A DNA stretch of 64,000 nt from Prosthecomicrobium pneumaticum (GCF_014199915.1 NZ_JACHOO010000002.1:1-64000), one strand, 5' to 3'. Positions 1 to 64,000 are shown, numbered from the stretch's first letter. Numbers and translations are program-made. Notes: generated by a model not told the origin, from the letters alone.

Positions 1-304
1 TGCCGGCACGCAGGCCGGCATGACGGGTGGAGGGGTCGGCTCGGGAAACCGACGGAAGCGCGCAGGAAGAAAGCCGGCCGGCCGGAACCCGGGAGGGTGA
101 CCGCCCCCCAAAGCACCCGTCACCCCGGCCTCCGTGCCGGGGTCCATAATCGTGCCGCCGGGCCGCCCGACCACCGCCGCCACCCTGAACACCCGTCATC
201 CCGGGCGGAGCGGAGCGGAGACCCGGGACCCATCGCGCGGAGCAGCCGCCTCCCCCCGATCGACCTCTCCCTCCCCCCAAGGGGGGAAGCAGCGCCGTTC
301 CCCC
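1..304. repeat. Hairpin-repeat block left of the capsid gene
   Basis: No gene is seen here. The block holds the same short palindromic modules found between the other GTA genes: a GCCGGCA-type hairpin in both orientations (bases ~8-30 and ~119-150), a CCCGGG-flanked hairpin (~198-232) and a C-rich/G-rich tract (~267-290). Open frames across it are by-products of the GC-rich repeats. The next GTA head/neck genes would be expected further left, outside the window. Confidence 0.75.
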
Positions 305-1528
305 TCACGCCGCGGCGAACTTCATGAGCTTGATCGCCTCGAAGTCCTGCACCCCGCCGCCGACCCGCTTGGTGGTGTAGAAGAGCACGTAGGGCTTCGC
401 CGAATAGGGGTCGCGCAGCACCCGCACGCCGGTCCGGTCGACCACCAGATAGCCGCGGCGGAAGTCGCCGAAGGCGACCGAGAACGAGCCGGCGGCGATG
501 TCGGGCATGTCCTCCGCCTCGGCGACGGGAAAGTTGACGAGCGTCGCGGCGGCGCCGGGCGTCGACGGCGGCGCCCAGAGATAGGCGCCGTCCTCGTCCT
601 TGAACTTGCGGATCGCGCCCTGCGTCTTGCGGTTCATGACGAAATGCGCGTTCTGCCGGTAGCCGGCCTTGAGCGCATAGACGAGGTCGATCAGCCGGTC
701 GGACGGGTTCGCCGCCGCGAAGCCGCCCGTGACGCCGGTGGCGAGATAGCCGAGCTTGTCCCAGCTCCAGGCCGCATCGGCGACCGTGTCGTAGTCGAGG
801 AAGCCGCGCGGCTTGTTCTCGCCGTCGCCGGCGACGAAGGCGGCCCCCTCCTGGAGGGCGAAGGCCGCCTCGACCTCGCCGGCGATCCACGCCTCGATGT
901 CGACGGCGGCGTCGTCGAGCAGGCCCGGCGTCGCCGCCGGCATGGCGTAGAGTTCCATGGTCGGGAAATCGAGCGCGGCGAGGGTCGGCGACCCGGTCTG
1001 CGCCCGCGCCGCCGTCTCGCCGACCCAGCCGACCGCCGGCCCGGCCGTCATGAAGGGCTTGCGGTAGGTCGAGCCCGACACCTGGCGCACATCGGCGATC
1101 GCGCGGATCGGCGACAGCGCGGCGAGCCGCTTGCCGATCTCGCGCTCGATCTCCACGGGCACCAGATAGCCGCCGTCCGGCGCCGAGCCGACCGACAGCG
1201 CCTTCGCCTCGATCCGCCGCAGCCCGTCCTCGGCGCCGGAGCGGACATAGCCCTCGAACGCGGTCTTGCGCTCGGAGGCCGCCGCGGCGCCGCGCTCACC
1301 GGGGGCGAGCGGCGGCCGCCGCGCCTTGAGGCTCAGCTCGTCGAGCGTCCGGTCGATCCGGGCGAGCTTCTCCTCGGTGACGACGTCGGCGGCGAGCTTC
1401 TCCTCGATCTCGGCGAGCCGGGCATCATTGGTCTCCTTGAAGCTCTCGAAGGCGCGCATGAAGTCGTCGAAGGCGCCGGCGATCTCGTCCGCACCCTTCT
1501 GCTCGGGCGCACCCGTCCGTTCGGTCAT
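305..1528 (-). CDS. Phage/GTA major capsid protein (HK97 fold)
   Basis: This is a 407-aa HK97-type major capsid protein that would form the head shell of a phage or gene transfer agent. The first ~75 residues are charged and helical (scaffold-like delta domain). The capsid domain runs from about residue 115 to the end and contains the conserved stretch ending in a YLVVDRTGVRVLRDPYS-like segment. The ATG at 1528 is preceded by AAAGGA and fits the family length; a longer open frame upstream runs only through repeat DNA. In RcGTA-like clusters this gene follows portal and protease, as here, but 673 bp of repeats separate it from the protease. Family call is firm; GTA rather than prophage is inferred from gene order. 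Confidence 0.93.
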   Translation of the reverse strand: MTERTGAPEQKGADEIAGAFDDFMRAFESFKETNDARLAEIEEKLAADVVTEEKLARIDRTLDELSLKARRPPLAPGERGAAAASERKTAFEGYVRSGAEDGLRRIEAKALSVGSAPDGGYLVPVEIEREIGKRLAALSPIRAIADVRQVSGSTYRKPFMTAGPAVGWVGETAARAQTGSPTLAALDFPTMELYAMPAATPGLLDDAAVDIEAWIAGEVEAAFALQEGAAFVAGDGENKPRGFLDYDTVADAAWSWDKLGYLATGVTGGFAAANPSDRLIDLVYALKAGYRQNAHFVMNRKTQGAIRKFKDEDGAYLWAPPSTPGAAATLVNFPVAEAEDMPDIAAGSFSVAFGDFRRGYLVVDRTGVRVLRDPYSAKPYVLFYTTKRVGGGVQDFEAIKLMKFAAA

Positions 1529-2201
1529 GCTGATGTCCTTTCGGTGGAAGTCCGTTGAATCGAGAGAGGCAGGAGGCGGTTCGACGAGCCGCGCACCGGG
1601 GTGCGAGAAGGCGCCATCGAGGCCGCCCAAGGCCGAGACCGTCGGCGCCGGAGAGCACCATCGCCTCCCCGGAACACCCGTCACCCCGGCCTCCGTGCCG
1701 GGGTCCATCATCGTGCCGTCCGGCCGCCCGAGCACCGCCGCCACCCCGCGCACCCGTCATCCCGGGCGAGGCGAAGCCGAGACCCGGGATCCATCAAGCC
1801 GAGCATGCATCAGGGCGGCGCGGCCACGCCAACCGTCACGATTATGGATGCCGGCACGGAGGCCGGCATGACGGGTGGAGGGGGCCGTTCGAAAACCTTA
1901 CACGGGTGCGAGAAGGCGCCATCGCGGCCGCCCAAGGCCGAGACCGTCGGCGCCGGAGATCCCCCTCGCCTCCCCGGAACACCCGTCACCCCGGCCTCCG
2001 TGCCGGGGTCCATACTCGTGCCGCCGGGCCGCCCGAGCACCGCCGCCACCCCGCGCACCCGTCATCCCGGGCGAGGCGAAGCCGAGATCCGGGACCCATC
2101 GCGCAAAGCAGCCGGCGCACCCCGGAGCGGCCCTTCTCCCTCCGCCCTCGTGGGGGAGGGTCGGGGTGGGGGATGAACGGGCCGCGGCAGAAGCCCGCCC
2201 C
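1529..2201. repeat. Hairpin-repeat block between protease and capsid genes
   Basis: No gene is seen. About 195 bp is directly repeated at 1601-1795 and 1906-2100 (offset 305 bp). Each copy contains the CCCCGGC/GCCGGGG hairpin and the CCCGGG-flanked hairpin. Between the copies lies a hairpin of the ATGCCGGC/GCCGGCAT form, and the block ends in a C-rich/G-rich arm (~2126-2172). Such DNA between protease and capsid genes is unusual, because these genes are normally nearly adjacent. Confidence 0.75.
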
Positions 2202-2747
2202 TCACGCCGTCCGGGGCGCGAGCCGGCGGGCGGCGCGGCGCAGGTCCGCGGCGAGGCCGGCATCGGCCTTCACAGCGGCGACGCGGGCCTCCGGCAGCAT
2301 GGGGAAGGTGACGACCGAGATCTCCCACAGATCGATGGTGACGAGCCGGCGCGTGCCGGTTCCCCGGTCGCGCTCGGCCTTCACGGTGCGGAAGCCGATC
2401 GACAGCCCGTCGAGCGCGCCGGCCCGCATCAGCGCGCGCACCTCGCGCGCCTTCGCCACCTCGGCGGCGAGCCGGCCCTTGACGAACAGGCCGCGGGCAT
2501 CCTCGTGGATGTCGAGCCAGGTGCCGATCGGCAGCGCCGGATCGTGCTGGAACAGCATGCGGATGCCGCCCGCCCCCTTCGCCGCAAGCGCGGCGCGGAA
2601 GGCGCCGGGCATGACGACGTCGCCCGACAGGTCGCGCCGGCCGAACAGCGTCGCATAGCCCGAAAACGTCCCCTCGACGTCGATCGCCGACAGATCGGCG
2701 CGCGCATCCTTCCGCTCGCCCGCGGCGAGCGCCGAACCCTTGTCCAT
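2202..2747 (-). CDS. HK97-family prohead protease
   Basis: A 181-aa prohead serine protease (peptidase U35/S78 type) that matures the capsid during head assembly. Visible family features are the FSGYATLFG segment, the FQHDP segment carrying the catalytic His, the LDGLSIGFR segment with the catalytic Ser, and the LWEISVVTFPM segment. Its length is normal. The start at 2747 (ATGGACAAGG) is chosen because everything further upstream in frame is repeat sequence. It sits between the small head genes and the capsid gene, the standard RcGTA position. Confidence 0.93.
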   Translation of the reverse strand: MDKGSALAAGERKDARADLSAIDVEGTFSGYATLFGRRDLSGDVVMPGAFRAALAAKGAGGIRMLFQHDPALPIGTWLDIHEDARGLFVKGRLAAEVAKAREVRALMRAGALDGLSIGFRTVKAERDRGTGTRRLVTIDLWEISVVTFPMLPEARVAAVKADAGLAADLRRAARRLAPRTA

Positions 2748-3947
2748 GACTGCTCCGAACTGTGCGGGCCTTCGCCCGAAAAAGATCGATCGGCCGATGA
2801 AGGCCACCCCCCGAGCGGCCGGCCCACCCCCGATCGGCCCACTCCCTCCCCCTTGTGGGGGAGGGTCGGGGTGGGGGGTGAATACGCCGAGGCCGGCGGG
2901 GCGGCTCGCGGACACAGAGCGCCCTCACCTACCCGAGCACCCGTCACCCCGGCCTCCGTGCCGGGGTCCATAATCGTGCCGTCCGGCCGCCCGAGCATCG
3001 CCGCCACCCCGCGCACCCGTCATCCCGGGCGAGGCGTAGCCGAGACCCGGGACCCATCGCGCGGCGCCCGGGCTCGGTCCCATTGGGGCGGCCGTAGCGC
3101 GGCGTGATGGGTCCCGGCTTCCGCCGGGATGACGGATGGGGAGGACCGTTCTCACAGCACGCACGTCACGATTATGGACCCCGGCACGGAGGCCGGCATG
3201 ACGGGTGGAGGGGATCGTTCAGAACCCGGTCGATCGCGTGCCCCCGAACGCCATCGAAGCCGCTCAAGGACGAGACCGTCAGAGCCCGAGAGCACCATCG
3301 GGCTCCGGAACACCCGTCACCCCGGCCTCCGTGCCGGGGTCCATAATCGGGACGCCGGGCCGCCCGAGCGCCACCGCCATCCCACACCGTCATCCCGGGC
3401 GAGGCGTAGCCGGGACCCGGAATCCATCGAGCGGCGCCCGGGCTGGGTCCCATTGGGGCGGCCGTCGCGCGACATGATGGGTCCCGGCTTCCGCCGGGAT
3501 GACGATGGGGAGAACCGTTCTCACAGCACGCACGTCACGATTATGGATGCCGGCACGGAGGCCGGCATGACGGGTGGAGGGGATCGTCCAGAACCCGGTC
3601 GATCGCGTGCCCCCGAACGCCATCGAAGCCGCTCGAGGACGAGACCGTCAGAGCCCGAGAGCACCATCGGGCTCCGGAACACCCGTCACCCCGGCCTCCG
3701 TGCCGGGGTCCATCATCGTGCCACCGGGCCGCCCGAGCACCGCCGCCACCCCCCGCACCCGTCATCCCGGGCGAGGCGTAGCCGAGACCCGGGACCCATC
3801 GCGCAGAGCAGTCGGCGCACCCCGGAGCGGCCCGTTCTCCCTCCCCCACAAGGGGGGAGGGAAACCGCTCTCTCGTATCGCCGCCCGTCCAAGACCGCCG
3901 TCCAAGACCGCCCGTCCAGAACCGCCGATCCAGGGCCGCGCCGCCCC
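2748..3947. repeat. 1.2-kb hairpin-repeat block with two ~370-bp tandem units
   Basis: No gene is recognised. A composite unit starting near 3107 recurs at 3477 (offset exactly 370 bp). Each unit contains, in order, a GGGTCCCGG/CCGGGA hairpin, a GCCGGC hairpin, a segment beginning CAGAACCCGGTCGATCGCG, an inverted GCCGGGG hairpin and a CCCGGG hairpin. The same unit occurs twice more at 5820-6460. C-rich/G-rich arms lie at ~2842-2880 and ~3836-3852. Confidence 0.75.
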
Positions 3948-4052
3948 TCACCCCGCCCCGATCAGCCGGGCGATCAGGCCCGCGAAGTCGCGGAAGACCG
4001 GCCGGTGATCGGCCCGGTCGCGCTTCAGAATCCGGTTCACCCCCTGCCACAT
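3948..4052 (-). CDS. Putative 34-aa GTA micro-protein
   Basis: A short open frame of 34 codons that I believe is a real gene. It starts 20 nt after the stop of the upstream small head gene and has a good ribosome-binding site (GGAGG seven bases before ATG). It ends just before the repeat block begins. The peptide starts MWQGVNRILK and carries a charged centre (RDRADHRPVFRDF) followed by an amphipathic helix (LIARLIGAG). I do not recognise a family. Its position between the portal-proximal small gene and the protease suggests a minor head or assembly peptide. The evidence is spacing, RBS and amino-acid composition only. Confidence 0.5.
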   Translation of the reverse strand: MWQGVNRILKRDRADHRPVFRDFAGLIARLIGAG

Positions 4053-4072
4053 TCCCCTGCCTCCGGAGTCGG

Positions 4073-4258
4073 TTAGCGACGATCCCTGAAAAGCTGATTC
4101 AAGCGCGCGATCTCGGCGACGAAGTCGTTGAAGCGCCGGTTCGAGCGGATGAGCTCGCGCACCGCGACGAGGGCGAGGCCGCTCGCGCTCGAGGCCCAGA
4201 GGAAGAGCGCGAGATGGGCGAGGTCGCCGCGTCGCGCGAAGATCTCGGTGAGCGTCAT
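4073..4258 (-). CDS. Small GTA head-region membrane-like protein (g3.5 position)
   Basis: A 61-aa protein encoded 46 nt downstream of the portal gene. Residues ~14-35 form a hydrophobic helix (LAHLALFLWASSASGLALVA) followed by a basic, asparagine-rich helical tail ending LFRDRR. In RcGTA-like clusters a short gene (orfg3.5) occupies this place between portal and protease. I infer positional equivalence, not sequence identity. ATG at 4258 is the only sensible start. No enzymatic motif is visible. Confidence 0.7.
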   Translation of the reverse strand: MTLTEIFARRGDLAHLALFLWASSASGLALVAVRELIRSNRRFNDFVAEIARLNQLFRDRR

Positions 4259-4304
4259 GGTCCTGCCTCCTCGCCCCCGCCCCGATCCGAATGTCGCAAG
4301 AGCC

Positions 4305-5462
4305 TCAGCCGCGCGGCCCGTAGCCGACGGCGGCGCGCTTCTCGTCGTCCGACAGGAAGCCGGCGCGCTCGACCCGCCGCCACAGCGCCTCGCGCTCGGC
4401 CGACAGCGCCTCGATGCCGTCGGCGTCGAAGGCGAGCCGCAGCGCCCCGCCATAGGCGGGCGCCAGCCACTGGCCGAGCGCCGCCGCGGTGCGGCCGACG
4501 AGCGGCAGCACGGTCTGGCGCCAGAAGGCGCGGTTCGCCTCGGCATAGTTCGCATAGGTCGCGTCGCCCGGAATGCCGAGCAGCATCGGCGGCACGCCGA
4601 AGGCGAGCGCGATCTCGCGCGCCGCGCCGTTCTTCGCCTCCTGAAAGTCCATGTCGCGCGGGCTCATCGCCATCGCGGTCCAGTCGAGCCCGCCCTCGAG
4701 GAGCAGCGGCCGGCCGGCATTCGCCTGGCCCTGGAAGCCCGCCTCGAGCTCGGCCTTCAGCCGCTCGAACTGGTCGCGCGAGAGCGCCGCGCCGCCCTCG
4801 GCGCGATAGACGAGCGCGCCCGACGGCCGGGCCGAATTGTCGAGCAGCGCCTTGTTCCAGGCACCGGCGGCGTTGTGGATGTCGAGCGCGGTCGCCGCCG
4901 CCTCGATCGGCGCGAAGCCGTAATGATCGTCGAGCGGATGGAAGAGTGCGAGATGCAGGATCGGCTCCGGCACGCCCTCCATGGCGAAGCGCACGGTGCG
5001 CGCCCCGACCGTATAGTCGAACGCCTCCGGCCAGCCCTCCGGCCCGGCGACGACCTTCATCCGGTCGGGCCGCAGCGCGTGCAGTTCCGCCGGCCGGCCG
5101 TCGAGCGCCACCGCCTCGGCATAGGCGTTGCCGGCGACGAGCAGATGGCCATAGAGCGCCTCGAGGAACACCGCCCCGCTCTGTCGCCGGTTCGGCCGGG
5201 CGAGGAGGTCGAGCAGCGGATGCGCCGCCACCTCGTCCTCGCCGTCATAGAGGAGCAGCGGCACCGCGGCCGCGCTCTCGGCGACGAGCCGCACGGCGCG
5301 ATAGACGACGGCGTTCTTGAGGAACCCCTCGCGCGCCAGCGCCGCGACGTCGCGCGCCGTCCACACCGCCCGGCCCTCGAAGCCGAACGCGACCAGCGGC
5401 GCGGTCGCCGAGGCTTTCCGCTCGCGCGCCGCGAACACCCGCCGCCAGAAAGGCTGCGCCAT
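4305..5462 (-). CDS. Phage/GTA portal protein (HK97 family)
   Basis: A 385-aa portal protein, the dodecameric ring at the head vertex through which DNA is packaged. Characteristic segments are NAVVYRAVRLVAESAAAVPL near the N-terminus, GNAYAEAV, the YTVG-containing middle region, and AFGVPPMLLGIPGDATYANY followed by AFWRQTVLPL near the C-terminus. Its length matches the HK97/RcGTA g3 type. The ATG at 5462 is followed by a clear start of homologous sequence. The gene lies 1.1 kb downstream of the terminase; in compact GTA clusters the two are adjacent, and here the gap is repeat DNA. Confidence 0.95.
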   Translation of the reverse strand: MAQPFWRRVFAARERKASATAPLVAFGFEGRAVWTARDVAALAREGFLKNAVVYRAVRLVAESAAAVPLLLYDGEDEVAAHPLLDLLARPNRRQSGAVFLEALYGHLLVAGNAYAEAVALDGRPAELHALRPDRMKVVAGPEGWPEAFDYTVGARTVRFAMEGVPEPILHLALFHPLDDHYGFAPIEAAATALDIHNAAGAWNKALLDNSARPSGALVYRAEGGAALSRDQFERLKAELEAGFQGQANAGRPLLLEGGLDWTAMAMSPRDMDFQEAKNGAAREIALAFGVPPMLLGIPGDATYANYAEANRAFWRQTVLPLVGRTAAALGQWLAPAYGGALRLAFDADGIEALSAEREALWRRVERAGFLSDDEKRAAVGYGPRG

Positions 5463-6597
5463 GCCATCCTCCGATTTTTCGCGAGGCCGCTACCGATCCC
5501 GCAGAGCAACCATCCCGCCCCGGTCGGCGCCCCTCCGACCCGGAGCGGCCCCTTCTCCCTCCCCCCTCGTGGGGGAGGGCCGGGGGTGGGGGGTGAATGG
5601 GCCGAAGCCAGCGGGGCGGCTCGCGGACGCAGAGCGCCCTCGCCTCCCCCAAAGCACCCGTCACCCCGGCCTCCGTGCCGGGGTCCATAATCGGGACGCC
5701 GGGCGAGCGCGCGACGCCGCCGCCCCGCACCGTCATCCCGGGCGAGGCGTAGCCGAGACCCGGGACCCATCGCGCAGCGCCCGGGCTCGGTCCGATCGGG
5801 GCGGCCGTCGCGCGGCGTGACGGGTCCCGGCTTCCGCCGGGATGACGGATGGGGAGGACCGTTCTCACAGCACGCACGTCACGATTATGGATGCCGGCAC
5901 GGAGGCCGGCATGACGGGTGGAGAGGATCGTCCAGAACCCGGTCGATCGCGTGCCCCCGAACGCCATCGAAGCCGCCCAAGGACGAGACCGTCAGAGACC
6001 GAGAGCACCATCGGGCTCCGGAACACCCGTCACCCCGGCCTCCGTGCCGGGGTCCATAATCGTGCCACCGGGCCGCCCGAGCACCGCCGCCGCCCCCCGC
6101 ACCCGTCGTCCCGGGCGAGGCGTAGCCGAGACCCGGGACTCATCGCGCAGCGCCCGGGCTCGGTCCGATCGGGGCGGCCGTAGCGCGGCGTGATGGGTCC
6201 CGGCTTCCGCCGGGATGACGGATGGGGAGAACCGTTCTCACAGCACGCACGTCACGATTATGGACCCCGGCACGGAGGCCGGCATGACGGGTGGAGGGGA
6301 TCGTTCAGAACCCGGTCGATCGCGTGCCCCCGAACGCCATCGAAGCCGCTCAAGGACGAGACCGTCAGAGCCCGAGAGCACCATCGGGCTCCGGAACACC
6401 CGTCACCCCGGCCTCCGTGCCGGGGTCCATACTCGTGACGCCGGGCGAGCGCGCGACGCCGCCACCCCCTCTCCCGCCGGCGAAGTCGGCTGTTGCCGAC
6501 TTCGCCTCTTCCCCACCCGGCTCGGCAACAGCCGAGCCGGGTGGGGAAGAGGGTAGGGTGAGGGCCTTCCCCTGCCCGGCCCGCAAAAACCGCCCCC
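5463..6597. repeat. 1.1-kb hairpin-repeat block between terminase and portal genes
   Basis: No gene is seen. Two further copies of the ~370-bp composite unit lie here, anchored at 5820 and 6193 (offset 373 bp), with the same internal hairpins as at 3107 and 3477. A C-rich/G-rich arm is at ~5552-5597. The block ends next to the terminase stop in two strong hairpins described separately. Confidence 0.75.
6479..6552. other. Two consecutive strong hairpins downstream of terL
   Basis: Hairpin 1 has a 12-bp perfect stem (6479-6490 with 6495-6506, loop TGTT). Hairpin 2 has a perfect stem of about 22 bp (6505-6526 with 6531-6552, loop AACA). They lie 46-119 nt beyond the large-terminase stop codon. 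No T-run follows on the minus strand, so this is not a standard intrinsic terminator. It could attenuate transcription or protect mRNA between terminase and portal genes. Confidence 0.8.
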
Positions 6598-7914
6598 TCA
6601 CAAGACCCGCACCCGCGGCCCGCTTCCCGTGCGCAGCATCAGCACGGTGAGCGCCCAGACGAGCGCGTCGAGCCGGTCCGGCGAGCGGCCGTTCGACAGC
6701 CCGTCCGGGCCGAAATCGGCCATCTCGTCCTCGAGCGCGGCGAACCGGCCGGCGTGCCGCACCCGGCCCTGCGCATAGAGCGCGGCGACCGGTTCGGCGC
6801 GCAGATACTTGCCCCGCGTCGCGCGGACCGGCGTCACCGGCACGTCCGGATCGACATTGCCGATCACGCTCGCCACCATGTCGCCGCCCTGGTTCACCTC
6901 GGCGACGAGCGCATCGGCCGAGAGCGCGCGGTAGAGCCCGATCGCCGCCGCCGCCCAGCGGTCCGGCCGCGCTTCGGAGACGCTCGCATCGGCGAGCACA
7001 TAGCCCGCCCCGCCGGCGGTGACGCCGCAGGCGACGATGCCGCAGGAATCCGCCCCGCGCCGGCCCGAGGCCGGCGGGTCGACGGCGACGACGATGCGGG
7101 CGAGCGGCGGCGCCCCGCCGACGCGCAGCGCCTCGATCGCCGCGCGCGAGAACAGCGCGTCCGCCCGGTCCTCGATCAGCTCGCCGTCGAGCTCCTGCCG
7201 GCCGAGCCGCGTCCCGGCATAACGGCCGACGACGCGCTCGAGGAAGCCCGGCGCCAGATGGGCGAGGTTCGCCCGCGTCGCGGCGCGGGTCACCGCGGTG
7301 CGCTCCATCGCGACGAGCTTCCTGACGAGCGGCGTCGCCCGCGGCGTCGTGGTGATCACCTGGCGCGGCAGCGATCCGAGCCGCAGGCCGAATTGCAGCA
7401 TGTCGAAGCTCTCCTCCTGATGCCGCCATTTGCCGAGCTCGTCGGCCCAGGCGGCGTCGAATTGCGGCCCGCGCAAACTCTCCGGGTCCTCCGACGAGAA
7501 CATCAGCGCCACCGCGCCGTTGTCCCATTCGAGCCGCCGGCGCGACGGCTGGAAGCGCGGCCGCGTCGCCGCCGGGGCGATCGCGAGCAGGCCCGACGGA
7601 CCCTCGACCATCACCTCGCGGACATCGGCCATCGTCTCCCCGACGAGCGCGATCCGGCCGCACGGGCGCTCGGTCCAGCCCGGCCGGCCCTCGACGAGGG
7701 CGCGCACCCATTCGGCGCCGGCCCGCGTCTTGCCCGCGCCGCGGCCGCCGAGCATCAGCCAGGTCAGCCAGTCGCCCTCCGGCGGCAGCTGGTCGTCGCG
7801 CGCCCAGAAATCCCAGTCGGCGGCGAACCGCGCGAGCTCCGCCTCCGACAGCGCGGCGATCGCCGCCGCCGGGTCGCGGCCCTCAGCCGATGAGTTTCGA
7901 AAGGCGGTCCGCAA
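6598..7914 (-). CDS. Phage/GTA large terminase subunit (TerL)
   Basis: The DNA-packaging motor: an N-terminal ATPase and a C-terminal RNase H-like nuclease. The Walker A motif is GGRGAGKT, followed by RAGAEWVR. The coupling motif TTTPRATP is present. Nuclease acidic residues appear in VAVDPPAS, in the AEVNQGGD segment, and in the C-terminal DALVWALT segment. I chose the TTG at 7914 (438 aa), which overlaps the TerS gene end by 32 nt and gives the usual ~55 residues before Walker A. An ATG at 7977 would give 459 aa but a 95-nt overlap. The gene appears intact. Confidence 0.9.
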   Translation of the reverse strand: MRTAFRNSSAEGRDPAAAIAALSEAELARFAADWDFWARDDQLPPEGDWLTWLMLGGRGAGKTRAGAEWVRALVEGRPGWTERPCGRIALVGETMADVREVMVEGPSGLLAIAPAATRPRFQPSRRRLEWDNGAVALMFSSEDPESLRGPQFDAAWADELGKWRHQEESFDMLQFGLRLGSLPRQVITTTPRATPLVRKLVAMERTAVTRAATRANLAHLAPGFLERVVGRYAGTRLGRQELDGELIEDRADALFSRAAIEALRVGGAPPLARIVVAVDPPASGRRGADSCGIVACGVTAGGAGYVLADASVSEARPDRWAAAAIGLYRALSADALVAEVNQGGDMVASVIGNVDPDVPVTPVRATRGKYLRAEPVAALYAQGRVRHAGRFAALEDEMADFGPDGLSNGRSPDRLDALVWALTVLMLRTGSGPRVRVL

Positions 7915-8467
7915 TCTCCGCGCGGAGCCGGTCGCGATCGCCGGCGTCACCGCCCGCGCCTTCGGCAGTTCGATCATCCGGATCCCCCGCCGCGGCCTCG
8001 CCCGTCCGCCCGCCGCGGCGCGGCGCCTCGCGCGCCGCCCGGTCGAGCGCGATCAGCGTCTCGAAGGTCTTTGCGAGCGCGCCGAGCATCTTGACGCCCG
8101 GCTCGTCGAGCGCGGCGCCGGCGCCCTCGCCGAAGCGCGCCTCGAGGGCCGCGATCTGCCGCTCGAACGCGGTGATCATCCGCCTGACGATGCGCACCCG
8201 CCGCGTCTCGCGCCGCTGGCTCCTCGGCCGCACCGGCACGCTCCGTTCGGTCGCCCGCGTCACATGCACCCGCGCCGTCCGCCGCCAGCCCTTGGTGCGG
8301 GCGTGATAGCCGACGGTCGAATGCTGGATGCGGAAGCGGTCGGCGATGACATAGATCGACACGCCGTCGCGATAGAGCGTCTCCATCGCGGCGAGGTCGT
8401 CGCCCGAAAGCTTCCGCCGCGCCACCCCCTCCCCCATCCGCCCCTCCGCCTCCTGCCGCCCCGACAC
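7883..8467 (-). CDS. Putative GTA small terminase subunit (TerS, g1-like)
   Basis: A 194-aa protein just upstream of, and overlapping, TerL. Residues ~20-65 form a helix-turn-helix (LSGDDLAAMETLYRDGVSIY, then HSTVGYHARTKGW), the expected DNA-recognition domain of a small terminase. The middle is a long helix (RMITAFERQIAALEARF, ALAKTFETLIALDRAAREAP) suited to ring oligomerisation. The C-terminus is acidic and disordered before RLSKLIG. The start at 8467 is GTG; an ATG at 8437 is an alternative. The assignment rests on position and architecture, and the family is poorly conserved in sequence. Confidence 0.75.
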   Translation of the reverse strand: MSGRQEAEGRMGEGVARRKLSGDDLAAMETLYRDGVSIYVIADRFRIQHSTVGYHARTKGWRRTARVHVTRATERSVPVRPRSQRRETRRVRIVRRMITAFERQIAALEARFGEGAGAALDEPGVKMLGALAKTFETLIALDRAAREAPRRGGRTGEAAAGDPDDRTAEGAGGDAGDRDRLRAEIADRLSKLIG

Positions 8468-8561
8468 GCATCCGTATCTCTACCAGGGTTGAGGCCTGCA
8501 CTGCCCGGTTGTAGCCTCACACGGTGGAGCCGTGGTGATCGACTGAACCCCGGGGGAAAAC

Positions 8562-8927
8562 GTGAGATTGATTATAGCAGCAGCCGCCTTGCTGGCGTCC
8601 CTGAGCGCCGCGCATGCAGAGATGTCGGTTTCCTTCGAATGGGGACCGACCACCAAGTGCTTCGACGGCAAATCGCCGCCCATGAAGCTTCGGGGCGTGC
8701 CGGCGGGCACCAAGAAGCTCGACATCCGCATGACCGATCTGAATATGAGGACGTTCAACCACGGCGGTGGAAAGATCGCCTATTCCGGTGATTCTCTGCC
8801 CTACGGCGCATTCCGCTATCGTGGCCCCTGCCCTCCTTCGCCGCATATGTACGAGTTCACGGTGAAGGCGCTGGACGGCGGCGGAAAAGCCTTGGCCACG
8901 GCCACTGCCCGCAAACGCTTTCCGTAG
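8562..8927 (+). CDS. Secreted PEBP-like (YbhB/YbcL) small protein
   Basis: A 121-aa protein with a signal peptide (RLIIAAAALLASLSAAHA, cut before EMSV). The mature part resembles a compact phosphatidylethanolamine-binding-protein fold: SPPMKLRGVPAGTKKLDIRM corresponds to the PEBP 'sPPL.W.g.P.gt' strand, and the GPCPPSPHMYEFTVKALD segment to the PEBP 'PHrY.FTlYALD' motif. GTG at 8562 follows a GGGGGAA ribosome-binding site. GC content is clearly lower than that of its neighbours, suggesting recent acquisition. It reads opposite to the GTA genes and borders the 297-bp repeat array. Substrate is unknown. Confidence 0.75.
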   Translation: MRLIIAAAALLASLSAAHAEMSVSFEWGPTTKCFDGKSPPMKLRGVPAGTKKLDIRMTDLNMRTFNHGGGKIAYSGDSLPYGAFRYRGPCPPSPHMYEFTVKALDGGGKALATATARKRFP

Positions 8928-8934
8928 GGCCAAC

Positions 8935-10260
8935 GGCCTTCATGTACGGAAGGCCGGTTCAATCCACATGGCTGTCACCCCGGCGAGGCGAAGCCGGAAC
9001 GCCCAAACAGCCGACTGAAACCCCGATCGGCCCTTCTCCCTCCCCCCGTGTGGGGGAGGGTCGGGGTGGGGGATGAATACATCGAGCCGAAGGCTCGCCG
9101 CCAGCCCGCACACCCGTCACCCCGGCCTCCGTGCCGGGGTCCATACCCCTGCCGCCGGGCGACGACACGCCGCCGCAGCCCCACACGGTCAGGAGCCCGC
9201 AGACGGGTGGGAAGGACCGTCCCCGGAACACCAACCCGCACGATTATGGATGCCGGCACAGAGGCCGGCATGACGGCTGGACGGGGCCGTTCGAGGCACG
9301 CGCCCCCCGACAATTCCAGGATCGGCCCTTCTCCCTCCCCCCGTGTGGGGGAGGGTCGGGGTGGGGGGTGAATACACCGAAGCCGAAGCCCGCCACCAAT
9401 CCAGAACACCCGTCACCCCGGCCTCCGTGCCGGGGTCCATACCCGTGCCGCCGGGCGACGACGCGCCGCCGCAGCGCCACACGGTCAGGAGGCCCGCAGA
9501 CGGGCGGGAAAGACCGTCCCGGACCGCCCAACCCGCACGATTATGGATGCCGGCACAGAGGCCGGCATGACGGGTGGTGGGGACTGTTCGAGGCACACGC
9601 CCCCCGACAATTCCAGGATCGGCCCTTCTCCCTCCCCCCGTGTGGGGGAGGGTGGGGGTGGGGGGTGAATGGGCCGAAGCCGGAGGCTCGCCACCAGCCC
9701 GCACGCCCGTCACCCCGGCCTCCGTGCCGGGGTCCATACCCGTGCCGCCGGGCGAAGACGCCTGCCACCGCCCCATACGGTCAGGAGGTCCGCAGACGGG
9801 TGGGAAGGACCGTCCCCGGAACACCAACCCGCACGATTATGGATGCCGGCACAGAGGCCGGCATGACGGGTGGTGGGGACTGTTCGAGGCACGCGCCCCC
9901 CGACAATTCCAGGATCGGCCCTTCTCCCTCCCCCCTTGTGGGGGAGGGTCGGGGTGGGGGGTGATTACGCCGAAGCCGAAGCCGGCATCACCTCCCCAGA
10001 GCACCCGTCACCCCGGCCTCCGTGCCGGGGTCCATACCCGTGCCGCCGGGCGACGACGCGCCGCCGCAGCGCCACACGGTCAGGAGCCCGCAGACGGGTG
10101 GGAAGGACCGTCCCCGGAACACCAACCCGCACGATTATGGATGCCGGCACAGAGGCCGGCATGACGGCTGGACGGGGCTGTTCGAAGACCTCACGCCCGA
10201 CGACCGAGGATCGGCCCACTCCCTCCCCCCTTGTGGGGGAGGGTCGGGGTGGGGGGTGAA
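8935..10260. repeat. Tandem array of ~297-bp composite hairpin units
   Basis: A higher-order direct repeat. The anchor GATTATGGATGCCGGCACAG recurs at 9242, 9539, 9835 and 10133 (offsets 297, 296 and 298 bp), with a partial unit on the left. Each unit carries a C-rich/G-rich arm, an inverted GCCGGGG hairpin, a spacer containing CACACGGTCAGGAG (or a near variant) and an ATGCCGGC/GCCGGCAT hairpin. Open frames through it are periodic translations of the repeat and are not taken as genes. Confidence 0.85.
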
Positions 10261-10264
10261 TACA

Positions 10265-10324
10265 CCGAAGCCGAAGCCGAAGCCGAAGCCGAAGCCGAAG
10301 CCGAAGCCGAAGCCGAAGCCGAAG
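10265..10324. repeat. (CCGAAG)10 microsatellite
   Basis: Ten perfect copies of the hexamer CCGAAG, followed by a run of CCG triplets (~10332-10352). Other units of the neighbouring array carry only two copies of the hexamer at the equivalent place (~9378 and ~9969), so this is a local expansion at the right end of the array. No gene with a credible start reads through it. The 10265-10492 stretch otherwise holds a T-rich segment (~10410-10420) that may belong to the promoter of the next gene. Confidence 0.9.
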
Positions 10325-10492
10325 CCCGCATCACCGCCGCCGCCGCCGCCGCCCGAAGCGCAACTATCCGACGATGCCACAACCCTACCGAAACACCGTC
10401 ACGCAGTCAAGGTTTTTTTTCCTATCCTTTATCGTTGCAAACTGACACCCGATCTGCATCCATAGTTGCGGGACCCACGCATCCGGGGGACT

Positions 10493-10993
10493 ATGAAAGG
10501 CGATTGGCAGGCTCACGACGCCTACTTCATCAAGTTGGGCGAACGAGGCATCTGGGAACAGGAGTGTATCGAAGGCGGCTATCTCCGGCTCGGCTATGGC
10601 GCGACGCCGCCGGAGCTCTGCGAACAGGGCCGCTGGGAGGAAGTCCGCGATGAGCTGACAAGGTTGCGCGGTGACCGCGGCGTCGGGACGCGCGACATGA
10701 ACCAGATCCGGACGTTCTACGAAGCGAATGAAACGACACTCTTCGTCACATTCTGGCGGGACTCGCTCTGTTGGTGCCGGCCGGCTGGCCCGGTTTCGGT
10801 CCTGGGCGACCGGACCAAGACCCGTGGAACGGTGGATGGCTGGCACGACCGCAGTCTCGTTGGAACGCCGCTGACGCTTGCCGGGCAGCGGGACTCGATT
10901 GCCCGTGTCCGACACTTCAAGGGCACCATTTGCCGGATAAGGGCCTTCCAGGACCTTCTGGAGGCAATATCGGGACAACGAACCGTGCGATAA
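10493..10993 (+). CDS. Uncharacterised lower-GC protein (166 aa)
   Basis: I do not recognise this 166-aa protein with certainty. It begins MKGDWQAHDAYFIKLGERG, continues with the GGYLRLGYG and RDMNQIRTFYEANETTLFVTF segments, and ends with FKGTICRIRAFQDLLEAISG. The pattern 'y.iklg..g.we..ci..g.l..Gyg' recalls modules found next to or fused to restriction-type nucleases, but no nuclease motif is visible, so I assign no function. ATG at 10493 follows CCGGGGGAC. GC content is lower than that of flanking genes, and it is bracketed by repeats (microsatellite on the left, a REP inverted pair on the right), suggesting horizontal acquisition. Confidence 0.75.
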   Translation: MKGDWQAHDAYFIKLGERGIWEQECIEGGYLRLGYGATPPELCEQGRWEEVRDELTRLRGDRGVGTRDMNQIRTFYEANETTLFVTFWRDSLCWCRPAGPVSVLGDRTKTRGTVDGWHDRSLVGTPLTLAGQRDSIARVRHFKGTICRIRAFQDLLEAISGQRTVR

Positions 10994-10998
10994 CCTCC

Positions 10999-11081
10999 GT
11001 CATCCCCGCGAAGGCGGGGATCCATCAAGCAGGACACCATCGGTCATCGGCTGAATGGATCCCCGCCTTCGCGGGGATGAC
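10999..11081. repeat. Inverted REP pair (26-bp perfect arms)
   Basis: Two perfect 26-bp inverted arms (10999-11024 and 11056-11081). Each arm is itself a CCCCGC/GCGGGG hairpin beginning GTCATCCCCGCG. The pair lies just after the stop of the preceding gene. This is a BIME-like element and could act as a transcription or mRNA 3'-end barrier. Confidence 0.9.
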
Positions 11082-11212
11082 GATGAGGTGGCGTCGCAGT
11101 CCCTCCCCCGACCGCAATCACAAAGGCCGGCATGACGGCGAAGAAGGCTTGTCCTGAAGAAGGCTTGCCCTAATGTCGGCCGGCTTTCACCCCCTCGCCC
11201 AAGAGGAACCCC

Positions 11213-11704
11213 ATGCCCCTCACCGGCGGATGCCAATGCGGCGCGATCCGGTTCGCCTGCGACGCGCCGCCGGAAAACGTCCATGTCTGCCATTGCCGGA
11301 TGTGCCAGAAGGCGGTCGGCGGGCCGTTCGCGGTGATCAGCCCGGTCGAGAAGGTGCACTTCCGCGTGACGCGCGGCGCCTTCGCCTGGTTTGCGAGTTC
11401 GGCGCTGGCGCAGCGCGGCTATTGCCGCGACTGCGGCACGCCGATGATCTTCAACTATCCGGAGGCGCCCGACATCGGCGTTCTGGCCGGCTGTTTCGAC
11501 GACCCGGAGGCCGTGCCGTCGGTCGTGCAATACGGCATCGAGAGCCGCCTCGCCTGGTACCAGCATCTCGCCGATCTGCCGGGCGATCGGCCGACCTATT
11601 CGGTCGACCCCAAGGGCTATCTCCCGCGCATCCGGGCGAGCAACCGCCAGCACCCCGACCACGACACCACCGAATGGCCGCCGGAGTCCCGGCCCACCGG
11701 TTGA
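11213..11704 (+). CDS. GFA (CENP-V/GFA) family zinc-binding protein
   Basis: A 163-aa member of the glutathione-dependent formaldehyde-activating enzyme (GFA/CENP-V) family. Zinc ligands are visible in GGCQCGAIRF near the N-terminus, CHCRMCQKAVGG at ~30-41, and CRDCGTPMIF at ~75. Length is normal for the stand-alone domain. The start ATG at 11213 follows GAGGAACCCC. Members bind Zn2+; despite the name, formaldehyde activity is unproven for most, so a specific substrate is not claimed. It converges with the DUF2254 gene across a ~200-bp gap with no recognisable gene. Confidence 0.9.
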   Translation: MPLTGGCQCGAIRFACDAPPENVHVCHCRMCQKAVGGPFAVISPVEKVHFRVTRGAFAWFASSALAQRGYCRDCGTPMIFNYPEAPDIGVLAGCFDDPEAVPSVVQYGIESRLAWYQHLADLPGDRPTYSVDPKGYLPRIRASNRQHPDHDTTEWPPESRPTG

Positions 11705-11908
11705 CGGTCCGGTCCGGCGGCGCCCGTCCCGCCGACGCGGCGCGCGCCGGCCGACGGCCCCATGCTCATCCCGCCGATCGCCGTCGACAGGCTCCTCTTC
11801 ACCCGCCCCATCGGGGACGGGCAGCAGGTCGGCCGGCACAGCGGCGCCCGCGTCCTCTCGCCCGGCCGTCCGCCGGCACGTCGCGCGCCGCCGCCGCTCC
11901 GCCGGCGG

Positions 11909-13177
11909 TCAGCCGGTCGCCGCGACCCGCTCGGCGAGGGCGGCGACCGCGGCGCGGTCGGCGGGGGCGAGATGCGGCGTCGCCGCGGCGAGGGCGGCGG
12001 CGGAGACCGCGCGGGCCGGCGGGCCGAAGCCGGCTCCCTCCAGCCCGGCGAGCGCGGCGAGCGCCTTCTGCAGCCGGACGTGGACGGCGAAGCCGGCCGC
12101 GCCCGTGCGGGCGACGCCGCCGAACACGTCGTCGATCAGATCGGCCGTGGAGAGCGGCGGCACGGCGACGCGCGGATGCTCGATCTCCGCCCGGCCGCGT
12201 TCGGCGAGCCGCGACAGCACGCGCACCGCCCGCCCCAGCATGTCGACCACTGTGCCGGTGTCGTTGATCGCCGGCGACAGCGCCTTCTCCATCGTCTCGC
12301 TCATCACCACGAGGCCGAAGCGCGGATCGTGCGCGAAGGCGCGCGTCGGCTCGACGATGAAGCATTCGCGCAGCCGGGCGTCGAATGCGGCCGGCGCGAG
12401 CTTCTCCTCCTCCGGCTCGCCCGCCTGCCAGACGAAGGCGAGCGGCGCCCTGAGGTGCACGAAGCCGCCCGGCGAGGCGGCGAGCTGCACCGCGGCGCCG
12501 GCCCGCGCGGCGAGCGCGTCGAGCCCGGCGATGTCGACCCGCCGCACATAGCCGACGGCCTCGGCGAGCACCGGCCGCGCGCCGGCCGGCGGCGGCCCGT
12601 CGGCCGGGCGGCCGCCGAGAAAGGGCGCCTCGATCCGTTCCGCGAGCGCCTGCGCCGCCGCCGCCTCGATCCGGCCGTGCGTGTCGTCGCGCAGGCCGAA
12701 GCGGTTGAGGTGACCGATCCAGCGCAGCATCGCGATGACGATCAGCACGACGAGGGCGACGGTGGCGACGAACAGCACGAAGCGGCTGCGCTCGTCATAG
12801 AGGCCCGATTGCAGGCCGATGATGCCGACAAGGCTGAAGATGAACGCGCCGAGAAAGGTCGACAGCACCCGCTGGCTGGTGCCGTCGGCGGCGAGCAGGC
12901 CGGTCGCCCGCGGCGTGACGTTGCTCGCGGCACCGAAAAAGGCGGAGATCACCGTGCCGAGCGAGAAGGTCGTGACCGTCAGCATCGACGAAGCGAGGAT
13001 GGTGAGCACCGAATCGACGGCGCCCGAGCCGAGCTCGATCGCCGCGCCCTGCGGCAGATAGGGGGCGGCGAAGCGGGCGACGAGCGCGACCGCGATGCCG
13101 ATCACGGCATAGATCGCCGCAGTGAACCAGATCCGCTCGCGGACCGCCTCCAGCGCCGCCCACACCCTCGCCGTCAT
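11909..13177 (-). CDS. DUF2254 membrane protein
   Basis: A 422-aa inner-membrane protein of the DUF2254 family. Four hydrophobic segments fill the first ~170 residues (IWFTAAIYAVIGIAVALVAR, SVLTILASSMLTVTTFSLG, FLGAFIFSLVGIIGL, FVATVALVVLIVIAMLRWI), followed by the conserved IGHLNRFGL junction and a cytoplasmic C-terminal domain containing SETMEKALSPAINDTGT. ATG at 13177 has a GGAGG site seven bases upstream. Function is unknown. The gene reads leftward and converges with the GFA-family gene. Confidence 0.9.
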   Translation of the reverse strand: MTARVWAALEAVRERIWFTAAIYAVIGIAVALVARFAAPYLPQGAAIELGSGAVDSVLTILASSMLTVTTFSLGTVISAFFGAASNVTPRATGLLAADGTSQRVLSTFLGAFIFSLVGIIGLQSGLYDERSRFVLFVATVALVVLIVIAMLRWIGHLNRFGLRDDTHGRIEAAAAQALAERIEAPFLGGRPADGPPPAGARPVLAEAVGYVRRVDIAGLDALAARAGAAVQLAASPGGFVHLRAPLAFVWQAGEPEEEKLAPAAFDARLRECFIVEPTRAFAHDPRFGLVVMSETMEKALSPAINDTGTVVDMLGRAVRVLSRLAERGRAEIEHPRVAVPPLSTADLIDDVFGGVARTGAAGFAVHVRLQKALAALAGLEGAGFGPPARAVSAAALAAATPHLAPADRAAVAALAERVAATG

Positions 13178-13394
13178 GTCCACGCCTCCTCCGGCCACCC
13201 CCCGACCCGCACGGGCGGGGGCGCGGCAGGCTGCCGCGCTTGCCGCCGCGGTCGATGCGGCGCGCCCGACGGCAACGCCTCAACTGCGCCATCGATCATC
13301 GCGAGCCTTGTCGATCGTGAACAGGCCCGCCGCGCAGGCCGGCCGGCCGTGTGGCCGCCATGACGGCGCGCCGCCCGAAGGACGGGCGGCCCGG

Positions 13395-13808
13395 CTAACC
13401 CTCGCGCGGCAGCACGATCCGCCGCAGCGCCGGCATCCGCAGCCAGAGCCCGAGCCAGGCGAGCCCGCCGATATAGACGCCGAACAGCGTGTGGGTCACG
13501 AGCGGACTGCCGATCCGCGCATGGGTGGCGACGGCGCCGCCGAGATAGGCCGTCAGCAGCACCGCACCGAGCACCGAGGTCCCCGGCCACCCATAGAGAG
13601 CGGTGATCGCGAGGAGGACGATGCCGAGCCCCCGCGCCGTCGCCACGTCGCCCGGCCAACCGAGCGCCGCCATGGTCTCGATCACCGGCCCGAACGGGAC
13701 GAGCTTCGCTCCCCCGTCCATCACCAGAAAGGCGATGACGATGCCGGAGATCGTCCAGCCCGCCACGATCGTCCGCCGCGGCATCGCGGTGCCTCCCCCC
13801 GCGCTCAT
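13395..13808 (-). CDS. DoxX-like membrane protein
   Basis: A 137-aa protein with four predicted membrane helices, matching the DoxX-like family. Conserved features include WTISGIVIAFLVMDGGAKLV, the GLGIVLLAITALYGWPGTSVLGAVLLTAYLGGAVATH core and a final helix. ATG at 13808 is used; an internal ATG at 13784 (MPRRT) is possible. It is the last gene of a leftward series headed by the ECF42 sigma factor. DoxX, DUF1428 and VOC proteins are recurrent companions of such sigma factors, so common regulation is inferred. Confidence 0.85.
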   Translation of the reverse strand: MSAGGGTAMPRRTIVAGWTISGIVIAFLVMDGGAKLVPFGPVIETMAALGWPGDVATARGLGIVLLAITALYGWPGTSVLGAVLLTAYLGGAVATHARIGSPLVTHTLFGVYIGGLAWLGLWLRMPALRRIVLPREG

Positions 13809-13856
13809 CGCGCCCCCTTGTGCTCGAAAGGCCGGACGCCGGCCCGTCGCCGCCGC

Positions 13857-14210
13857 TCAGAGCTCCAGAAACGCCTCGAACCCGCCATAGATCATCCGCG
13901 TCATGTCGAACGGCGTCGTTTCGGGTTCGAACTGGAAGCGCGGATCGGCCATCACCTTGGCGTTCACCGCGTCCCGCACGGCGCGGGATTCGTAGACGAT
14001 CCAGGAAAAGATCACCGTCTCGTCCTCCTTCGCCTCGACGGCGCGCGGAAACGAGGTCCGCTCGCCATAGGGGACATCGTCGGCGACCGCCTCGACATAG
14101 GCGAGCGCGCCGTGCTCCTTCCACAGCGACCCGGCGAGGCGGGCGATCTCCTTATAGGCCTCGAGATTCGCCTTCGGCACGGCGAGCACGAACCCGTCGA
14201 CATACGTCAT
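13857..14210 (-). CDS. DUF1428 (YbaA-like) protein
   Basis: A 117-aa cytoplasmic protein of the DUF1428 family (COG5507), a ferredoxin-like dimeric alpha/beta barrel type. Diagnostic segments are MTYVDGFVLAVP at the start, the YVEAVADDV region, VIFSWIVYESRAVRDAVNAK, MADPR, and MIYGGFEAFLEL at the end. A strong AGGAG-type site precedes ATG 14210. It lies 58 nt after the VOC gene with no separate promoter motif visible, so it is probably co-transcribed with it. Biochemical role is unknown. Confidence 0.9.
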   Translation of the reverse strand: MTYVDGFVLAVPKANLEAYKEIARLAGSLWKEHGALAYVEAVADDVPYGERTSFPRAVEAKEDETVIFSWIVYESRAVRDAVNAKVMADPRFQFEPETTPFDMTRMIYGGFEAFLEL

Positions 14211-14268
14211 GGTCTTTCTCCTCTCCTGAAACGTCGTCCGATCGGCCGGATCGATGGACCGGCGGGGC

Positions 14269-14712
14269 TCAGCCCCTCGCCGGCCCGTTCATCGCCCATT
14301 CGACGCCGAACGGGTCCTTCACCGTGGCAAAGCGGTCGCCCCAGAACATGTCGGCGGGCGGGCCGACCGAGGCGCAGCCGGCGGCGATGGCGCGCTCGTA
14401 CCAGGCGTCGACATCCTCGACCATCAGGGTGAGCGTGTAGCCCTGCGCCGGCCTGAAGGGGTGGCCGTAGTCCGGATAGGGGTCCGACAGCATCAGCGAG
14501 GAACCGTTGACGTGCAGGTGGATGTGCATCGTCCGGCCCTTCTCGTCGGCCGGCATGGCGAAGGCGCGGAAGGCGGCGAAGGCGGTCTCGTAGAAGACCG
14601 CGGCCTTTTCGGCGCCGTCGAGCTGAAGATAGGGGACGAGCCCGTTGAGGGCGGGCGCCGGTCTCGGCGGGGCGGCGTGCTCGGCTTCGCGCGCTGCGGC
14701 TTCGGCGGTCAT
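14269..14712 (-). CDS. VOC/PhnB-like glyoxalase-fold protein
   Basis: A 147-aa vicinal-oxygen-chelate protein of the PhnB type. After a ~20-residue flexible N-terminus come LVPYLQLDGAEKAAVFYETAF, the HIHLHVNGSSLMLSD strand pair, GYTLTLMVEDVDAWYERAIAAG, and the FWGDRFATVKDPFGVEWA signature. It is encoded directly after the ECF42 sigma gene with a 91-nt gap containing a promoter motif like that upstream of the sigma operon. Substrate is unknown; PhnB-like proteins are common members of ECF42/DGPF loci. Confidence 0.88.
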   Translation of the reverse strand: MTAEAAAREAEHAAPPRPAPALNGLVPYLQLDGAEKAAVFYETAFAAFRAFAMPADEKGRTMHIHLHVNGSSLMLSDPYPDYGHPFRPAQGYTLTLMVEDVDAWYERAIAAGCASVGPPADMFWGDRFATVKDPFGVEWAMNGPARG

Positions 14713-14752
14713 CGGTCTCTCCTCGTCCTTCCCCGATCGGGTTCGTTCGAAG

Positions 14753-14779
14753 GACGGTCGGCGGCCGCCCGTGCCGACA
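14753..14779 (-). promoter_or_regulatory. Putative ECF42-type promoter for VOC-DUF1428-DoxX
   Basis: On the minus strand TGTCGG (14779-14774) is followed after 17 nt by CGTC (14756-14753). The identical hexamer, spacing and tetramer occur upstream of the YciI-sigma operon. From memory, the reported ECF42 promoter motif is TGTCGA at -35 and CG(A/T)C at -10. The element lies 41 nt upstream of the VOC start codon, a suitable distance. Confidence 0.6.
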
Positions 14780-14803
14780 GGTGGCGTCGATCTTTTTCGT
14801 CGC

Positions 14804-16063
14804 TCACCCCGGCCCGGCGACGCGGTCGGCCATCAGCCGGTCGAGCTGCATGCGGATATGGGCCGCCTCGGCGGGGCTGTTGGCGAGCGCGATCGCCCGG
14901 CCGAAGGCCTCGCGCGCTTCGCCTGCGCGGCCGAGCTCGGAGAGCAGCGCCCCCTTGAGGCCGAAGAAATAGAAATAGCCGGCGAGCCGTTCGCCGAGCG
15001 GCTCGATCATCGCGAGCGCGGCCTCGGCCCCCTTCCGCTTGGCGACCGCCACCGCCCGGTTGAGGGTGACGACCGGCGAGGGCTGGATCCGCTCGAGCGT
15101 GCCGTAGAGGAGGTCGATCTCGGTCCAGTCGGTGGCCGCGGCGGTCGGCGCGCGGGCGTGCAGCGCGGCGATCGCCGCCTGGATCTGGTAGGGGCCGGGC
15201 CGGCGATGCCGCATCGCCTTGTCGACGAGGGCGAGCCCCTCGGCGATCATCGCCCGGTTCCACAGGCCGCGGTCCTGCTCCTCGAGCAGCACCACCTCGC
15301 CCGCGGCGTCGAATCGCGCCGGCCGGCGGGCGTGCTGCAGCAGCATCAGCGCGAGCAGGCCCATGATCTCCGGCTCGGCCGGGAAGAGCCGCAGCAGCAG
15401 CCGGGCGAGCCGGATGCCTTCCTCGGCGAGCGCGCCGCGCGCCTCCGCCCCGACGGCGGGGGCGGAATAGCCCTCGTTGAAGACGAGATACAGCATCGCC
15501 GCGACGGCCGCGAGCCGCTCGGCCCGCTCGACCGCGCCGGGCGCCTCGAAGGGCACGGCGGCGGCGGCGACCTTCGCCTTGGCGCGGGTGATGCGCTGCT
15601 CCATCGCGCTCTCGCCGACGAGGAAGGCGCGCGCGATCTGCCTCACCGAGAGGCCGGAGACGATCCTGAGCGCGAGCGCGATCTGCTGGGTCGCCGGCAG
15701 GTCCGGATGGCAGCAGATGAAGAGGAGCCGCAGCAGGTCGTCGCGATAATGCGCGCCGTCGAGCCGGTCGGCGATCTCCGCCTCGGCGTCGCCGAGATCG
15801 GAGATCTGGTCCTCCTCGGGCAGCGCCGTCTGCTTCGCCCGCCGCCGCACCTGGTCGATCGCGACATTGCGGCCGACGAAGATCAGCCACGCCGCGGGAT
15901 CGCGCGGCGGGCCGTTGCGCGGCCAGGTGGCGAGCGCCCGGATGCACGCTTCCTGAAACGCCTCTTCGGCGAGGTCGAGGTCGCGGAAATAGCGCGTGAG
16001 CGCCCCCATGACCTGCGGCCGCGCGCCCGACAGCGCCGCGTCGATCCAGGCGAGCTCGCTCAC
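14804..16063 (-). CDS. ECF42-type RNA polymerase sigma factor (DUF6596)
   Basis: A 419-aa sigma factor. Sigma2 lies at about residues 10-75 (DLAEEAFQEACIRALATWP, FVGRNVAIDQVRRR). Sigma4 follows (LALRIVSGLSVRQIARAF, AMEQRITRAKAKV), then a ~240-residue C-terminal extension with the diagnostic YLVFNEGYS motif, TPR-like helices and LNRAVAVAK. This long extension is typical of the ECF42 group, which lacks a classical anti-sigma and is paired with YCII/DGPF proteins. GTG at 16063 overlaps the YciI stop by 4 nt (GTGA), implying translational coupling. Confidence 0.93.
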   Translation of the reverse strand: MSELAWIDAALSGARPQVMGALTRYFRDLDLAEEAFQEACIRALATWPRNGPPRDPAAWLIFVGRNVAIDQVRRRAKQTALPEEDQISDLGDAEAEIADRLDGAHYRDDLLRLLFICCHPDLPATQQIALALRIVSGLSVRQIARAFLVGESAMEQRITRAKAKVAAAAVPFEAPGAVERAERLAAVAAMLYLVFNEGYSAPAVGAEARGALAEEGIRLARLLLRLFPAEPEIMGLLALMLLQHARRPARFDAAGEVVLLEEQDRGLWNRAMIAEGLALVDKAMRHRRPGPYQIQAAIAALHARAPTAAATDWTEIDLLYGTLERIQPSPVVTLNRAVAVAKRKGAEAALAMIEPLGERLAGYFYFFGLKGALLSELGRAGEAREAFGRAIALANSPAEAAHIRMQLDRLMADRVAGPG

Positions 16064-16434
16064 CGCCGTCCCTCGCTTTCCATGAAATAGCCGACCGGCC
16101 GCACCTCGTGCGCGCCGCCCGGATTGGCGGCCGAGATCTCCTTCGCGAGCGCGATCGCCTCGTCGAGCGTCTCGCAATCGACGAGATAGAAGCCGAGCAG
16201 CTGTTCCTTCGTCTCGGCGAACGGGCCGTCGAGCACCAGCGGCGCGTCGCGGCCGTCGCTCCGCAGCGTCGTCGCCGCGGTGGTCGGCAGCAGCCGGGCG
16301 ACCGGACCGAGCCGGCCTTCGCGCGCCGGCTTCTCGATCACGGCGGCGATCCGCGCCATCACGGCGTCGTCCTCCTCCTTGGTCCAGCAGCCGACCGCGT
16401 CCTCCGAGTGGTAGCACAGGATGGCGTAGAGCAT
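16060..16434 (-). CDS. YciI-family (DGPF) protein paired with the sigma factor
   Basis: A 124-aa YCII-related protein. The eponymous DGPF motif appears in LVLDGPFAETKEQLLGFYLV at mid-length, followed by CETLDEAIALAKEI and a C-terminal VRPVGYFMESE strand. ATG at 16434 opens the frame, and the stop overlaps the sigma-factor start by 4 nt. DGPF proteins are the hallmark partner of ECF42 sigma factors and are generally their regulon members; molecular activity is not established. A TGTCGG-N17-CGTC promoter motif lies just upstream, suggesting autoregulation of the pair. Confidence 0.92.
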   Translation of the reverse strand: MLYAILCYHSEDAVGCWTKEEDDAVMARIAAVIEKPAREGRLGPVARLLPTTAATTLRSDGRDAPLVLDGPFAETKEQLLGFYLVDCETLDEAIALAKEISAANPGGAHEVRPVGYFMESEGRR

Positions 16435-16462
16435 TTTTCGCGGACTCCTCCGTCGCATCTAG

Positions 16463-16489
16463 GACGGGGGAGTATGCCGCGCTCCGACA
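16463..16489 (-). promoter_or_regulatory. Putative ECF42-type promoter for yciI-sigma operon
   Basis: Minus-strand TGTCGG (16489-16484), 17-nt spacer, CGTC (16466-16463). The -10-like element ends 29 nt before the YciI start codon, leaving a short leader. The same arrangement upstream of the VOC gene makes chance less likely and suggests an autoregulated sigma factor with a local regulon. Confidence 0.62.
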
Positions 16490-16505
16490 GGCGGCGGCAA
16501 AAACT

Positions 16506-17144
16506 TCAGCGGGCCGCCGCGCCGAGCCGGCGCATCGCCGCGAGCCACCCCTCGACGCGGCCGCGGCTCGCCCCCTCCACCATGCCGAGGAGCGTCGTGC
16601 GCACCGGCGCGATGCCGACGAAGCGCAGGATGTTGCGCTCGAGCCCGCGGACGCCGTGCGCCATGTAAAAGAACCGGTAGAGCGCCGCCGGCATCCCCAT
16701 CGTCACCACGATCCGCGCCGTGCGGCCGCTGAAGAGTTTCTTCGGCAGCGCCTTGTCGCGATAGGCGAAGGCGACGCCCGGCCGCATGATCTGCTCGAGA
16801 AAAGCCTTGAAGAGTGCCGGCATGGTGCCGAGCCAGAGCGGGAAGACGATGACGATGTGATCCGCCGCAAGGATCTTCTCGTGCGCCGGGACGAGCGCCT
16901 CGAGGAGCGGGCTGTGCTCGAACGCCTCCTTCGTGCGCAACAGCGGGAAGTCGAGCGCGGCGACCTCGATCCGGTCGACCCTGTGGCCCGCCTCCTCCGC
17001 GGCTGCGGCGTAAGCGTCGGCGAGCGCGTGACAGAGATGGCCACCCGCCGGGTCGGGGTGGCCCTGAACGACGAGCACCGACTTCGCCGCGGACGCAGAG
17101 GCGGCAGCGGGGCGGGCCGGGAGGGTCGACGCGGTCTTCGGCAT
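16506..17144 (-). CDS. NAD(P)H:quinone oxidoreductase-like flavoprotein (flavodoxin fold)
   Basis: A 212-aa flavodoxin-fold protein of the KefF/MdaB/NQO group. After a ~25-residue Ala-rich N-terminus comes SVLVVQGHPDPAGGHLCHAL (FMN/FAD phosphate loop), then IVIVFPLWLGTMPALFKAFLEQIM (the family 'P.ww...Pa.lK.~~D' segment), and ARIVVTMGMPAALYRFFYMAHG. It probably reduces quinones or electrophiles using NAD(P)H. It lies 71 nt upstream of the ECF42 operon on the same strand; whether it belongs to that regulon is not shown by a promoter motif of its own. Confidence 0.88.
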   Translation of the reverse strand: MPKTASTLPARPAAASASAAKSVLVVQGHPDPAGGHLCHALADAYAAAAEEAGHRVDRIEVAALDFPLLRTKEAFEHSPLLEALVPAHEKILAADHIVIVFPLWLGTMPALFKAFLEQIMRPGVAFAYRDKALPKKLFSGRTARIVVTMGMPAALYRFFYMAHGVRGLERNILRFVGIAPVRTTLLGMVEGASRGRVEGWLAAMRRLGAAAR

Positions 17145-17243
17145 CGGCGCATTCCTGAACGGAAAGCGCGATTCATCGCCCGCCGCGCCCGTGCCGTCCT
17201 TGATCTCGATCAGCCGGGCGCCGCTCGACCAGCCGGCCGGACC

Positions 17244-18302
17244 TCAGCGCGGCGGGCGCGGACCGGAAAGCCGCTCGACGAGTTCGGCGATCCGTCCCGC
17301 CCGCACGGGCGCCGACCGCGCGGCATCGAGGCGGCGGACGAGCGCGTGGCGCTCGGCCGGGTCGAGCGCCAGGAACGCCGCCTCGGCCTCCGGCCGCACG
17401 GCGAAGGCGGCGAGGAGATCGGCCGGCAGCGCCGGGCGGCGGGGCGCCGCCGCGACGGCGGCCTCCCAGCGCCCGTCGGCCTGCGCCGCCGCGACCGCCG
17501 CGAGGCCGGCGGGACGCATCCGGCCGGCGGCGATCAGCGCTTCGGCGCGGTTCCGGTCCTCCGCCGACCAGCGGCTCCGCGGGGTGCGCCGCGCCAGACG
17601 CTGCAGCCAGTGACGGTCGTCCTCCGGCGCCTTGCGGCCTTCCGCCCAGCCGAAGGTCGCCGCGATGTCGAGCGCCGCCTCGCGGCCGAGGCCACCCCCT
17701 CCGGCGGGATCACCTTTTTCGAAACGCAGCCAGAGGCCGCCGATCCGGTCGTGCTGCCGCTCGAGCCACGCCGTGAAGCCCTCGGCATCGGTGAAGCCGA
17801 GGACCGGCAGGCCCTCGCGCTCGTCGGGCCGCTCGCCCGGCCATTCGACGAGGTGGTTCTCGTAATCCTCGACCGCCATGCCGGCCTCGCTCACCGTCCG
17901 GCCGCGCACCGAAATGCCGGCGAGGTGGACCGTGTCGGGGTCGCCCGAGACGAGCGGGTGCCACCAATAGAGATCGCGCCCCTCGGCGACGAGCCGGTAG
18001 CCGCAGGTCGGCGGCAGCCAGGTGAGAGTGCGGGCCGCCTCGGCGTCGAGCGGGATGCAGTCGGGCACCCTCGTGGTGCGGTTCGGATAGTCCGAGCAGC
18101 GGCAGCTCGTCTCGTCGAGCAGGCTGCAGCGGACATTCGTCCAGTAGATCGCGCCGGTGTCCCAGTCCTCGAGCTTGTTGAGACAGCAGCGGGCGCAGCC
18201 GTCGCACAGCGATTCCCACTCCTGCGGGCTCATCTCGTCGAGCGTCAGGCGTCGCCAGAACGGCTCGGTCTCGCTTTCGCCGTTCTTCCTAGGCATGGGC
18301 AT
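17244..18302 (-). CDS. YcgN (UPF0260)-YdeI two-domain fusion protein
   Basis: A single uninterrupted 352-aa frame joining two families normally encoded separately. Residues ~5-165 are a YcgN/UPF0260 cysteine-cluster protein: [20 protein letters not shown], then [27 protein letters not shown] and CGYRL, eight or more Cys that could bind a metal or Fe-S cluster. Residues ~175-350 are a YdeI/OmpD-associated-type domain: [73 protein letters not shown], and RIAELVERL. The linker is about ten residues. The start at 18302 (second Met at 18296) is divergent from the PBP gene. Both halves look intact, so a real fusion is favoured over a frame error. Confidence 0.85.
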
Positions 18303-18384
18303 CGGACTTCGCTTATCCTCGGCCGCGCGGGCCAGCGCGGTCCTAACAGCTTTCCGCCGCTTTTTGAAACGGGTTAGGCCTCTG

Positions 18385-20652
18385 TTGCGTGCTTTCCTGA
18401 AACGGATCCTCGAGGCGGGGCGGCGGCTGACCGGCGGCAACGCCCGGCCCTCCGACGCCGCGAGCCCGCAGAGCGCGGAGCCGGCGGCACCGCGGCCCGG
18501 CAAGCCGTGGTTCCGGGGACCGTTGATCCGTCCGATCGAGATCGACGCCTGGCTCGATTCCTCTCTTTATCGGGTTCGCACCGGCCTCGTTCAAGGCATT
18601 GAGGCGGCCTCGCGCTTCGCCCGGCGCTTCCGCGTCTCCGGTCCCTTGCGCGCGCCGGTCGAACTTCTCGGCGATGCGCTCAGCCTCGGCGCGATCGGCT
18701 CGGTCGGCGTGCTCGCCCTCGCCATGCCGGCCTTCGAGGCGACCCGGACCGACTGGCTCGCCCAGTCCGACTATTCCGTCACCTTCCTCGACCGCTACGG
18801 CAACGAGATCGGCAAGCGCGGCATCCGCCTTTCCGACAATGTGCCGCTCGAGCAGATGCCGGACCAGCTGATCAAGGCGACGCTCGCCACCGAGGACCGC
18901 CGCTTCTTCACCCATTTCGGCATCGACCCGCTGGGGACGATCCGCGCGCTCGTTCAGAACCTGCAGGCCGACGGCGTCGTCCAGGGCGGCTCCTCGATCA
19001 CCCAGCAGCTCGCCAAGAATCTCTTCCTGTCGAACGAGCGGACCTTCGAGCGCAAGATCAAGGAGGCCTTCCTCGCCGTCTGGCTCGAATGGAACCTGAC
19101 GAAGCCCGAGATCCTCAAGCTCTATCTCGACCGCGCCTATATGGGCGGCGGCAATTTCGGCGCCGCGGCGGCGGCCGAGTTCTATTTCGGCAAGTCGGTC
19201 CGCGACCTCACCCTCGCCGAATCGGCGATGCTCGCCGGTCTCTACAAGGCGCCGGCGCGCTATGCGCCGCACGTCAACCTGCCGGCGGCGCGCGCCCGCG
19301 CCAACGAGGTGCTGACCAATCTCGTCCAGGCCGGCTTCATGACCGAGGGCCAGGTGATGAGCGCCCGCCGGCACCCGGCGACGGCGATCCGCGCCACCGA
19401 GGGCGCCTCGCCCGACTTCTTCCTCGACTGGGCCTTTGACGAGGTGAAGAAGGTGGTGAAGAGCGGCGACCGGCCGCTGATCGTCAAGACGACGATCGAC
19501 ATGAACCTGCAAGGCGCGGCCGAAGAGGCGGTGCTGTCGTCGCTGCGCGAATCCGGCGAGCGCTTCCGCGTCAAGCAGGGCGCGATGGTCGCCGCCGATC
19601 CCGACGGCGCGGTGCGCGCGATGGTCGGCGGCCGCGATTACGGCGAGAGCCAGTTCAACCGCGCGGTGGCCGCGCTCCGCCAGCCCGGCTCGTCCTTCAA
19701 GCCCTTCGTCTATGCGACCGCGATGATGAACGGCTACACGCCGAAATCCGTCGTGCTCGACGCGCCGATCTCGATCGGCAACTGGTCGCCGCAGAATTAC
19801 GGGCGGTCCTATTCGGGCAACATCACGCTGACGACCGCGCTCGTCAAATCGATCAACACCGTGCCCGTCCGCCTCGCGCAGGCGCTCGGCCGCGACAAGA
19901 TCATCGAGACGGCGCACCGCATGGGCATCACCTCGGAGCTCAAGATCACGCGCGCCCTGCCGCTCGGCGTCGCCGAGGTCTCGGTGCTCGACATGACGGG
20001 GGCCTATGCGGCCTTTGCGAATGGCGGGCTGCGGGCGAAGCCCTATCCCTTCACCCAGATCGTGACGAGCGACGGCAAGGTCCTCTACGACCATGCCCGC
20101 GACGAGCCGCCGCCCGCCCGCGTGCTGACCGAGGAGGCCGCGGCCGCGATGAACTCGATCCTCGTTCAGGTGCCGGAATGGGGCACCGGCCGTCAGGCGA
20201 AGCTCGACGGCATCCGCACCGCCGGCAAGACCGGCACGACGAATGCCTATCGCGACGCCTGGTTCGTCGGTTTCACCGGCAATTACGTCGCCGGCGTCTG
20301 GTTCGGCAATGACGACTTCACCTCGTCGGACAAGCTGACCGGCGGCGCGCTGCCGGCCGCGACCTGGAAGAAGTTCATGACCTACGCCCATAGCGGCATC
20401 GAGCTGAAGCCGATTCCCTATATCGAGGGCGGCCCGACCGATGGGGAGCGGCCCGAAGTGCCGGTGGCGATCGCCGGGGGAGCGCGGCCGCTGACGCTCT
20501 CGGCCGCCACGGCGCGCCGGCTCGGCGAGATCGAGCGCCTGCTCGAGGCCGCCCCGCCGCTCACCCCGGCCGCCGGGGCCCCGCCGCGCGAGGCGTCCGC
20601 GCAGCCGCCCGCCCTCGTCGCCGGCGGCCCGGACACCCCGGCCTCGCCGTGA
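18385..20652 (+). CDS. Class A penicillin-binding protein (PBP1 family)
   Basis: A bifunctional peptidoglycan synthase, 755 aa from the TTG at 18385. An N-terminal basic cytoplasmic tail precedes one membrane helix ([14 protein letters not shown]). The glycosyltransferase domain (GT51) shows [14 protein letters not shown] at ~168, [12 protein letters not shown] at ~200, and the [13 protein letters not shown] segment. The transpeptidase domain shows the SxxK motif in GSSFKPF at ~435, KSIN at ~487, and [10 protein letters not shown] at ~614. A Pro/Ala-rich tail ends the protein. The start is uncertain: TTG 18364 or ATG 18295 are alternatives, the latter overlapping the divergent gene. Confidence 0.95.
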
Positions 20653-20753
20653 TGCACCGCGCGTCCGCGGCCCGCCGAAAACCCGCGCCGCCCTTTCCGT
20701 CCCGCCGCGAAATGCTCTAAGCACGTCGCGGCCCTTTTCGAGCGGAAGCGACC

Positions 20754-21341
20754 GTGCGCCACCCCTTTCGATTCCTCGTCGATCTGACGGTCGGGCTCGC
20801 GATCGCCTGTCTCGTCGGCTTCGGTTCGGCCGCGCTCGTGCTCGACCGGGACCGCCCCTTCGGCGCGGTGACGGCGGGCGCCTGGTCGGCCTGGCCGGCC
20901 TCCGGCAGCCCGGACGCCGACCCCTACACCAAGGCGATGCAGGCCCGTTCCGGCGAGGTGCCGCTCGGCGCCGGCGAGGGGCTCATCTTCATCGCGGAGG
21001 CGGACGATGCGGGCACCCCGCTGTCCGGCCGCTGCAGCTACCGGATCGTCGGCCAGACGCCGGCGGCGCGGCTGTGGACCCTCACCGCCTATGACGCCGA
21101 GGGCCATCTGATGGACAACGCGGTGCGGCGCACGAGCTTCCACTCGCGCGAGATCCTGAGGGAGGCGGACGGCCGCTTCGTGATCGCGATCGGCCCCGAG
21201 GCGGAGCCGGGCAACTGGCTGCCGGTCGCGACCGGCGGCAGCTTCCGACTGCTCCTGCGGCTCTACGATACCCCCGTCGGCTCGGGATCGGACGTGCGCG
21301 ATCTCGTCATGCCGCGGATCGAACGGGGGGAATGCCGATGA
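20754..21341 (+). CDS. DUF1214 membrane-anchored protein
   Basis: A 195-aa protein with an N-terminal membrane helix (FLVDLTVGLAIACLVGFGSAALVL) and a periplasmic DUF1214 domain: PYTKAMQARSGEVPLGAGEG, then CSYRIVGQTPAARLWTLTAY, FVIAIGPEAEPGNWLPV and FRLLLRLYDTP. GTG at 20754 is used. Its last codons overlap the start of the DUF1254 gene by 10 nt, so the two are translationally coupled. The pair is common in Hyphomicrobiales; function is unknown. Confidence 0.88.
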   Translation: MRHPFRFLVDLTVGLAIACLVGFGSAALVLDRDRPFGAVTAGAWSAWPASGSPDADPYTKAMQARSGEVPLGAGEGLIFIAEADDAGTPLSGRCSYRIVGQTPAARLWTLTAYDAEGHLMDNAVRRTSFHSREILREADGRFVIAIGPEAEPGNWLPVATGGSFRLLLRLYDTPVGSGSDVRDLVMPRIERGECR

Positions 21342-21937
21342 TGCGGACCCTCGTCTACGCGCTCGGCGGCCTGCTGCTCGGCGGCATCATCCACGTCGTC
21401 GTGGTGTTGCTGGTGCCCGATTTCGCCAATCGCGACGCCTGGACCTCGATGGGCCGGTTCGGCACGGACGGCGATTTCCACCTCCTGCCGATGTCGGAGC
21501 CGGGCACCGAACCGCTCCCCTATCTCGATCCCGACATGGCCTTCGCGGTCTGCCGCTTCTCCCTCGCCGAGCGGCCGATCCGCATTCACGCCGCGCTGCC
21601 GGCGGAGTTCTGGTCGGCGGCGATCTATGACCGCCGTGGCCGCAGCGTCTACAGCCTCAACGACCGCTCGGCCGGCGAAGGCGGCTTCGACATGGTGCTC
21701 GCCACCTCGGTGCAGATGGCGCGGATGCGGGAGAACCCGGTCGACGCCCTCGAGACGACGATCGTCATCGAACTGCCGGTCGATCGCGGCTTCGTGCTCT
21801 TGCGCAGCTTCGTCGCCGACCCGACGCTGCTGCCAGAGACGGAAGCCGCCCTCGCTGCGGCGCGATGCTCCGATCCGGTGCCGGCGACGCGCACCTCCGC
21901 CGCCGCTCCCACGGCGGCCGGTGGCGGAGGCAACTGA
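21332..21937 (+). CDS. DUF1254 membrane-anchored protein
   Basis: A 201-aa protein with one N-terminal hydrophobic helix (VYALGGLLLGGIIHVVVVLLV), a conserved DAWTSM segment, YLDPDMAFAVCRFSLAERPI and FWSAAIYDRRGRSVYSLNDR, as in DUF1254 proteins. It is the partner of the upstream DUF1214 gene (10-nt overlap). ATG at 21332 or 21338 could be the start. The C-terminus is Ala/Gly-rich and probably disordered. An envelope role is inferred from topology only. Confidence 0.85.
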   Translation: MPMMRTLVYALGGLLLGGIIHVVVVLLVPDFANRDAWTSMGRFGTDGDFHLLPMSEPGTEPLPYLDPDMAFAVCRFSLAERPIRIHAALPAEFWSAAIYDRRGRSVYSLNDRSAGEGGFDMVLATSVQMARMRENPVDALETTIVIELPVDRGFVLLRSFVADPTLLPETEAALAAARCSDPVPATRTSAAAPTAAGGGGN

Positions 21938-21946
21938 AGACGCCGC

Positions 21947-22138
21947 TCAGACGAGCCGGCCGCCCGCGGGCTTGGCGCCCGGCGCCGCGCCGCGCGGCGG
22001 CAGGACGCCCCCCGCGCGCTCGACCCGCACGCCCGGAAAAATCACGATCTCGCAAGGGCCGCGACCGGCACGGCCGCTCCGCACGGGCCGCCGGCCGGGG
22101 ACGAAGGCCACGACATTCTCGGTCAGCACATCGCTCAT
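21947..22138 (-). CDS. Small conserved hypothetical protein (63 aa)
   Basis: A 63-aa basic protein starting MSDVLTENVVAFVPGRRPVR and containing the CEIVIFPGVRVER segment typical of short conserved Hyphomicrobiales proteins. The start at 22138 has GGAGGTCCC immediately before ATG, a very good site, which supports it as a real gene. A longer in-frame extension upstream lacks such a site. It converges with the DUF1254 gene. No function can be assigned. Confidence 0.7.
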   Translation of the reverse strand: MSDVLTENVVAFVPGRRPVRSGRAGRGPCEIVIFPGVRVERAGGVLPPRGAAPGAKPAGGRLV

Positions 22139-22299
22139 GGGACCTCCAGCGAGGCCCGCCGGCCGGATCGACGCCCATGCCGGGCGGACGCTCTCAGCTT
22201 CCACGAAACCCATTACCGCGGCACAAGGTTAACAGTCCGCTAACGATCGTGACCGCATGATGGCGCCCCGCGTGTTTCGAGTACGGGTGCCGCGTTTCC

Positions 22300-23616
22300 A
22301 TGTCGCCTCCCCACCTTTCGGACGGAATAGTGGCCCTCGCCCTCTCCACCGGTGAACACCGCGATGCGGCGCTCCTGCGGGCGGCGACCGATCTCTACGT
22401 CCAGCAGGCGGCGCACGATCTCGACGAACAGCGGCGCTTCGCCGAGATGGCGCTGCACTTCCTGCCCAAGGTGAGCGCGCGCGACCGGGCCTATGTCGCC
22501 GACCGGCTGGCGGACTGCATCGACGCGCCGCCGGCCGTGCTGCGCCTGCTCGGCAGGGATCTGATCGAGGTGGCGACGCCGGTGCTCCTCCATTCGGCGG
22601 TGCTCTCCTCCTTCGACCTGCTCGCCGTGATGGCCGGCGCCGGGCCGCTGCACTACCGGCTGATCGCCCGCCGGCCCGGGCTGCCGGCGGACGTCGCGAC
22701 GGCGCTCCGGCTGACCGGCGACGCCGAGACGATCGCCCTGCTCGACGGCCGCGACGTGCCCCCGGCCGAGGCGCCGATGGACGTCCCGATGGCCGAGACC
22801 ACCCTCCCGAAGGCCGCCGAGCCGGCGCCTGCCGCTCCGGCGGCCGGCGTTGCGGCGCCCTCCGACACGGCGAGCCCGGCGCTCGCCCCGACGGCCGCTG
22901 CGCCGCCTTCCGGACCGGTCTCCTCCCGCGAGCAGGTGCGGGCGATGACGGCGGACCTCGCCGCCGAGCTCGCCGCGCTCGCCGCCCGACCGGTGGCCCC
23001 CGGGGCCGTCGCTCCCGCCGCCGATCCGGCCGGCCCCGCGGCGCCGCAGCCCGACCGGATCGATGCGGACGCGCTGCTGCGGCGCGACAGCGCGGCCATC
23101 GAGCCGCGCCCGGCCGCCCGTCCCACGGAGAGCGGTGCGCGGACGCGTGCCGAAGCCGCCTTCCGCGCTGCGAGCGCGGCGGCGGCCGTGCCCGCCCTCG
23201 CACGGCAGCGCCGCCGCGCGGCCCTCATCGAGACGCTCTCCGCCGGCCTCGGCCTGTCGCCCGAACGGGTGACGGCGATGGTCGACGACCCTTCCGGCGA
23301 GCCGCTCGTCGTGCTCCTGAAGGCGATCGGCCTGCCCGACGCCGAGGCGCTCAAGGCGCTTCTCCTCGTCAACGACCGGATCGGCGAAGCGGTGTCGGCG
23401 TTCTTCCGGCTGGCCGACTGGCAGGCCGGGCTCGAGACCGGCGCGGCGGAGACGCTGGTGCGCGGCTGGCGAGGTGCACCCTCGGGCCCGCGGCCGGCGC
23501 GGCATCAGCCGGTCTATGAGGAGGGCCGGCCGGTGCGCGGCGGCGCGGCGGCGCCCGCCCGCCCCGCCGAGCGCGGCGCCGCGGCCCGGCGCGAGCGCGG
23601 CAGCGGCGCCGCCTGA
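22300..23616 (+). CDS. DUF2336 domain protein
   Basis: A 438-aa alphaproteobacterial DUF2336 protein. The helical, HEAT-like N-terminal domain (~10-150) contains ATDLYVQQAAHDLDEQRRFA, LLGRDLIEVATPVLLHSAVL, HYRLIARRPGLP and TALRLTGDAE. A long Ala/Pro-rich linker (~155-275) follows, and a second helical region (AALIETLSAGLGLSPERVTA, LIVN-type helices) lies at ~300-390. The C-terminal ~45 residues are Arg/Ala-rich. ATG at 22300 is used. Its stop abuts the stop of the convergent DUF1491 gene with no intervening base. Function is unknown. Confidence 0.85.
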   Translation: MSPPHLSDGIVALALSTGEHRDAALLRAATDLYVQQAAHDLDEQRRFAEMALHFLPKVSARDRAYVADRLADCIDAPPAVLRLLGRDLIEVATPVLLHSAVLSSFDLLAVMAGAGPLHYRLIARRPGLPADVATALRLTGDAETIALLDGRDVPPAEAPMDVPMAETTLPKAAEPAPAAPAAGVAAPSDTASPALAPTAAAPPSGPVSSREQVRAMTADLAAELAALAARPVAPGAVAPAADPAGPAAPQPDRIDADALLRRDSAAIEPRPAARPTESGARTRAEAAFRAASAAAAVPALARQRRRAALIETLSAGLGLSPERVTAMVDDPSGEPLVVLLKAIGLPDAEALKALLLVNDRIGEAVSAFFRLADWQAGLETGAAETLVRGWRGAPSGPRPARHQPVYEEGRPVRGGAAAPARPAERGAAARRERGSGAA

Positions 23617-23964
23617 TCAGTCCGGAACGATGTCGAGGAAGGCGCGGCCCGCGCGGTCCTCGATCTCGACCACCCAGAGATCGGGATCGAAGCGTGTCTC
23701 GGCGGCGAGCCGCTCGATGACCCTCGGCCGCTCGGCGGACGTCTCCATCGCCCGGAACAGCCGGTCGCGCGGCCGCTCGTCGCCGAAGGCGGTCTGCGCC
23801 GCGGGGCCGTAGAGATCGGCCGTTCCGTCGAGCCGGTCGACGACGACGAAGATCGCTCCGGCCTCCTCCGACCCGCGCCGCGTCACCGCGGCAAAGGCGC
23901 CCTCGACGAAGGCGCGGCGCACCAGCGCAGCGACGAAGAAGCCCGATGTCACGCGCGGCGTCAT
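23617..23964 (-). CDS. DUF1491 family protein
   Basis: A 115-aa protein matching DUF1491 over its full length: an N-terminal VAALVRRAFVEGAFAAV helix, then RRGSEEAGAIFVVVDRLDG, LYGPAAQTAF, and the conserved RFDPDLWVVEIEDRAGRAFL near the end. It reads leftward, 35 nt upstream of the peptidoglycan-binding protein's stop. Function of the family is unknown. Confidence 0.9.
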   Translation of the reverse strand: MTPRVTSGFFVAALVRRAFVEGAFAAVTRRGSEEAGAIFVVVDRLDGTADLYGPAAQTAFGDERPRDRLFRAMETSAERPRVIERLAAETRFDPDLWVVEIEDRAGRAFLDIVPD

Positions 23965-23999
23965 GGCTCTTCTCTCCCCGAGGCGCGCGCCGGCGCGGG

Positions 24000-24860
24000 C
24001 TAGCGCGGCTTCATCGCGCCGATGCGGATCATGGTGGCGATCAGGTCCTCGTCGACGAGACCGGAGATCGGCATGCCGTTGTCGAGTTCGAAGCGGCGGA
24101 TCGCTTCGGCGGTCGCCTCGCCCATGCGGCCGTCGAGATCGAGCGGCCCGTAGCCGAGGCCGTTCAGCGCCGCCTGCAGCGCGACGACGCGGCCGCGGTC
24201 GCGCGGGGCCGGGTGCGGCGCGGGCACCGAGCCGGTCGCCGCCGCGTCGGTACCGGCCGGTGGCGGCTCCGCAGCGCTCCGGGGCTGCGGCGGCGGGGGC
24301 ACGGCGGCCCGCAGCCGCTCGAGCAGCGCCTCGGTGGGTTCGCCATCCGGGGCGAGACCCTCGCGCCGCTGATAGGCGACGATCGCCGCCTTGGTGCGGC
24401 CGCCGGTCAGCCCGTCGACCGGACCGCCATAGAGCGACAGCGCGGCGAGGCTGCGCTGGATCGCCGCGACGCGCGCCTTCTCGGTCTCGCTCGGCGGCGC
24501 CTGGGGCAGCGGCGGCGTCGCGGCACGACCAGCCGTCGCGGCAGAGGCGTCCGGCCCCGGCCCGGCTGATGCCGGTGCGGCGGAGACCGCCGCGCCGCGC
24601 GTCGCGAAGAAGGGATCGGGGTGGCGCTTGGTCTGCAGGAAGGCGGCGTTGCCGATGATCGCGCCGAGCGTGACGACCGCGATCAGCGTGCCGCCCGCCT
24701 CGGCCGGATGGGCCGCGACGAGGCCGGCGAGCCGCCCGAACAGGCCGGGGCTCTCCTCCTCCCTCTTCGTGGCGGGCCGGCGGGCCGGCCGCCCGGTTGC
24801 GGCGCGGCGGGGCTCAGGCACGACGTTCGACCCGCTCGGGGAAGGAGGTGCGGCCGTCAT
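24000..24860 (-). CDS. Membrane-anchored peptidoglycan-binding-domain protein
   Basis: A 286-aa protein with a cytoplasmic Arg/Pro-rich N-terminus, one membrane helix (GTLIAVVTLGAIIGNAAFL, ~55-75), a Pro/Ala linker and two PG_binding_1 domains. The first includes AIQRSLAALSLYGGPVDGLT and KAAIVAYQRREGL; the second includes LQAALNGLGYGPLDLDGRMG and EAIRRFELDNGM. Its first 47 nt overlap the end of the histidine-kinase gene, so the two are probably co-expressed. It likely anchors or senses the cell wall. Confidence 0.9.
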   Translation of the reverse strand: MTAAPPSPSGSNVVPEPRRAATGRPARRPATKREEESPGLFGRLAGLVAAHPAEAGGTLIAVVTLGAIIGNAAFLQTKRHPDPFFATRGAAVSAAPASAGPGPDASAATAGRAATPPLPQAPPSETEKARVAAIQRSLAALSLYGGPVDGLTGGRTKAAIVAYQRREGLAPDGEPTEALLERLRAAVPPPPQPRSAAEPPPAGTDAAATGSVPAPHPAPRDRGRVVALQAALNGLGYGPLDLDGRMGEATAEAIRRFELDNGMPISGLVDEDLIATMIRIGAMKPR

Positions 24861-26556
24861 CGGGGGCGCGCGGCAGGGTGACCCGGACGGTCGTGCCGCG
24901 GCCGAGCGCGCTGTCGATCGTCATCGCGCCGCCCATCAGCGCGGCGAGCCGCCTGACGATCGAGAGGCCGAGGCCGCTGCCCTCCGCCGCGTCCGGCCCC
25001 GTCGGCGCGAGGCGGACGAAAGGGGCACCGAGCCGCGGAAGATCCGCGGCGGCGATGCCGATGCCGCGGTCTGCGACCGTCAGCACCACATGCCCGCCTT
25101 CGGCTGCCGCGGAGACGAGGATGACGCCGCCGGGCCGGCTGAATTTCACGGCGTTCGAGAGGAGGTTGAGGACGATACGCCGGCATGCCGCGCGGTCGGC
25201 GTGCACCTCCGGCAGGCCGGGCGCGAGGTCGAGCCGCAGCGTCACGCCGCGCTGCCGTGCCTGATGGCCGATCATCGCACGCGCCGCCTCCACCACGGCG
25301 GTGAGCGCGACCGGTTCCGGAACGATCTCGGTTTCGCCGGCCTCGAGCCGGCCCAAGTCGAGGAAGCCGTCGACGATCTCGAGGAGATGCGCTCCCGAAA
25401 TGCGGATCAGCGCGGCATAATCGCTCTGCCGGGCGCGGGCGGATGAGGCATCCCGACCCTCCTCGAGCAATTCGGCGAAGCCGAGAATGGCGTTGAGCGG
25501 GGTGCGCAGCTCGTGGCCGAGCGTCGCGAGGAAGGCGCTCCGCTCGGTCTCGGCCGCGGCGAGCCGCCGCTCGGTCTCGGCCCGCGCCGTCTCCGCCAGC
25601 CGCTCCGCCGCCACCGGCCGCAGCACCGCGGCGACGCCCGGCGCGCCCGCCGTATCGCGCATCGGACGGGCGCTGAGCTCCGCCTCGAAGACGTCGCCCG
25701 CAGCGGTGCGCAGGCGCACCCCCGCGCGAACCGTGTCGCCCGTACGGTCGGCCTCCGAGAGCGCGGTGAGGAAGGCCGGCCGGTCGGCGACATGGACATG
25801 GGCGAGGAGCCCCGCTTCCGCGAGCTGCGCGGGCGGGACGCCGAGCAGCGTGCGCGCCGCGGAGGAGGCATGGAGCACCGCCCCGTTCCGCGCATGCAGC
25901 GTGACGAGCCGGTCCTCGAGCCCCTCCGCGATCAGCCGGTAGCGCGCCTCGGCCTCGGCCGCGGCGGCGCGCGCGGCGCGCCCGCGGGCGAGGATGCCGA
26001 ACGCCAGCAGGCCGGCATGGCCGAACGCCGCGGCAGCGAGCGCGATCTGCAGCGACAGAGCGGGCGGCGCGGCAGGAGCGGTTGCGAGCACGTCCTCGAT
26101 CGCGAGCGCGGCAAGACCGATGGCGCCGATCCCGGCGGCGAGCGCGGCGACCCGGCGCGAGCCGACGAGCGCCGCTCGTATCGGCAGCAGAACGAGCCAG
26201 ACGAGCGCCGGTGAGGCGAGCCCCCCGGTGTTCCGCGCGAGCCAGACGGTGAACAGCGCGAGCGTTGCGGCGGAGGCGAGCTGCGCCCGGTCGAGCCGGC
26301 CGGTCGTCGAGAGGAGCGCCGCGGCGGCGAGCGGCGCGGCGACCAGAAGGAGGAGCGCCGCGGGCGCCCGCTCCGCCGCCGGAGCGCCGGCGGCGAGCCA
26401 GAGCGGCAGGGCGGCGAGAGCGGCGAGACCGATGCCGAGATGGACGGCGAGAAAAGCGCGATGACGGGCGGCGGCCGCGGGCTCGGCCACGCAGACGTGG
26501 ACGAGGCCATCGAGGCGGCGCGACAGACGCTCCAGGATTTCCGTCAAACGCAACAC
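24814..26556 (-). CDS. PAS-domain sensor histidine kinase
   Basis: A 580-aa membrane histidine kinase. Residues ~30-195 contain about six membrane helices. A PAS domain (~205-320) includes LEDRLVTLHARNGAVLHASS and PMRDTAG. The dimerisation/phosphoacceptor region has GHELRTPLNAILGFAELLEE with the His near residue 348. The ATPase domain has NLLSNAVKFS (N box), ADRGIGIA (G1) and GSGLGLSIVRRLA (G2). It resembles PleC/DivJ-like kinases in layout, but no specific pathway is claimed and no response regulator lies adjacent. It overlaps the peptidoglycan-binding gene by 47 nt. Confidence 0.93.
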   Translation of the reverse strand: MLRLTEILERLSRRLDGLVHVCVAEPAAAARHRAFLAVHLGIGLAALAALPLWLAAGAPAAERAPAALLLLVAAPLAAAALLSTTGRLDRAQLASAATLALFTVWLARNTGGLASPALVWLVLLPIRAALVGSRRVAALAAGIGAIGLAALAIEDVLATAPAAPPALSLQIALAAAAFGHAGLLAFGILARGRAARAAAAEAEARYRLIAEGLEDRLVTLHARNGAVLHASSAARTLLGVPPAQLAEAGLLAHVHVADRPAFLTALSEADRTGDTVRAGVRLRTAAGDVFEAELSARPMRDTAGAPGVAAVLRPVAAERLAETARAETERRLAAAETERSAFLATLGHELRTPLNAILGFAELLEEGRDASSARARQSDYAALIRISGAHLLEIVDGFLDLGRLEAGETEIVPEPVALTAVVEAARAMIGHQARQRGVTLRLDLAPGLPEVHADRAACRRIVLNLLSNAVKFSRPGGVILVSAAAEGGHVVLTVADRGIGIAAADLPRLGAPFVRLAPTGPDAAEGSGLGLSIVRRLAALMGGAMTIDSALGRGTTVRVTLPRAPDDGRTSFPERVERRA

Positions 26557-26713
26557 GACCGGTTTCGCCCGTCCCGCTTCTCGGCCTTGGCCATCCCGTG
26601 CGGCGGGGCGATTCCCCCTTCCCGCGACCGTGCCGATGATCGCATCCGCCCGCTTAAGGGAACGCTAAGGCGGGCGTGTGGCGCCCCCGAGGCCGCGGCC
26701 TGTGCCCCGAACG

Positions 26714-26743
26714 AGCCGATCGCTCAAATTCGAACGATCGGCT
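26714..26743. promoter_or_regulatory. Inverted repeat in a divergent intergenic region
   Basis: AGCCGATCG (26714-26722) is matched by CGATCGGCT (26735-26743), a perfect 9-bp inverted repeat around a 12-nt AT-richer centre. It lies between the divergent kinase (start 26556) and DUF5330 (start 26814) genes, so it may be an operator. No regulator can be named. Confidence 0.35.
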
Positions 26744-26813
26744 GAACCGCTCCTTCAGTCGCTGCGTTGCACAAGTGTGTCCGCCGGATGTGTTGGTGAC
26801 GGCGAGGTGTGCG

Positions 26814-27164
26814 ATGTTCCTGTTGCGTGCGGTGTTCTGGCTTTCGATCGTGGTGATGCTGCTCCCGGGCGATCCCGAACGGGGAACGGAGGCGCCGCGG
26901 GTCGGCGCGCTCGAGGCGCTGATCGCGGCGCGGGCGACGATCGCCGACCTGTCCGGCTTCTGCGTCCGGGCGCCGGAGGCCTGCAAGACCGGTGGCGCGG
27001 CGCTCGCCGCCCTCGGCGAGAAGGCCCGCTACGGCGCTGGGCTGCTCATTCGCTCGCTCGGCTCCTCCTTGGCCGAATCGGCGGCGCCGCTGCCGACGGA
27101 GCTGCGCGGCACGCTGACGCCGGACGACCGCACGCCGCAATGGCGCCCGGGCGGCGACGTCTGA
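26814..27164 (+). CDS. DUF5330-like small membrane protein
   Basis: A 116-aa protein with an N-terminal hydrophobic helix (MFLLRAVFWLSIVVMLLP), then an ALIAARATIADLSGFCVRAP segment and PEACKTGGAALAALGEKARY. This layout (membrane anchor plus a periplasmic part with two Cys close together) matches DUF5330, widespread in Hyphomicrobiales. ATG at 26814 follows GGCGAGG. It lies 37 nt upstream of sufE. Function is unknown. Confidence 0.82.
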   Translation: MFLLRAVFWLSIVVMLLPGDPERGTEAPRVGALEALIAARATIADLSGFCVRAPEACKTGGAALAALGEKARYGAGLLIRSLGSSLAESAAPLPTELRGTLTPDDRTPQWRPGGDV

Positions 27165-27201
27165 TCCGGGCGCGGTTCCCTTCCCCGATGCGCGACGCTA
27201 T

Positions 27202-27654
27202 ATGGCGGGCATGAGCGCCGTCGTCCAGCCCGCCCCGATCGACCGTCTGGTCGAGGATTTCGAATTCCTCGAGAGCTATGACGACCGGATCGAATATCTG
27301 ATCGAACTCGGCCGCAGCCTGCCGGACTTCCCCGCCGCGGCGCGGAATGCGGAGAACAAGGTCCAGGGCTGCGCCAGCCAGGTCTGGCTGGTGCCGACGG
27401 TCGTGCCTGGTCCCGACGGTCCGCATCTCGATTTCATCGGCGACAGCGACGCGCTGATCGTGCGCGGTCTCGTCGCCATTGTGCTCGCCCTCTTCTCCGG
27501 CCGCAGCGCGCGCTCGATCCTCGACACCGATGCCGAGGCGGTGTTTTCGCGGATGAACCTGCGCGAACACCTGACCGCCCAGCGCTCGAACGGACTGCGC
27601 TCCATGGTCGACCGCATCAAGACCACAGCGCGCGCGGCGCTCGCGGCCGGCTAA
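27202..27654 (+). CDS. sufE: SufE, cysteine desulfuration protein
   Basis: A 150-aa SufE that accepts persulfide sulfur from the SufS cysteine desulfurase and stimulates it during Fe-S cluster assembly. The active Cys lies in NKVQGCASQVWLVP (~residue 60); other family segments are YDDRIEYLIELGRSLP and FIGDSDALIVRGLVAIVLALFSG. ATG 27202 or 27211 could start translation. No other suf genes lie nearby, so it is outside any suf operon here. Confidence 0.95.
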   Translation: MAGMSAVVQPAPIDRLVEDFEFLESYDDRIEYLIELGRSLPDFPAAARNAENKVQGCASQVWLVPTVVPGPDGPHLDFIGDSDALIVRGLVAIVLALFSGRSARSILDTDAEAVFSRMNLREHLTAQRSNGLRSMVDRIKTTARAALAAG

Positions 27655-27697
27655 CGGGCGAGGCACGCCGGCGACTGCAAGCCCCGGGGATGCGGAA

Positions 27698-27740
27698 GCC
27701 CCCTCTCCCGCCCCGCGGGAGAGGGCAGGGGTGAGGGTCT
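27698..27740. repeat. REP-like palindrome between convergent genes
   Basis: A CCCTCTCCCGC/GCGGGAGAGGG hairpin followed by a G-rich arm (GGGGTGAGGG). It belongs to the same family as the elements at 38.3-38.7 kb and 53.4-53.5 kb. It sits between the convergent sufE and DUF6456 genes, where it could stop or protect both transcripts. Confidence 0.8.
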
Positions 27741-27810
27741 TCTCTTCGTTTGCCGCGCGGGGAGAGCCACCCTCGCCCGCCCTCAGGAGCCGGGGGCGCG
27801 GGCCTTCGGC

Positions 27811-28668
27811 TCAATCGGCCCTGGGGCGGTAATCCTCGGCGCCCCAGTGACGGATTGGCGCGCCCGCACCGCCGCGGGCCGTCGCTGCGAGACCGTAGTG
27901 GCGGGCGAGTGCGGCGAGCGCCAGACGCAGGACGAGCTTGCCCGAGCGGCGCGGCCAGTCCTGCGTCAGTTCGACCTCCTCGATCCCGCGCAGGAAGCAG
28001 CAGACGTCGAGGAGCACGCCGGCGAGCTCCGGGCCGACCGCGGCGAGCGCCCGATCGACGCGCAACCGGGCGGCCAGCGCGGCATCGGCGATGTCGGCCA
28101 TGCCGCCCGAATCACCCGAACGTCGCCCTTGCGCAACGGTCGCGCCCCAGTTCGCCGTCACCCGCGGCATCATCTGGCCGCGGGTGAAATCGGCCCTCAG
28201 TCGCTCGCCGGCGGCGAAGGCCGCCTCGTCGATCAGCGGCTTGCCGGCCTTGTCGCTGCGGCTGCGCAACCAGGCGATCGGGCTCTCGGCGACATTGACG
28301 AGGACCGGCCGCACGCCGGCCCCCTCGTCGAGCGGCAGCACGCGTGTGTCGCGGTGCTGCGCGGCGAAATCGCCGCCCGCGAGCGCACGCCGCAAGGCCG
28401 ACGCACCCGCGGAGGAGAGCGCCAGGCCGCCCTCCTCCATCGGCGCGACGAGGCCGGCGCTCCGCAGCCGGGCGACGGCGGCCGGGTCCGCCATCCCCTC
28501 CTCCCCCGCGGCGACGAGCCGCCAGCCGCCATCCGGCCCTTCGAGGAGACGGGCACCGGCGGCACCGAGACGACGGAGCAGCCGCAGGGCCGGACGTCCA
28601 ACGGCCGCCGAGCGCGCGGCCCCGGCCCCGCGACGAGGAGATACGGCGGGACGATTCTTTTCTTCCAT
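27811..28668 (-). CDS. DUF6456 domain protein (putative DNA-binding)
   Basis: A 285-aa protein of the DUF6456 type. The N-terminal ~110 residues include RPALRLLRRLGAAGARLLE and VARLRSAGLVA, reading like a winged helix. The C-terminal domain has SPIAWLRSRSDKAGKPLIDE, AGERLRADFTRGQMMPRVTA, NWGATV, and DVCCFLRGIEEVE with GLAATAR near the end. ATG at 28668 is preceded by AGGGAGCC. It faces a divergent small gene of a family often found next to it in alphaproteobacteria. A regulatory role is inferred only. Confidence 0.8.
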   Translation of the reverse strand: MEEKNRPAVSPRRGAGAARSAAVGRPALRLLRRLGAAGARLLEGPDGGWRLVAAGEEGMADPAAVARLRSAGLVAPMEEGGLALSSAGASALRRALAGGDFAAQHRDTRVLPLDEGAGVRPVLVNVAESPIAWLRSRSDKAGKPLIDEAAFAAGERLRADFTRGQMMPRVTANWGATVAQGRRSGDSGGMADIADAALAARLRVDRALAAVGPELAGVLLDVCCFLRGIEEVELTQDWPRRSGKLVLRLALAALARHYGLAATARGGAGAPIRHWGAEDYRPRAD

Positions 28669-28768
28669 TCCGGGCTCCCTTCGATCTAGGATTATTTTCC
28701 TAACACGGGTCTTGCCGGCGGAGCAATCGGCGATTGCGTCGTCCGGCGGCCGAACGGGAGGTTCAGCG

Positions 28769-29167
28769 ATGACGGACGGAATGGCGACGGCGCGGCGGGA
28801 GGATGTGACGGGGGATGCGGCGGCGCGAATCGGCTGGCGGCAGCGGGCCGAGGCTGCGCTCGGCACGACGCTGGCCGCGGGGAGAATGGCCTATTGTCGT
28901 GAGAAGACCTTGCCGCGGCTGCTCCCGATCGGGCCGCGCGAACTCGCCGAACAGGGTCCGGAGGCGGACCGGCGCATCGTCGCCCGGCTCGCCCGCGCCC
29001 TGCGGGCCGAGCGCAATCGCGGCCGGGCGGGGCACTGGACCTACGACCTCAACCGCCACATCGCGCTGCACCAGGCCTATCTGGCCGAACGGGCGCGGCT
29101 CGGCGGGCTCAGGGGCGTGGCGGGGGCAAGGGCGGGATCGCCTCCGCCCGCCGGGACGGCGCGTTGA
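28769..29167 (+). CDS. Small conserved protein, DUF6477-like
   Basis: A 132-aa protein. A central segment (KTLPRLLPIGPRELAEQGPE, IVARLARALRAERNRGRAGH, WTYDLNRHIALHQAYLAERA) resembles DUF6477 proteins, which often neighbour DUF6456 genes as here. The first ~25 and last ~20 residues look disordered. ATG at 28769 follows GGGAGGTTCAGCG. Its last 59 nt overlap the end of the convergent secreted-protein gene. Family assignment is tentative; function is unknown. Confidence 0.65.
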   Translation: MTDGMATARREDVTGDAAARIGWRQRAEAALGTTLAAGRMAYCREKTLPRLLPIGPRELAEQGPEADRRIVARLARALRAERNRGRAGHWTYDLNRHIALHQAYLAERARLGGLRGVAGARAGSPPPAGTAR

Positions 29168-29795
29168 TCGGCGCCCCGTCGGCCGCCGCACTGGCGTCTT
29201 CGGGGATCGCACCGCCGGGCGCGCGGGCAAGGAGCGACGCCTCGCCATGCCGCCGCGGCAGCGGCGGCGTGTCGGCCGGGGCGGCCTCGGCCGTCCGCGG
29301 GGCCGGCGGCGCAACCTCGCCGAGGCTGTCGAGGCTGAAGGCGTCGACCTGCGGCCGTTCCGGCCGAATCAGGATGCCGGCGACACGCCAGCGGCCCTCC
29401 ACGAACTGGTAGGCGAGATCGAAGGCGAGATCGAAATTCGGCGTCGGCACCCGTCCGACGAGCCGCAATATGCCGCGCTCGTCGATGGCGGGCGCCGACT
29501 GCAGGCGCGGCTCTGCGACGGCGACGAAGCCGAAATCCCGGCCGGGCTGCCGCCAGGGACGGAAGGCCTGGGAGAGAAAATCGGCGGAGTTGCTCTGGAC
29601 GAAGGCCGGCGTGCCGAGCATGCGCAGCACGCTGTAGTCATCCGTCAGATTGGCCTGGTCGACGGCGATCAACGTCGAGCGGACGAGCGCCAGCGCAGCC
29701 GGCAGGGAGGGCGGCGGAGGAGCGGCGCCCTGTGCAGCGGCCTGCCCTGCAGACACCGCGAGCCAAGCCATCAGAACCAAAATCAGCCGCTGCAC
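29109..29795 (-). CDS. Secreted hypothetical protein
   Basis: A 228-aa protein with a signal peptide (QRLILVLMAWLAVSAGQAAA). The mature domain includes ALVRSTLIAVDQANLTDDYS, the FVQSNSADFLSQAFRPW region and FDLAYQFVEGRWRVAGILI, reminiscent of NTF2-like/SnoaL-type alpha+beta folds. A Pro-rich disordered tail follows. GTG at 29795 is chosen because it places the signal peptide at the N-terminus. I do not recognise a named family. Its 3' end overlaps that of the opposite-strand neighbour by 59 nt. Confidence 0.7.
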   Translation of the reverse strand: MQRLILVLMAWLAVSAGQAAAQGAAPPPPSLPAALALVRSTLIAVDQANLTDDYSVLRMLGTPAFVQSNSADFLSQAFRPWRQPGRDFGFVAVAEPRLQSAPAIDERGILRLVGRVPTPNFDLAFDLAYQFVEGRWRVAGILIRPERPQVDAFSLDSLGEVAPPAPRTAEAAPADTPPLPRRHGEASLLARAPGGAIPEDASAAADGAPINAPSRRAEAIPPLPPPRP

Positions 29796-29975
29796 CCGGT
29801 CATCCCCCGATATCGAGCCCCATGGTCCGCTCTGCGCGCCGTCCGCCCGGCGCGGGCGACAAACTAGCAGAGCCGATCGGCAAAGGGCCAGCGAGGCCGC
29901 TCCATGCGCCGACAAACAGGCATGAAAAAGGCCGGGACGAGCCCGGCCTCTTCAAACGTCGCGATCGACGCGGCC

Positions 29976-30389
29976 TCAGCGGCGCTTGCGCTGCTGGCCG
30001 AGGCCCATCTTCTTGGCGAGCTCCGAGCGCGCCTGGGCATAGTTCGGCGCGACCATCGGATAATCGGCCGGCAGGCCCCACTTCTCGCGGTAATCTTCCG
30101 GCGAGAGGTCGTAATGGGTGCGCAGATGGCGCTTCAGCGACTTGAACTTCTTCCCGTCCTCGAGGCAGATGATGTAGTCCGGAAAGACGGATTTCTTCGG
30201 GTTGACGGCCGGCTTCAGCGGCTCCGGCTCGGGCTGGACCACGCCGGAATTGGTGCGGTTCAGCGCCTGATAGACCTCGGCGATGAGGCCGGGCAATTCG
30301 GCCGCAGAGATCGAATTGTTGCTGACATAGGCCGAAACGATATCGGCCGCGAGATCGATCAGGTCGGTACCTGCCACCTTGTCGGTCAT
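29976..30389 (-). CDS. mucR: MucR/Ros-family zinc-finger regulator
   Basis: A 137-aa MucR/Ros regulator, a hallmark of Hyphomicrobiales that silences or tunes surface polysaccharide, motility and cell-cycle genes by binding AT-rich sites. The N-terminal oligomerisation region includes [17 protein letters not shown]. The zinc finger has [18 protein letters not shown] with Cys, Asp and two His ligands, followed by [20 protein letters not shown] and a basic tail. Family length is exact. Palindromes upstream may carry its own control, as MucR genes are usually autoregulated. Confidence 0.96.
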
Positions 30390-30478
30390 GGCGCTTCCTT
30401 GGTTCTACCTCAGGTTCACGATGGGGAACGTCGAAACGCCGGAACGGCGCAGAGATCAACTTCCCCCATATCGGCGGG

Positions 30479-30542
30479 TCGAGACCGGTCTCGATCTGCT
30501 GCCCGGCCGGCAGTGCTTCGTTACTTGGGTCTCCTATAGGAG
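30479..30542. promoter_or_regulatory. Two perfect palindromes upstream of mucR
   Basis: TCGAGACCGGTCTCGA (16 bp, 30479-30494) and CTCCTATAGGAG (12 bp, 30531-30542) lie 90-150 nt upstream of the mucR start, in a 261-bp gap after the antiporter operon. Perfect even-length palindromes suggest dimeric regulator sites. Their owner is unknown. Confidence 0.4.
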
Positions 30543-30650
30543 CATGATCTGAGAAAGACAAGCCGTATTCGCGAACGACCGATTGTATGGATTTCTTCCA
30601 GTTCGCGCCGCTTTCGTCTGACCTTCGAACAGCCGATCGCGCGTGGCGCT

Positions 30651-32321
30651 TCAGATATAGGCGAGAAGCAAGGTCGCGCCGAGAAGAATAGCGGCCGAGA
30701 GCGCCATGCTGCCGGTCGGCCAGTTGCGCCCGAGCGCGCCCTGCGGGCCGTGTTGCCGTTCGAGCCCGGCGAGCGCGTTGCGCAAGACCGCGACGACACC
30801 GGCGCGGGCGCGGCCATAGGTCGCGACCGGCCGGCCGAGCCACCGCGCGACGACACGCCAGAGCGGTGTGCGCCACAGCGAATCGATGTCGTGCAGCGTC
30901 GCCGCGCCGGGCAGGATCACCGCCCGCGCGAGGAGAAGAACGAGCGCGGCCGCGGCGAGCACGGCGAGCTGGAAGACGATGTGATCGGGCGTCAGAACGG
31001 CGATGGCGCCGGTGCCGGGGATACGGCCGAGCAACGCCGCGGGCACGAAGCCGATCGCCAGCGTCAGGGCCGCGAGGAGCACCATCGGCGCGAGCCGGGA
31101 CGGGGACGGATCGGCCAAGGGGCGCGCCGCGGCCCCCGTCTCGATCAGAAGGAGCGGGCGGCAGACGGCATAGAGGAAGGTTGCCGCCGAACTCGCCGTC
31201 AGCAGGAACCAGGCGAAGGCCGCCCCTTCCTTGCCGAGCGCGGCGGAGAGCGCCGATTTCGAGACGAAGCCGGCGGTGAGCGGCAGGCCGGAGAGCGCGA
31301 GCGCCCCGATCGCGAGGACGAGCGCGGTCACCGGCATCGATCGCCGGAAGGGGCCGATCGCGCCGAGCGGCGTGCGGCCCTGCGCGTCGACGAGGCCGCC
31401 GGCCGCCATCATCATCATCGCCTTGTAGACGACATGGGCGAAGGCGTGCAGCGCCGCGGCGGCGAGCGCGAGCGCCGAGCCGGTGCCGACGGCCATCAGC
31501 ATGATGCCGACCTGGCCGACGATCGAATAGGAGAGCAGCGCGCGCAGATCGCGCGTGTTGAGCGCGTAGATCGCGCCATAGACGACCGTCGCCGCGCCGA
31601 AGACGACGAGCGCCGATTCGCCCGGGAACAGGCGGATGAGCCCATAGACCGCCGCCTTGGTGGTGAAGGCGGAGAGAAAGACCGCGCCGGACCAGCTCGC
31701 CTTCGGATAGGCGTCCGCCACCCAGAACGAGAACGGGAAGGCGCCGGCATTGACGAGGAGCCCGGCGAGCAGCAGCCCGCGGGCGAGCGGGCCGGCCTCG
31801 GCGACGGCGGCGAACGTCGTCACCCCGCCCGCGCTCGCCGCCGCGGCGCCGGCGATCAGCAGCGCGCCGGCGAAGGCGTGCACCGCCGCATAGCGAAGCG
31901 CCGCGGCGCGCCGGCCGCCCGACCAGACGACGAGCGTCGAGCCGACCGCGAGCAGTTCGAAGAAGATCGTGAAGGTGACGAGATCGCCCGCAAAGACGAT
32001 GCCGAGCGCCGCGCCGGCATAGAGGAGCGCGGCGGCGCGCTCGAGCGGGTTGCGCTGCGCGAGCGCATGGACGATGCCGGCGAGTGCGGCGATGGCGAAA
32101 GCGGCGCCGAACAGCCGCGCCGCCGGATCGACGGCGACGGTGACGAGGCGGAAACCGAGCCAGCCGATTCGCCCGCCCTCCCGGTCCGGCAGCAGGAGCA
32201 CCAGCCCCAGCGCCGCGACCGCCGCGGCGACGGAGACCGCGTCGCGCGCGCGGCCGCGCAGCAGCACCGCGAGCGCCGCGCCGAGAAGGAGCGGAAGAGC
32301 CGGGCTGACGGCCTCAATCAT
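30651..32321 (-). CDS. Third MnhD/NuoN-like proton-conducting antiporter subunit
   Basis: A 556-aa polytopic membrane protein of the proton-conducting transporter family (NuoL/M/N, MrpA/D). Core segments include FTIFFELLAVGSTLVVWSGG, YPKASWSGAVFLSAFTTKAA with the conserved channel Lys, GAIYALNTRDLRALLSYSIV, QVGIMLMAVG, and a His-containing HAFAHVVYKAMMMMAAG helix. The C-terminus carries extra helices. ATG at 32321 overlaps the small upstream gene by 8 nt. It is the last gene of the Mrp-type operon and may replace the missing MnhA core. Confidence 0.88.
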   Translation of the reverse strand: MIEAVSPALPLLLGAALAVLLRGRARDAVSVAAAVAALGLVLLLPDREGGRIGWLGFRLVTVAVDPAARLFGAAFAIAALAGIVHALAQRNPLERAAALLYAGAALGIVFAGDLVTFTIFFELLAVGSTLVVWSGGRRAAALRYAAVHAFAGALLIAGAAAASAGGVTTFAAVAEAGPLARGLLLAGLLVNAGAFPFSFWVADAYPKASWSGAVFLSAFTTKAAVYGLIRLFPGESALVVFGAATVVYGAIYALNTRDLRALLSYSIVGQVGIMLMAVGTGSALALAAAALHAFAHVVYKAMMMMAAGGLVDAQGRTPLGAIGPFRRSMPVTALVLAIGALALSGLPLTAGFVSKSALSAALGKEGAAFAWFLLTASSAATFLYAVCRPLLLIETGAAARPLADPSPSRLAPMVLLAALTLAIGFVPAALLGRIPGTGAIAVLTPDHIVFQLAVLAAAALVLLLARAVILPGAATLHDIDSLWRTPLWRVVARWLGRPVATYGRARAGVVAVLRNALAGLERQHGPQGALGRNWPTGSMALSAAILLGATLLLAYI

Positions 32322-32532
32322 CGTCGAACGCTCCGCGGGCGATGAGCCGCCCCGCCGCGGCACCGAGCGCCAAGGTGGCGAGCGCCGCGAGCCCGCCGAA
32401 TGCCAGAGCAAAGCCCGGCAGGCCGTCGATGCCGAAATAGGGATGGTGCGCGACGAGGAAATCGGCCCCGAGGAGAAGAGCGACGACGGCCGCGAGCACG
32501 AGAACCGCGCGGCGAAGAATGGCGGGGATCAT
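32314..32532 (-). CDS. Small two-helix membrane protein of the antiporter operon
   Basis: A 72-aa protein with two hydrophobic helices (RRAVLVLAAVVALLLGADF and FALAFGGLAALATLALGAAA) linked by HHPYFGIDGLPG, and an acidic end FDDD. It overlaps its upstream neighbour by 4 nt (ATGA) and its downstream neighbour by 8 nt, so it is surely expressed with the operon. I do not recognise it as MnhC/F/G. It is probably an accessory subunit bridging the second and third D-type proteins. Confidence 0.8.
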   Translation of the reverse strand: MIPAILRRAVLVLAAVVALLLGADFLVAHHPYFGIDGLPGFALAFGGLAALATLALGAAAGRLIARGAFDDD

Positions 32533-33986
32533 GGGCGGGCCTCCACGGCCATGCGGGCGAGTTCGTAGGGCACGGCGGGGAAGAGGAAGAGGAGCACCGT
32601 GCCGATCCCGGTCGCGGCGAGCGCGGCGACGGCCGGCCAGGGCGCCTCGCCGTGCTCGGGCCCGGTCGCGGGCCTCGCATAGGCGCGCCAGACGATCGGC
32701 AGCAGATAGAGCGCGTTGAGCACGGTCGAGGCGACGATCGCCGCCACCGCGACCGCCGAGCCGGCGGACACAGCGCCGCCGATCATGAACCATTTGCTCG
32801 CGAAGCCGATCGTCGGCGGCAGGCCGATCATCGACAGCACACCGAGCGTGAAGGCCGCCATCGTCACCGGCATGCGCCGGCCGATGCCGTCGAGCTGGCT
32901 GACCTTGGTCCGATGCGCCGCGGTATAGATCGCGCCGGCAGCGAAGAAGAGGGTGATCTTCGACACCCCGTGCGCGGCGATGTGGAGCGCACCGCCGAGC
33001 GTGCTCGCCGGCGTCGCGAGCGCGGCCGCGAGCACGACATAGCCGAGCTGGCCGATCGTCGAATAGGCGAGCCGGCGCTTCAGATCGTCCTGGAAGAGCG
33101 CCACCACGGAGGCCGCGACGACGGTGAAGGCGGCGACGAAGACCAGCCAGTCGGCCGCGCCCGTCGCCTCGAGGTAATCGAGGCCGAAAACGTCGAGCAC
33201 CACCTTCAAGACGACGAACACACCCGCCTTGACGACCGCGACGGCGTGCAGCAGCGCCGAGACGGGTGTCGGCGCCACCATCGCCGCCGGCAGCCAGCGG
33301 TGCAGCGGCATCACCGCCGCCTTCGCCGCGCCGAAGACGAAGAAGCCGAGCAGGACCGGCGCCATCCAGGGAGCGATCCGGTCGGCGAGGATGCCGCCGG
33401 GACGGAAGTCGAACGTGCCCGCCGCGAGCCCGGTCAGGAGGATCGCCGGCAGCAGGAAGAGCATCGAGGCCGAAACGAGGATCAGCAGATAGACCCGGCC
33501 GGCGGCGATCGCCTTCTGGTCCCGCTTGTGGGTGACGAGCGGATAGGTCGAGAAGGTCAGGAGCTCGTAAAAAAGGAAGAGGGTCAGGAGGTTCTTCGAA
33601 TAGGCGAGGCCCATCGTCGCGAAGAGCGCGATCGCGAAGCAGACATAGAAGCCCGTCTGCCGCTTCTCGTCATTGCCGCGCATGTAGCCGATCGAATAGA
33701 CCGAATTGGCGATCCAGAGCGTCGAGGCGACGAGCGCGAAGAGCATGCCGAGCGGCTCGACCGCGAGCGCCAGAGCGACGCCCGGGAACGGTTCGGCGAG
33801 CACGAGTTCAGGCCGGCCACCCGAAAAGACGTCGCGGGCGATGAGAACCGTGACGAGGAAGAGCGTCGCGGCGCCGAGGAGCGTCACCGCCTCGCGCAGG
33901 TTCGGCCGCGCCGCGAAGAGCGCGACGCCGAGCGCCGTCGTCGCCGGGACGAGCAGCGCGGCGAGGAGAAGGACGGGGCCGCTCAT
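32529..33986 (-). CDS. Second MnhD-like antiporter subunit
   Basis: A 485-aa proton-conducting membrane subunit. Typical segments are GMLFALVASTLWIANSVYSI, YMRGNDEKRQTGFY (the 'YsiGYMrg...r..~Fy' motif), FLFYELLTFSTYPLVTH with the conserved Glu, AAVMPLHRWLPAAMVAPTPV with the Lys/His channel residues, LFQDDLKRRLAYSTIGQLGY, and GLPPTIGFASKW. ATG at 33986 overlaps the previous gene by 4 nt. It resembles MnhD/MbhH subunits and works in membrane cation/H+ exchange. Confidence 0.9.
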   Translation of the reverse strand: MSGPVLLLAALLVPATTALGVALFAARPNLREAVTLLGAATLFLVTVLIARDVFSGGRPELVLAEPFPGVALALAVEPLGMLFALVASTLWIANSVYSIGYMRGNDEKRQTGFYVCFAIALFATMGLAYSKNLLTLFLFYELLTFSTYPLVTHKRDQKAIAAGRVYLLILVSASMLFLLPAILLTGLAAGTFDFRPGGILADRIAPWMAPVLLGFFVFGAAKAAVMPLHRWLPAAMVAPTPVSALLHAVAVVKAGVFVVLKVVLDVFGLDYLEATGAADWLVFVAAFTVVAASVVALFQDDLKRRLAYSTIGQLGYVVLAAALATPASTLGGALHIAAHGVSKITLFFAAGAIYTAAHRTKVSQLDGIGRRMPVTMAAFTLGVLSMIGLPPTIGFASKWFMIGGAVSAGSAVAVAAIVASTVLNALYLLPIVWRAYARPATGPEHGEAPWPAVAALAATGIGTVLLFLFPAVPYELARMAVEARP

Positions 33987-35461
33987 CGCGCGCCCCCGAA
34001 CAGGCCGACCGTCGCGGCCTGCGCGAGGCCGGCGGTGAAGCGCGTGTCGAGGCCGAACCAGATCGTCGCCGCGGCGAGCGCGAGGGTCGGCAGGAGGAGT
34101 TCGAGCGGCGCCTCGGCGACCGGCGCCGCATCGGCCGGGCGCGGCCGCAGCCAGATCAGTTCGACGAGCCGGCCGACATAGAGAAGCGCGAGGATCGAAC
34201 TCGCGACGATGAGGAGCGCGAGCCAGGGCATGCCCGCTTCGAGCGCGCCCTTGATCAGATACCATTTGCTGACGAACCCCGCCGTGCCCGGCACGCCGAT
34301 CAGGCCGAGCCCGGCGACCGTCAGGGCCGCCATGGTCGCCGGCATCGCCCGGCCGAGCCCGGCGAAGGCCTCGAGCCGGCAGGTGCCGAGCCGGAACACG
34401 ACGGCGCCGACGGCCATGAAGGCCGCCCCCTTCATCATCGCGTGGTTCAAGAGATGGACGAGGCCGCCGGTCAGCCCGGCGGCATTGCCGAGCGCGAGGC
34501 CGAGCGTCGCATAGCCGATCTGGCCGACGGAAGAATAGGCGAGCAGGCGCTTCACGTCGCTCTGGAAGATCGCCACCGTCGAGGCGCCGAAGGCGGCGGC
34601 GAGCGACAGCGCGATCAACAGCGCCCCGGTCGGCAGCGCTTCGAAGACGAAAGCCGCCCCGAACACCGAGAAGACGTAGCGGAAGAGCAGGTAGACGGCG
34701 ACCTTGGTCGCCGTCGCGCCGAGGAAAACGGTCGCGAAGGACGGCGCATAGGCATAGGCGTTCGGCAGCCAGAGATGGAGCGGGAAGAGCGCGACCTTCA
34801 TCGCGATGCCGACAAGGACGAAGGCGAGTCCGGTGACGACGGCGCGCGCCGCTTCCGCCTCGCCGAGCCGCTCGGCGATCAGCGACAGGTTGAGCGTGCC
34901 GGTCGCGAGGAACAGGAAGCCGACGCCGATGACATAGAAGGTCGCGCCGATCGTGCCGATGATCAGATATTGATAGGCGGCGACGAGCGCCCGCCTGTCG
35001 CGCCCGAGCGCGATCATCGCATAGGTGGCGAGCGATGAAATCTCGAGGAAGACGAAGGCATTGAAGGCGTCGTTGGTGAGCGCGATGCCGATCAGGCCGG
35101 TGAGGCAGAGCAGATAGAGCGCGTAGAACCAGGCGACCCGGCCGACGGGCAGCTCGCTCGCCACCGAACGGCGCGCATAGACGGTGGCGACCGCCGCGGT
35201 GACGCCGAGGAGCAGCAGGATCGGCACGTTGAGCGCATCGACGCGATATTCGATGCCGACATCGGGCGCCCAGCCGCCGAGCCGGTAGGAGATCGGCCCG
35301 CCCGCCGAGACGGCGACGGCGAGATCGATGGCGAGCGCCGCGACGGCGAACCCGCAGGCGAGCGCGACCGCGAAGGCCGGGCCGGGGCGCCGCACGAGCG
35401 CGGCGAGCACGGCGCCGAAGAGCGGCACCACCACCATCAGGACGGGGGCGTGCTCCCTCAT
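33983..35461 (-). CDS. mnhD: First MnhD-like antiporter subunit
   Basis: A 492-aa proton-conducting subunit with ~14 helices. Characteristic segments include the FVFLEISSLATYAMIALGR helix with the conserved Glu, AAYQYLIIGTIGATFYVIGV, VALFPLHLWLPNAYAYAP with the Lys/His residues, IFQSDVKRLLAYSSVGQIGY, the NHAMMKGAAFMAVGAV helix and GVPGTAGFVSKWYL. ATG at 35461 overlaps the MnhC stop by 4 nt. It occupies the canonical place of MnhD after MnhC. Confidence 0.92.
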   Translation of the reverse strand: MREHAPVLMVVVPLFGAVLAALVRRPGPAFAVALACGFAVAALAIDLAVAVSAGGPISYRLGGWAPDVGIEYRVDALNVPILLLLGVTAAVATVYARRSVASELPVGRVAWFYALYLLCLTGLIGIALTNDAFNAFVFLEISSLATYAMIALGRDRRALVAAYQYLIIGTIGATFYVIGVGFLFLATGTLNLSLIAERLGEAEAARAVVTGLAFVLVGIAMKVALFPLHLWLPNAYAYAPSFATVFLGATATKVAVYLLFRYVFSVFGAAFVFEALPTGALLIALSLAAAFGASTVAIFQSDVKRLLAYSSVGQIGYATLGLALGNAAGLTGGLVHLLNHAMMKGAAFMAVGAVVFRLGTCRLEAFAGLGRAMPATMAALTVAGLGLIGVPGTAGFVSKWYLIKGALEAGMPWLALLIVASSILALLYVGRLVELIWLRPRPADAAPVAEAPLELLLPTLALAAATIWFGLDTRFTAGLAQAATVGLFGGAR

Positions 35462-35895
35462 CGGGCGCCCTTCCCCGCCCGGCGGGGCGGACGGGACGCC
35501 GCACGGTCCTCGCGCTTCACGGTCGCTTCGTCGCGCGCGAAGATCTCGTCCTCCTCGATCGAGCCATAGGCCTCGTTGATGCGCACCACGAGGGCGAGAC
35601 CGACCGCGAGCGTCGCGATGCCGACGACGATCGCCGTCAGGATCAGGACGTGCGGCAGCGGGTTGGAATAGATCGCGAAGCGCGGATCGACGACCGGCGC
35701 CGTGCCGCCGAGGATCTTTCCGGGCGTCAGATAGAGCAGATAGACCGAGCTCTGGAAGAGCGACAGGCCGATCAGCTTCTTCACCATGTTGCCGCGGGCG
35801 ATCACCACATAGAGCCCGGCGACCATCAGAAGAATGGCGATGTACAGATTGTAATGGCCGGCGATGTTGCCGAGCCGGGCAAGGAGATCAGTCAT
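35458..35895 (-). CDS. mnhC: MnhC/MrpC antiporter subunit (NuoK-like)
   Basis: A 145-aa NuoK-like subunit with three helices: YIAILLMVAGLYVVIARGN, the LIGLSLFQSSVYLLYL helix and LPHVLILTAIVVGIATLAVG. The conserved 'DPLPqALvLTAIVI' motif appears as NPLPHVLILTAIVVGIA. A charged, basic C-terminal tail extends ~35 residues. It overlaps the genes on both sides by 4 nt. It is a core subunit of the Mrp cation/proton antiporter. Confidence 0.93.
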   Translation of the reverse strand: MTDLLARLGNIAGHYNLYIAILLMVAGLYVVIARGNMVKKLIGLSLFQSSVYLLYLTPGKILGGTAPVVDPRFAIYSNPLPHVLILTAIVVGIATLAVGLALVVRINEAYGSIEEDEIFARDEATVKREDRAASRPPRRAGKGAR

Positions 35896-36314
35896 TCCTT
35901 GATCCCCCGGCCGGCAAAGGCATAGAAGATCGCGAGCATGGTCGAGAACACGGTGATGAAGACACCGGCCTCGACGAGGAAAACGCCCCATTCCTGGCCG
36001 TGCACCGCATCGTGCGCGAGCTTGTCGTAGTCGAGATAGTTGTCGCCGAGCAGCAGGCCGGCAACGCCGACGGCGGCGAAGACGAGCACGCCGAGCGGCA
36101 CCATGGTCTCGACGGCGGCGACCGGCACGAGGCGCTGCGCCGCCGAAAGGCCGTAGACCAGACCGTAGAGGATGACCGCGCCGGCCGCGATCGCCCCGGC
36201 CTGGAAGCCGCCGCCGGGGCCGTAATCGCCGTGGAACTGCACATAGAGCGCGAAGACGAGCATCAACGGCAGGATGAGCTTCGCCGCGACACGCAGCACG
36301 ATGTCGAGCCGCAT
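35892..36314 (-). CDS. mnhB: MnhB/MrpB antiporter subunit
   Basis: A 140-aa MnhB subunit. Diagnostic features are RVAAKLILPLMLVFALYVQF near the start, HGDYGPGGGFQAGAIAAGAV (the HG...GPGGGFQ motif), and VFLVEAGVFITVFSTMLAIF near the end. It starts at ATG 36314, sharing one base with the stop of the DUF4040 gene, and ends in an ATGA overlap with MnhC. Full-length. Confidence 0.94.
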   Translation of the reverse strand: MRLDIVLRVAAKLILPLMLVFALYVQFHGDYGPGGGFQAGAIAAGAVILYGLVYGLSAAQRLVPVAAVETMVPLGVLVFAAVGVAGLLLGDNYLDYDKLAHDAVHGQEWGVFLVEAGVFITVFSTMLAIFYAFAGRGIKE

Positions 36315-36835
36315 CAGCCGCCCCTCCGCTTGAGGAGCGCGAGCACGGCGAGCGCCCCGGCGAAGACGACCACCGTCTCGCCGAGCGTATCGAAGCCGCG
36401 ATAGGAGCCGAGCACGGCGGTGACGACGTTGGGAATGCCGGTCTCGGCCGGCACGCGGGCTATGTAGTCCGGCCCAGCGCGGTGCATCGGCGTCTCGGCG
36501 ATGCCGAAGGGCGGCAGGTCGGAGACGCCGAAGAGCAGCGCCGCGCCGGTGATGCCGGCGACGGCGAGCGGCAGCAGCGCGCTGCGGCGGGGCGGCGCCT
36601 CGGTGGTCTTCGTCAGATGGAGGGCGGAGAGGAACAGCACGGCCGAGATGCCGGCGCCGACCGCCGCCTCGGTCATCGCCACATCGACCGCGTCGAGCAC
36701 CAGCATGACGCTCGCCATCAGGAAGGAGAAGGCGGAGAGGAGGACGACGGCGGCGAACAGGCTGCGGGTCCGCACCACAGCGACGAGGACGGCGGCGAGG
36801 AGCGTCAGGAGGACGAGGATGACGATCGATTCCAT
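36314..36835 (-). CDS. DUF4040 (MbhD/MbhE-like) antiporter subunit
   Basis: A 173-aa membrane protein corresponding to the C-terminal part of MrpA (MbhD plus MbhE regions) encoded as a separate gene. The MbhD-like half contains RSLFAAVVLLSAFSFLMASV, VLDAVDVAMTEAAVGAGI and SAVLFLSALHLT. The second half contains YIARVPAETGIPNVVTAVLG, SYRGFDTLGETVVVFAGALA, then VLALL. No MrpA N-terminal NuoL-like core is fused to it, so the MrpA role must be split among other subunits. Confidence 0.88.
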   Translation of the reverse strand: MESIVILVLLTLLAAVLVAVVRTRSLFAAVVLLSAFSFLMASVMLVLDAVDVAMTEAAVGAGISAVLFLSALHLTKTTEAPPRRSALLPLAVAGITGAALLFGVSDLPPFGIAETPMHRAGPDYIARVPAETGIPNVVTAVLGSYRGFDTLGETVVVFAGALAVLALLKRRGG

Positions 36836-36839
36836 GCCG

Positions 36840-37220
36840 TCAGCGCCCCCGCCGCGGCGGGCTCTTCGCCCGTTTGGCGGCCGGCGGATCGCCCGGACGC
36901 TCGTCCCGCCCGTCTTCGAGCGCGACCGAGCGGGCGCCCGCCTTCAGCGCGGCGCGGGCGATCGCGTGGGTCGCGACCGGCCCGGCGAAGAGGAGAAGGA
37001 GGAAAAGGAAGACGAGCTTGGCGAGCACCAGCGAGAAGCCCTCGAGCAGCATCAGCCCGACGAGGATGAGGCTGACGCCCGCCGTATCGCTGACGGAGGC
37101 GGCGTGCAGCCGGGTGAAGACCTCCGGCATGCGGTTGATGCCGATCGCCCCGACGACGAAGAAGAACGCGCCGGACAGAATGAAGAGCGCCGCAGCGCCC
37201 TCGCGCAACAGGTCGATCAC
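36840..37220 (-). CDS. mnhG: MnhG/MrpG antiporter subunit
   Basis: A 126-aa MnhG. Key segments are LFILSGAFFFVVGAIGINRM, PEVFTRLHAASVSDTAGVSL (the RLHA...~dT.G motif), ILVGLMLLEG and a last helix ending GPVATHAIARAA. The C-terminus has a basic tail. GTG at 37220 overlaps the MnhF stop by 4 nt (GTGA). Length and order (E-F-G) are canonical. Confidence 0.92.
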   Translation of the reverse strand: MIDLLREGAAALFILSGAFFFVVGAIGINRMPEVFTRLHAASVSDTAGVSLILVGLMLLEGFSLVLAKLVFLFLLLLFAGPVATHAIARAALKAGARSVALEDGRDERPGDPPAAKRAKSPPRRGR

Positions 37221-37534
37221 CGCTCGCCCTCCCCGCCCTCGACCCGGCCTTCGGCGCCGAGCGCACCGTGGTCGAAGAATTTCAGCACGGCGAAGGTGCC
37301 GATCAGGTTGAGGAGGGCGTAAGTGAGGCCGAGATCGAGGAAATCGGGCCGGCCGGTCAGATAGCCGGCGAGCGCGACCAGCAGGATGGCGCCGTTGCCG
37401 ATCGAATTGGTGGCGACCAGCCGGTCGAAAGTGGTCGGCCCCTTCAGAACCCGGACGACCATCAGCGACAGCGCGACGAGCACGGCGAGCATCGCCGCCG
37501 CGAGCACGCCGCCGGAAAAGCCGGAGAGGGTCAT
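37217..37534 (-). CDS. mnhF: MnhF/MrpF antiporter subunit
   Basis: A 105-aa MnhF with three helices. The conserved VRVLKGPTTFDRLVATNSIG segment ('R...GP...DR..A.d') follows the first helix, then NGAILLVALAGYLTGRPDFL and DLGLTYALLNLIGTFAVLKF. ATG at 37534 gives the expected start, 58 nt after the MnhE stop. The extra ~15 residues at the C-terminus are Gly/Glu-rich and unusual but harmless-looking. Confidence 0.92.
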   Translation of the reverse strand: MTLSGFSGGVLAAAMLAVLVALSLMVVRVLKGPTTFDRLVATNSIGNGAILLVALAGYLTGRPDFLDLGLTYALLNLIGTFAVLKFFDHGALGAEGRVEGGEGER

Positions 37535-37592
37535 GCCGGACGTCCCGGCCGCGCGGCATTCGCCCGACGGTGCGACTGGCGCGGTCCCACCC

Positions 37593-38072
37593 TCATCGGC
37601 CACCCTCGAAGCGCCGCACCCGGCGATCCATGCCGCCCTCGCGAACGCCCGCCTCGCCGGCCGCGGTGAGCGCGTGGACGCGGAAGCGATGATCGACCGG
37701 GTCGACCTCGACGGTGATCGTGCCCGGCGTGAGCGTGATCGAATTGGCATAGGTGGCGATGCCGACCGGCGTGCGCGGCCCGAAATCGACGGTGAAGAAG
37801 CGCGGCTCGGGGGTGCGGCCGGACAGGATGACCTTCGTCACGTCGAGCGAGGATTTGAGGATCTCGACGACCAGCCACGGCCAGTAGAGGAGGCCCGTGC
37901 CGATCCGCTCGACCGGATGGCCCTCGCGATCGCCATAGCCGACCCGCCGGCCGCCGGCCGCCACCACGGCCGCGACGAGCGCACCGGCGCCGATCAGCCA
38001 GACCGTATAATGGCCCGACAGGAGCAGCCAGAAGGCGAACAGCGCGACGAACAGGCTGAGGGTGCGGAGCAA
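37593..38072 (-). CDS. mnhE: MnhE/MrpE antiporter subunit
   Basis: A 159-aa MnhE, the first gene of the operon. N-terminal helices (RTLSLFVALFAFWLLLSGHY, LIGAGALVAAVVAAGG) are followed by LLYWPWLVVEILKSSLDVTK, VILSGRTPEPRFF, and the conserved VGIATYANSITLTPGTITVE region. TTG at 38072 is chosen because it gives the standard length and a GGGA site lies just upstream; the open frame continues to 38204 without a better start. The complex exchanges Na+ or K+ for H+ at the inner membrane. Confidence 0.9.
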   Translation of the reverse strand: MLRTLSLFVALFAFWLLLSGHYTVWLIGAGALVAAVVAAGGRRVGYGDREGHPVERIGTGLLYWPWLVVEILKSSLDVTKVILSGRTPEPRFFTVDFGPRTPVGIATYANSITLTPGTITVEVDPVDHRFRVHALTAAGEAGVREGGMDRRVRRFEGGR

Positions 38073-38320
38073 GGGCGATCCCGGGTTGGAGAGGGCCGAA
38101 GGACGCCGGTCCTCCTCGAGGTCGCCCCTTCGGAATCCGGCCCCGCCATTGAAACGAAGCTTCAGGGTGCGATCAACCGAAACCGGACGCCGCATAGCCC
38201 GCAATCCCGCAACCGGAGGCTCTGCGCGCTCACGAACCGGTCACGATGGCGTCATCGCGGCGTCTGTCTGCCACCGGGCGTGCGGCGGTCGGGGGAGGAC
38301 GATGGCGGGCACAGCGCGCG
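38073..38320. promoter_or_regulatory. Divergent upstream region of the antiporter operon
   Basis: About 250 bp between the MnhE start and the repeat block. I see no gene and no clear sigma70 promoter in it. It must contain the operon promoter unless transcription starts within the repeats or within the extended MnhE frame. Confidence 0.3.
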
Positions 38321-38730
38321 CCCTACCCCCTCTCCCGCCCTGCGGGAGAGGGCCGGGGTGAGGGTGCGCTACGCCGCGAATCGTCCGGTCGGAAGGAAGC
38401 GAAGGCCCTCACCCTGCCCTCTCCCGCGTCGCGGGAGAGGGGATGCCCGGCCGGTGTGCCCCGTCAAATCGCCGCCGAGGACTCGCGAGCCACGCGGGAC
38501 CAAGGGAGCGCCCTTCCCCCTCTCCCGCCTCGCGGGAGAGGGCCGGGGTGAGGGTGCGCTACGCCGCGCATCGGCCGTTCGGAAGGAAGCGAAGGCCCTC
38601 ACCCAACCCTCTCCCGCGTCGCGGGAGAGGGGATGCCCGGCCGGTTTGCCCCGTCAAATCGGCGCCGAGGACTCGCGCGCCATGCAGGACCGAGGGAGCG
38701 CCCTTCCCCCTCTCCCGCCAAGCGGGAGAG
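38321..38730. repeat. 190-bp tandem repeat (2.2 copies) with nested palindromes
   Basis: A 190-bp unit at 38321-38510 is repeated at 38511-38700, with a partial third copy to ~38730. Each unit begins with a CTCTCCCGC/GCGGGAGAG palindrome and a G-rich arm, contains a second such palindrome in inverted order, and a spacer including GGAAGGAAGCGAAGGCCCTC. The elements belong to the family seen at 27.7 and 53.4 kb. The block lies between divergent genes; 38731-38872 has no recognised feature. Confidence 0.88.
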
Positions 38731-38872
38731 GGGATGACCGGCCGATGCGCAATGAGTGGGGAGCGAGGAGCCGGGACCGCGCCGCCTTGAACCCGCCCCG
38801 CTCTCAAGGCAAGGAAGGTTCATCCCGCCGGGCGCCTCGCCGTCCCGCCCTCCTTTTGCCGGAGCCGCCGCC

Positions 38873-40990
38873 TTGTCCTCGTCCGCCCCCTCCCCCGCCG
38901 CCGCGCCGGCCGGTCTCGTTCCGCCCGTTGCCGCGGCACGGCCGGTCACCACGACGGAACACGGCATCGCCCGCACCGACGCCTATGGCTGGCTGCGCGC
39001 CGACAACTGGCAGGCGGTGATGCGCGACCCGGCCGTGCTCGCGCCCGACATCCGCGCCCATCTTGAGGCCGAGAACGCCTATACCGCCGCGGCGATGGCC
39101 GACACCGAGGCGCTGCAGGCGGCGCTCTTCAAGGAGATGCGGGCCCGCATCAAGGAGGACGACTCCTCCGTGCCGGCGCCGGACGGACCGTTCGCCTATG
39201 CGATGCGCTATCGCGAGGGCGCCCAACACCCGCTCCTCGTGCGCACGCCGCGCGACGGCGGCGACGAGACGGTGCTCCTCGACGCCAATGCGCTCGCCGA
39301 AGGCAAGGCCTATTTCCAGCTCGGCGGCGCCGACCATTCGCCCGACCATGCGTTGCTCGCCTATGCCTATGACGACAAGGGCTCCGAATCCTACACGGTG
39401 AGACTGCGCGAACTCGCGACCGGCGCGGAACGCGCCGAGGCGATCGAGGGCACGACCGGCGGTGTCGTCTGGGCCGCCGATGCGGCCGCCTTCTACTACA
39501 CCACGCTCGACGACAACCATCGGCCGGACAAGGTCTTCCGCCACGTGCTCGGCAACGACCCGGCGCGCGACGAACTGATCTATGAGGAGGAGGACCCCGG
39601 CTTCTTTCTCGGCGTCGACGCCACCCAGTCGAACCGCTTCGTGCTCGTCGATTCGCACGACCACGAGACCTCCGAAGTCCGGCTGATCGACATGACGGCG
39701 CCGGGCGCGCCGGTCCTCGTCGCGGCGCGGCAGGAGGGCGAGGAATATTCCGTCGAGCACCGCGGCGACACGCTCTACATCCTGACCAATGCCGGCGGCG
39801 CCGAGGATTTCAAGATCGTCACCGCGCCGGTCTCGGCGCCCGGCCGCGACAACTGGACCGACCTCGTGCCGCATCGGGCGGGCGTGCTGATTCTCGGGCT
39901 GACGCTCTATGAGCGCTTCATGGTGCGGCTCGAACGCGAGGGCGGCCTGCCGCGCATCGTGGTGCGCGAACTCGCGACCGGCGCGGAGCACGCCATCGCC
40001 TTCGACGAAGAGGCCTATTCGCTCGGTCTTTCCGGCGGTTACGAGTTCGACACGACGACGCTGCGCTTCACCTATTCCTCGATGACGACGCCCGACCGGG
40101 TCTACGACTACGACATGGCGAGCCGCGAACGGGTGTTGCGCAAGGAGCAGGAGATCCCGTCCGGCCACGACCCCGACGCTTACGTGACGCGCCGGGTATT
40201 CGCCCCCGCGACCGACGGCGAGACGGTGCCGGTCTCCCTCCTCTACCGCAAGGACACGCCGCTCGACGGCACCGCACCGCTGCTCCTCTACGGCTACGGC
40301 GCCTATGGCATCAGCATTCCCGCCTCCTTCTCGACGACCCGGCTGTCGCTGGTCGACCGCGGTTTCGTCTATGCGATCGCCCATATCCGCGGCGGCAAGG
40401 AGAAGGGCTTCCGCTGGTACAAGGACGGCAAGCGCGAGAAGAAGACGAACAGTTTCGACGACTTCATCGCGGCGGCGCGCCATCTCGGCGCGGCGGGTTT
40501 CACCGCGCCCGGCCGCATCGTCGCCTGGGGCGGCTCGGCCGGCGGCATGCTGATGGGCGCCGTCGCCAACAAGGCGCCGGAGCTCTTCGCCGGCATCATC
40601 GCCGAGGTGCCCTTCGTCGACGTGCTCGCCACCATGCTCGACGACACCCTGCCGCTCACCCCGCCGGAATGGCCCGAATGGGGCAATCCGATCGAGAGCG
40701 AGAGCGACTACCGGACGATCGCCGCCTATTCGCCCTATGACAACGTCGCGGCGCAGGCCTATCCGGCGATCCTCGCGCTCGGCGGGCTGACCGATCCCCG
40801 CGTCACCTATTGGGAGCCGGCGAAATGGGTGGCGAAGCTGCGCGCCACCAAGACGGATGACCGGTTGCTGATCCTGAAAACCAATATGGACGCCGGCCAT
40901 GGCGGCGCTTCCGGCCGCTTCGATCGTCTGAAGGAGACCGCGTTCTCCACCGCTTTCGCCCTCAAGGTGGTCGGCCGGGCGGCGGCCTGA
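38873..40990 (+). CDS. S9 family oligopeptidase B
   Basis: A 705-aa prolyl-oligopeptidase-family serine peptidase of the oligopeptidase B type, cleaving short peptides after basic residues. A seven-bladed beta-propeller (~70-400) contains WAADAAAFYYTTLDDNHRPD. The alpha/beta-hydrolase domain contains YGYGAYGISIPASF, the nucleophile motif WGGSAGGMLMG (Ser ~553), an acidic region TDPRVTYWEPAKW, and the catalytic His in DAGHGGASGRF (~675). TTG at 38873 with GGAG nine bases upstream is the only in-frame start giving family length. No signal peptide, so cytosolic. Confidence 0.93.
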   Translation: MSSSAPSPAAAPAGLVPPVAAARPVTTTEHGIARTDAYGWLRADNWQAVMRDPAVLAPDIRAHLEAENAYTAAAMADTEALQAALFKEMRARIKEDDSSVPAPDGPFAYAMRYREGAQHPLLVRTPRDGGDETVLLDANALAEGKAYFQLGGADHSPDHALLAYAYDDKGSESYTVRLRELATGAERAEAIEGTTGGVVWAADAAAFYYTTLDDNHRPDKVFRHVLGNDPARDELIYEEEDPGFFLGVDATQSNRFVLVDSHDHETSEVRLIDMTAPGAPVLVAARQEGEEYSVEHRGDTLYILTNAGGAEDFKIVTAPVSAPGRDNWTDLVPHRAGVLILGLTLYERFMVRLEREGGLPRIVVRELATGAEHAIAFDEEAYSLGLSGGYEFDTTTLRFTYSSMTTPDRVYDYDMASRERVLRKEQEIPSGHDPDAYVTRRVFAPATDGETVPVSLLYRKDTPLDGTAPLLLYGYGAYGISIPASFSTTRLSLVDRGFVYAIAHIRGGKEKGFRWYKDGKREKKTNSFDDFIAAARHLGAAGFTAPGRIVAWGGSAGGMLMGAVANKAPELFAGIIAEVPFVDVLATMLDDTLPLTPPEWPEWGNPIESESDYRTIAAYSPYDNVAAQAYPAILALGGLTDPRVTYWEPAKWVAKLRATKTDDRLLILKTNMDAGHGGASGRFDRLKETAFSTAFALKVVGRAAA

Positions 40991-41052
40991 GCCTTTCCGG
41001 CGCTCCCTGGCTGCCATATCTTCCTTCGTGATCGGCAGCAGAGGAGGCCGGA

Positions 41053-41391
41053 ATGCGGTTCGCAAGGCGGTTTGGCGTTCGGCTCGCTTCGGCGCTGCTC
41101 GTGGCGGGCATCGCCGTCCTCGGCCAAACCGGGGACGGCGGCGCGCAGGAACAGCGCTATCCGCGCGTCCGCGCCTATTCCTGCGACTGGCTCGGCGGTC
41201 GGATGGGGGCCGACCGGGTCTGGACGGTGTGGTTCCAGGGCGAGCGGGAGACGATCCGCGACCGCATCGAGCGAACGAGTGTGCGCGGCTGTTTCGAGAC
41301 GCAGGCCGATTGCAAGGCCTGGCTCTACTGGATGCAGTCCGACTTCCCGCGCATGATGAATTTCGGCCAGTGCCGGCGCGGCCTCGGCTGA
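41053..41391 (+). CDS. Secreted hypothetical protein (112 aa)
   Basis: A 112-aa protein with a signal peptide (RRFGVRLASALLVAGIAVLG, then QTGDGGAQ). The mature part has four Cys that could form disulfides (CDWLGG, RGCFETQADCKAWLYWM, GQCRRG). No family is recognised. The start ATG at 41053 follows GGAGGCCGGA, a good ribosome-binding site. Confidence 0.75.
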   Translation: MRFARRFGVRLASALLVAGIAVLGQTGDGGAQEQRYPRVRAYSCDWLGGRMGADRVWTVWFQGERETIRDRIERTSVRGCFETQADCKAWLYWMQSDFPRMMNFGQCRRGLG

Positions 41392-41397
41392 GCGGCC

Positions 41398-41628
41398 CTA
41401 ATCGAGGGGTCGGGTCCGCGGGCGCTGAAACTCCAGGCGGTCGGTCAGTTCAGCAACCTGCGCGGAGATATAGGAGAGCTCCTCGCGCATGCGCTCCAGT
41501 TCGCTCGCGAGGTCGTCGACGAGTTGCACCAGCCCGGCGTTGAGATTGTGCCCCTGCGGGTCGCGCACCGGATCGATGTGACGGCGCAGATTCTCCTCGA
41601 AGAACTTGCGCGCATTGCGGACACTCAT
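41398..41628 (-). CDS. Small coiled-coil hypothetical protein
   Basis: A 76-aa acidic helical protein. It begins MSVRNARKFFEENLRRHIDP and then forms a heptad-like helix (LVQLVDDLASELERMREELS, YISAQVAELTDRLEFQ). The pattern fits a short coiled-coil. No family name is known to me. It is convergent with the preceding secreted-protein gene, six bases apart. Confidence 0.65.
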   Translation of the reverse strand: MSVRNARKFFEENLRRHIDPVRDPQGHNLNAGLVQLVDDLASELERMREELSYISAQVAELTDRLEFQRPRTRPLD

Positions 41629-41724
41629 ACCCTAGCCCCTCGTTCAACCCCCCGGCGCCTTCCTAACATCCTTGGCGCGACGACGAAATGACGTAACGGC
41701 ACAAGGCCTTACAACCGCTGCGGT

Positions 41725-41751
41725 CGACCGGGCCGCAGAGCGGCCCGGTCG
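41725..41751 (-). terminator. GC-rich hairpin downstream of sodB
   Basis: An 11-12-bp stem (41725-41736 with 41740-41751) begins 13 nt after the sodB stop on the minus strand. The stem is almost all G/C. No clear T-run follows on that strand, so this may be a weak intrinsic terminator or an mRNA 3'-end stabiliser. Confidence 0.45.
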
Positions 41752-41763
41752 GTTCTCCGTCGA

Positions 41764-42363
41764 TCAGACGGCCTTCTCGTAGAGTTCGAGCACGTAGTCC
41801 CAGTTGATCAGGCTGTCGACGAACGCCTCGAGATATTTCGGACGGGCGTTGCGATAGTCGATGTAGTAGGAGTGCTCCCAGACGTCGACGCCGAGGATCG
41901 GCGCGCCGCCATGGACGAGCGGGTTCTCGCCGTTCGGGGTCTTCGAGATTTCGAGCTTGCCGTTCTTCACCGACAGCCACGCCCAGCCCGAGCCGAACTG
42001 CGTCGTGCCGGCCTGGATGAAGTCGGCGCGGAACTTGTCATAGCCGCCGAGATCGCTGTCGACCGCCTTGGCGAGCTTCTCCGGCAGGCTCTTGCCGCCG
42101 CCACCCTTCTTCATCCACTTCCAGAAGTGGATGTGGTTGTAGTGCTGCCCGGCATTGTTGAAGAGGCCCGGATTCTTGCCGTAGCTCTCCTTGACGATCT
42201 CTTCCAGGCTCTTCCCCTCGAGCCCCGAATCCTTGAGCAGGTTGTTGCCGTTGGTGACGTAGGCCTGATGGTGCTTGTCGTGGTGGTATTCGAGCGTCTC
42301 CTTCGACATGAAGGGCGCGAGCGCCTCGTAATCGTAAGGCAGCGCGGGGAGTTCGAAGGCCAT
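41764..42363 (-). CDS. sodB: Superoxide dismutase (Fe/Mn family)
   Basis: A 199-aa Fe/Mn superoxide dismutase that dismutates superoxide to O2 and H2O2. Metal ligands are His27 (LEYHHDKHH), His77 (AGQHYNHIHFW), and Asp and His of DVWEHSYYIDY near residues 160-165. GSGWAWL is present. There is no signal peptide, so it is cytosolic. The sequence type is that annotated SodB in rhizobia, where Fe or Mn may be used; the metal is not decided here. ATG at 42363 follows an AGGAGAG site. Confidence 0.96.
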   Translation of the reverse strand: MAFELPALPYDYEALAPFMSKETLEYHHDKHHQAYVTNGNNLLKDSGLEGKSLEEIVKESYGKNPGLFNNAGQHYNHIHFWKWMKKGGGGKSLPEKLAKAVDSDLGGYDKFRADFIQAGTTQFGSGWAWLSVKNGKLEISKTPNGENPLVHGGAPILGVDVWEHSYYIDYRNARPKYLEAFVDSLINWDYVLELYEKAV

Positions 42364-42606
42364 CTGGCTCTCTCCTTTTGGTGCGGTTCGGCGGACGCGA
42401 AAACCGTCGCGGCGCCGGGGGCGGGGACGTTCCGAGCGGCACCATAGGCGGGCTTCCGCGCCGCGACAACGGGGCGCCCGAGATCAGAAACGCAGCACGC
42501 GGAACTCCGTTCACGGCGCCATCATTTTTGCGTCACCGGGCGGCGGCCGGGTTGTTTTTCCCCTCGGCCGCGGCGAGCCTGAGCGTCCACCACAGCGAGG
42601 TTCGTC

Positions 42607-43056
42607 ATGCCGCGTCTCTCCGTCCTCCTTCGCGCCGCAGCGCTCTGTGCCCTTCTCGCGCCCGCCGGCGCGGCCCTCGCCCAGCAGGATCTGCCCGCCG
42701 CGCGCGAGGCGACGATGAAGGAGATCGCCGGCGCGGCGCGCACCGTGGGACAGATGGTACAGGGCCGCACGAGCTATGACGCGGCGGCGGCGAAGGCGGC
42801 GCTCGAAACCATGTCCGCGGCGGCGGAACGCTTCCCCGATCTCTTCCCGGCCGATTCGGGCCCGGACGGCGCCGCCCTGCCGGCAATCTGGGAAAACAAG
42901 GCCGATTTCGAGGCGCGCGCCATGAAACTGTCGGCTGACGCGACCGCCGCGGCGAACGCGACCGGCGGCGGCGTCGAGGCTCTGAAGACCGCCTTCGCGC
43001 GGATCGGCCGCTCCTGTGGCGGCTGCCACGAGCTCTACCGCGCGCCCTCGCCCTGA
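42607..43056 (+). CDS. Class II c-type cytochrome (c'/c556-like)
   Basis: A 149-aa periplasmic cytochrome. Signal peptide: RLSVLLRAAALCALLAPAGA, ending near ALAQ. The mature four-helix bundle has conserved REATMKEIAGAARTVGQMV at its start, AIWENKADFEARA mid-way, and the C-terminal haem motif CGGCHELYRAP typical of cytochrome c' and c556. It is followed 13 nt later by a di-haem cytochrome gene, so the two probably form an electron-transfer pair. Confidence 0.93.
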   Translation: MPRLSVLLRAAALCALLAPAGAALAQQDLPAAREATMKEIAGAARTVGQMVQGRTSYDAAAAKAALETMSAAAERFPDLFPADSGPDGAALPAIWENKADFEARAMKLSADATAAANATGGGVEALKTAFARIGRSCGGCHELYRAPSP

Positions 43057-43069
43057 TCGGCCTCTTCCC

Positions 43070-43981
43070 GTGCGCCGCGCCCTCATCGTCCTCGTGCTCC
43101 TCGCGGCGCTCGCCGGCGGCGCGTTCTGGGCGCTGACCGCGCCGCGGCCGCTCGAGGCGGCCGTCCTGCCGGCGGAGGCCGGCGATCCGACGCGCGGCGA
43201 GGCGCTCTTCTGGGCGGGCGGCTGCGCGGGCTGCCATGCCGCACCCGGCGCCGAAGGCGATGCGAAGCGCTTGCTCGCCGGCGGCGTGGCGATCAGGACG
43301 GAGTTCGGCACGTTCCACGCGCCGAACATCTCGCCGGACCCGGAGCACGGGATCGGGAAGTGGTCGACGCTCGATTTCGTCAACGCGATGAAAAAGGGGC
43401 TCGCGCCGGATGGCAGCCATCTCTATCCGGCCTTCCCCTACACCTCCTATCAGCGGATGACGGTTTCCGATCTCGTCGATCTCGACGCTTTCCTGAAGAC
43501 GCTGCCCGCCGATGCGACGCCGAGCCGGCCGCACGACCTCGCCTTCCCCTATTCGTTCCGCCGCGGCCTCGGCCTTTGGAAGCTGCTCTATCTCGACGGC
43601 GAGACCTTCACACCCGATCCCGCGAAGAGCGACGCGGTCAATCGCGGCGCCTATCTCGTCGAAGGCCCGGGCCATTGCGGCGAGTGCCATACGCCGCGCA
43701 CCGTCCTCGGCGGGCTCGACCGTGCGCACGCCTTCGCCGGTGCGCCGAACCCCGACGGACCCGGCACCATCCCCAACATCACCTCCGGCAAGGGCGGCAT
43801 CGCCGACTGGACGGCCGAGGACATCGCCGCCGCGCTCGAGACCGGCTTCACCCCCGATTTCGATTCGCTCGGCGGCTCGATGGCGGAAGTGCAGCGCAAC
43901 ATGGCGCATCTGACACCGGACGACCGTCTGGCGATCGGCCTCTACCTGAAACAGCTGCCGCCGCAGGACACGGCACCGTGA
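43070..43981 (+). CDS. Di-haem c-type cytochrome
   Basis: A 303-aa membrane-anchored periplasmic cytochrome. An N-terminal helix (ALIVLVLLAALAGGAFWALT) is followed by a first haem motif CAGCH (~51-55, GGCAGCHAAPGAEG) and a second CGECH (~202-206). Other features are FHAPNISPDPEHGIGKW and PYTSYQRMTVSDL, characteristic of cytochromes accompanying dehydrogenases (alcohol/gluconate/sorbosone type subunits). No dehydrogenase gene is adjacent. GTG at 43070 lies 13 nt after the preceding cytochrome gene. Confidence 0.9.
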   Translation: MRRALIVLVLLAALAGGAFWALTAPRPLEAAVLPAEAGDPTRGEALFWAGGCAGCHAAPGAEGDAKRLLAGGVAIRTEFGTFHAPNISPDPEHGIGKWSTLDFVNAMKKGLAPDGSHLYPAFPYTSYQRMTVSDLVDLDAFLKTLPADATPSRPHDLAFPYSFRRGLGLWKLLYLDGETFTPDPAKSDAVNRGAYLVEGPGHCGECHTPRTVLGGLDRAHAFAGAPNPDGPGTIPNITSGKGGIADWTAEDIAAALETGFTPDFDSLGGSMAEVQRNMAHLTPDDRLAIGLYLKQLPPQDTAP

Positions 43982-44062
43982 GACGTCAGGCGGAGGCGGC
44001 GTCGACCCACCCTTGAAACGCGGTGCGTCACGCGTCATCTTCAGCGCGACACATGACGTCCC

Positions 44063-44548
44063 ATGGTGATTTTCATGGCCGAGATCGCGCATCCTCAGCC
44101 TTCTTCCGATTTCGAACGGGTCGTCGATCTGCTCGGCGGCACGAAGGTGTTCCGGCGTCGGCCCGCCGGGCCGCTCGATGCGCACGAGATGCTGCTCGCC
44201 GGGCTGCCGGGGACGGCCCTCACCCATCTCGTCGGCAGCCTCGAAGTGCTGCGGCCGACCGCCGCTCTCGAACGCGCGATCGGAATGAGTTTGAGGACCC
44301 TTCAGCGGCGCCGGGAGGCGCCGGAGAAACCGCTCAGCCAGGAGCAGAGTGGCCGCGCCTGGAAATTCGCCGAGATTCTCGCCCGCGCGAGCGCCGTGCT
44401 CGGATCGCAGGAGGAGGCCGAGCAATGGCTCGAGCGGCCGGCGCTGGGTCTCGACGGCCGGCGGCCGATCGACCTTCTCTCGACGCCGGCCGGCGTCGAG
44501 CTGGTCGAGGACTTCCTGCGCCGCCTCGAATACGGTGTCTACGTGTGA
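44063..44548 (+). CDS. Xre/MbcA/ParS-type antitoxin
   Basis: A 161-aa antitoxin of the Xre-RES/MbcA-ParS type. The N-terminal Xre-like region contains LVGSLEVLRPTAALERAIGM and SLRTLQRRREAPEKPLSQEQ. The C-terminal toxin-binding domain (DUF2384) has WKFAEILARASAVLGSQEEA, the EQWLERPALGLDGRRPIDLL segment, STPAGVELVEDFL and YGVYV. ATG at 44063 is used; ATG 44075 is equally possible. It overlaps the toxin gene by 4 nt (GTGA), the usual coupling for this module. Confidence 0.93.
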   Translation: MVIFMAEIAHPQPSSDFERVVDLLGGTKVFRRRPAGPLDAHEMLLAGLPGTALTHLVGSLEVLRPTAALERAIGMSLRTLQRRREAPEKPLSQEQSGRAWKFAEILARASAVLGSQEEAEQWLERPALGLDGRRPIDLLSTPAGVELVEDFLRRLEYGVYV

Positions 44549-45048
44549 CGCCGCTTCCGGCGGCGCTCGGCGGCGGCGAGCTCGTCGCCTGGCGCCTCGA
44601 CGCGGAGCCCTTTGCGGCGAGCTGGGACAGCGGCGAAGGCGCCTATCGCGTCGGCGGCCGGTGGAACAGCCGCGGCGTGCGGGCCGTCTATTGCGCCCTC
44701 GATCCGGCGACGGCGATCCTCGAAGTGGCGGTGCACAAGGGGTTCAAGGCGCTGGATACGGTGCGGCACGTACTGACGGCGCTCCGCATCGACGCGCCGG
44801 ATGCCGTCCACGTCGTGTTGCCGGAGGCGGTGCCCAATCCGAACTGGCTGCGCCCCGGAATTCCGAGCGCCGGTCAGCAGGCCTTCGGCGACCGGCTGCT
44901 CGCCGAGCACGCCTTCGTCGTGCTGCCGAGCGCGGTGTCGTCCCACAGCTGGAACATGATCTTCGTCGCGGCGGCGGCGGCCGGTCGCTATGCGCTCCAT
45001 CTGCAGGAGCGCTTCGCGCTCGATCCGAGGCTCCACCCCGCCTCCTGA
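44545..45048 (+). CDS. RES-domain toxin (NAD+-degrading)
   Basis: A 167-aa RES-domain protein. RES toxins deplete cellular NAD+ by phosphorolysis; the antitoxin blocks the active site. Conserved elements are VAWRLDAEPF, the GEGAYRVGGRWNSRGVRAVY core with Arg and Tyr/Trp residues, CALDPATAILEVAVHKG with the Glu, and a late LPSAVSSHSWNMIF segment (the SxxxxxxN region). GTG at 44545 overlaps the antitoxin. Both genes look intact, so the module is probably functional. Confidence 0.93.
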   Translation: MTPLPAALGGGELVAWRLDAEPFAASWDSGEGAYRVGGRWNSRGVRAVYCALDPATAILEVAVHKGFKALDTVRHVLTALRIDAPDAVHVVLPEAVPNPNWLRPGIPSAGQQAFGDRLLAEHAFVVLPSAVSSHSWNMIFVAAAAAGRYALHLQERFALDPRLHPAS

Positions 45049-45106
45049 AGCGCTGCGCTGCCGGGTCCCTGTGATCTTCCCTCAGGCCGCCCGTCGCCCC
45101 CGAGCC

Positions 45107-45685
45107 TCAGCGCTCCGCGGATTTGATCCATTTCGCCACCGTCGGTGGCTGATAGGCCGCGAAGCGGCCGATCAGGCGGGTGGGGTCGGTCTCGACGATC
45201 AGCATCTCGCGATGCGCGGCCCGCACGAAGGCCTCGTCGACCTGATGGTCGAGGAAGGCGGCGAGCTTGCCGTAGAAGCCGGCGATATCGAGAAGCCCGA
45301 CGGGCTTCGCATGATAGCCGAGCTGCGCCCAGGTCCAGACCTCGAACAGCTCTTCGAGCGTGCCGATGCCGCCCGGCAGGGCGACGAAGCCGTCCGACCG
45401 ATCGGCCATCAGGGCCTTGCGCTCGTGCATCGAGCCGACGACGTGCAGCTCGGTCAGGCCTTCATGGGCGATCTCCTTCTCGACCAGCGAGCGCGGCATG
45501 ACGCCGATCACCGGCGCACCGGCGGCGAGCGCGGCATCGGCGACCGCACCCATCAGGCCGACCTTGGCGCCGCCATAGACGAGCGTGCCGCCCGCCGTGG
45601 CGATCGCGCCGCCAAGCGCGCGCGCCGCATCGAGATAATCGGGCCGGACGCCGGCGCTCGACCCGCAGAAGACGCAGAGCCGCAT
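45107..45685 (-). CDS. LOG family protein (nucleotide 5'-monophosphate phosphoribohydrolase)
   Basis: A 192-aa Rossmann-fold LOG protein (TIGR00730 type). Motifs are [42 protein letters not shown] and [20 protein letters not shown], the last carrying the PGGxGTxxE signature. Homologues release the base from (cytokinin) riboside monophosphates or AMP; the physiological substrate here is unknown. ATG at 45685 shares one base with the stop of the M20 peptidase gene, so they are one transcription unit. Confidence 0.93.
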
Positions 45686-47079
45686 CAGCCCTTCTCCGCC
45701 AGTGCACCGAGAATGCGCGCCCAGGAGCGGATGCCACCATGGAAGCTCGCGAGGTCGTATTTCTCGTTCGGCGAGTGGATGCGGTCGTCGTCCTGCGCGA
45801 AGCCGACCATCAGCACGTCGGTGCCGAGGATCTCGCGGAACGAGCCGGCGACCGGGATCGAGCCGCCCGAGCCCTGGAAGACGCAAGGCCGGCCCCATTC
45901 CGCTTCGAGCGCGCCGCGCGTCGCCTTGAGCGCGGGGATGTCGGTGGAGAGGCGCAGGCCCGGCGAGCCGCCATGCGGGATGAACTCGACCGAGCAATCG
46001 GCCGGGATCTTCGAGCGGACATAAGTGCGGAAGGCGTCGCGGATCGCGTCGGGGTCCTGCCGGTCGACGAGCCGGAAGGAGATCTTGGCCGAGGCCTTCG
46101 CCGGGATGACGGTCTTGAAGCCGTCGCCCGTATAGCCGCCGGTGATGCCGTTCACCTCCGCCGTCGGCCGCGCCCAGATCTTCTCGAGCACGGCGCGGTC
46201 CACCTCGCCGGCCGGAACCGAGAGGCCGACGGCGCCGAGAAACGCCTTCTCGTCGAAGCCGAGCGCCTTCCACTGCTCGGCGATCTCGGCCGGCAGTTCG
46301 CCGACGCCGTCATAGAAGCCCGGCAGGGTGACGCGGCCGGTCTCGTCGCGCAGCCCGTCGAGGATGTCGACGAGCACATGGATCGGATTGCGCGCCGCGC
46401 CGCCATACATGCCGGAGTGGAGATCGCGCGAGGCTGCGGTGACGACGATCTCCTCGCCGACCAGGCCGCGCAGCATGGTGGTGATCGCCGGCGTCTCGCG
46501 GTCCCACATGTCGGTGTCGCAGATGAAGGCGAGATCGGCGGCGAGCTCGTCGCGATTCGCCTTCATGAAGGGCTCGAGGCTCTTGCTGCCCGATTCCTCT
46601 TCGCCCTCGAGCATCATCGAAACCCGGATCGGCAGGCTGCCGGTCACCGTCTTCCACGCCCGGCAGGCCTCGACGAAGGTCATCAGCTGACCTTTGTCGT
46701 CCGAGGCGCCGCGGCCGAAGATCACCTTGCGGCCGTCCTCCTCGATGACGGCGGGCGCGAAGGGCGCGCGGCTCCACAAGGACAGCGGATCGACCGGCTG
46801 AACGTCGTAATGGCCGTAGAAGAGCACGTGCGGGCAGCCCGCCGCCGAACGGTCGTGCGCGACCACCATCGGATGGCCGTCGGTCTCGCGTGCCGACGCC
46901 TCGAAGCCGATCGACGAAAGATCGGCGGCGAGCCAGTCGGCCGCGGCGGCGACGTCGCCGGCATGGGCGGGATCGGTGGAGATGCTCTCGATGCCGAGCA
47001 GCGCGAAGAGGCGGGAAAGGCTCTCGGGCAGTTCGCCGTCGATATAGGCGAGAACGGCGTCAAGACGGTCGTCGGACAT
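45685..47079 (-). CDS. M20 family metallopeptidase (dipeptidase-like)
   Basis: A 464-aa di-zinc M20 peptidase of the DapE/CPG2/CNDP dipeptidase group. Zn-binding and catalytic segments are [18 protein letters not shown] (His and Asp), [17 protein letters not shown] (bridging Asp), [10 protein letters not shown] (Glu pair), CDTDMWD and the C-terminal region [19 protein letters not shown] (His). A dimerisation domain with DLHSGMYGG lies between. ATG at 47079 has homologous sequence starting immediately. It is co-transcribed with the LOG gene. Confidence 0.93.
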
Positions 47080-47202
47080 CGGCGGGCGCTCCTGGCGGAA
47101 TCGGCGGAACGGGAGGGCCGCCACCATAGCCCCTCCCGCGCCGCGGTGCACGGGGCGGCGTCGCCGCGCCCGTCCCGTCGTGTCGCGCCCCGGCGGACGG
47201 CC

Positions 47203-47583
47203 TCAGGCGCCGACGAGGGCGTGGATGTTGCCGTCCGGATCCGCGAACCAGGCGATCTTCATAGGGTCGGAGACGTGGAGATCGCCGTCGAGCCGGCTGC
47301 CCGGCATATCGTAGTGCAGGAAGGCGACCCCCCTCCCCCGCAACTCCGCGACGAGCGCGGCAATGCCCTCCCCGACATCCCAGGTGACGGCGGTCGCCCG
47401 GTTCGTGCCGGCGAAATCCGAAGGGTAGACAAGCAGAGGCGCGCCGCCGGCGCGATAGGTCGCGGTGCCCGGCTCCTGATGGCCCTCGGCGAGCGCGAGG
47501 CCGAGCGTCCCCTCGTAAAAGGCACGGGCGGCATCGAGGTCGCGCACGGCCACGGTCGCGATAGGGGTGGCATTCGACAGCAT
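47203..47583 (-). CDS. VOC family protein
   Basis: A 126-aa glyoxalase/bleomycin-resistance-type protein. Segments are ATVAVRDLDAARAFYEGTLG, LALAEGHQEPGTATYRAGGA, and a C-terminal IAWFADPDGNIHALVG containing the typical DPDGN motif with a Glu/His ligand region. ATG at 47583 is used. It is likely a small ligand-binding or dioxygenase-type protein; substrate is unknown. Confidence 0.9.
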   Translation of the reverse strand: MLSNATPIATVAVRDLDAARAFYEGTLGLALAEGHQEPGTATYRAGGAPLLVYPSDFAGTNRATAVTWDVGEGIAALVAELRGRGVAFLHYDMPGSRLDGDLHVSDPMKIAWFADPDGNIHALVGA

Positions 47584-47654
47584 GTCGTCCTCCTCATTTT
47601 CTGGATCCTCGTCGCAAGGACGCAGAGCGAGGCCGGCTGCCGACACCGCGCCTT

Positions 47655-48365
47655 CTATTCGACCAGCCTCTCCTCCGGGCCGGCAGCGATCTCCTGCACG
47701 AGCTTCGAGCGCACCGCCTCGGCGAAGCTTCGCGCCTCGTCGACCACGATGACGAAGGCACCCGGCCCGCCGATCACCTCGTCCCGGTAATGGTCGACGA
47801 GGCCGGTGCCGCGCGGTCCCGAAACGGCGCCGCCGGGCCGGCGGATGACGAGGCCGTTGATCGTGATGCCTTGCGCGAGCGCGGCGGCACGCGCCGGAGC
47901 GAGCGGCGGACCGCCGATCTGCGGCCCGTCGCCCGACACGTCGATCACCTTGCGCCACGCCTCGTGGTCGTTCTCGCGGATCAGGCGGGCGGCGTATTCG
48001 ATCGCGCCGGAGATCGAATTGTAGCCGAAGGCCTGGCGCGGTTCGCTGCGCACCTTGCCGGCGAAGACGGCGGCGCTCTGCGCATCGCGCACGACGTGCC
48101 AGTCGACGATGGTGTGCTGCGAGGTGGCACCGCCCCATTCGACATAGGCGATGGCGATCGCCCCATAAGGCCCGGATCCGATCGCCGCGAGCACCTCCGG
48201 GCTTTCGAGCGCATCGGCATAGCCGTTCCGCTGCAGGCGGAGTTCGTCGGCGTCGATCGAACCCGAGCCGTCGGCGGCGAGCACCAGTTCGAGATCGACG
48301 GTTTCCGCCCCCGCGGAAACGGCGAAGACAGACAGAAGGGCGAAGGTCCAGGCGAGGCGGCGCAT
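47655..48365 (-). CDS. Secreted DUF1194 (VWA-like) protein
   Basis: A 236-aa exported protein. Signal peptide RRLAWTFALLSVFAVSAGA. DUF1194 is a von Willebrand factor A-like fold; the metal-ion-dependent adhesion site appears as LVLAADGSGSIDADEL (DxSxS), with VIDVSGDGPQIGG as the second element. Other conserved segments are AFGYNSISGAIEYAARLI and FVIVVDEARSFAEAVRSKLV. Length is normal. Probably a periplasmic adhesion or assembly protein; function unknown. Confidence 0.92.
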   Translation of the reverse strand: MRRLAWTFALLSVFAVSAGAETVDLELVLAADGSGSIDADELRLQRNGYADALESPEVLAAIGSGPYGAIAIAYVEWGGATSQHTIVDWHVVRDAQSAAVFAGKVRSEPRQAFGYNSISGAIEYAARLIRENDHEAWRKVIDVSGDGPQIGGPPLAPARAAALAQGITINGLVIRRPGGAVSGPRGTGLVDHYRDEVIGGPGAFVIVVDEARSFAEAVRSKLVQEIAAGPEERLVE

Positions 48366-48586
48366 GGCGGTCTCCCGTGATGACCGGCCGGGACGCCGGC
48401 ATGGAAGAGCCTACATGAAGCGACGGCGACCGGCGGATTTCCGTCGCCGCTCACGGAGCTTTGAACCGCTCCGCGCCTGCGCGCCCGGTCACAGCGGATG
48501 CGCCATGGCGATCGACACTTTCCGATCGGTCGGCGCCAGCCCACCGCGGGCGAGGACGAAGGCCCCGACCCGGCAGGCCCGCGGCC

Positions 48587-49294
48587 TCAGAGCGAGATCT
48601 GGCCGTAGCGCAGCGCCTCGACGACGGTGTGCGTCTTGTTGGTGGCGCGCAGCTTGTCGCTCGCATTCTGCAGATGGGCGTGCACGGTGCGCTGCGAGAT
48701 GGCGAGCACCTCGGCGATCTCCACCGCCGTCTTGCCGATCGCGGCGAGCGAGACGACGCGGCGCTCCTGCGCGGAGAGTTCGCCCGGTCGCTCCCGCCGG
48801 ACCGCACCGAGCGCGAACAGGCGGCGGAAGGCCTGTCGCAACAGCCAGTCCATGCCGGCGAGATGGCGATCGTCGATCTTCATCCGCTCCCCGGCGACCA
48901 CGAGCGCGCCCTGCCATGGCGCGAAGTGCCAGATCGGCACGACGCCCACGGCGTGCGCGGTCTCGCCGCGGATCAGGGCGGCGGTGCCGGACGGGCGGTT
49001 GCCGCCGGCATCGTCCTTGTCCGTCCACGCGAAGCCGACCTTGCCGTCCCGCGCCCGCTGGAGGAGCGGGTCGGTGGGGTCGAGCAGGCCCGTGCGCGGT
49101 CCGGTCCCCATCACCTCCTCGAGCCGCAGCACGAGTACGAGCGGATCGATCGAGCGGCCCGGCAGCGGCAGGCCGCTGATGACATAGCGGTCGGCGCCGA
49201 ACTGCAGCAGCAACTCGTCGAGAAAGGCGAAAACACCCTCCGCCTTCTCCAGTTCGGCGAACCGTTCCGCATATCCCGAGATGATCTTCGACAT
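48587..49294 (-). CDS. LuxR family transcriptional regulator
   Basis: A 235-aa LuxR-type regulator. The N-terminal ~165 residues resemble an autoinducer-binding-like domain (DELLLQFGADRYVISGLP; IPIW-like VVPIWHFAPWQGALVVAGER). The C-terminal GerE HTH reads LSAQERRVVSLAAIGKTAVE, IAEVLAISQRTVHAHLQNAS and KLRATNKTHTVVEALR. No luxI homologue is near, so it would be a solo regulator or respond to another ligand. ATG at 49294 is chosen; the open frame extends further without a better start. The 220-251-bp gaps on both sides hold no other gene. Confidence 0.9.
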   Translation of the reverse strand: MSKIISGYAERFAELEKAEGVFAFLDELLLQFGADRYVISGLPLPGRSIDPLVLVLRLEEVMGTGPRTGLLDPTDPLLQRARDGKVGFAWTDKDDAGGNRPSGTAALIRGETAHAVGVVPIWHFAPWQGALVVAGERMKIDDRHLAGMDWLLRQAFRRLFALGAVRRERPGELSAQERRVVSLAAIGKTAVEIAEVLAISQRTVHAHLQNASDKLRATNKTHTVVEALRYGQISL

Positions 49295-49545
49295 CACTGC
49301 CTTGCTCGACTGGCCGATCAGATCGGCCCGGAGGCCACGAAAAGCCAGGGGGCGCAGCCTCGCCCTCGAGACCACGCGACATCAAGACAGCGATCCTGCC
49401 CCCCCGGCATTGCACTCACCTTAGGGAAGGACGGCCTGCTGGCAAGCGACAAATTTCCGATCAGCGTGGCGATTTTGCCGCGATCCCGCCGTTTCCGTCG
49501 CGACCGGCGCACCGGCACAATCTTTCCTGTGCATCGGTCGGGCGA

Positions 49546-50583
49546 TCAATTAAACCGTGTGGCGCCGAGACGCTCCTGGAAGAAGCCGCTCGGCCGGGCC
49601 ACGCCGACCGCCACGCCGGTTCGGGTCAGCACCGGTTCCTGCGCGAGCCGTGCGATCGTCGCGGCCGCCTCGCCCTCGAGAGACAGCAGGGCGGCGATCA
49701 CGGCGGCCATCATTCTCTCCGACGCCCGGGTCGCCCCATCCTCGCATTTCAAAGCGACGCCGAGGCCCAGTTCGGGAAAGGCGGCGCAGAAGACGCCTTC
49801 CGCGCCCGTCTTGACGAAGCTGCGTCCCGGCAAGAGCCGCATCACGGTCGTGCAGAAGCGGTCGCTGCCGGCGACCATGAAGGGCTCGGCGAAACAGGCG
49901 TCCATCAGCGTGCGGGCCGCGGCCGCCCGTTCGGCCGACAGGCCCCTGCCGGTCGCGAGCCGTGCGAAGCCGGTGGCGAACGCCGCGAGCGGCAGCGCAT
50001 AGGTCGGGATCGCGCAGCCGTCCGTCGCCGCGACGCTCGCGTCGACCGGCACGCCGAGCACATCCTCCATTGCGTCTCGGATCAGGCTCTGGACGGGATG
50101 GTCGTAGCCGACATAGCCGGCCGGATCGATGCCGAGATGGCAGGCGGTGCACACGAAACCCGCATGCTTGCCCGAGCAATTGTTGTGAAGGGCGTTCGGC
50201 CGCCCCCCGGCGCGCACCAGATCGCGCCGCGCGTCTTCCGCCGTCGGCCAGTGAACCCCGCATTCGAGGGCCGAAACGTCCCGCCCCGCGCGCGCGAGCA
50301 TCGCCGCGGCCGTCTCGACATGCAGCGTCTCGCCGCCATGCGAGGCGCAGGCGAGCGCCAGTTCGCGCGGGCCGAAGTGATAGGCATCCGCCGCACCGGT
50401 CTCGACGAGCGGCAGCGCCTGGATGAGCTTGACCGCCGAGCGGGGGAAGACCCGCTCCGCCGTCGCGCCGATCGACAGCACATCCCGCCCCTCCGCGTCG
50501 CGGATCGCGACGATGCCGCGATGCCGGCTCTCGACGCGGTCGCCGCGCGTCACCTCGACGAGGATGGGTGCCGTCTCGCTCAT
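49546..50583 (-). CDS. L-asparaginase, rhizobial Zn type (ReAV-like)
   Basis: A 345-aa L-asparaginase of the Rhizobium etli type (COG4448), structurally related to serine beta-lactamases. The two Ser-Lys tandems and metal-site cysteines of the family are present: Ser49/Lys52 in PRSAVK, Cys136/Lys139 in NNCSGKHAG, and Cys190 in ATDGCAIPTYALP. LACASHGGE and HPVQ are also conserved. It converts L-asparagine to aspartate and ammonia in the cytoplasm. Length is normal. It is unrelated to E. coli AnsA/B. It stands alone, leftward. Confidence 0.93.
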   Translation of the reverse strand: MSETAPILVEVTRGDRVESRHRGIVAIRDAEGRDVLSIGATAERVFPRSAVKLIQALPLVETGAADAYHFGPRELALACASHGGETLHVETAAAMLARAGRDVSALECGVHWPTAEDARRDLVRAGGRPNALHNNCSGKHAGFVCTACHLGIDPAGYVGYDHPVQSLIRDAMEDVLGVPVDASVAATDGCAIPTYALPLAAFATGFARLATGRGLSAERAAAARTLMDACFAEPFMVAGSDRFCTTVMRLLPGRSFVKTGAEGVFCAAFPELGLGVALKCEDGATRASERMMAAVIAALLSLEGEAAATIARLAQEPVLTRTGVAVGVARPSGFFQERLGATRFN

Positions 50584-50843
50584 GATCGCTCTCCAGGGCC
50601 GGTCCGAGGGTCACGGCCAACCGGCTCCATCGCGCCGCCCCCGTCTTGGCCCGGTGAACCATAGCGCCATCTCGCGCGTATCCGGAATGCGGCAGTTCAT
50701 CCGAAGTCGGTCCGTTCCCCTCACGAATAGAATGGTAACACCCGCCTGACATTTCCGTGATGCTACAATCCGCTCTGCTCACTGCCTCCGTATAACTTCC
50801 GAGTCCACAAACAAGAGGGCTCGGAAACCTTGAGGAGAGCATC

Positions 50844-51422
50844 ATGACGTCTTTCATCGGCAAGCTGGTTCGGGCCTCCGCCGTGGCGCTCGTGGCGGCG
50901 ACGGCATCCGTCGGGGCGACCGCGAGCTTCGCGCAGGACAATCCGATGGTCGGCGGTGCGGCGATGTTCGCCGACAAGACGATCGTCGAGAACGCCGTCA
51001 ACTCGAAGGATCACACCACGCTCGTTGCCGCGGTGCAGGCCGCGGGCCTCGTCGACACGCTGTCGGGCGCCGGGCCGTTCACCGTCTTCGCCCCGACCAA
51101 TGCGGCCTTCGAGAAGCTGCCCGCCGGCACGGTCGAGACGCTGCTGAAGCCCGAGAACAAGGAGAAGCTCGTCGCGGTGCTGACCTATCACGTTGTCCCG
51201 GCGGCCGTGATGTCTGACGCGCTCGCCAAGATGATCGCCGATGACGGCGGCGAGCACGTGGTCAAGACCGTGCAGGGCGGCACGCTGGTCGCCAAGCGGG
51301 CCGGCGACGCGATCACGCTCACCGACGAGAACGGCAATGTCGCGACGGTGACGATCGCCGACGTGAAGCAGTCGAACGGCGTCATTCATGTGATCGACAC
51401 GGTGCTGCTGCCGAAGGGCTGA
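50844..51422 (+). CDS. Secreted fasciclin (FAS1) domain protein
   Basis: A 192-aa exported protein with a signal peptide (FIGKLVRASAVALVAATASV, cleaved near ASFAQ) and one FAS1 domain. Conserved H1 and H2 boxes are GPFTVFAPTNAAFEKLP and LTYHVVP; VIHVIDTVLLPKG ends the domain. FAS1 proteins mediate adhesion or cell-surface interactions. A long 5' gap (260 bp) precedes it, and a perfect intrinsic terminator follows, so it is a single-gene transcription unit. Confidence 0.95.
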   Translation: MTSFIGKLVRASAVALVAATASVGATASFAQDNPMVGGAAMFADKTIVENAVNSKDHTTLVAAVQAAGLVDTLSGAGPFTVFAPTNAAFEKLPAGTVETLLKPENKEKLVAVLTYHVVPAAVMSDALAKMIADDGGEHVVKTVQGGTLVAKRAGDAITLTDENGNVATVTIADVKQSNGVIHVIDTVLLPKG

Positions 51423-51441
51423 GCGGTAACGCTGCGATCGG

Positions 51442-51477
51442 AAGGCCCGGCGGCTCCTCCCCCCGCCGGGCCTTTTT
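51442..51477 (+). terminator. Intrinsic terminator after the fasciclin gene
   Basis: A perfect 12-bp stem (51442-51453 with 51463-51474), nine-base C-rich loop, and a T5 tract at 51473-51477. It lies 20 nt after the stop codon. It is the clearest rho-independent terminator in the window. Confidence 0.93.
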
Positions 51478-51566
51478 GTGCGCGCCTTCGGCGGAGCGGG
51501 CGGCCCCGCAGCCGCACCGCGGTGCGGCGGCTTGCGGCGCGGCCGGACGGGCGCTATTGCCGGCGG

Positions 51567-53372
51567 ATGGCACCTCCCCTTCTCCATCTGCGCGACATCG
51601 GGCTCACCTTCGGCGGGCGGCCGCTGCTCGAGGACGCCGAACTGGCGGTCGGGGCGGGCGAGCGGCTCTGCCTCGTCGGCCGCAACGGCTCGGGCAAGTC
51701 CACCCTGCTCAAGATCGCCGCCGGCCTCGTCGAGGCCGACCGCGGCACCCGCTTCGTGCAGCCGGGCACGACGGTGCGCTATCTGCCGCAGGAGCCGGAT
51801 CTTTCCGGCTTCGCCGATGTGCGCGCCTATGTCGAGGCGGGCCTCGGCCCGGGCGACGATCCGCATCGCGCCACCCTGCTCATCGAGGCGCTCGGCCTGA
51901 CCGGCGCCGAGACCCCCGAGCGCCTGTCGGGCGGCGAGGCCCGCCGCGCCGCGCTCGCCCGGGCGATCGCGCCCGAACCGGACCTCCTGCTGCTCGACGA
52001 GCCGACCAATCATCTCGACCTGCCGGCGATCGAATGGCTGGAAGAGGAACTGCGCGGCTCGCGCTCGGCGCTCGTGCTGATCAGCCATGACCGCCGCTTT
52101 CTCGAACGGCTGTCGAAGGCGACGGTCTGGCTCGATCGCGGCCGCACAAGGCGGCTCGACCGCGGCTTCTCCGCCTTCGAGGACTGGCGCGACCAGGTGC
52201 TGGAAGAAGAGGCGCGCGAGCGCGAGCGGCTCGACCGGCGGATCTCGCAGGAGCTCGACTGGGTGCGCTACGGCGTCACCGCGCGCCGGAAACGCAATAT
52301 GGGCCGGCTTCGTAAACTCGAGGGCCTGCGCGCCGAGCGGCGGGACCAGCGCCGCGCCGTCGGCACCGTCCGCATGGCGGCGAGCGAGGGCGCGGTCTCC
52401 GGCAAGCTGGTCGTCGAGGCGGAGGGAATCGGCAAGCGCTTCGGTGACCGGGCGGTGGTCGAGGATTTCTCGATCCGGATTGGGCGCGGCGACCGCGTCG
52501 CGCTCGTCGGCCCGAACGGCGCCGGCAAGACGACGCTGCTGTCGATGCTGACCGGGGCGCTCGCGCCCGATACGGGATCGGTGCGGCTCGGTACCAATCT
52601 CGAGATCGTCACGCTCGACCAGCGCCGCGAGAGCCTTTCACCGACCGCGACGGTCGCCGACACGCTGACCGAGGGCCGTGGCGATACGGTGATCGTCAAT
52701 GGCGAGGCGCGCCACGTCGTCGGCTATATGCGCGATTTCCTCTTCACGCCGGAACAGGCGCGGACCCCGGTCTCCGCGCTGTCGGGCGGCGAGCGCGGCC
52801 GGCTGATGCTCGCCCGCGCGCTCGCCCGGCCGTCCAACATGCTCGTGCTCGACGAGCCGACCAACGATCTCGACATCGAGACGCTCGACCTGCTCGAGGA
52901 GCTCCTCGACGATTATGCCGGCACCATCCTGCTCGTCAGCCACGACCGTGATTTCCTCGACCGTGTGGCGACGAGCGTCGTGCTCGCCGAGGGAGCCGGC
53001 CGCTGGACCGACTATGCCGGCGGCTATTCCGACATGGTGGCGCAGAGGAAGGCACCCGCCTTCCAGCCGGCGAAGGCCGCCGCGGCCGGCGTGACGGCCC
53101 GCCCCGGCCCCGTCGAGCGCGCGGCGGCGCCGAAGCGCAAGCTCTCCTTCAAGGAGAAGCACGCGCTCGAGACCCTGCCGAAGCGGATCGATGCGCTCGC
53201 GGCGGAGATCGCCAAGCTCACTTCGAAGCTCGCCGAGCCGGACCTCTTTTCCCGCGACCGCAAGGCCTTCGAGACGGCCACCGCCCGCCTCGCCGCGGCG
53301 GAAACGGAGCGCGCCGCGGCGGAAGAGGAATGGCTGACCCTCGAAATGCTGCGCGAGGAACTGGAGGGGTAG
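51567..53372 (+). CDS. ABC-F family ATPase
   Basis: A 601-aa soluble ABC-F protein with two nucleotide-binding domains. Walker A motifs are GRNGSGKST (~residue 40) and GPNGAGKTT (~residue 320). Signatures are LSGGEARRAALARAI and LSGGERGRLMLARAL. Walker B regions read LLLLDEPTNHLDLP and MLVLDEPTNDLDIE. The linker (ELDWVRYGVTARRKRNMGRL) and the C-terminal coiled-coil (~530-600) fit the Uup subtype, which acts on ribosomes or structured nucleic acids. ATG at 51567 is used. Confidence 0.95.
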   Translation: MAPPLLHLRDIGLTFGGRPLLEDAELAVGAGERLCLVGRNGSGKSTLLKIAAGLVEADRGTRFVQPGTTVRYLPQEPDLSGFADVRAYVEAGLGPGDDPHRATLLIEALGLTGAETPERLSGGEARRAALARAIAPEPDLLLLDEPTNHLDLPAIEWLEEELRGSRSALVLISHDRRFLERLSKATVWLDRGRTRRLDRGFSAFEDWRDQVLEEEARERERLDRRISQELDWVRYGVTARRKRNMGRLRKLEGLRAERRDQRRAVGTVRMAASEGAVSGKLVVEAEGIGKRFGDRAVVEDFSIRIGRGDRVALVGPNGAGKTTLLSMLTGALAPDTGSVRLGTNLEIVTLDQRRESLSPTATVADTLTEGRGDTVIVNGEARHVVGYMRDFLFTPEQARTPVSALSGGERGRLMLARALARPSNMLVLDEPTNDLDIETLDLLEELLDDYAGTILLVSHDRDFLDRVATSVVLAEGAGRWTDYAGGYSDMVAQRKAPAFQPAKAAAAGVTARPGPVERAAAPKRKLSFKEKHALETLPKRIDALAAEIAKLTSKLAEPDLFSRDRKAFETATARLAAAETERAAAEEEWLTLEMLREELEG

Positions 53373-53383
53373 TCTCTTTCACC

Positions 53384-53515
53384 CTCACCCCGGCCCTCTC
53401 CCGCAAGCGGGAGAGGGGGAAGGATCGCTCCGGCTACGGGGTTCGACATTAACAGCCGAACGGCCGGTTGGGACCCCCTCTCCCGCTTGCGGGAGAGGGT
53501 CGGGGTGAGGGCTCT
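53384..53515. repeat. Inverted pair of CTCTCCCGC palindromes
   Basis: Two REP-like elements in opposite orientation (centres ~53405 and ~53490), each a CTCTCCCGC/GCGGGAGAG hairpin with a CACCCTCACCCCGG or GGTCGGGGTGAGGG arm. They fill the gap between the convergent ABC-F and LacI genes and may act as a bidirectional terminator or barrier. Confidence 0.85.
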
Positions 53516-53526
53516 TCCGCGCGCCA

Positions 53527-54582
53527 TCAATCGAGCCGGCGGGCGCTCTCGCGGATGACGAGGGCGCAGGGCAGGCGGACGCGCACCGTCGGCTCTGGAT
53601 CGCCTCCGGCGCGCATGCGGCGCAGCATGTCCTCGGCCGAGCGGCGACCGATCTCCGCCCGCGGCTGGTGCATGGTGGTGAGCGCCGGATCGTAATGGAA
53701 GGCGTATTCGGTGTCGTCGAAGCCGGCGACCGACACGTCGCGCGGGGCGACGACGCCGGCGCTGCGGATTGCGCGGAGGAAGCCGAAGGCGATCTCGTCC
53801 GCGGCCGCGAACACCGCCGTCGGGCGCTCCGTCGAATCGAGGAAGCGGCGCGCCGCCGCCTCGCCGGACGCGAAATCGAAATTCGTCGCACCGGTCCACA
53901 GCAGGCCGGGATCGAACGGGATGCCGGCGGCGGCGAGCGCCTCGCGATAGCCCGCCATGCGCTCGTTCGCCTCCGGATTGAGCGTCGGGCCGGCGATATG
54001 GGCGATGCGGCGATGGCCGAGGCCGATCAGATAGTCGGTCATGGTGCGCGCGGCGGCCCGGTTCTCGACATCGAACACCGAGAACCCGGAATAGCCCGGC
54101 ATCTCGGAGAGCAGCAGGCTGACCGGGACGGTGTAGGGGAAATGGGTGAATTCCTCGTCGCGCGGCAGGTGGCCGGTGACGAGCAGCACGCCGTCGACCT
54201 GGCCGGCGCGGATCACCCGCGCGTAATGCGTCTCACGGCTGCGGTCCTGGCGCGTATAGCCGATCAGCACGCCGTAGCCCGCCTCGGAAAACACCTCCTC
54301 GAGCGCATTGAGGATCGGCGTGAAGAAGGAATTGCCGATCCCGGGCAAGAGGACGAGCACCATCTTGGTCGTCTTGGCGCGCAGGTTCCGCGCCGCCGCA
54401 TTCGGCGTGTAGCCGGTCTCGCGGATCGCGGCGAAGACCGCCTCGCGGGTCGCATCGGTGACGCGGTCCGGCATGGCGAGTGCCCGGCTCACCGTGGCGG
54501 TCGACACCCCGGCGCGGCGCGCCACGTCCTGGATGGTCACCGGGCCGCGCACGGCCGGCGGCTTCACTGGTGCTTCTGCCAT
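53527..54582 (-). CDS. LacI family transcriptional repressor
   Basis: A 351-aa LacI/GalR regulator. The N-terminal HTH with hinge reads TIQDVARRAGVSTATVSRAL, then ALAMPDRVTDATREAVFAAI, TGYTPNAAARNL. The periplasmic-binding-protein-like sugar domain follows (VLVLLPGIGNSFFTPILNAL, IGYTRQDRSRE, GLGHRRIAHIAGP, FAAADEIAFGFLRAI). It is divergent from the sugar ABC operon. A 14-bp palindrome between them fits a LacI-type operator, so it probably represses the operon until the sugar or a derivative binds. Confidence 0.95.
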   Translation of the reverse strand: MAEAPVKPPAVRGPVTIQDVARRAGVSTATVSRALAMPDRVTDATREAVFAAIRETGYTPNAAARNLRAKTTKMVLVLLPGIGNSFFTPILNALEEVFSEAGYGVLIGYTRQDRSRETHYARVIRAGQVDGVLLVTGHLPRDEEFTHFPYTVPVSLLLSEMPGYSGFSVFDVENRAAARTMTDYLIGLGHRRIAHIAGPTLNPEANERMAGYREALAAAGIPFDPGLLWTGATNFDFASGEAAARRFLDSTERPTAVFAAADEIAFGFLRAIRSAGVVAPRDVSVAGFDDTEYAFHYDPALTTMHQPRAEIGRRSAEDMLRRMRAGGDPEPTVRVRLPCALVIRESARRLD

Positions 54583-54639
54583 GGGTTCGCTTCCGCCCTC
54601 GCCTTCTGCTCGGCCCGCGCGCCCGCCGGCAAACTCCGG

Positions 54640-54684
54640 TTGACAGCCGCGGTCGGGAGTATAAATTGGATGTAATCGATTACA
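54640..54684 (+). promoter_or_regulatory. Promoter and LacI-type operator of the sugar ABC operon
   Basis: TGTAATCGATTACA (54671-54684) is a perfect 14-bp palindrome with the central CG typical of LacI-family operators. It lies between the divergent regulator and the substrate-binding-protein gene. A TTGACA hexamer is at 54640-54645; the -10 is ambiguous (TATAAA at 54660-54665 gives a 14-nt spacer, TAAATT at 54662-54667 gives 16). The operator would overlap or follow the transcription start, blocking polymerase. Confidence 0.75.
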
Positions 54685-54765
54685 AGATACGCCCTTTCGC
54701 GCTGCGGCGCAGCAAAGGGTTTTCTATTCTGTGTGCGCCGCATACAGGTAGTTGGGGAGGACTGG

Positions 54766-56016
54766 ATGAACATCGCAAAAAGGCTGCTCGCGACCGTGGC
54801 CATGGTCGCGGGCCTGGGTATTTCTTCGTCTCATGCTGCCGATCTCGAAGTAACGCATTGGTGGACGTCAGGTGGCGAATCCGCTGCCGTGGCGGAATTC
54901 GCGCGCCTGTTCAATGCCACGGGCAATCGCTGGGTGGATAGTGCGCTCGCCGGCTCCGGCACCGGCGCCAATCCGGTGATCATCAGCCGCATTCTCGGCG
55001 GCAATCCGATGGGCGCCACCCAGATGAACACCGGCCGCGACGCGGAGGAGCTGATCAAGGCCGGCCTTCTCACCGACCTCACCGACATCGCGAAGGAAGA
55101 CGGCTGGTACGATTTCTTCGCCGACAAGACGCTGTTGAAGCCCTGCGAGTATGAGGGCAAGATCTACTGCGTGCCGATCAACATCCATTCCTGGCACTGG
55201 CTGTGGCTGAGCCCGAAGGCCTTCGAGAAGGCGGGGCTTCCGGTGCCGAAGGACTGGAACGAGTATGCGGCCGATTTCGGCAAGCTGCGGGAAGCGGGCG
55301 TCGTCCCGTTCGGCCTCGCGGCCGGCTGGCCGCTCAACGGCATCCCGCAGGTTCTGCTCGCCGGCGTCGGCGGCACCGATCTGTGGATGAAGGTCTATGG
55401 CGACAAGGACGCGGCCACCGTGCGCGGTCCGGAGTTCCGCAAGGTCGCCGAGGCGTTCGCGCAGATCCGCGACGCGGTCAACCCGGCCGAAGTGGTGCCG
55501 CAATTCGCCGATGTCGCCAACCAGATCATGCAGGGCACCGCCGCCGGCAACATCCATGGCGACTGGATCCAGGGCGAGTTCAGCCTCGCGGGCGCCGTGG
55601 CCGGCAAGGATTACGACTGCATCCCCGGCCTCGGCCTCAACGACCGCATCGAGGGCGGCGGCGATGCCTTCTACTTCCCGAAGCTGCCGGAAGGCACCGA
55701 CCCGGCCGTGATCGAGGCGCAGAAGACGCTCGCCCGCCTGCTCGTCAGCAAGGAGGCACAGCTCGCCTTCAACCTGAAGAAGGGCTCGATGCCGATCCGC
55801 ACCGACATCGACCTCTCGGGCGCCAATGCCTGCATGAAGAAGGGCCTCGAGATCCTCTCCTCGCCCGACGGACTGCTGCCTTCGGGTGAAGTGCTGCTCT
55901 CCTCCGACACCCAGCAGCAGCTCGTCGACCTGAACCAGGAGTTCTTCTCCGACAAGAGCTATGCGCTCGACGACTATATCGAGGCCTACGCCAAGATCAT
56001 CGAGGCGGCGGACTGA
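54766..56016 (+). CDS. Sugar ABC transporter substrate-binding protein
   Basis: A 416-aa periplasmic binding protein of the CUT1 (COG1653) type. Signal peptide NIAKRLLATVAMVAGLGISS, cleaved after SSHA. The mature part has LEVTHWWTSGGESAAVAEFA, NPMGATQMNTGRDAEELIKA, PINIHSWHWLWLS and the GNIHGDWIQGEFS segment, all as in glucose/mannose-type binding proteins of alphaproteobacteria. ATG at 54766 follows GGGGAGGACTGG. It is the first gene of the operon. Exact sugar is not determined; a monosaccharide is likely. Confidence 0.95.
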   Translation: MNIAKRLLATVAMVAGLGISSSHAADLEVTHWWTSGGESAAVAEFARLFNATGNRWVDSALAGSGTGANPVIISRILGGNPMGATQMNTGRDAEELIKAGLLTDLTDIAKEDGWYDFFADKTLLKPCEYEGKIYCVPINIHSWHWLWLSPKAFEKAGLPVPKDWNEYAADFGKLREAGVVPFGLAAGWPLNGIPQVLLAGVGGTDLWMKVYGDKDAATVRGPEFRKVAEAFAQIRDAVNPAEVVPQFADVANQIMQGTAAGNIHGDWIQGEFSLAGAVAGKDYDCIPGLGLNDRIEGGGDAFYFPKLPEGTDPAVIEAQKTLARLLVSKEAQLAFNLKKGSMPIRTDIDLSGANACMKKGLEILSSPDGLLPSGEVLLSSDTQQQLVDLNQEFFSDKSYALDDYIEAYAKIIEAAD

Positions 56017-56040
56017 GGCGGGGCGCCGCCCGCTAGGGCG

Positions 56041-56097
56041 GGGCGACGGCACGACCGTCGTCCCGCTTTCGCCGGCCCGTCGCCTTGGCGGCGGGCC
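56041..56097 (+). other. Two hairpins between substrate-binding-protein and permease genes
   Basis: Hairpin 1: 56041-56049 with 56055-56063 (nine pairs, one G-U). Hairpin 2: 56074-56084 with 56087-56097 (eleven pairs, one G-U, loop TT). They occupy the 112-nt gap after the binding-protein gene. Such structures often protect the upstream mRNA so that binding protein is made in excess over membrane subunits. Confidence 0.65.
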
Positions 56098-56128
56098 TCC
56101 GGACGAACGCCCCAGCCGGAAGCACCCG

Positions 56129-57058
56129 ATGGCCGAAACCTCGATCGACGCGGCGGCAGCGCCGCCCCCGAGCCGTTTCCTCTACAATCTCTTCCGGCGC
56201 AATCTGAGCGCCAAGGTCGCGGCGACGCCGATGGTCGCCACCGTGCTCGTCGTCTTCGTCGGCTGCACGCTCTGGACCGTCTACTACTCCTTCACCAATT
56301 CCCGCGCCCTGCCGACCGGCGATTTCGTCGGCTTCGCCCAGTATGAGCGGCTGTTCGCCGCGCGGCGCTGGAACGTCTCGGTCCGCAACCTCCTCCTCTT
56401 CGGTGTCCTGTCGCTCGTGCTGAGCATGACGATCGGCTTCCTGCTCGCGGTGCTGATGGACCAGAAGATCCGGCTCGAGAACACGCTCCGCACCATTTTC
56501 CTCTATCCCTTCGCGCTCTCGGCGATCGTCACCGGCCTCGTCTGGCAGTGGATCATGAACCCGACCCTCGGGCTGCAGACGACGCTGCGCAATCTCGGCT
56601 GGGAGAGCTTCACCTTCGACTGGATCACCAACACCGACATGGTGATCTACGCCCTCGTCATCGCCGATCTCTGGCACAAGACGGGATTCGTCACGGTGCT
56701 GATGCTCGCCGGACTGCGCAGCATCGACGACGAGATCTGGAAGGCGGCGCGCGTCGACGGCATCCCGACCTGGCGCACCTATCTCTCGATCGTGCTGCCG
56801 ATGATGCGCGGCGTCATCATAACGACGCTCGTCATCGTCGGCTCGGCGATCGTCCGGCTCTACGATCTCGTCGTGGCGCTCACCGATGGCGGTCCCGGCA
56901 TCGCCTCCGAAGTGCCGGCGAAATACGTCATCAACTACATGTTCAGTGGCGGCAATCTCGGTCAGGCGCTGGCCGGCTCGACGATCATGCTCGCCGCGGT
57001 CCTCGTCTTCCTCATTCCCTGGGCGATCATCGAGTTCCGCCCGAAGAAGGAGCGCTGA
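56129..57058 (+). CDS. Sugar ABC transporter permease 1 (MalF type)
   Basis: A 309-aa permease with six membrane helices: VATVLVVFVGCTLWTVYYSF, a FGVLSLVLSMTIGFLLAVLM helix, TIFLYPFALSAIVTGLVWQW, then ALVIADLW, and the EAA-loop region IDDEIWKAARVDGIPTWRTY with the conserved A-x-x-D-G-A/I-x-x-W spacing. The loop contacts the ATPase. ATG at 56129 is used. It pairs with the second permease gene, which starts 4 nt after its stop. Confidence 0.94.
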   Translation: MAETSIDAAAAPPPSRFLYNLFRRNLSAKVAATPMVATVLVVFVGCTLWTVYYSFTNSRALPTGDFVGFAQYERLFAARRWNVSVRNLLLFGVLSLVLSMTIGFLLAVLMDQKIRLENTLRTIFLYPFALSAIVTGLVWQWIMNPTLGLQTTLRNLGWESFTFDWITNTDMVIYALVIADLWHKTGFVTVLMLAGLRSIDDEIWKAARVDGIPTWRTYLSIVLPMMRGVIITTLVIVGSAIVRLYDLVVALTDGGPGIASEVPAKYVINYMFSGGNLGQALAGSTIMLAAVLVFLIPWAIIEFRPKKER

Positions 57059-57062
57059 GCCG

Positions 57063-57971
57063 ATGACCGCCCTCCCCGCCACTGCCCCCTCGGCGGTCGT
57101 GCCGAGCGGCCCGCGCCCGAAGCGCGTCGCCGCCTCGCGGATCGTGCTCTACGGCATCCTGCTCGTCGCGGCGCTCTATTACCTGCTGCCGCTCTATGTG
57201 ATGGTGACCACCTCGCTGAAGGGCCTGCCGGAAATCCGGCTCGGCAACATCTTCGCCCCGCCGCTCGAGGTGACCTTCGAGCCCTGGGTCAAGGCCTGGA
57301 CGAGCGCCTGCACCGGCCTCACCTGCAAGGGGCTGAGCCCGGGCTTCTGGAACTCGGTCAAGATCACCATTCCCTCGACCGTCCTCTCGGTGCTGATCGC
57401 GGCGGTGAACGGCTACGCGCTCGTCAACTGGCGCTTCCGCGGCTCCGAGTTCTTCTTCACCGCACTGATCTTCGGCTCCTTCATCCCCTATCAGGTGATG
57501 GTCTATCCGCTGGTGCTCGTCACCGCGAGCCTCGGCATCTTCGGCACGCTGCAGGCGGTCATCCTGATCCATACGATCTTCGGCATGCCGATCCTGACGC
57601 TGCTCTTCCGCAACTACTTCGCCTCGCTGCCGCCCGAACTGTTCAAGGCGGCGCGCGTCGACGGCGCCGGTTTCTGGCGCATCTTCTTCCAGATCATGCT
57701 GCCGATGTCGCTGCCGATCCTCGCCGTCGCCATCATCCTGCAGGTCACCGGCATCTGGAACGACTTCCTGTTCGGCGTGATCTTCGCCGGAACGCAGAAT
57801 TATCCGATGACCGTGCAGCTCAACAACATCGTCAATTCGACGCAGGGCGTGCGCGAGTACAACGTCAACATGGCGGCAACGATCCTCACGGGGCTCGTAC
57901 CCCTCGCCGTCTACTTCGTCTCCGGACGTCTGTTCGTGCGCGGCATCGCGGCCGGCGCGGTGAAAGGATAG
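57063..57971 (+). CDS. Sugar ABC transporter permease 2 (MalG type)
   Basis: A 302-aa CUT1 permease. Helices include IVLYGILLVAALYYLLPLYV and a core with FWNSVKITIPSTVLSVLIAA. The EAA loop reads LPPELFKAARVDGAGFWRIF followed by the FQIMLPMSLPILAVAIIL helix. ATG at 57063 is 4 nt after the first permease stop, and its own stop is 2 nt before the ATPase ATG. Confidence 0.94.
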   Translation: MTALPATAPSAVVPSGPRPKRVAASRIVLYGILLVAALYYLLPLYVMVTTSLKGLPEIRLGNIFAPPLEVTFEPWVKAWTSACTGLTCKGLSPGFWNSVKITIPSTVLSVLIAAVNGYALVNWRFRGSEFFFTALIFGSFIPYQVMVYPLVLVTASLGIFGTLQAVILIHTIFGMPILTLLFRNYFASLPPELFKAARVDGAGFWRIFFQIMLPMSLPILAVAIILQVTGIWNDFLFGVIFAGTQNYPMTVQLNNIVNSTQGVREYNVNMAATILTGLVPLAVYFVSGRLFVRGIAAGAVKG

Positions 57972-57973
57972 TC

Positions 57974-59059
57974 ATGGCGAGCGTCTCGATACGCGATCTC
58001 GCGGTCCGCTTCGGCGCGGTCACGGTGTTGCAGAAGCTGCGGCTCGACATCGCCGAGGGCGAGTTCATCGTGCTGCTCGGGCCCTCGGGCTGCGGCAAGT
58101 CCACCCTCCTCAACGCCGTCGCCGGCCTGCTCGACGTCTCCGAAGGCCAGGTCTGGATCGGCGGCAAGAACGTCACCTGGGAGGAACCGAAGGACCGCGG
58201 CATCGGCATGGTGTTCCAGTCCTATGCGCTCTATCCGAGCATGTCGGTCCGCAAGAACCTCTCCTTCGGCCTGCGCGTCGCCGGGCTGCCGAAGGCCGAG
58301 GTCGAGCACCGCGTCGCCCGCGCCGCGAAGATCCTGCAGATCGAGCCCCTCCTCGACCGCCGCCCCTCGCAGCTCTCCGGCGGCCAGCGCCAGCGCGTCG
58401 CGATCGGCCGCGCCTTGGTGCGCGACGTCGACGTGTTCCTGTTCGACGAGCCGCTGTCCAATCTCGACGCCAAGCTCAGGACCGAGCTGCGCGTCGAGAT
58501 CAAGCGGCTGCACCAGGAGCTCGGCTCGACGATGATCTATGTGACGCACGATCAGATCGAGGCGCTCACCCTCGCCGACCGCGTCGCCGTGATGAGCGGC
58601 GGGCTGATCCAGCAGCTCGCGACGCCGAAGGAGATCTATCGCCGCCCGGTCAACCGCTTCGTCGCCGGCTTCGTCGGCTCGCCCTCGATGAACTTCGTCG
58701 AGGGCCGGCTTTCGACCACCGGGGGAGGCGTCGCCCTCGAGGTCGGCGAAGGAGCGCGGGTGCCGCTCGACGGCTATGTCTTCGCGACGCCGCCGCAGGA
58801 CGGCCGGCCGGCGACGCTCGGCGTGCGGCCCGAACAATTGACGCTCGCGGCCGTCGAAGGCGGGTCGCGGCTGCCGGTCGTGTTCAACCTCGTCGAATCG
58901 ATGGGGGCCGACAGTCTCGCCTGGGGCCGGATCGCCGGGGCGCTCGCCTCGATGCGGGTCGAGCCGGAGGAAGAGGTGCCGACCGGCCGACCGGTCGAGA
59001 TCTTCTTTCATCCCGAGCACGCTTCGCTTTTCGACGCCAAGACCGGCGAAAGGCTGTAG
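57974..59059 (+). CDS. Sugar ABC transporter ATPase (MalK/UgpC type)
   Basis: A 361-aa ATPase. Walker A GPSGCGKST (~36), Q-loop MVFQSYALYPSMSV, signature LSGGQRQRVAIGRAL (~136), Walker B DVFLFDEPLSNLDAKLR, and H-loop VTHDQIEAL. The C-terminal OB-fold regulatory domain (~235-360) contains VAGFVGSPSMNFVEG and LGVRPEQLTL. It energises the two permeases above. The C-terminal domain leaves room for an additional regulatory partner such as IIA protein, as in other MalK-like subunits. Confidence 0.96.
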   Translation: MASVSIRDLAVRFGAVTVLQKLRLDIAEGEFIVLLGPSGCGKSTLLNAVAGLLDVSEGQVWIGGKNVTWEEPKDRGIGMVFQSYALYPSMSVRKNLSFGLRVAGLPKAEVEHRVARAAKILQIEPLLDRRPSQLSGGQRQRVAIGRALVRDVDVFLFDEPLSNLDAKLRTELRVEIKRLHQELGSTMIYVTHDQIEALTLADRVAVMSGGLIQQLATPKEIYRRPVNRFVAGFVGSPSMNFVEGRLSTTGGGVALEVGEGARVPLDGYVFATPPQDGRPATLGVRPEQLTLAAVEGGSRLPVVFNLVESMGADSLAWGRIAGALASMRVEPEEEVPTGRPVEIFFHPEHASLFDAKTGERL

Positions 59060-59217
59060 CAGGTCGGCAGAGTCAATCGTCCTCGCCCAGGACGAGGATC
59101 GCTCGAGGGACGTCCGGGGGCGACGTCCGGACAAGCGCACGACATCCATCCGGCCGCGAGGCGGCCGGCCGACACCATTGAGAAAGGGCCTTCGGGCCGA
59201 CCACCGAGGACTACGAC

Positions 59218-59973
59218 ATGGCGAAGCCTCTCATCTCGTTCCAGCTCTATTCGGCGCGGAACTTCCCCCCGCTCGAGGCGCAGCTCGAAACGCTCGCGGC
59301 GATCGGCTACGACGCCGTCGAGCCCTATCTGCCGCTCTATGCCGACGACCCGAAGGGCTTCCGCGCCCGGATCGACGCCGTCGGCCTCGCCGCGCCGACC
59401 TTCCACGCCCCGCTCGCCGGTGTGACGGGGGAGACCGAGCGCTTCATCGACATCGCAAAGACGATCGGCGCCACCGCGATCGTCGTGCCCTATCTCGTCG
59501 CCGAGGAGCGGCCGACCGATGTCGACGGCTGGAAGGCGATCCACGACAAGCTCGCCACCGCGGCACAAGCGGCACAGGCCGCCGGGCTCGGCTTCGGCTG
59601 GCACAATCACGATTTCGAATATGTCGCGCTCGCCGACGGTTCGCGGCCGATCGACCATCTGATCGGCGGCCTCGTCGGCGCCGAGGTCGATATCGGCTGG
59701 GCGGTTCGCGCCGGCCGCGACGCGGCGGAAGAGATCGCCAAGCTCGGCGACGCGGTGATCGCCTTCCATATCAAGGACCTCGCGCCGGCCGGCACGACGG
59801 TCGACGACGGCTGGGCGAATGTCGGCGAGGGCGTCATCGACTGGGCGGCGCTGTGGCCCTCGATCACGGCCGCGAAGAATGCCGGCGTGCTCGTCGCCGA
59901 GCACGACAACCCGTCCGACTGGCGCGCCTTCGCCGAGCGCTCCTTCGCGGCGATCAAGGCGCTGGCCGGCTGA
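59218..59973 (+). CDS. Sugar phosphate isomerase/epimerase (AP-endonuclease 2 TIM barrel)
   Basis: A 251-aa TIM-barrel protein of the IolE/xylose-isomerase-like group (COG1082). Segments include ISFQLYSARNFPPLEAQLET, AIGYDAVEPYLPLYADDPK, a metal-binding HNHDFEYV, VDIGWAVRAGRDA and AFHIKDLAPAG, with EHDNPSDW near the end. Glu/Asp/His residues in these strands would bind Mn2+ or Zn2+. It is encoded 158 nt after the ATPase and 8 nt before a Gfo/Idh/MocA dehydrogenase, so it probably works on the imported sugar's keto derivative. Confidence 0.93.
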   Translation: MAKPLISFQLYSARNFPPLEAQLETLAAIGYDAVEPYLPLYADDPKGFRARIDAVGLAAPTFHAPLAGVTGETERFIDIAKTIGATAIVVPYLVAEERPTDVDGWKAIHDKLATAAQAAQAAGLGFGWHNHDFEYVALADGSRPIDHLIGGLVGAEVDIGWAVRAGRDAAEEIAKLGDAVIAFHIKDLAPAGTTVDDGWANVGEGVIDWAALWPSITAAKNAGVLVAEHDNPSDWRAFAERSFAAIKALAG

Positions 59974-59981
59974 GGATCGCG

Positions 59982-61121
59982 ATGAGTACCGTTCACAAGA
60001 TCGGCCTGATCGGGGCCGGCAACATCTCCGCAGCTTATCTGACGCTGGCGCCGCTCTTTCCCGGCACCAAGATCGTCGCGGTGGCCGACATCGCGCCGGA
60101 GGCGGCGAAGGCACGCGCCGACGCCTTCGGCGTGCGGGCCGCGACCGTCGACGAGCTGCTCAAGGACGACGAGATCGACACGGTGATCAACCTGACGATC
60201 CCGTCGGCGCATTACGCGGTCAGCCATGCGATCCTCTCCGCCGGCAAGCACGCCTATTCCGAGAAGCCCTTCGCGCTCTCGGTCGAGGACGGCAAGAAGC
60301 TCGTCGCCGAGGCGGATGCGCGCGGGCTGAAACTCGGCTCGGCCCCCGACACCTTCCTCGGCGGCGGCGGCCAGACGGCGCGGCGGCTGATCGACGAGGG
60401 CCGGATCGGCCGGATCATCTCGGGCACCACCCATGTGATGAGCCGGGGCATGGAGCACTGGCATCCGAACCCGGCCTTCTTCTTCGAGCCGGGCGCGGGG
60501 CCGGTGCTCGACCTCGGCCCCTATTACATCGCCCAGCTCGTCAATCTCGTCGGGCCGGTCAAGTCGGTCGCGGCGCTCGCCTCGATCGGCTATGCGGAGC
60601 GGCTCGTCACGGCCGAAGGGCCGATGAAGGGCAGGACCGTTCCGGTCTCGACCCCGACGACGATCAATGCCGTGCTCGAATTCCTTTCGGGCGCGCAGAT
60701 CACGCTCGGGGCCAGTTGGGACGTCTGGAAGCACGGCCACGTCAACCCGATCGAGCTCTACGGCTCGGAGGGGACGATGCTGGTGCCGGACCCGAACTTC
60801 TTCGGCGGCGATCTGCAGGTGAGCGCCCATGGCGGCGATTTCGCGACGGTCCCGACCGCCGACGCACCGTTCGGCAAGGCGAACTGGCACGACGGCCGGC
60901 ACGCCAATTACCGCATGCTGGGCGTTGCCGACCTGCTCGACGCCGCCGATACGGGCCGCGAGCCGCGATGCTCGGGCCGGGTGGCGCTGCACGCGCTCGA
61001 CGTGATGGTATCGATCCTCGAGGCGGCGGCCGACCGGCGCGTCGTCACGGTCTCGACCACCACCGAGCGCCCGGCGCTGCTGACCGCCGAGGACGCCGCG
61101 CGGCTCACCGCACCGCGCTGA
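59982..61121 (+). CDS. Gfo/Idh/MocA family oxidoreductase
   Basis: A 379-aa NAD(P)-dependent sugar dehydrogenase. N-terminal Rossmann motif: KIGLIGAGNISAAYL, followed by IVAVADIAPEAA. The conserved EKP motif appears in HAYSEKPFALSVEDGKKLV. The C-terminal domain includes AGPVLDLGPYYIAQLVNLVG, WDVWKHGHVNPIELYGSEGT, and a late GRVALHALDVMVSILEAA. ATG at 59982 follows GAGGAT. Together with the preceding isomerase it suggests an oxidation-isomerisation route for the imported sugar. Confidence 0.95.
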   Translation: MSTVHKIGLIGAGNISAAYLTLAPLFPGTKIVAVADIAPEAAKARADAFGVRAATVDELLKDDEIDTVINLTIPSAHYAVSHAILSAGKHAYSEKPFALSVEDGKKLVAEADARGLKLGSAPDTFLGGGGQTARRLIDEGRIGRIISGTTHVMSRGMEHWHPNPAFFFEPGAGPVLDLGPYYIAQLVNLVGPVKSVAALASIGYAERLVTAEGPMKGRTVPVSTPTTINAVLEFLSGAQITLGASWDVWKHGHVNPIELYGSEGTMLVPDPNFFGGDLQVSAHGGDFATVPTADAPFGKANWHDGRHANYRMLGVADLLDAADTGREPRCSGRVALHALDVMVSILEAAADRRVVTVSTTTERPALLTAEDAARLTAPR

Positions 61122-61142
61122 TCGAAACGGCCGCGCCGCTCG

Positions 61143-61613
61143 CTACCGCCGCTCGGGACGCGGCTCGGCGAGCGGCGCGCGCGCCTCGGGCGGAAGCGCG
61201 AGGAGGGCGTCGAACGTCGTCCGCTGCACGGTGTCCTGCATCGCGCCGACCTCGAGCCGGATCTCGCGCAAGAGCGCGTCGATCGCCGCCCGGTCGGGGC
61301 TCGGCACCGCCGCCTGACGGTCGAGATCGGCCCTCAGCGCCTTCAGCCGCTCGAGCCGCGTCCGCATCTCCGGCTGGATCGGCGCCAGCGCGGCTTCGAC
61401 GACCGCGATCGCGTCCGGCGCGAGGCGGCCGCGCAACCACCGCAACTCGGTCTGGATCACCCGCATCTGCCGGTCGCCATGGCTCTTGCTGAACAGATCG
61501 CGGCCGAAATCGGTGAGTGCCAGACCGAGAAAGAAGCTGTTGAGCGCCAGCGAGGCGACGAGTGCCAGCCAGAGCCAGCCTCTCCGCCGCGACCGGGCCG
61601 GGGCATCCACCAT
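61143..61613 (-). CDS. CnrX-like periplasmic metal-sensor protein
   Basis: A 156-aa protein with an N-terminal membrane anchor (RRGWLWLALVASLALNSFFL) and a helical periplasmic domain of the Metal_resist/CnrX/ZraP type (RVIQTELRWLRGRLAPDAIA, MRTRLERLKALRADLDRQAA, REIRLEVGAMQDTVQRTTFD). Few His/Met/Cys ligands are visible, so metal binding is uncertain. ATG at 61613 shares one base with the anti-sigma stop. In Cnr-type systems the X protein controls anti-sigma activity, the proposed role here. Confidence 0.8.
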   Translation of the reverse strand: MVDAPARSRRRGWLWLALVASLALNSFFLGLALTDFGRDLFSKSHGDRQMRVIQTELRWLRGRLAPDAIAVVEAALAPIQPEMRTRLERLKALRADLDRQAAVPSPDRAAIDALLREIRLEVGAMQDTVQRTTFDALLALPPEARAPLAEPRPERR

Positions 61614-62068
61614 CAGAAATCGCCTTCCGTCGGCCCGAAAACCAGCGTGTCGAGCTGCACCACCTGAACCGGATCGCCGGCGAAGGGTGGCACGATCGAA
61701 TCGACCATGCCGCCGAGCGCCGCGGCGAGCACGATCACCGCGGCCGCCGCCGCTGCACGGTGGCGCAGATGGCGGCGCGGCGCGATGGCGGGCGCAACAC
61801 GCGCCGAGACGGCGGCAGCGATCCGCTCCATCGCCTTCGCGTCGGCGATCTCCCCGTCGAGCGCGCGTGCGGCGAGGGTGAGGCCGCGGTTGAGGTTGAC
61901 GGCGCCGTCGCGGTAGGCGCGGAAGTCGCGGTCGGCGAGCATCGCCTCCCGCGCACGCGCCGCCCGCGCCAGATCGGGCCAGGTTCCCGGATGCGGTCCG
62001 TACCGGTCGACGGCCTCGAAGAGCGCCCGCCGGCGTGCGCCCGAATCCTCGTGTCCTTGCTTGTTCAT
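61613..62068 (-). CDS. Putative anti-sigma factor
   Basis: A 151-aa membrane protein following the sigma factor with an ATGA overlap. A cytoplasmic ~90-residue region (FEAVDRYGPHPGTWPDLARA, DRDFRAYRDGAVNLNRGL) is followed by a single membrane helix (RAAAAAAVIVLAAALGGMVD) and a short periplasmic tail ending FGPTEGDF. This topology is typical of ECF anti-sigma factors. No ZAS-type zinc motif is obvious. Role is inferred from gene order and topology. Confidence 0.8.
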   Translation of the reverse strand: MNKQGHEDSGARRRALFEAVDRYGPHPGTWPDLARAARAREAMLADRDFRAYRDGAVNLNRGLTLAARALDGEIADAKAMERIAAAVSARVAPAIAPRRHLRHRAAAAAAVIVLAAALGGMVDSIVPPFAGDPVQVVQLDTLVFGPTEGDF

Positions 62069-62799
62069 CCTCGTGCGCCCTTTTCGAACGCCTCCCCTTC
62101 GGCCGCCTCTTCTTGTTCGATGATCTGCCGGACCCGTCGCCGGGCCCTGGCGAGCAGGGATTCATAGGCGTGCTCGCCGATCGCCATGACACTCGCCGCC
62201 TCGGCCTGGGGCAGTTCCTGGAAATGGCTGAGCACGATCGCGATGCGCTGCCGGTCCGGCAGCCGGGCGAGCGCGGCGCGCACCCGCCGCACATCGTCGG
62301 CGCGGATCATCTCCTGATCGGCGCGCGGCGCATCGTCTTCGAGCGTATCGTCGAGCCCGTCTATATCGATCTGCGGCCGCCGTCGGCGCAGCCGGTCGAT
62401 GCAGAGCCGGTAGGCGACCTGATGCAGCCAGGTGGCGAGGCGGGCGTTCGGCTGCCAGGCCTCGGCCTGCTGCCAGAGCCGCACCAGCGCCTCCTGCACC
62501 ACTTCCTCGGCCTCGGCGAGATCAGTGAGCGTCGCCGCCGCGAAGCGCGTCAGCCGCGGCGCCTCGATCGCCATCAGCCGGGCGAAGGCGCCGCGGTCGC
62601 CGGCGGCGACCTCCTGCATCAGGGCGTGATCGGCCTCGATGGCCGCCCTGTTTCTCGATTCGTCGCTCTGCGCCAACGCCTCGCCCCGTGCCGGCCGCAC
62701 CGCGTCCGGCGCGCTCCGCCGGGTCTCCGCCGGATGACGATAGCGCAATCGCTGCCCGTCGGCATCGGAACGCGCGGTCGCGCCGCGGATCATCGACAC
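62065..62799 (-). CDS. ECF RNA polymerase sigma factor
   Basis: A 244-aa (from GTG 62799; ATG 62793 also possible) ECF sigma factor. The first ~60 residues are a disordered extension. Sigma2: FARLMAIEAPRLTRFAAATL, AEEVVQEALVRLWQQAEAW, and ATWLHQVAYRLCIDRLRRRR. Sigma4: VRRVRAALARLPDRQRIAIV, SHFQELPQAEAASVMAIGEH and AYESLLARARRRVRQI. A GGGAGG site precedes the start. It lies 11 nt after the stop of the RND gene, so it is probably co-transcribed with the efflux pump. Confidence 0.93.
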   Translation of the reverse strand: MSMIRGATARSDADGQRLRYRHPAETRRSAPDAVRPARGEALAQSDESRNRAAIEADHALMQEVAAGDRGAFARLMAIEAPRLTRFAAATLTDLAEAEEVVQEALVRLWQQAEAWQPNARLATWLHQVAYRLCIDRLRRRRPQIDIDGLDDTLEDDAPRADQEMIRADDVRRVRAALARLPDRQRIAIVLSHFQELPQAEAASVMAIGEHAYESLLARARRRVRQIIEQEEAAEGEAFEKGARG

Positions 62800-62810
62800 G
62801 ATGTCCTCCC

Positions 62811-64000
62811 CTATTCGGCGGCGATGGGCAGCGGCATGCCGTCGCCCTCCTCCGCCGGCTTCGCGGGACGGGCGGTCTCGGCGGTCTCGCGCCGGCCTAG
62901 GGCGCGCGCCGCGACGAGTTCGCGCTCGAGGCGCGCCTCTTCCGCAACGCGCGGCTTCGAGAAGCGGGCGAGGCCGAGGAAGACCACCGGCGTCAGGAAC
63001 AGCGTCGCGAGCGAGGCGAAGCCGAGACCGCCGATCATGATCCAGCCGAGCGCCGCGCGCGCCTCGGCGCCGGCGCCGCCGAAGATGATCAGGGGCAGGC
63101 CGCCGAGCACCGTTGCGATCATCGTCATCAATACCGGGCGCAGCCGGATCAGGCAGGCGTCGCGGATCGCGTCGCGCACCGAATGGCCCTCGTCGCGCAG
63201 CTGGTTGGCGAACTCGACGATCAGGATGCCGTTCTTCGCCATCAGCCCGACGAGCAGAACGAGGCCGATCTGGGTGTAGATGTTGAGCGAGCCGCCGACG
63301 AGCGCGATCGAATAGAGGCCCGCCGCGACGCCGAAGGGCACGGTGGCAAACAGGATCGCCGCCGCGACGAAGCTCTCGAACTGCGCCGCGAGCACGAGGA
63401 TGATGACGACGACGGCGAAGAGGAAGGTCTGCGCCACGCCGCTCGACGTCTCGTTGAGGGTCCGCGCCTCGCCCGTGAAGACGATGCCGAGCCCGGGCGA
63501 AAGCGTCTCGCCCGCGAGTTGCGTCGCGTGCGTCATCGCCGTGCCGAGGTCGACGCCGTCGGCGAGCGTCGCGGTGAGCGGCACCGCGCGCTTCTGCGAC
63601 TGGCGCGCCAGCGTCGGCGCGACCGCCTCCTCGGACACCGTGACGATCGAGGACAGCGGCACCATCACACCCGAAGCCGTGCGGATCTGCACGTTCTCGA
63701 GATCGGCCGGATCGTCGATCAGGCCGCGTGGCGCCTGCGCGATGATGTCGAACTTGTCGTCGCCGACATAATAGTCGCCGACATCCTTGCCATCGAGCAG
63801 GGTCGAAACCATCGTGCCGACATCGGCGAGCGAGATGCCGAGATCCTCGGCCCGCTCGCGGTCGATGTTGACCGAGAGCTGCGGCTGGTTCGGTTCGTAA
63901 TTGAGCTGGACCTGGGAGAACACCGGGTCGCGGCTCATCGCGGCGAGCAGCGCATCCGCCCCGGTCGCGATCTGGTCATAGGAATTGCCGGTCACGGCGA
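62811..64000 (-). CDS. RND efflux transporter, HAE1 family (C-terminal part)
   Basis: The visible ~396 residues are the C-terminal part of an AcrB-like hydrophobe/amphiphile efflux RND pump; the gene continues past the right edge. The periplasmic porter region includes NYEPNQPQLSVNIDRERAED, LGISLADVGTMVSTLL and DKFDIIAQAP. Membrane helices include FLFAVVVIILVLAAQFESFV, GLVLLVGLMAKNGILIVEFA (the conserved KNGIL..EFA motif), and IRLRPVLMTMIATVLGGLP. It lacks the metal-binding signature of HME (CusA/CzcA) pumps in the visible part. Substrate unknown. Confidence 0.93.
   Translation of the reverse strand, partial: AVTGNSYDQIATGADALLAAMSRDPVFSQVQLNYEPNQPQLSVNIDRERAEDLGISLADVGTMVSTLLDGKDVGDYYVGDDKFDIIAQAPRGLIDDPADLENVQIRTASGVMVPLSSIVTVSEEAVAPTLARQSQKRAVPLTATLADGVDLGTAMTHATQLAGETLSPGLGIVFTGEARTLNETSSGVAQTFLFAVVVIILVLAAQFESFVAAAILFATVPFGVAAGLYSIALVGGSLNIYTQIGLVLLVGLMAKNGILIVEFANQLRDEGHSVRDAIRDACLIRLRPVLMTMIATVLGGLPLIIFGGAGAEARAALGWIMIGGLGFASLATLFLTPVVFLGLARFSKPRVAEEARLERELVAARALGRRETAETARPAKPAEEGDGMPLPIAAE

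Follow-up and report, generated by a model that had tools for sequence, protein, structure and literature searches.

How does the operon of a gene transfer agent (GTA), a phage that has been domesticated to carry DNA from cell to cell, come to carry long blocks of hairpin-forming repeats between genes that all remain intact? Operons are usually compact, and REP arrays usually lie after the ends of genes. The question is raised by a 64,000-nucleotide stretch of DNA from Prosthecomicrobium pneumaticum (the window), which corresponds to bases 1-64000 of contig C2 and whose first base lies inside a repeat block.

Six head genes, all open and all on the minus strand, were identified in the window. 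The genes gp1 (7883-8467), gp2 (6598-7977), gp3 (4305-5462), a gp3.5-like gene (4073-4258), gp4 (2202-2747) and gp5 (305-1528) encode a TerS-like protein, TerL, the portal protein, a small protein of 61 amino acids, the prohead protease and an HK97-type major capsid protein, respectively. Profile matches were obtained for the TerS-like protein (phrog_1206, E = 1.5e-6), TerL (PF03237 and PF17289), the portal (PF04860, E = 6e-92), the protease (PF04586, E = 3e-33; TIGR01543) and the capsid (TIGR01554, E = 3.6e-118; PF05065, E = 1.2e-90). The TerS-like protein is 29-39% identical to its positional counterpart in relatives, and the small protein shows 66-78% identity at the equivalent site. The best matches of the capsid protein reach 71-72% in viral contigs and 64-65% in phage records. 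Together, the profile matches and the conserved gene order bear out the RcGTA-like order of TerS, TerL, portal, small genes, protease and capsid that had been proposed in the first-pass annotation.

Three complete repeat blocks separate these genes. The gp2/gp3 block (5463-6597, 1135 bp) contains a TRF array at 5655-6468 with a period of 373 and 92% match, the gp3.5/gp4 block (2748-4072, 1325 bp) contains a TRF array at 2938-3801 with a period of 369 and 91% match, and the gp4/gp5 block (1529-2201, 673 bp) contains two cores, at 1685 and 1990. The hairpin-repeat blocks noticed earlier between the head genes were thus confirmed, except that the gp3.5/gp4 block is 1325 bp long and not ~1.2 kb. 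A fourth block, at gp5/gp6, occupies positions 1-304 of the window and is clipped by the end of C2. A related array (8935-10326, period ~296; TRF 9025-10276 and 10265-10326), together with a (CCGAAG)10 run, lies outside the cluster, past a gene divergent from gp1.

The remainder of the gp5/gp6 block is on contig C19, the end of which overlaps that of C2 by 81 bp with one mismatch. Contig C19 (7.2 kb) carries gp6-gp12, and contig C18 (8.9 kb), which was found through a search with the gp15 domain GTA_TIM, carries gp13-gp15; at gp12/gp13, 95 bases at the end of C18 recur without mismatch at the end of C19. We infer both contig joins, which fall inside repeats, with the conserved gene order in their support. 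The joined cluster extends over ~21.0 kb on three contigs, of which ~6 kb (~28%) is repeat DNA, and represents 0.45% of the 4.65-Mb genome. It contains syntenic gp1-gp15 head and tail genes that are kin to those of other alphaproteobacterial GTAs. Repeat blocks occupy seven of its 17 junctions (gp2/gp3, gp3.5/gp4, gp4/gp5, gp5/gp6, gp8/gp9, gp10.1/gp11 and gp12/gp13), and the gp8/gp9 junction also holds an extra antisense ORF. No block is found where gene pairs overlap or nearly touch, as gp1 and gp2 do at 7883-7977.

A cluster that is split over three contigs, with contigs that end inside repeats, could be a product of collapsed or mis-joined repeats. This is very improbable, since five of the blocks, namely gp2/gp3, gp3.5/gp4 and gp4/gp5 on C2 and gp8/gp9 and gp10.1/gp11 on C19, each lie within one contig between unique, correctly ordered flanking genes and have junction-specific linkers. 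Assembly uncertainty is limited to the numbers of units and the two joins.

The genes themselves show the marks of long-term selection. Genes gp1-gp15 are all open and of normal length, in agreement with the earlier view that the genes are intact, and degenerate genes further left, which were sought on C19 and C18, were not encountered there: gp6-gp15 are intact. The genes are also found in relatives, so the region is not one that lacks conservation. Between 8 and 15 genes were compared with each of four relatives, and in these comparisons the third codon position was the most divergent and NG86 dN/dS was <1 for every gene compared, with synonymous sites near saturation in several. The suggested purifying selection is therefore upheld as a long-term property, and the dN/dS values span the long divergence from Kaistia and not the period since the blocks arose. 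This limit gives some room to the idea that selection on the cluster has ceased and that repeats are accumulating in it before it is lost, because the blocks may postdate the timespan over which selection is readable. The high repeat load would fit such a course, as would the fate of the portal gene, which is absent in several members of the family and broken in G006 (same family) and in G035 and G045 (same order). Loss of this kind is nevertheless improbable, given the open genes, the dN/dS values, an intact homologue of the activator and repeats that interrupt no gene in the cluster.

The repeat core is the 24-nucleotide sequence CCCGGCCTCCGTGCCGGGGTCCAT, with CGTCA directly before it. The unit is a nested palindrome (A-B-B'-A') of ~255 nucleotides in which A' is the reverse complement of A and B' is similar to that of B, and successive units follow one another head to tail, separated by a local linker. 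For one unit (5655-6030), the predicted fold of the sense RNA is a single long nested hairpin of -240 kcal/mol, with a z-score of -7.6 relative to dinucleotide shuffles. Folding z-scores were -5.1 to -11.0 for five further units from five blocks, compared with -0.5 to -3.3 for three gene segments. In the arrangement CGTCA-CCCCGGC-ctccgt-GCCGGGG-TCCA, the tag and tail match those of the CGTC REPs, and the stem of ~7 bp and loop of ~6 nucleotides were paired by eye. The consensus of the CGTC REPs consists of a CGTC terminal tag, an 8-9-bp stem, a 4-5-nucleotide loop and a CCA tail (Di Nocera et al. 2013, PMC3733652). A nested composite of the CGTC-tagged REP superfamily, to which the repeat may be assigned, fits the tag and tail as well as the host group, the placement and the absence of a transposase. 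REPs driven by a RAYT-type transposase, as in a RAYT/REPIN system, were considered and rejected, as no PF01797 match was found in the genome.

The repeats are neither a product of chance nor peculiar to the GTA operon: with up to 2 mismatches allowed, 138 cores were found across the genome, whereas the reversed control gave 0. The GTA cluster accounts for 15 of these 138 cores. It also contains 7 of the roughly 45 exact-core blocks among the matches listed, a count made by grouping exact cores from the matches listed and from C19, with blocks that have inexact cores only left uncounted. Poisson probabilities for the excess in the cluster were 4e-16 for cores and 2e-9 for blocks, although the units are not independent; the block-level value is preferable to the core-level value and is also inflated by local copying. 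Other 21-kb stretches, inspected by eye among the matches listed, contain at most 2 blocks each. Among 34 blocks that could be classed, 18 lie between codirectional, 15 between convergent and 1 between divergent genes, compared with 182, 39 and 40 background junctions, respectively, the classes being based on gene calls from a simple codon model and on a genome sampled by stretches. This placement agrees with that of the CGTC REPs, which are intergenic, follow the ends of genes and seldom lie between divergent ones. Within the GTA cluster the orientation of the cores relative to the genes is uniform, which is explained by local copying.

Evidence for such copying comes from the similarity of blocks at different junctions. 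The gp2/gp3 and gp3.5/gp4 blocks are 91% identical over 936 bp, the gp8/gp9 and gp10.1/gp11 blocks 86% over 740 bp, and the gp12/gp13 block is 90-95% identical to that at gp10.1/gp11. Overall, the GTA junction blocks are 86-95% alike, whereas the best matches of most non-GTA blocks are at 65-80%. In an ML tree built from 67 units, nearly every array from elsewhere in the genome is a private clade, as expected under concerted evolution. Units of gp2/gp3, gp3.5/gp4 and gp5/gp6 are interleaved in one clade (98/87), those of gp8/gp9 and gp10.1/gp11 form another (100/97), and the gp4/gp5 unit stands apart from the other GTA units. The tree requires 3 label changes, compared with 9.5 in shuffles, and none of 500 shuffles was as low. 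The GTA units interleave across junctions, and the repeats have therefore been copied between junctions. At least three founding events followed by several junction-to-junction copies would be the simplest reading of the tree, and the route was probably recombination or gene conversion between REPs.

The nearest genomes compared were those of Kaistia and its relatives, all of other genera, and the junctions blocked here are the wider ones in these Kaistia-family relatives (Mann-Whitney p 0.008). Median widths in the relatives are 2366, 571, 314 and 555 bp at gp2/gp3, gp3.5/gp4, gp5/gp6 and gp8/gp9, respectively, and the wide junctions are filled with extra ORFs or other repeats. The statement in the first-pass annotation that such clusters are normally compact consequently fails in the relatives. 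Repeats unrelated in sequence recur at gp5/gp6, just behind the capsid gene, in most Kaistia-family relatives. For example, G011 has a 142-bp array at this site that is private to its GTA cluster. Kaistia G024 has REPs at gp5/gp6, at gp13/gp14 and beside both ends of the cluster, amounting to 6 of the 101 REP copies counted, an excess that is modest by site. When a generic REP pattern was applied to 16 family genomes, copies in the GTA cluster were seen in G024 and G026 only, among the loci examined, so that the generic motif shows only slight recurrence across the family.

Tandem arrays as a general feature of GTA clusters were rejected by TRF on 92 + 80 loci. In 92 other Hyphomicrobiales GTA loci, a junction tandem array occurs in 8, and arrays are no denser there than in the flanks (8 junction arrays in 1.08 Mb vs 11 in 0.67 Mb of flank); 80 loci from viral collections contain 2 arrays of period >=40 in 0.88 Mb. 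Other Hyphomicrobiales clusters, although likewise loosely spaced at these junctions, seldom have arrays, which indicates that repeats do not as a rule accumulate in GTA operons.

A gene encoding a DUF6456 protein (27811-28866, minus strand; PF20057, E = 1e-48, and E = 2.6e-49 for the domain at C2:27892-28299) is present in the window and is intact. GafA homologues are annotated as DUF6456, and the C-terminal portion of GafA is the counterpart of GafZ (PMC9638019). The DUF6456 protein is thus likely a homologue of the GTA activator GafA in its C-terminal, GafZ-like part, as judged from the domain match. Anti-termination is known for Caulobacter GafZ (PMC11150451). In C. crescentus, the first GTA gene is followed by a strong terminator, terGTA, built from three GC-rich direct repeats of 150 bp that contain imperfect inverted repeats, and GafZ gives partial read-through that is still ~8-fold reduced (PMC11150451).

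This precedent, the tandem, GC-rich and strongly folding nature of the blocks, the presence of a GafA-type gene and the recurrence of unrelated repeats at gp5/gp6 in Kaistia-family relatives, including the G011 array, all suit an explanation in which the blocks would act as terminators or attenuators similar to terGTA. Transcription would be shut without the activator and partially read through with GafA/GafZ, a lethal cluster would be kept off, and partial read-through could grade expression along the operon. Several observations make it a doubtful explanation, although one that deserves weight. No intrinsic terminator (stem plus T-run) was found in a scan of 10.4 kb, in which 3.9 were expected by chance, and C (0.31-0.37) is not above G (0.35-0.44) in the sense strand of the blocks, which therefore offers no obvious Rho target. 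With seven strong terminators one after another, the tail genes would be silenced, and the same repeats sit after ordinary genes genome-wide. From the presumed promoter, transcription would have to cross three blocks before it reached the capsid gene, the product of which is needed in most copies. The proposal that attenuation sets head-protein ratios is conjectural and agrees badly with the gene order; it is disfavoured by the lack of an intrinsic terminator, by the three blocks before the capsid gene and by repeats that are not tied to the GTA. No sigma-70 promoters were found in the blocks by a scan that is ill-suited to the host organism.

On balance, REP arrays have probably spread through those junctions that were permissive in a selected operon, which would be rarely expressed and read by a GafA/GafZ-type anti-terminated polymerase. 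Genome-wide CGTC-type REP composites would have colonised the non-overlapping junctions of a complete, selected RcGTA-like cluster through a few founding insertions and grown by tandem duplication, and the arrays would next have been copied among neighbouring junctions. Their tolerance may have three sources: the blocks separate genes that have no need for translational coupling, the operon may be silent in most cells, and a GafA/GafZ-type anti-terminated polymerase could pass hairpins and long untranslated stretches. An anti-terminated polymerase would account for the survival of the operon with untranslated hairpin blocks of >1 kb. A mixed course, in which the REP family was recruited through local copying as serial terminators that form a multi-gate lock on a lethal operon, opened by an anti-terminated polymerase only, is unlikely.

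An operon under long-term purifying selection thus bears ~28% repeat DNA in seven junctions with no gene lost. Nature thus offers a test of the amount of non-coding clutter that an operon with special transcription tolerates or uses. Together with the anti-termination known for the Caulobacter GTA, the operon raises the testable question of whether anti-terminated operons are freed from the usual limit on untranslated, hairpin-rich DNA between genes or use such DNA as a gate. It is also a clear instance of the copying of arrays from one junction to others nearby, in a repeat family for which no transposase is known. A literature search found no paper that links GTA clusters with REP arrays. 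The individual parts belong to known kinds. What is undescribed, as far as found, is that REP arrays are so concentrated in a single selected operon and have been copied between its junctions.

The repeats resemble the CGTC REPs in their CGTC and CCA ends, GC-rich stem, opposite-orientation dimers and alphaproteobacterial host, as well as in their intergenic position between codirectional or convergent genes and the lack of a dedicated transposase (PMC3733652). Large clusters of CGTC REPs have been called rare (PMC3733652), whereas here arrays of nested double dimers with units of ~300-400 bp are found and, unlike in the CGTC REPs as described, seven blocks occur within one operon. Like terGTA, the blocks consist of GC-rich direct repeats in tandem, with inverted repeats inside them, and lie between genes of an RcGTA-type cluster in a genome that has a GafA/GafZ-type gene. 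However, terGTA comprises a single array with three repeats of 150 bp, whereas here there are seven blocks of a genome-wide REP, the two being likened by description; terGTA lies directly after the first gene, whereas here gp1 overlaps gp2 and the first block follows gp2. The cluster agrees with RcGTA in the gp1-gp15 order, the gp10-type tail protein, the DUF2460 gp12, the NlpC/P60 gp14, the GTA_TIM gp15 and the GafA homologue. It measures ~21 kb compared with 14 kb for the Caulobacter cluster, and it contains ~6 kb of repeats and the antisense ORF in gp8/gp9.

The portal gene is fragmented in one relative of the same family as Prosthecomicrobium pneumaticum (genome G006) and in two of the same order (G035 and G045), and the search among the relatives' genomes returned no match to it in several family members. 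These broken or missing portal genes represent decay or loss of the gene transfer agent (GTA).

Two junctions between GTA genes hold open reading frames or apparent ones. Several Kaistia species share an insert of ~2.4 kb in the gp2|gp3 gap (loci L065, L069-L071, L073 and L075), which contains one sense open reading frame (~260-300 aa) and one antisense open reading frame (~385-445 aa). The gp8|gp9 junction of P. pneumaticum, located on the small contig C19 (L082), has a lower GC content at ~2010-2830, where an apparent antisense open reading frame of ~240-270 aa was read by eye. This frame is possibly a cargo gene. Four small contigs, C21-C24 (L084-L087), read as N at their ends.

Other repeats were identified in the window. 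A perfect hexanucleotide run, (CCGAAG)10.3, occupies positions 10265-10326, where the array lying upstream of the GTA cluster ends, and another repeat family (CCCTCTCCCGC...), with periods of ~190 and 101, occurs at 38318-38744.

Tandem arrays are also carried by two GTA-like contigs of the viral collection. One (171 bp x 2.8; L245, 264-736) lies at the start of the frame running into TerL, and the other (95 bp x 2.8; L239, 6243-6518) directly follows the capsid gene. Tandem repeats of ~142 bp are likewise found 3' of the capsid gene, in the gp5|gp6 gap, in two Kaistia genomes, G011 and G008 (loci L072 and L068). The motif occurs in four copies in G011, all within this gap and none elsewhere in the genome. 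In size and copy number, the Kaistia repeats resemble terGTA, the GTA terminator of Caulobacter crescentus, which consists of three 150-bp direct repeats after the first gene.
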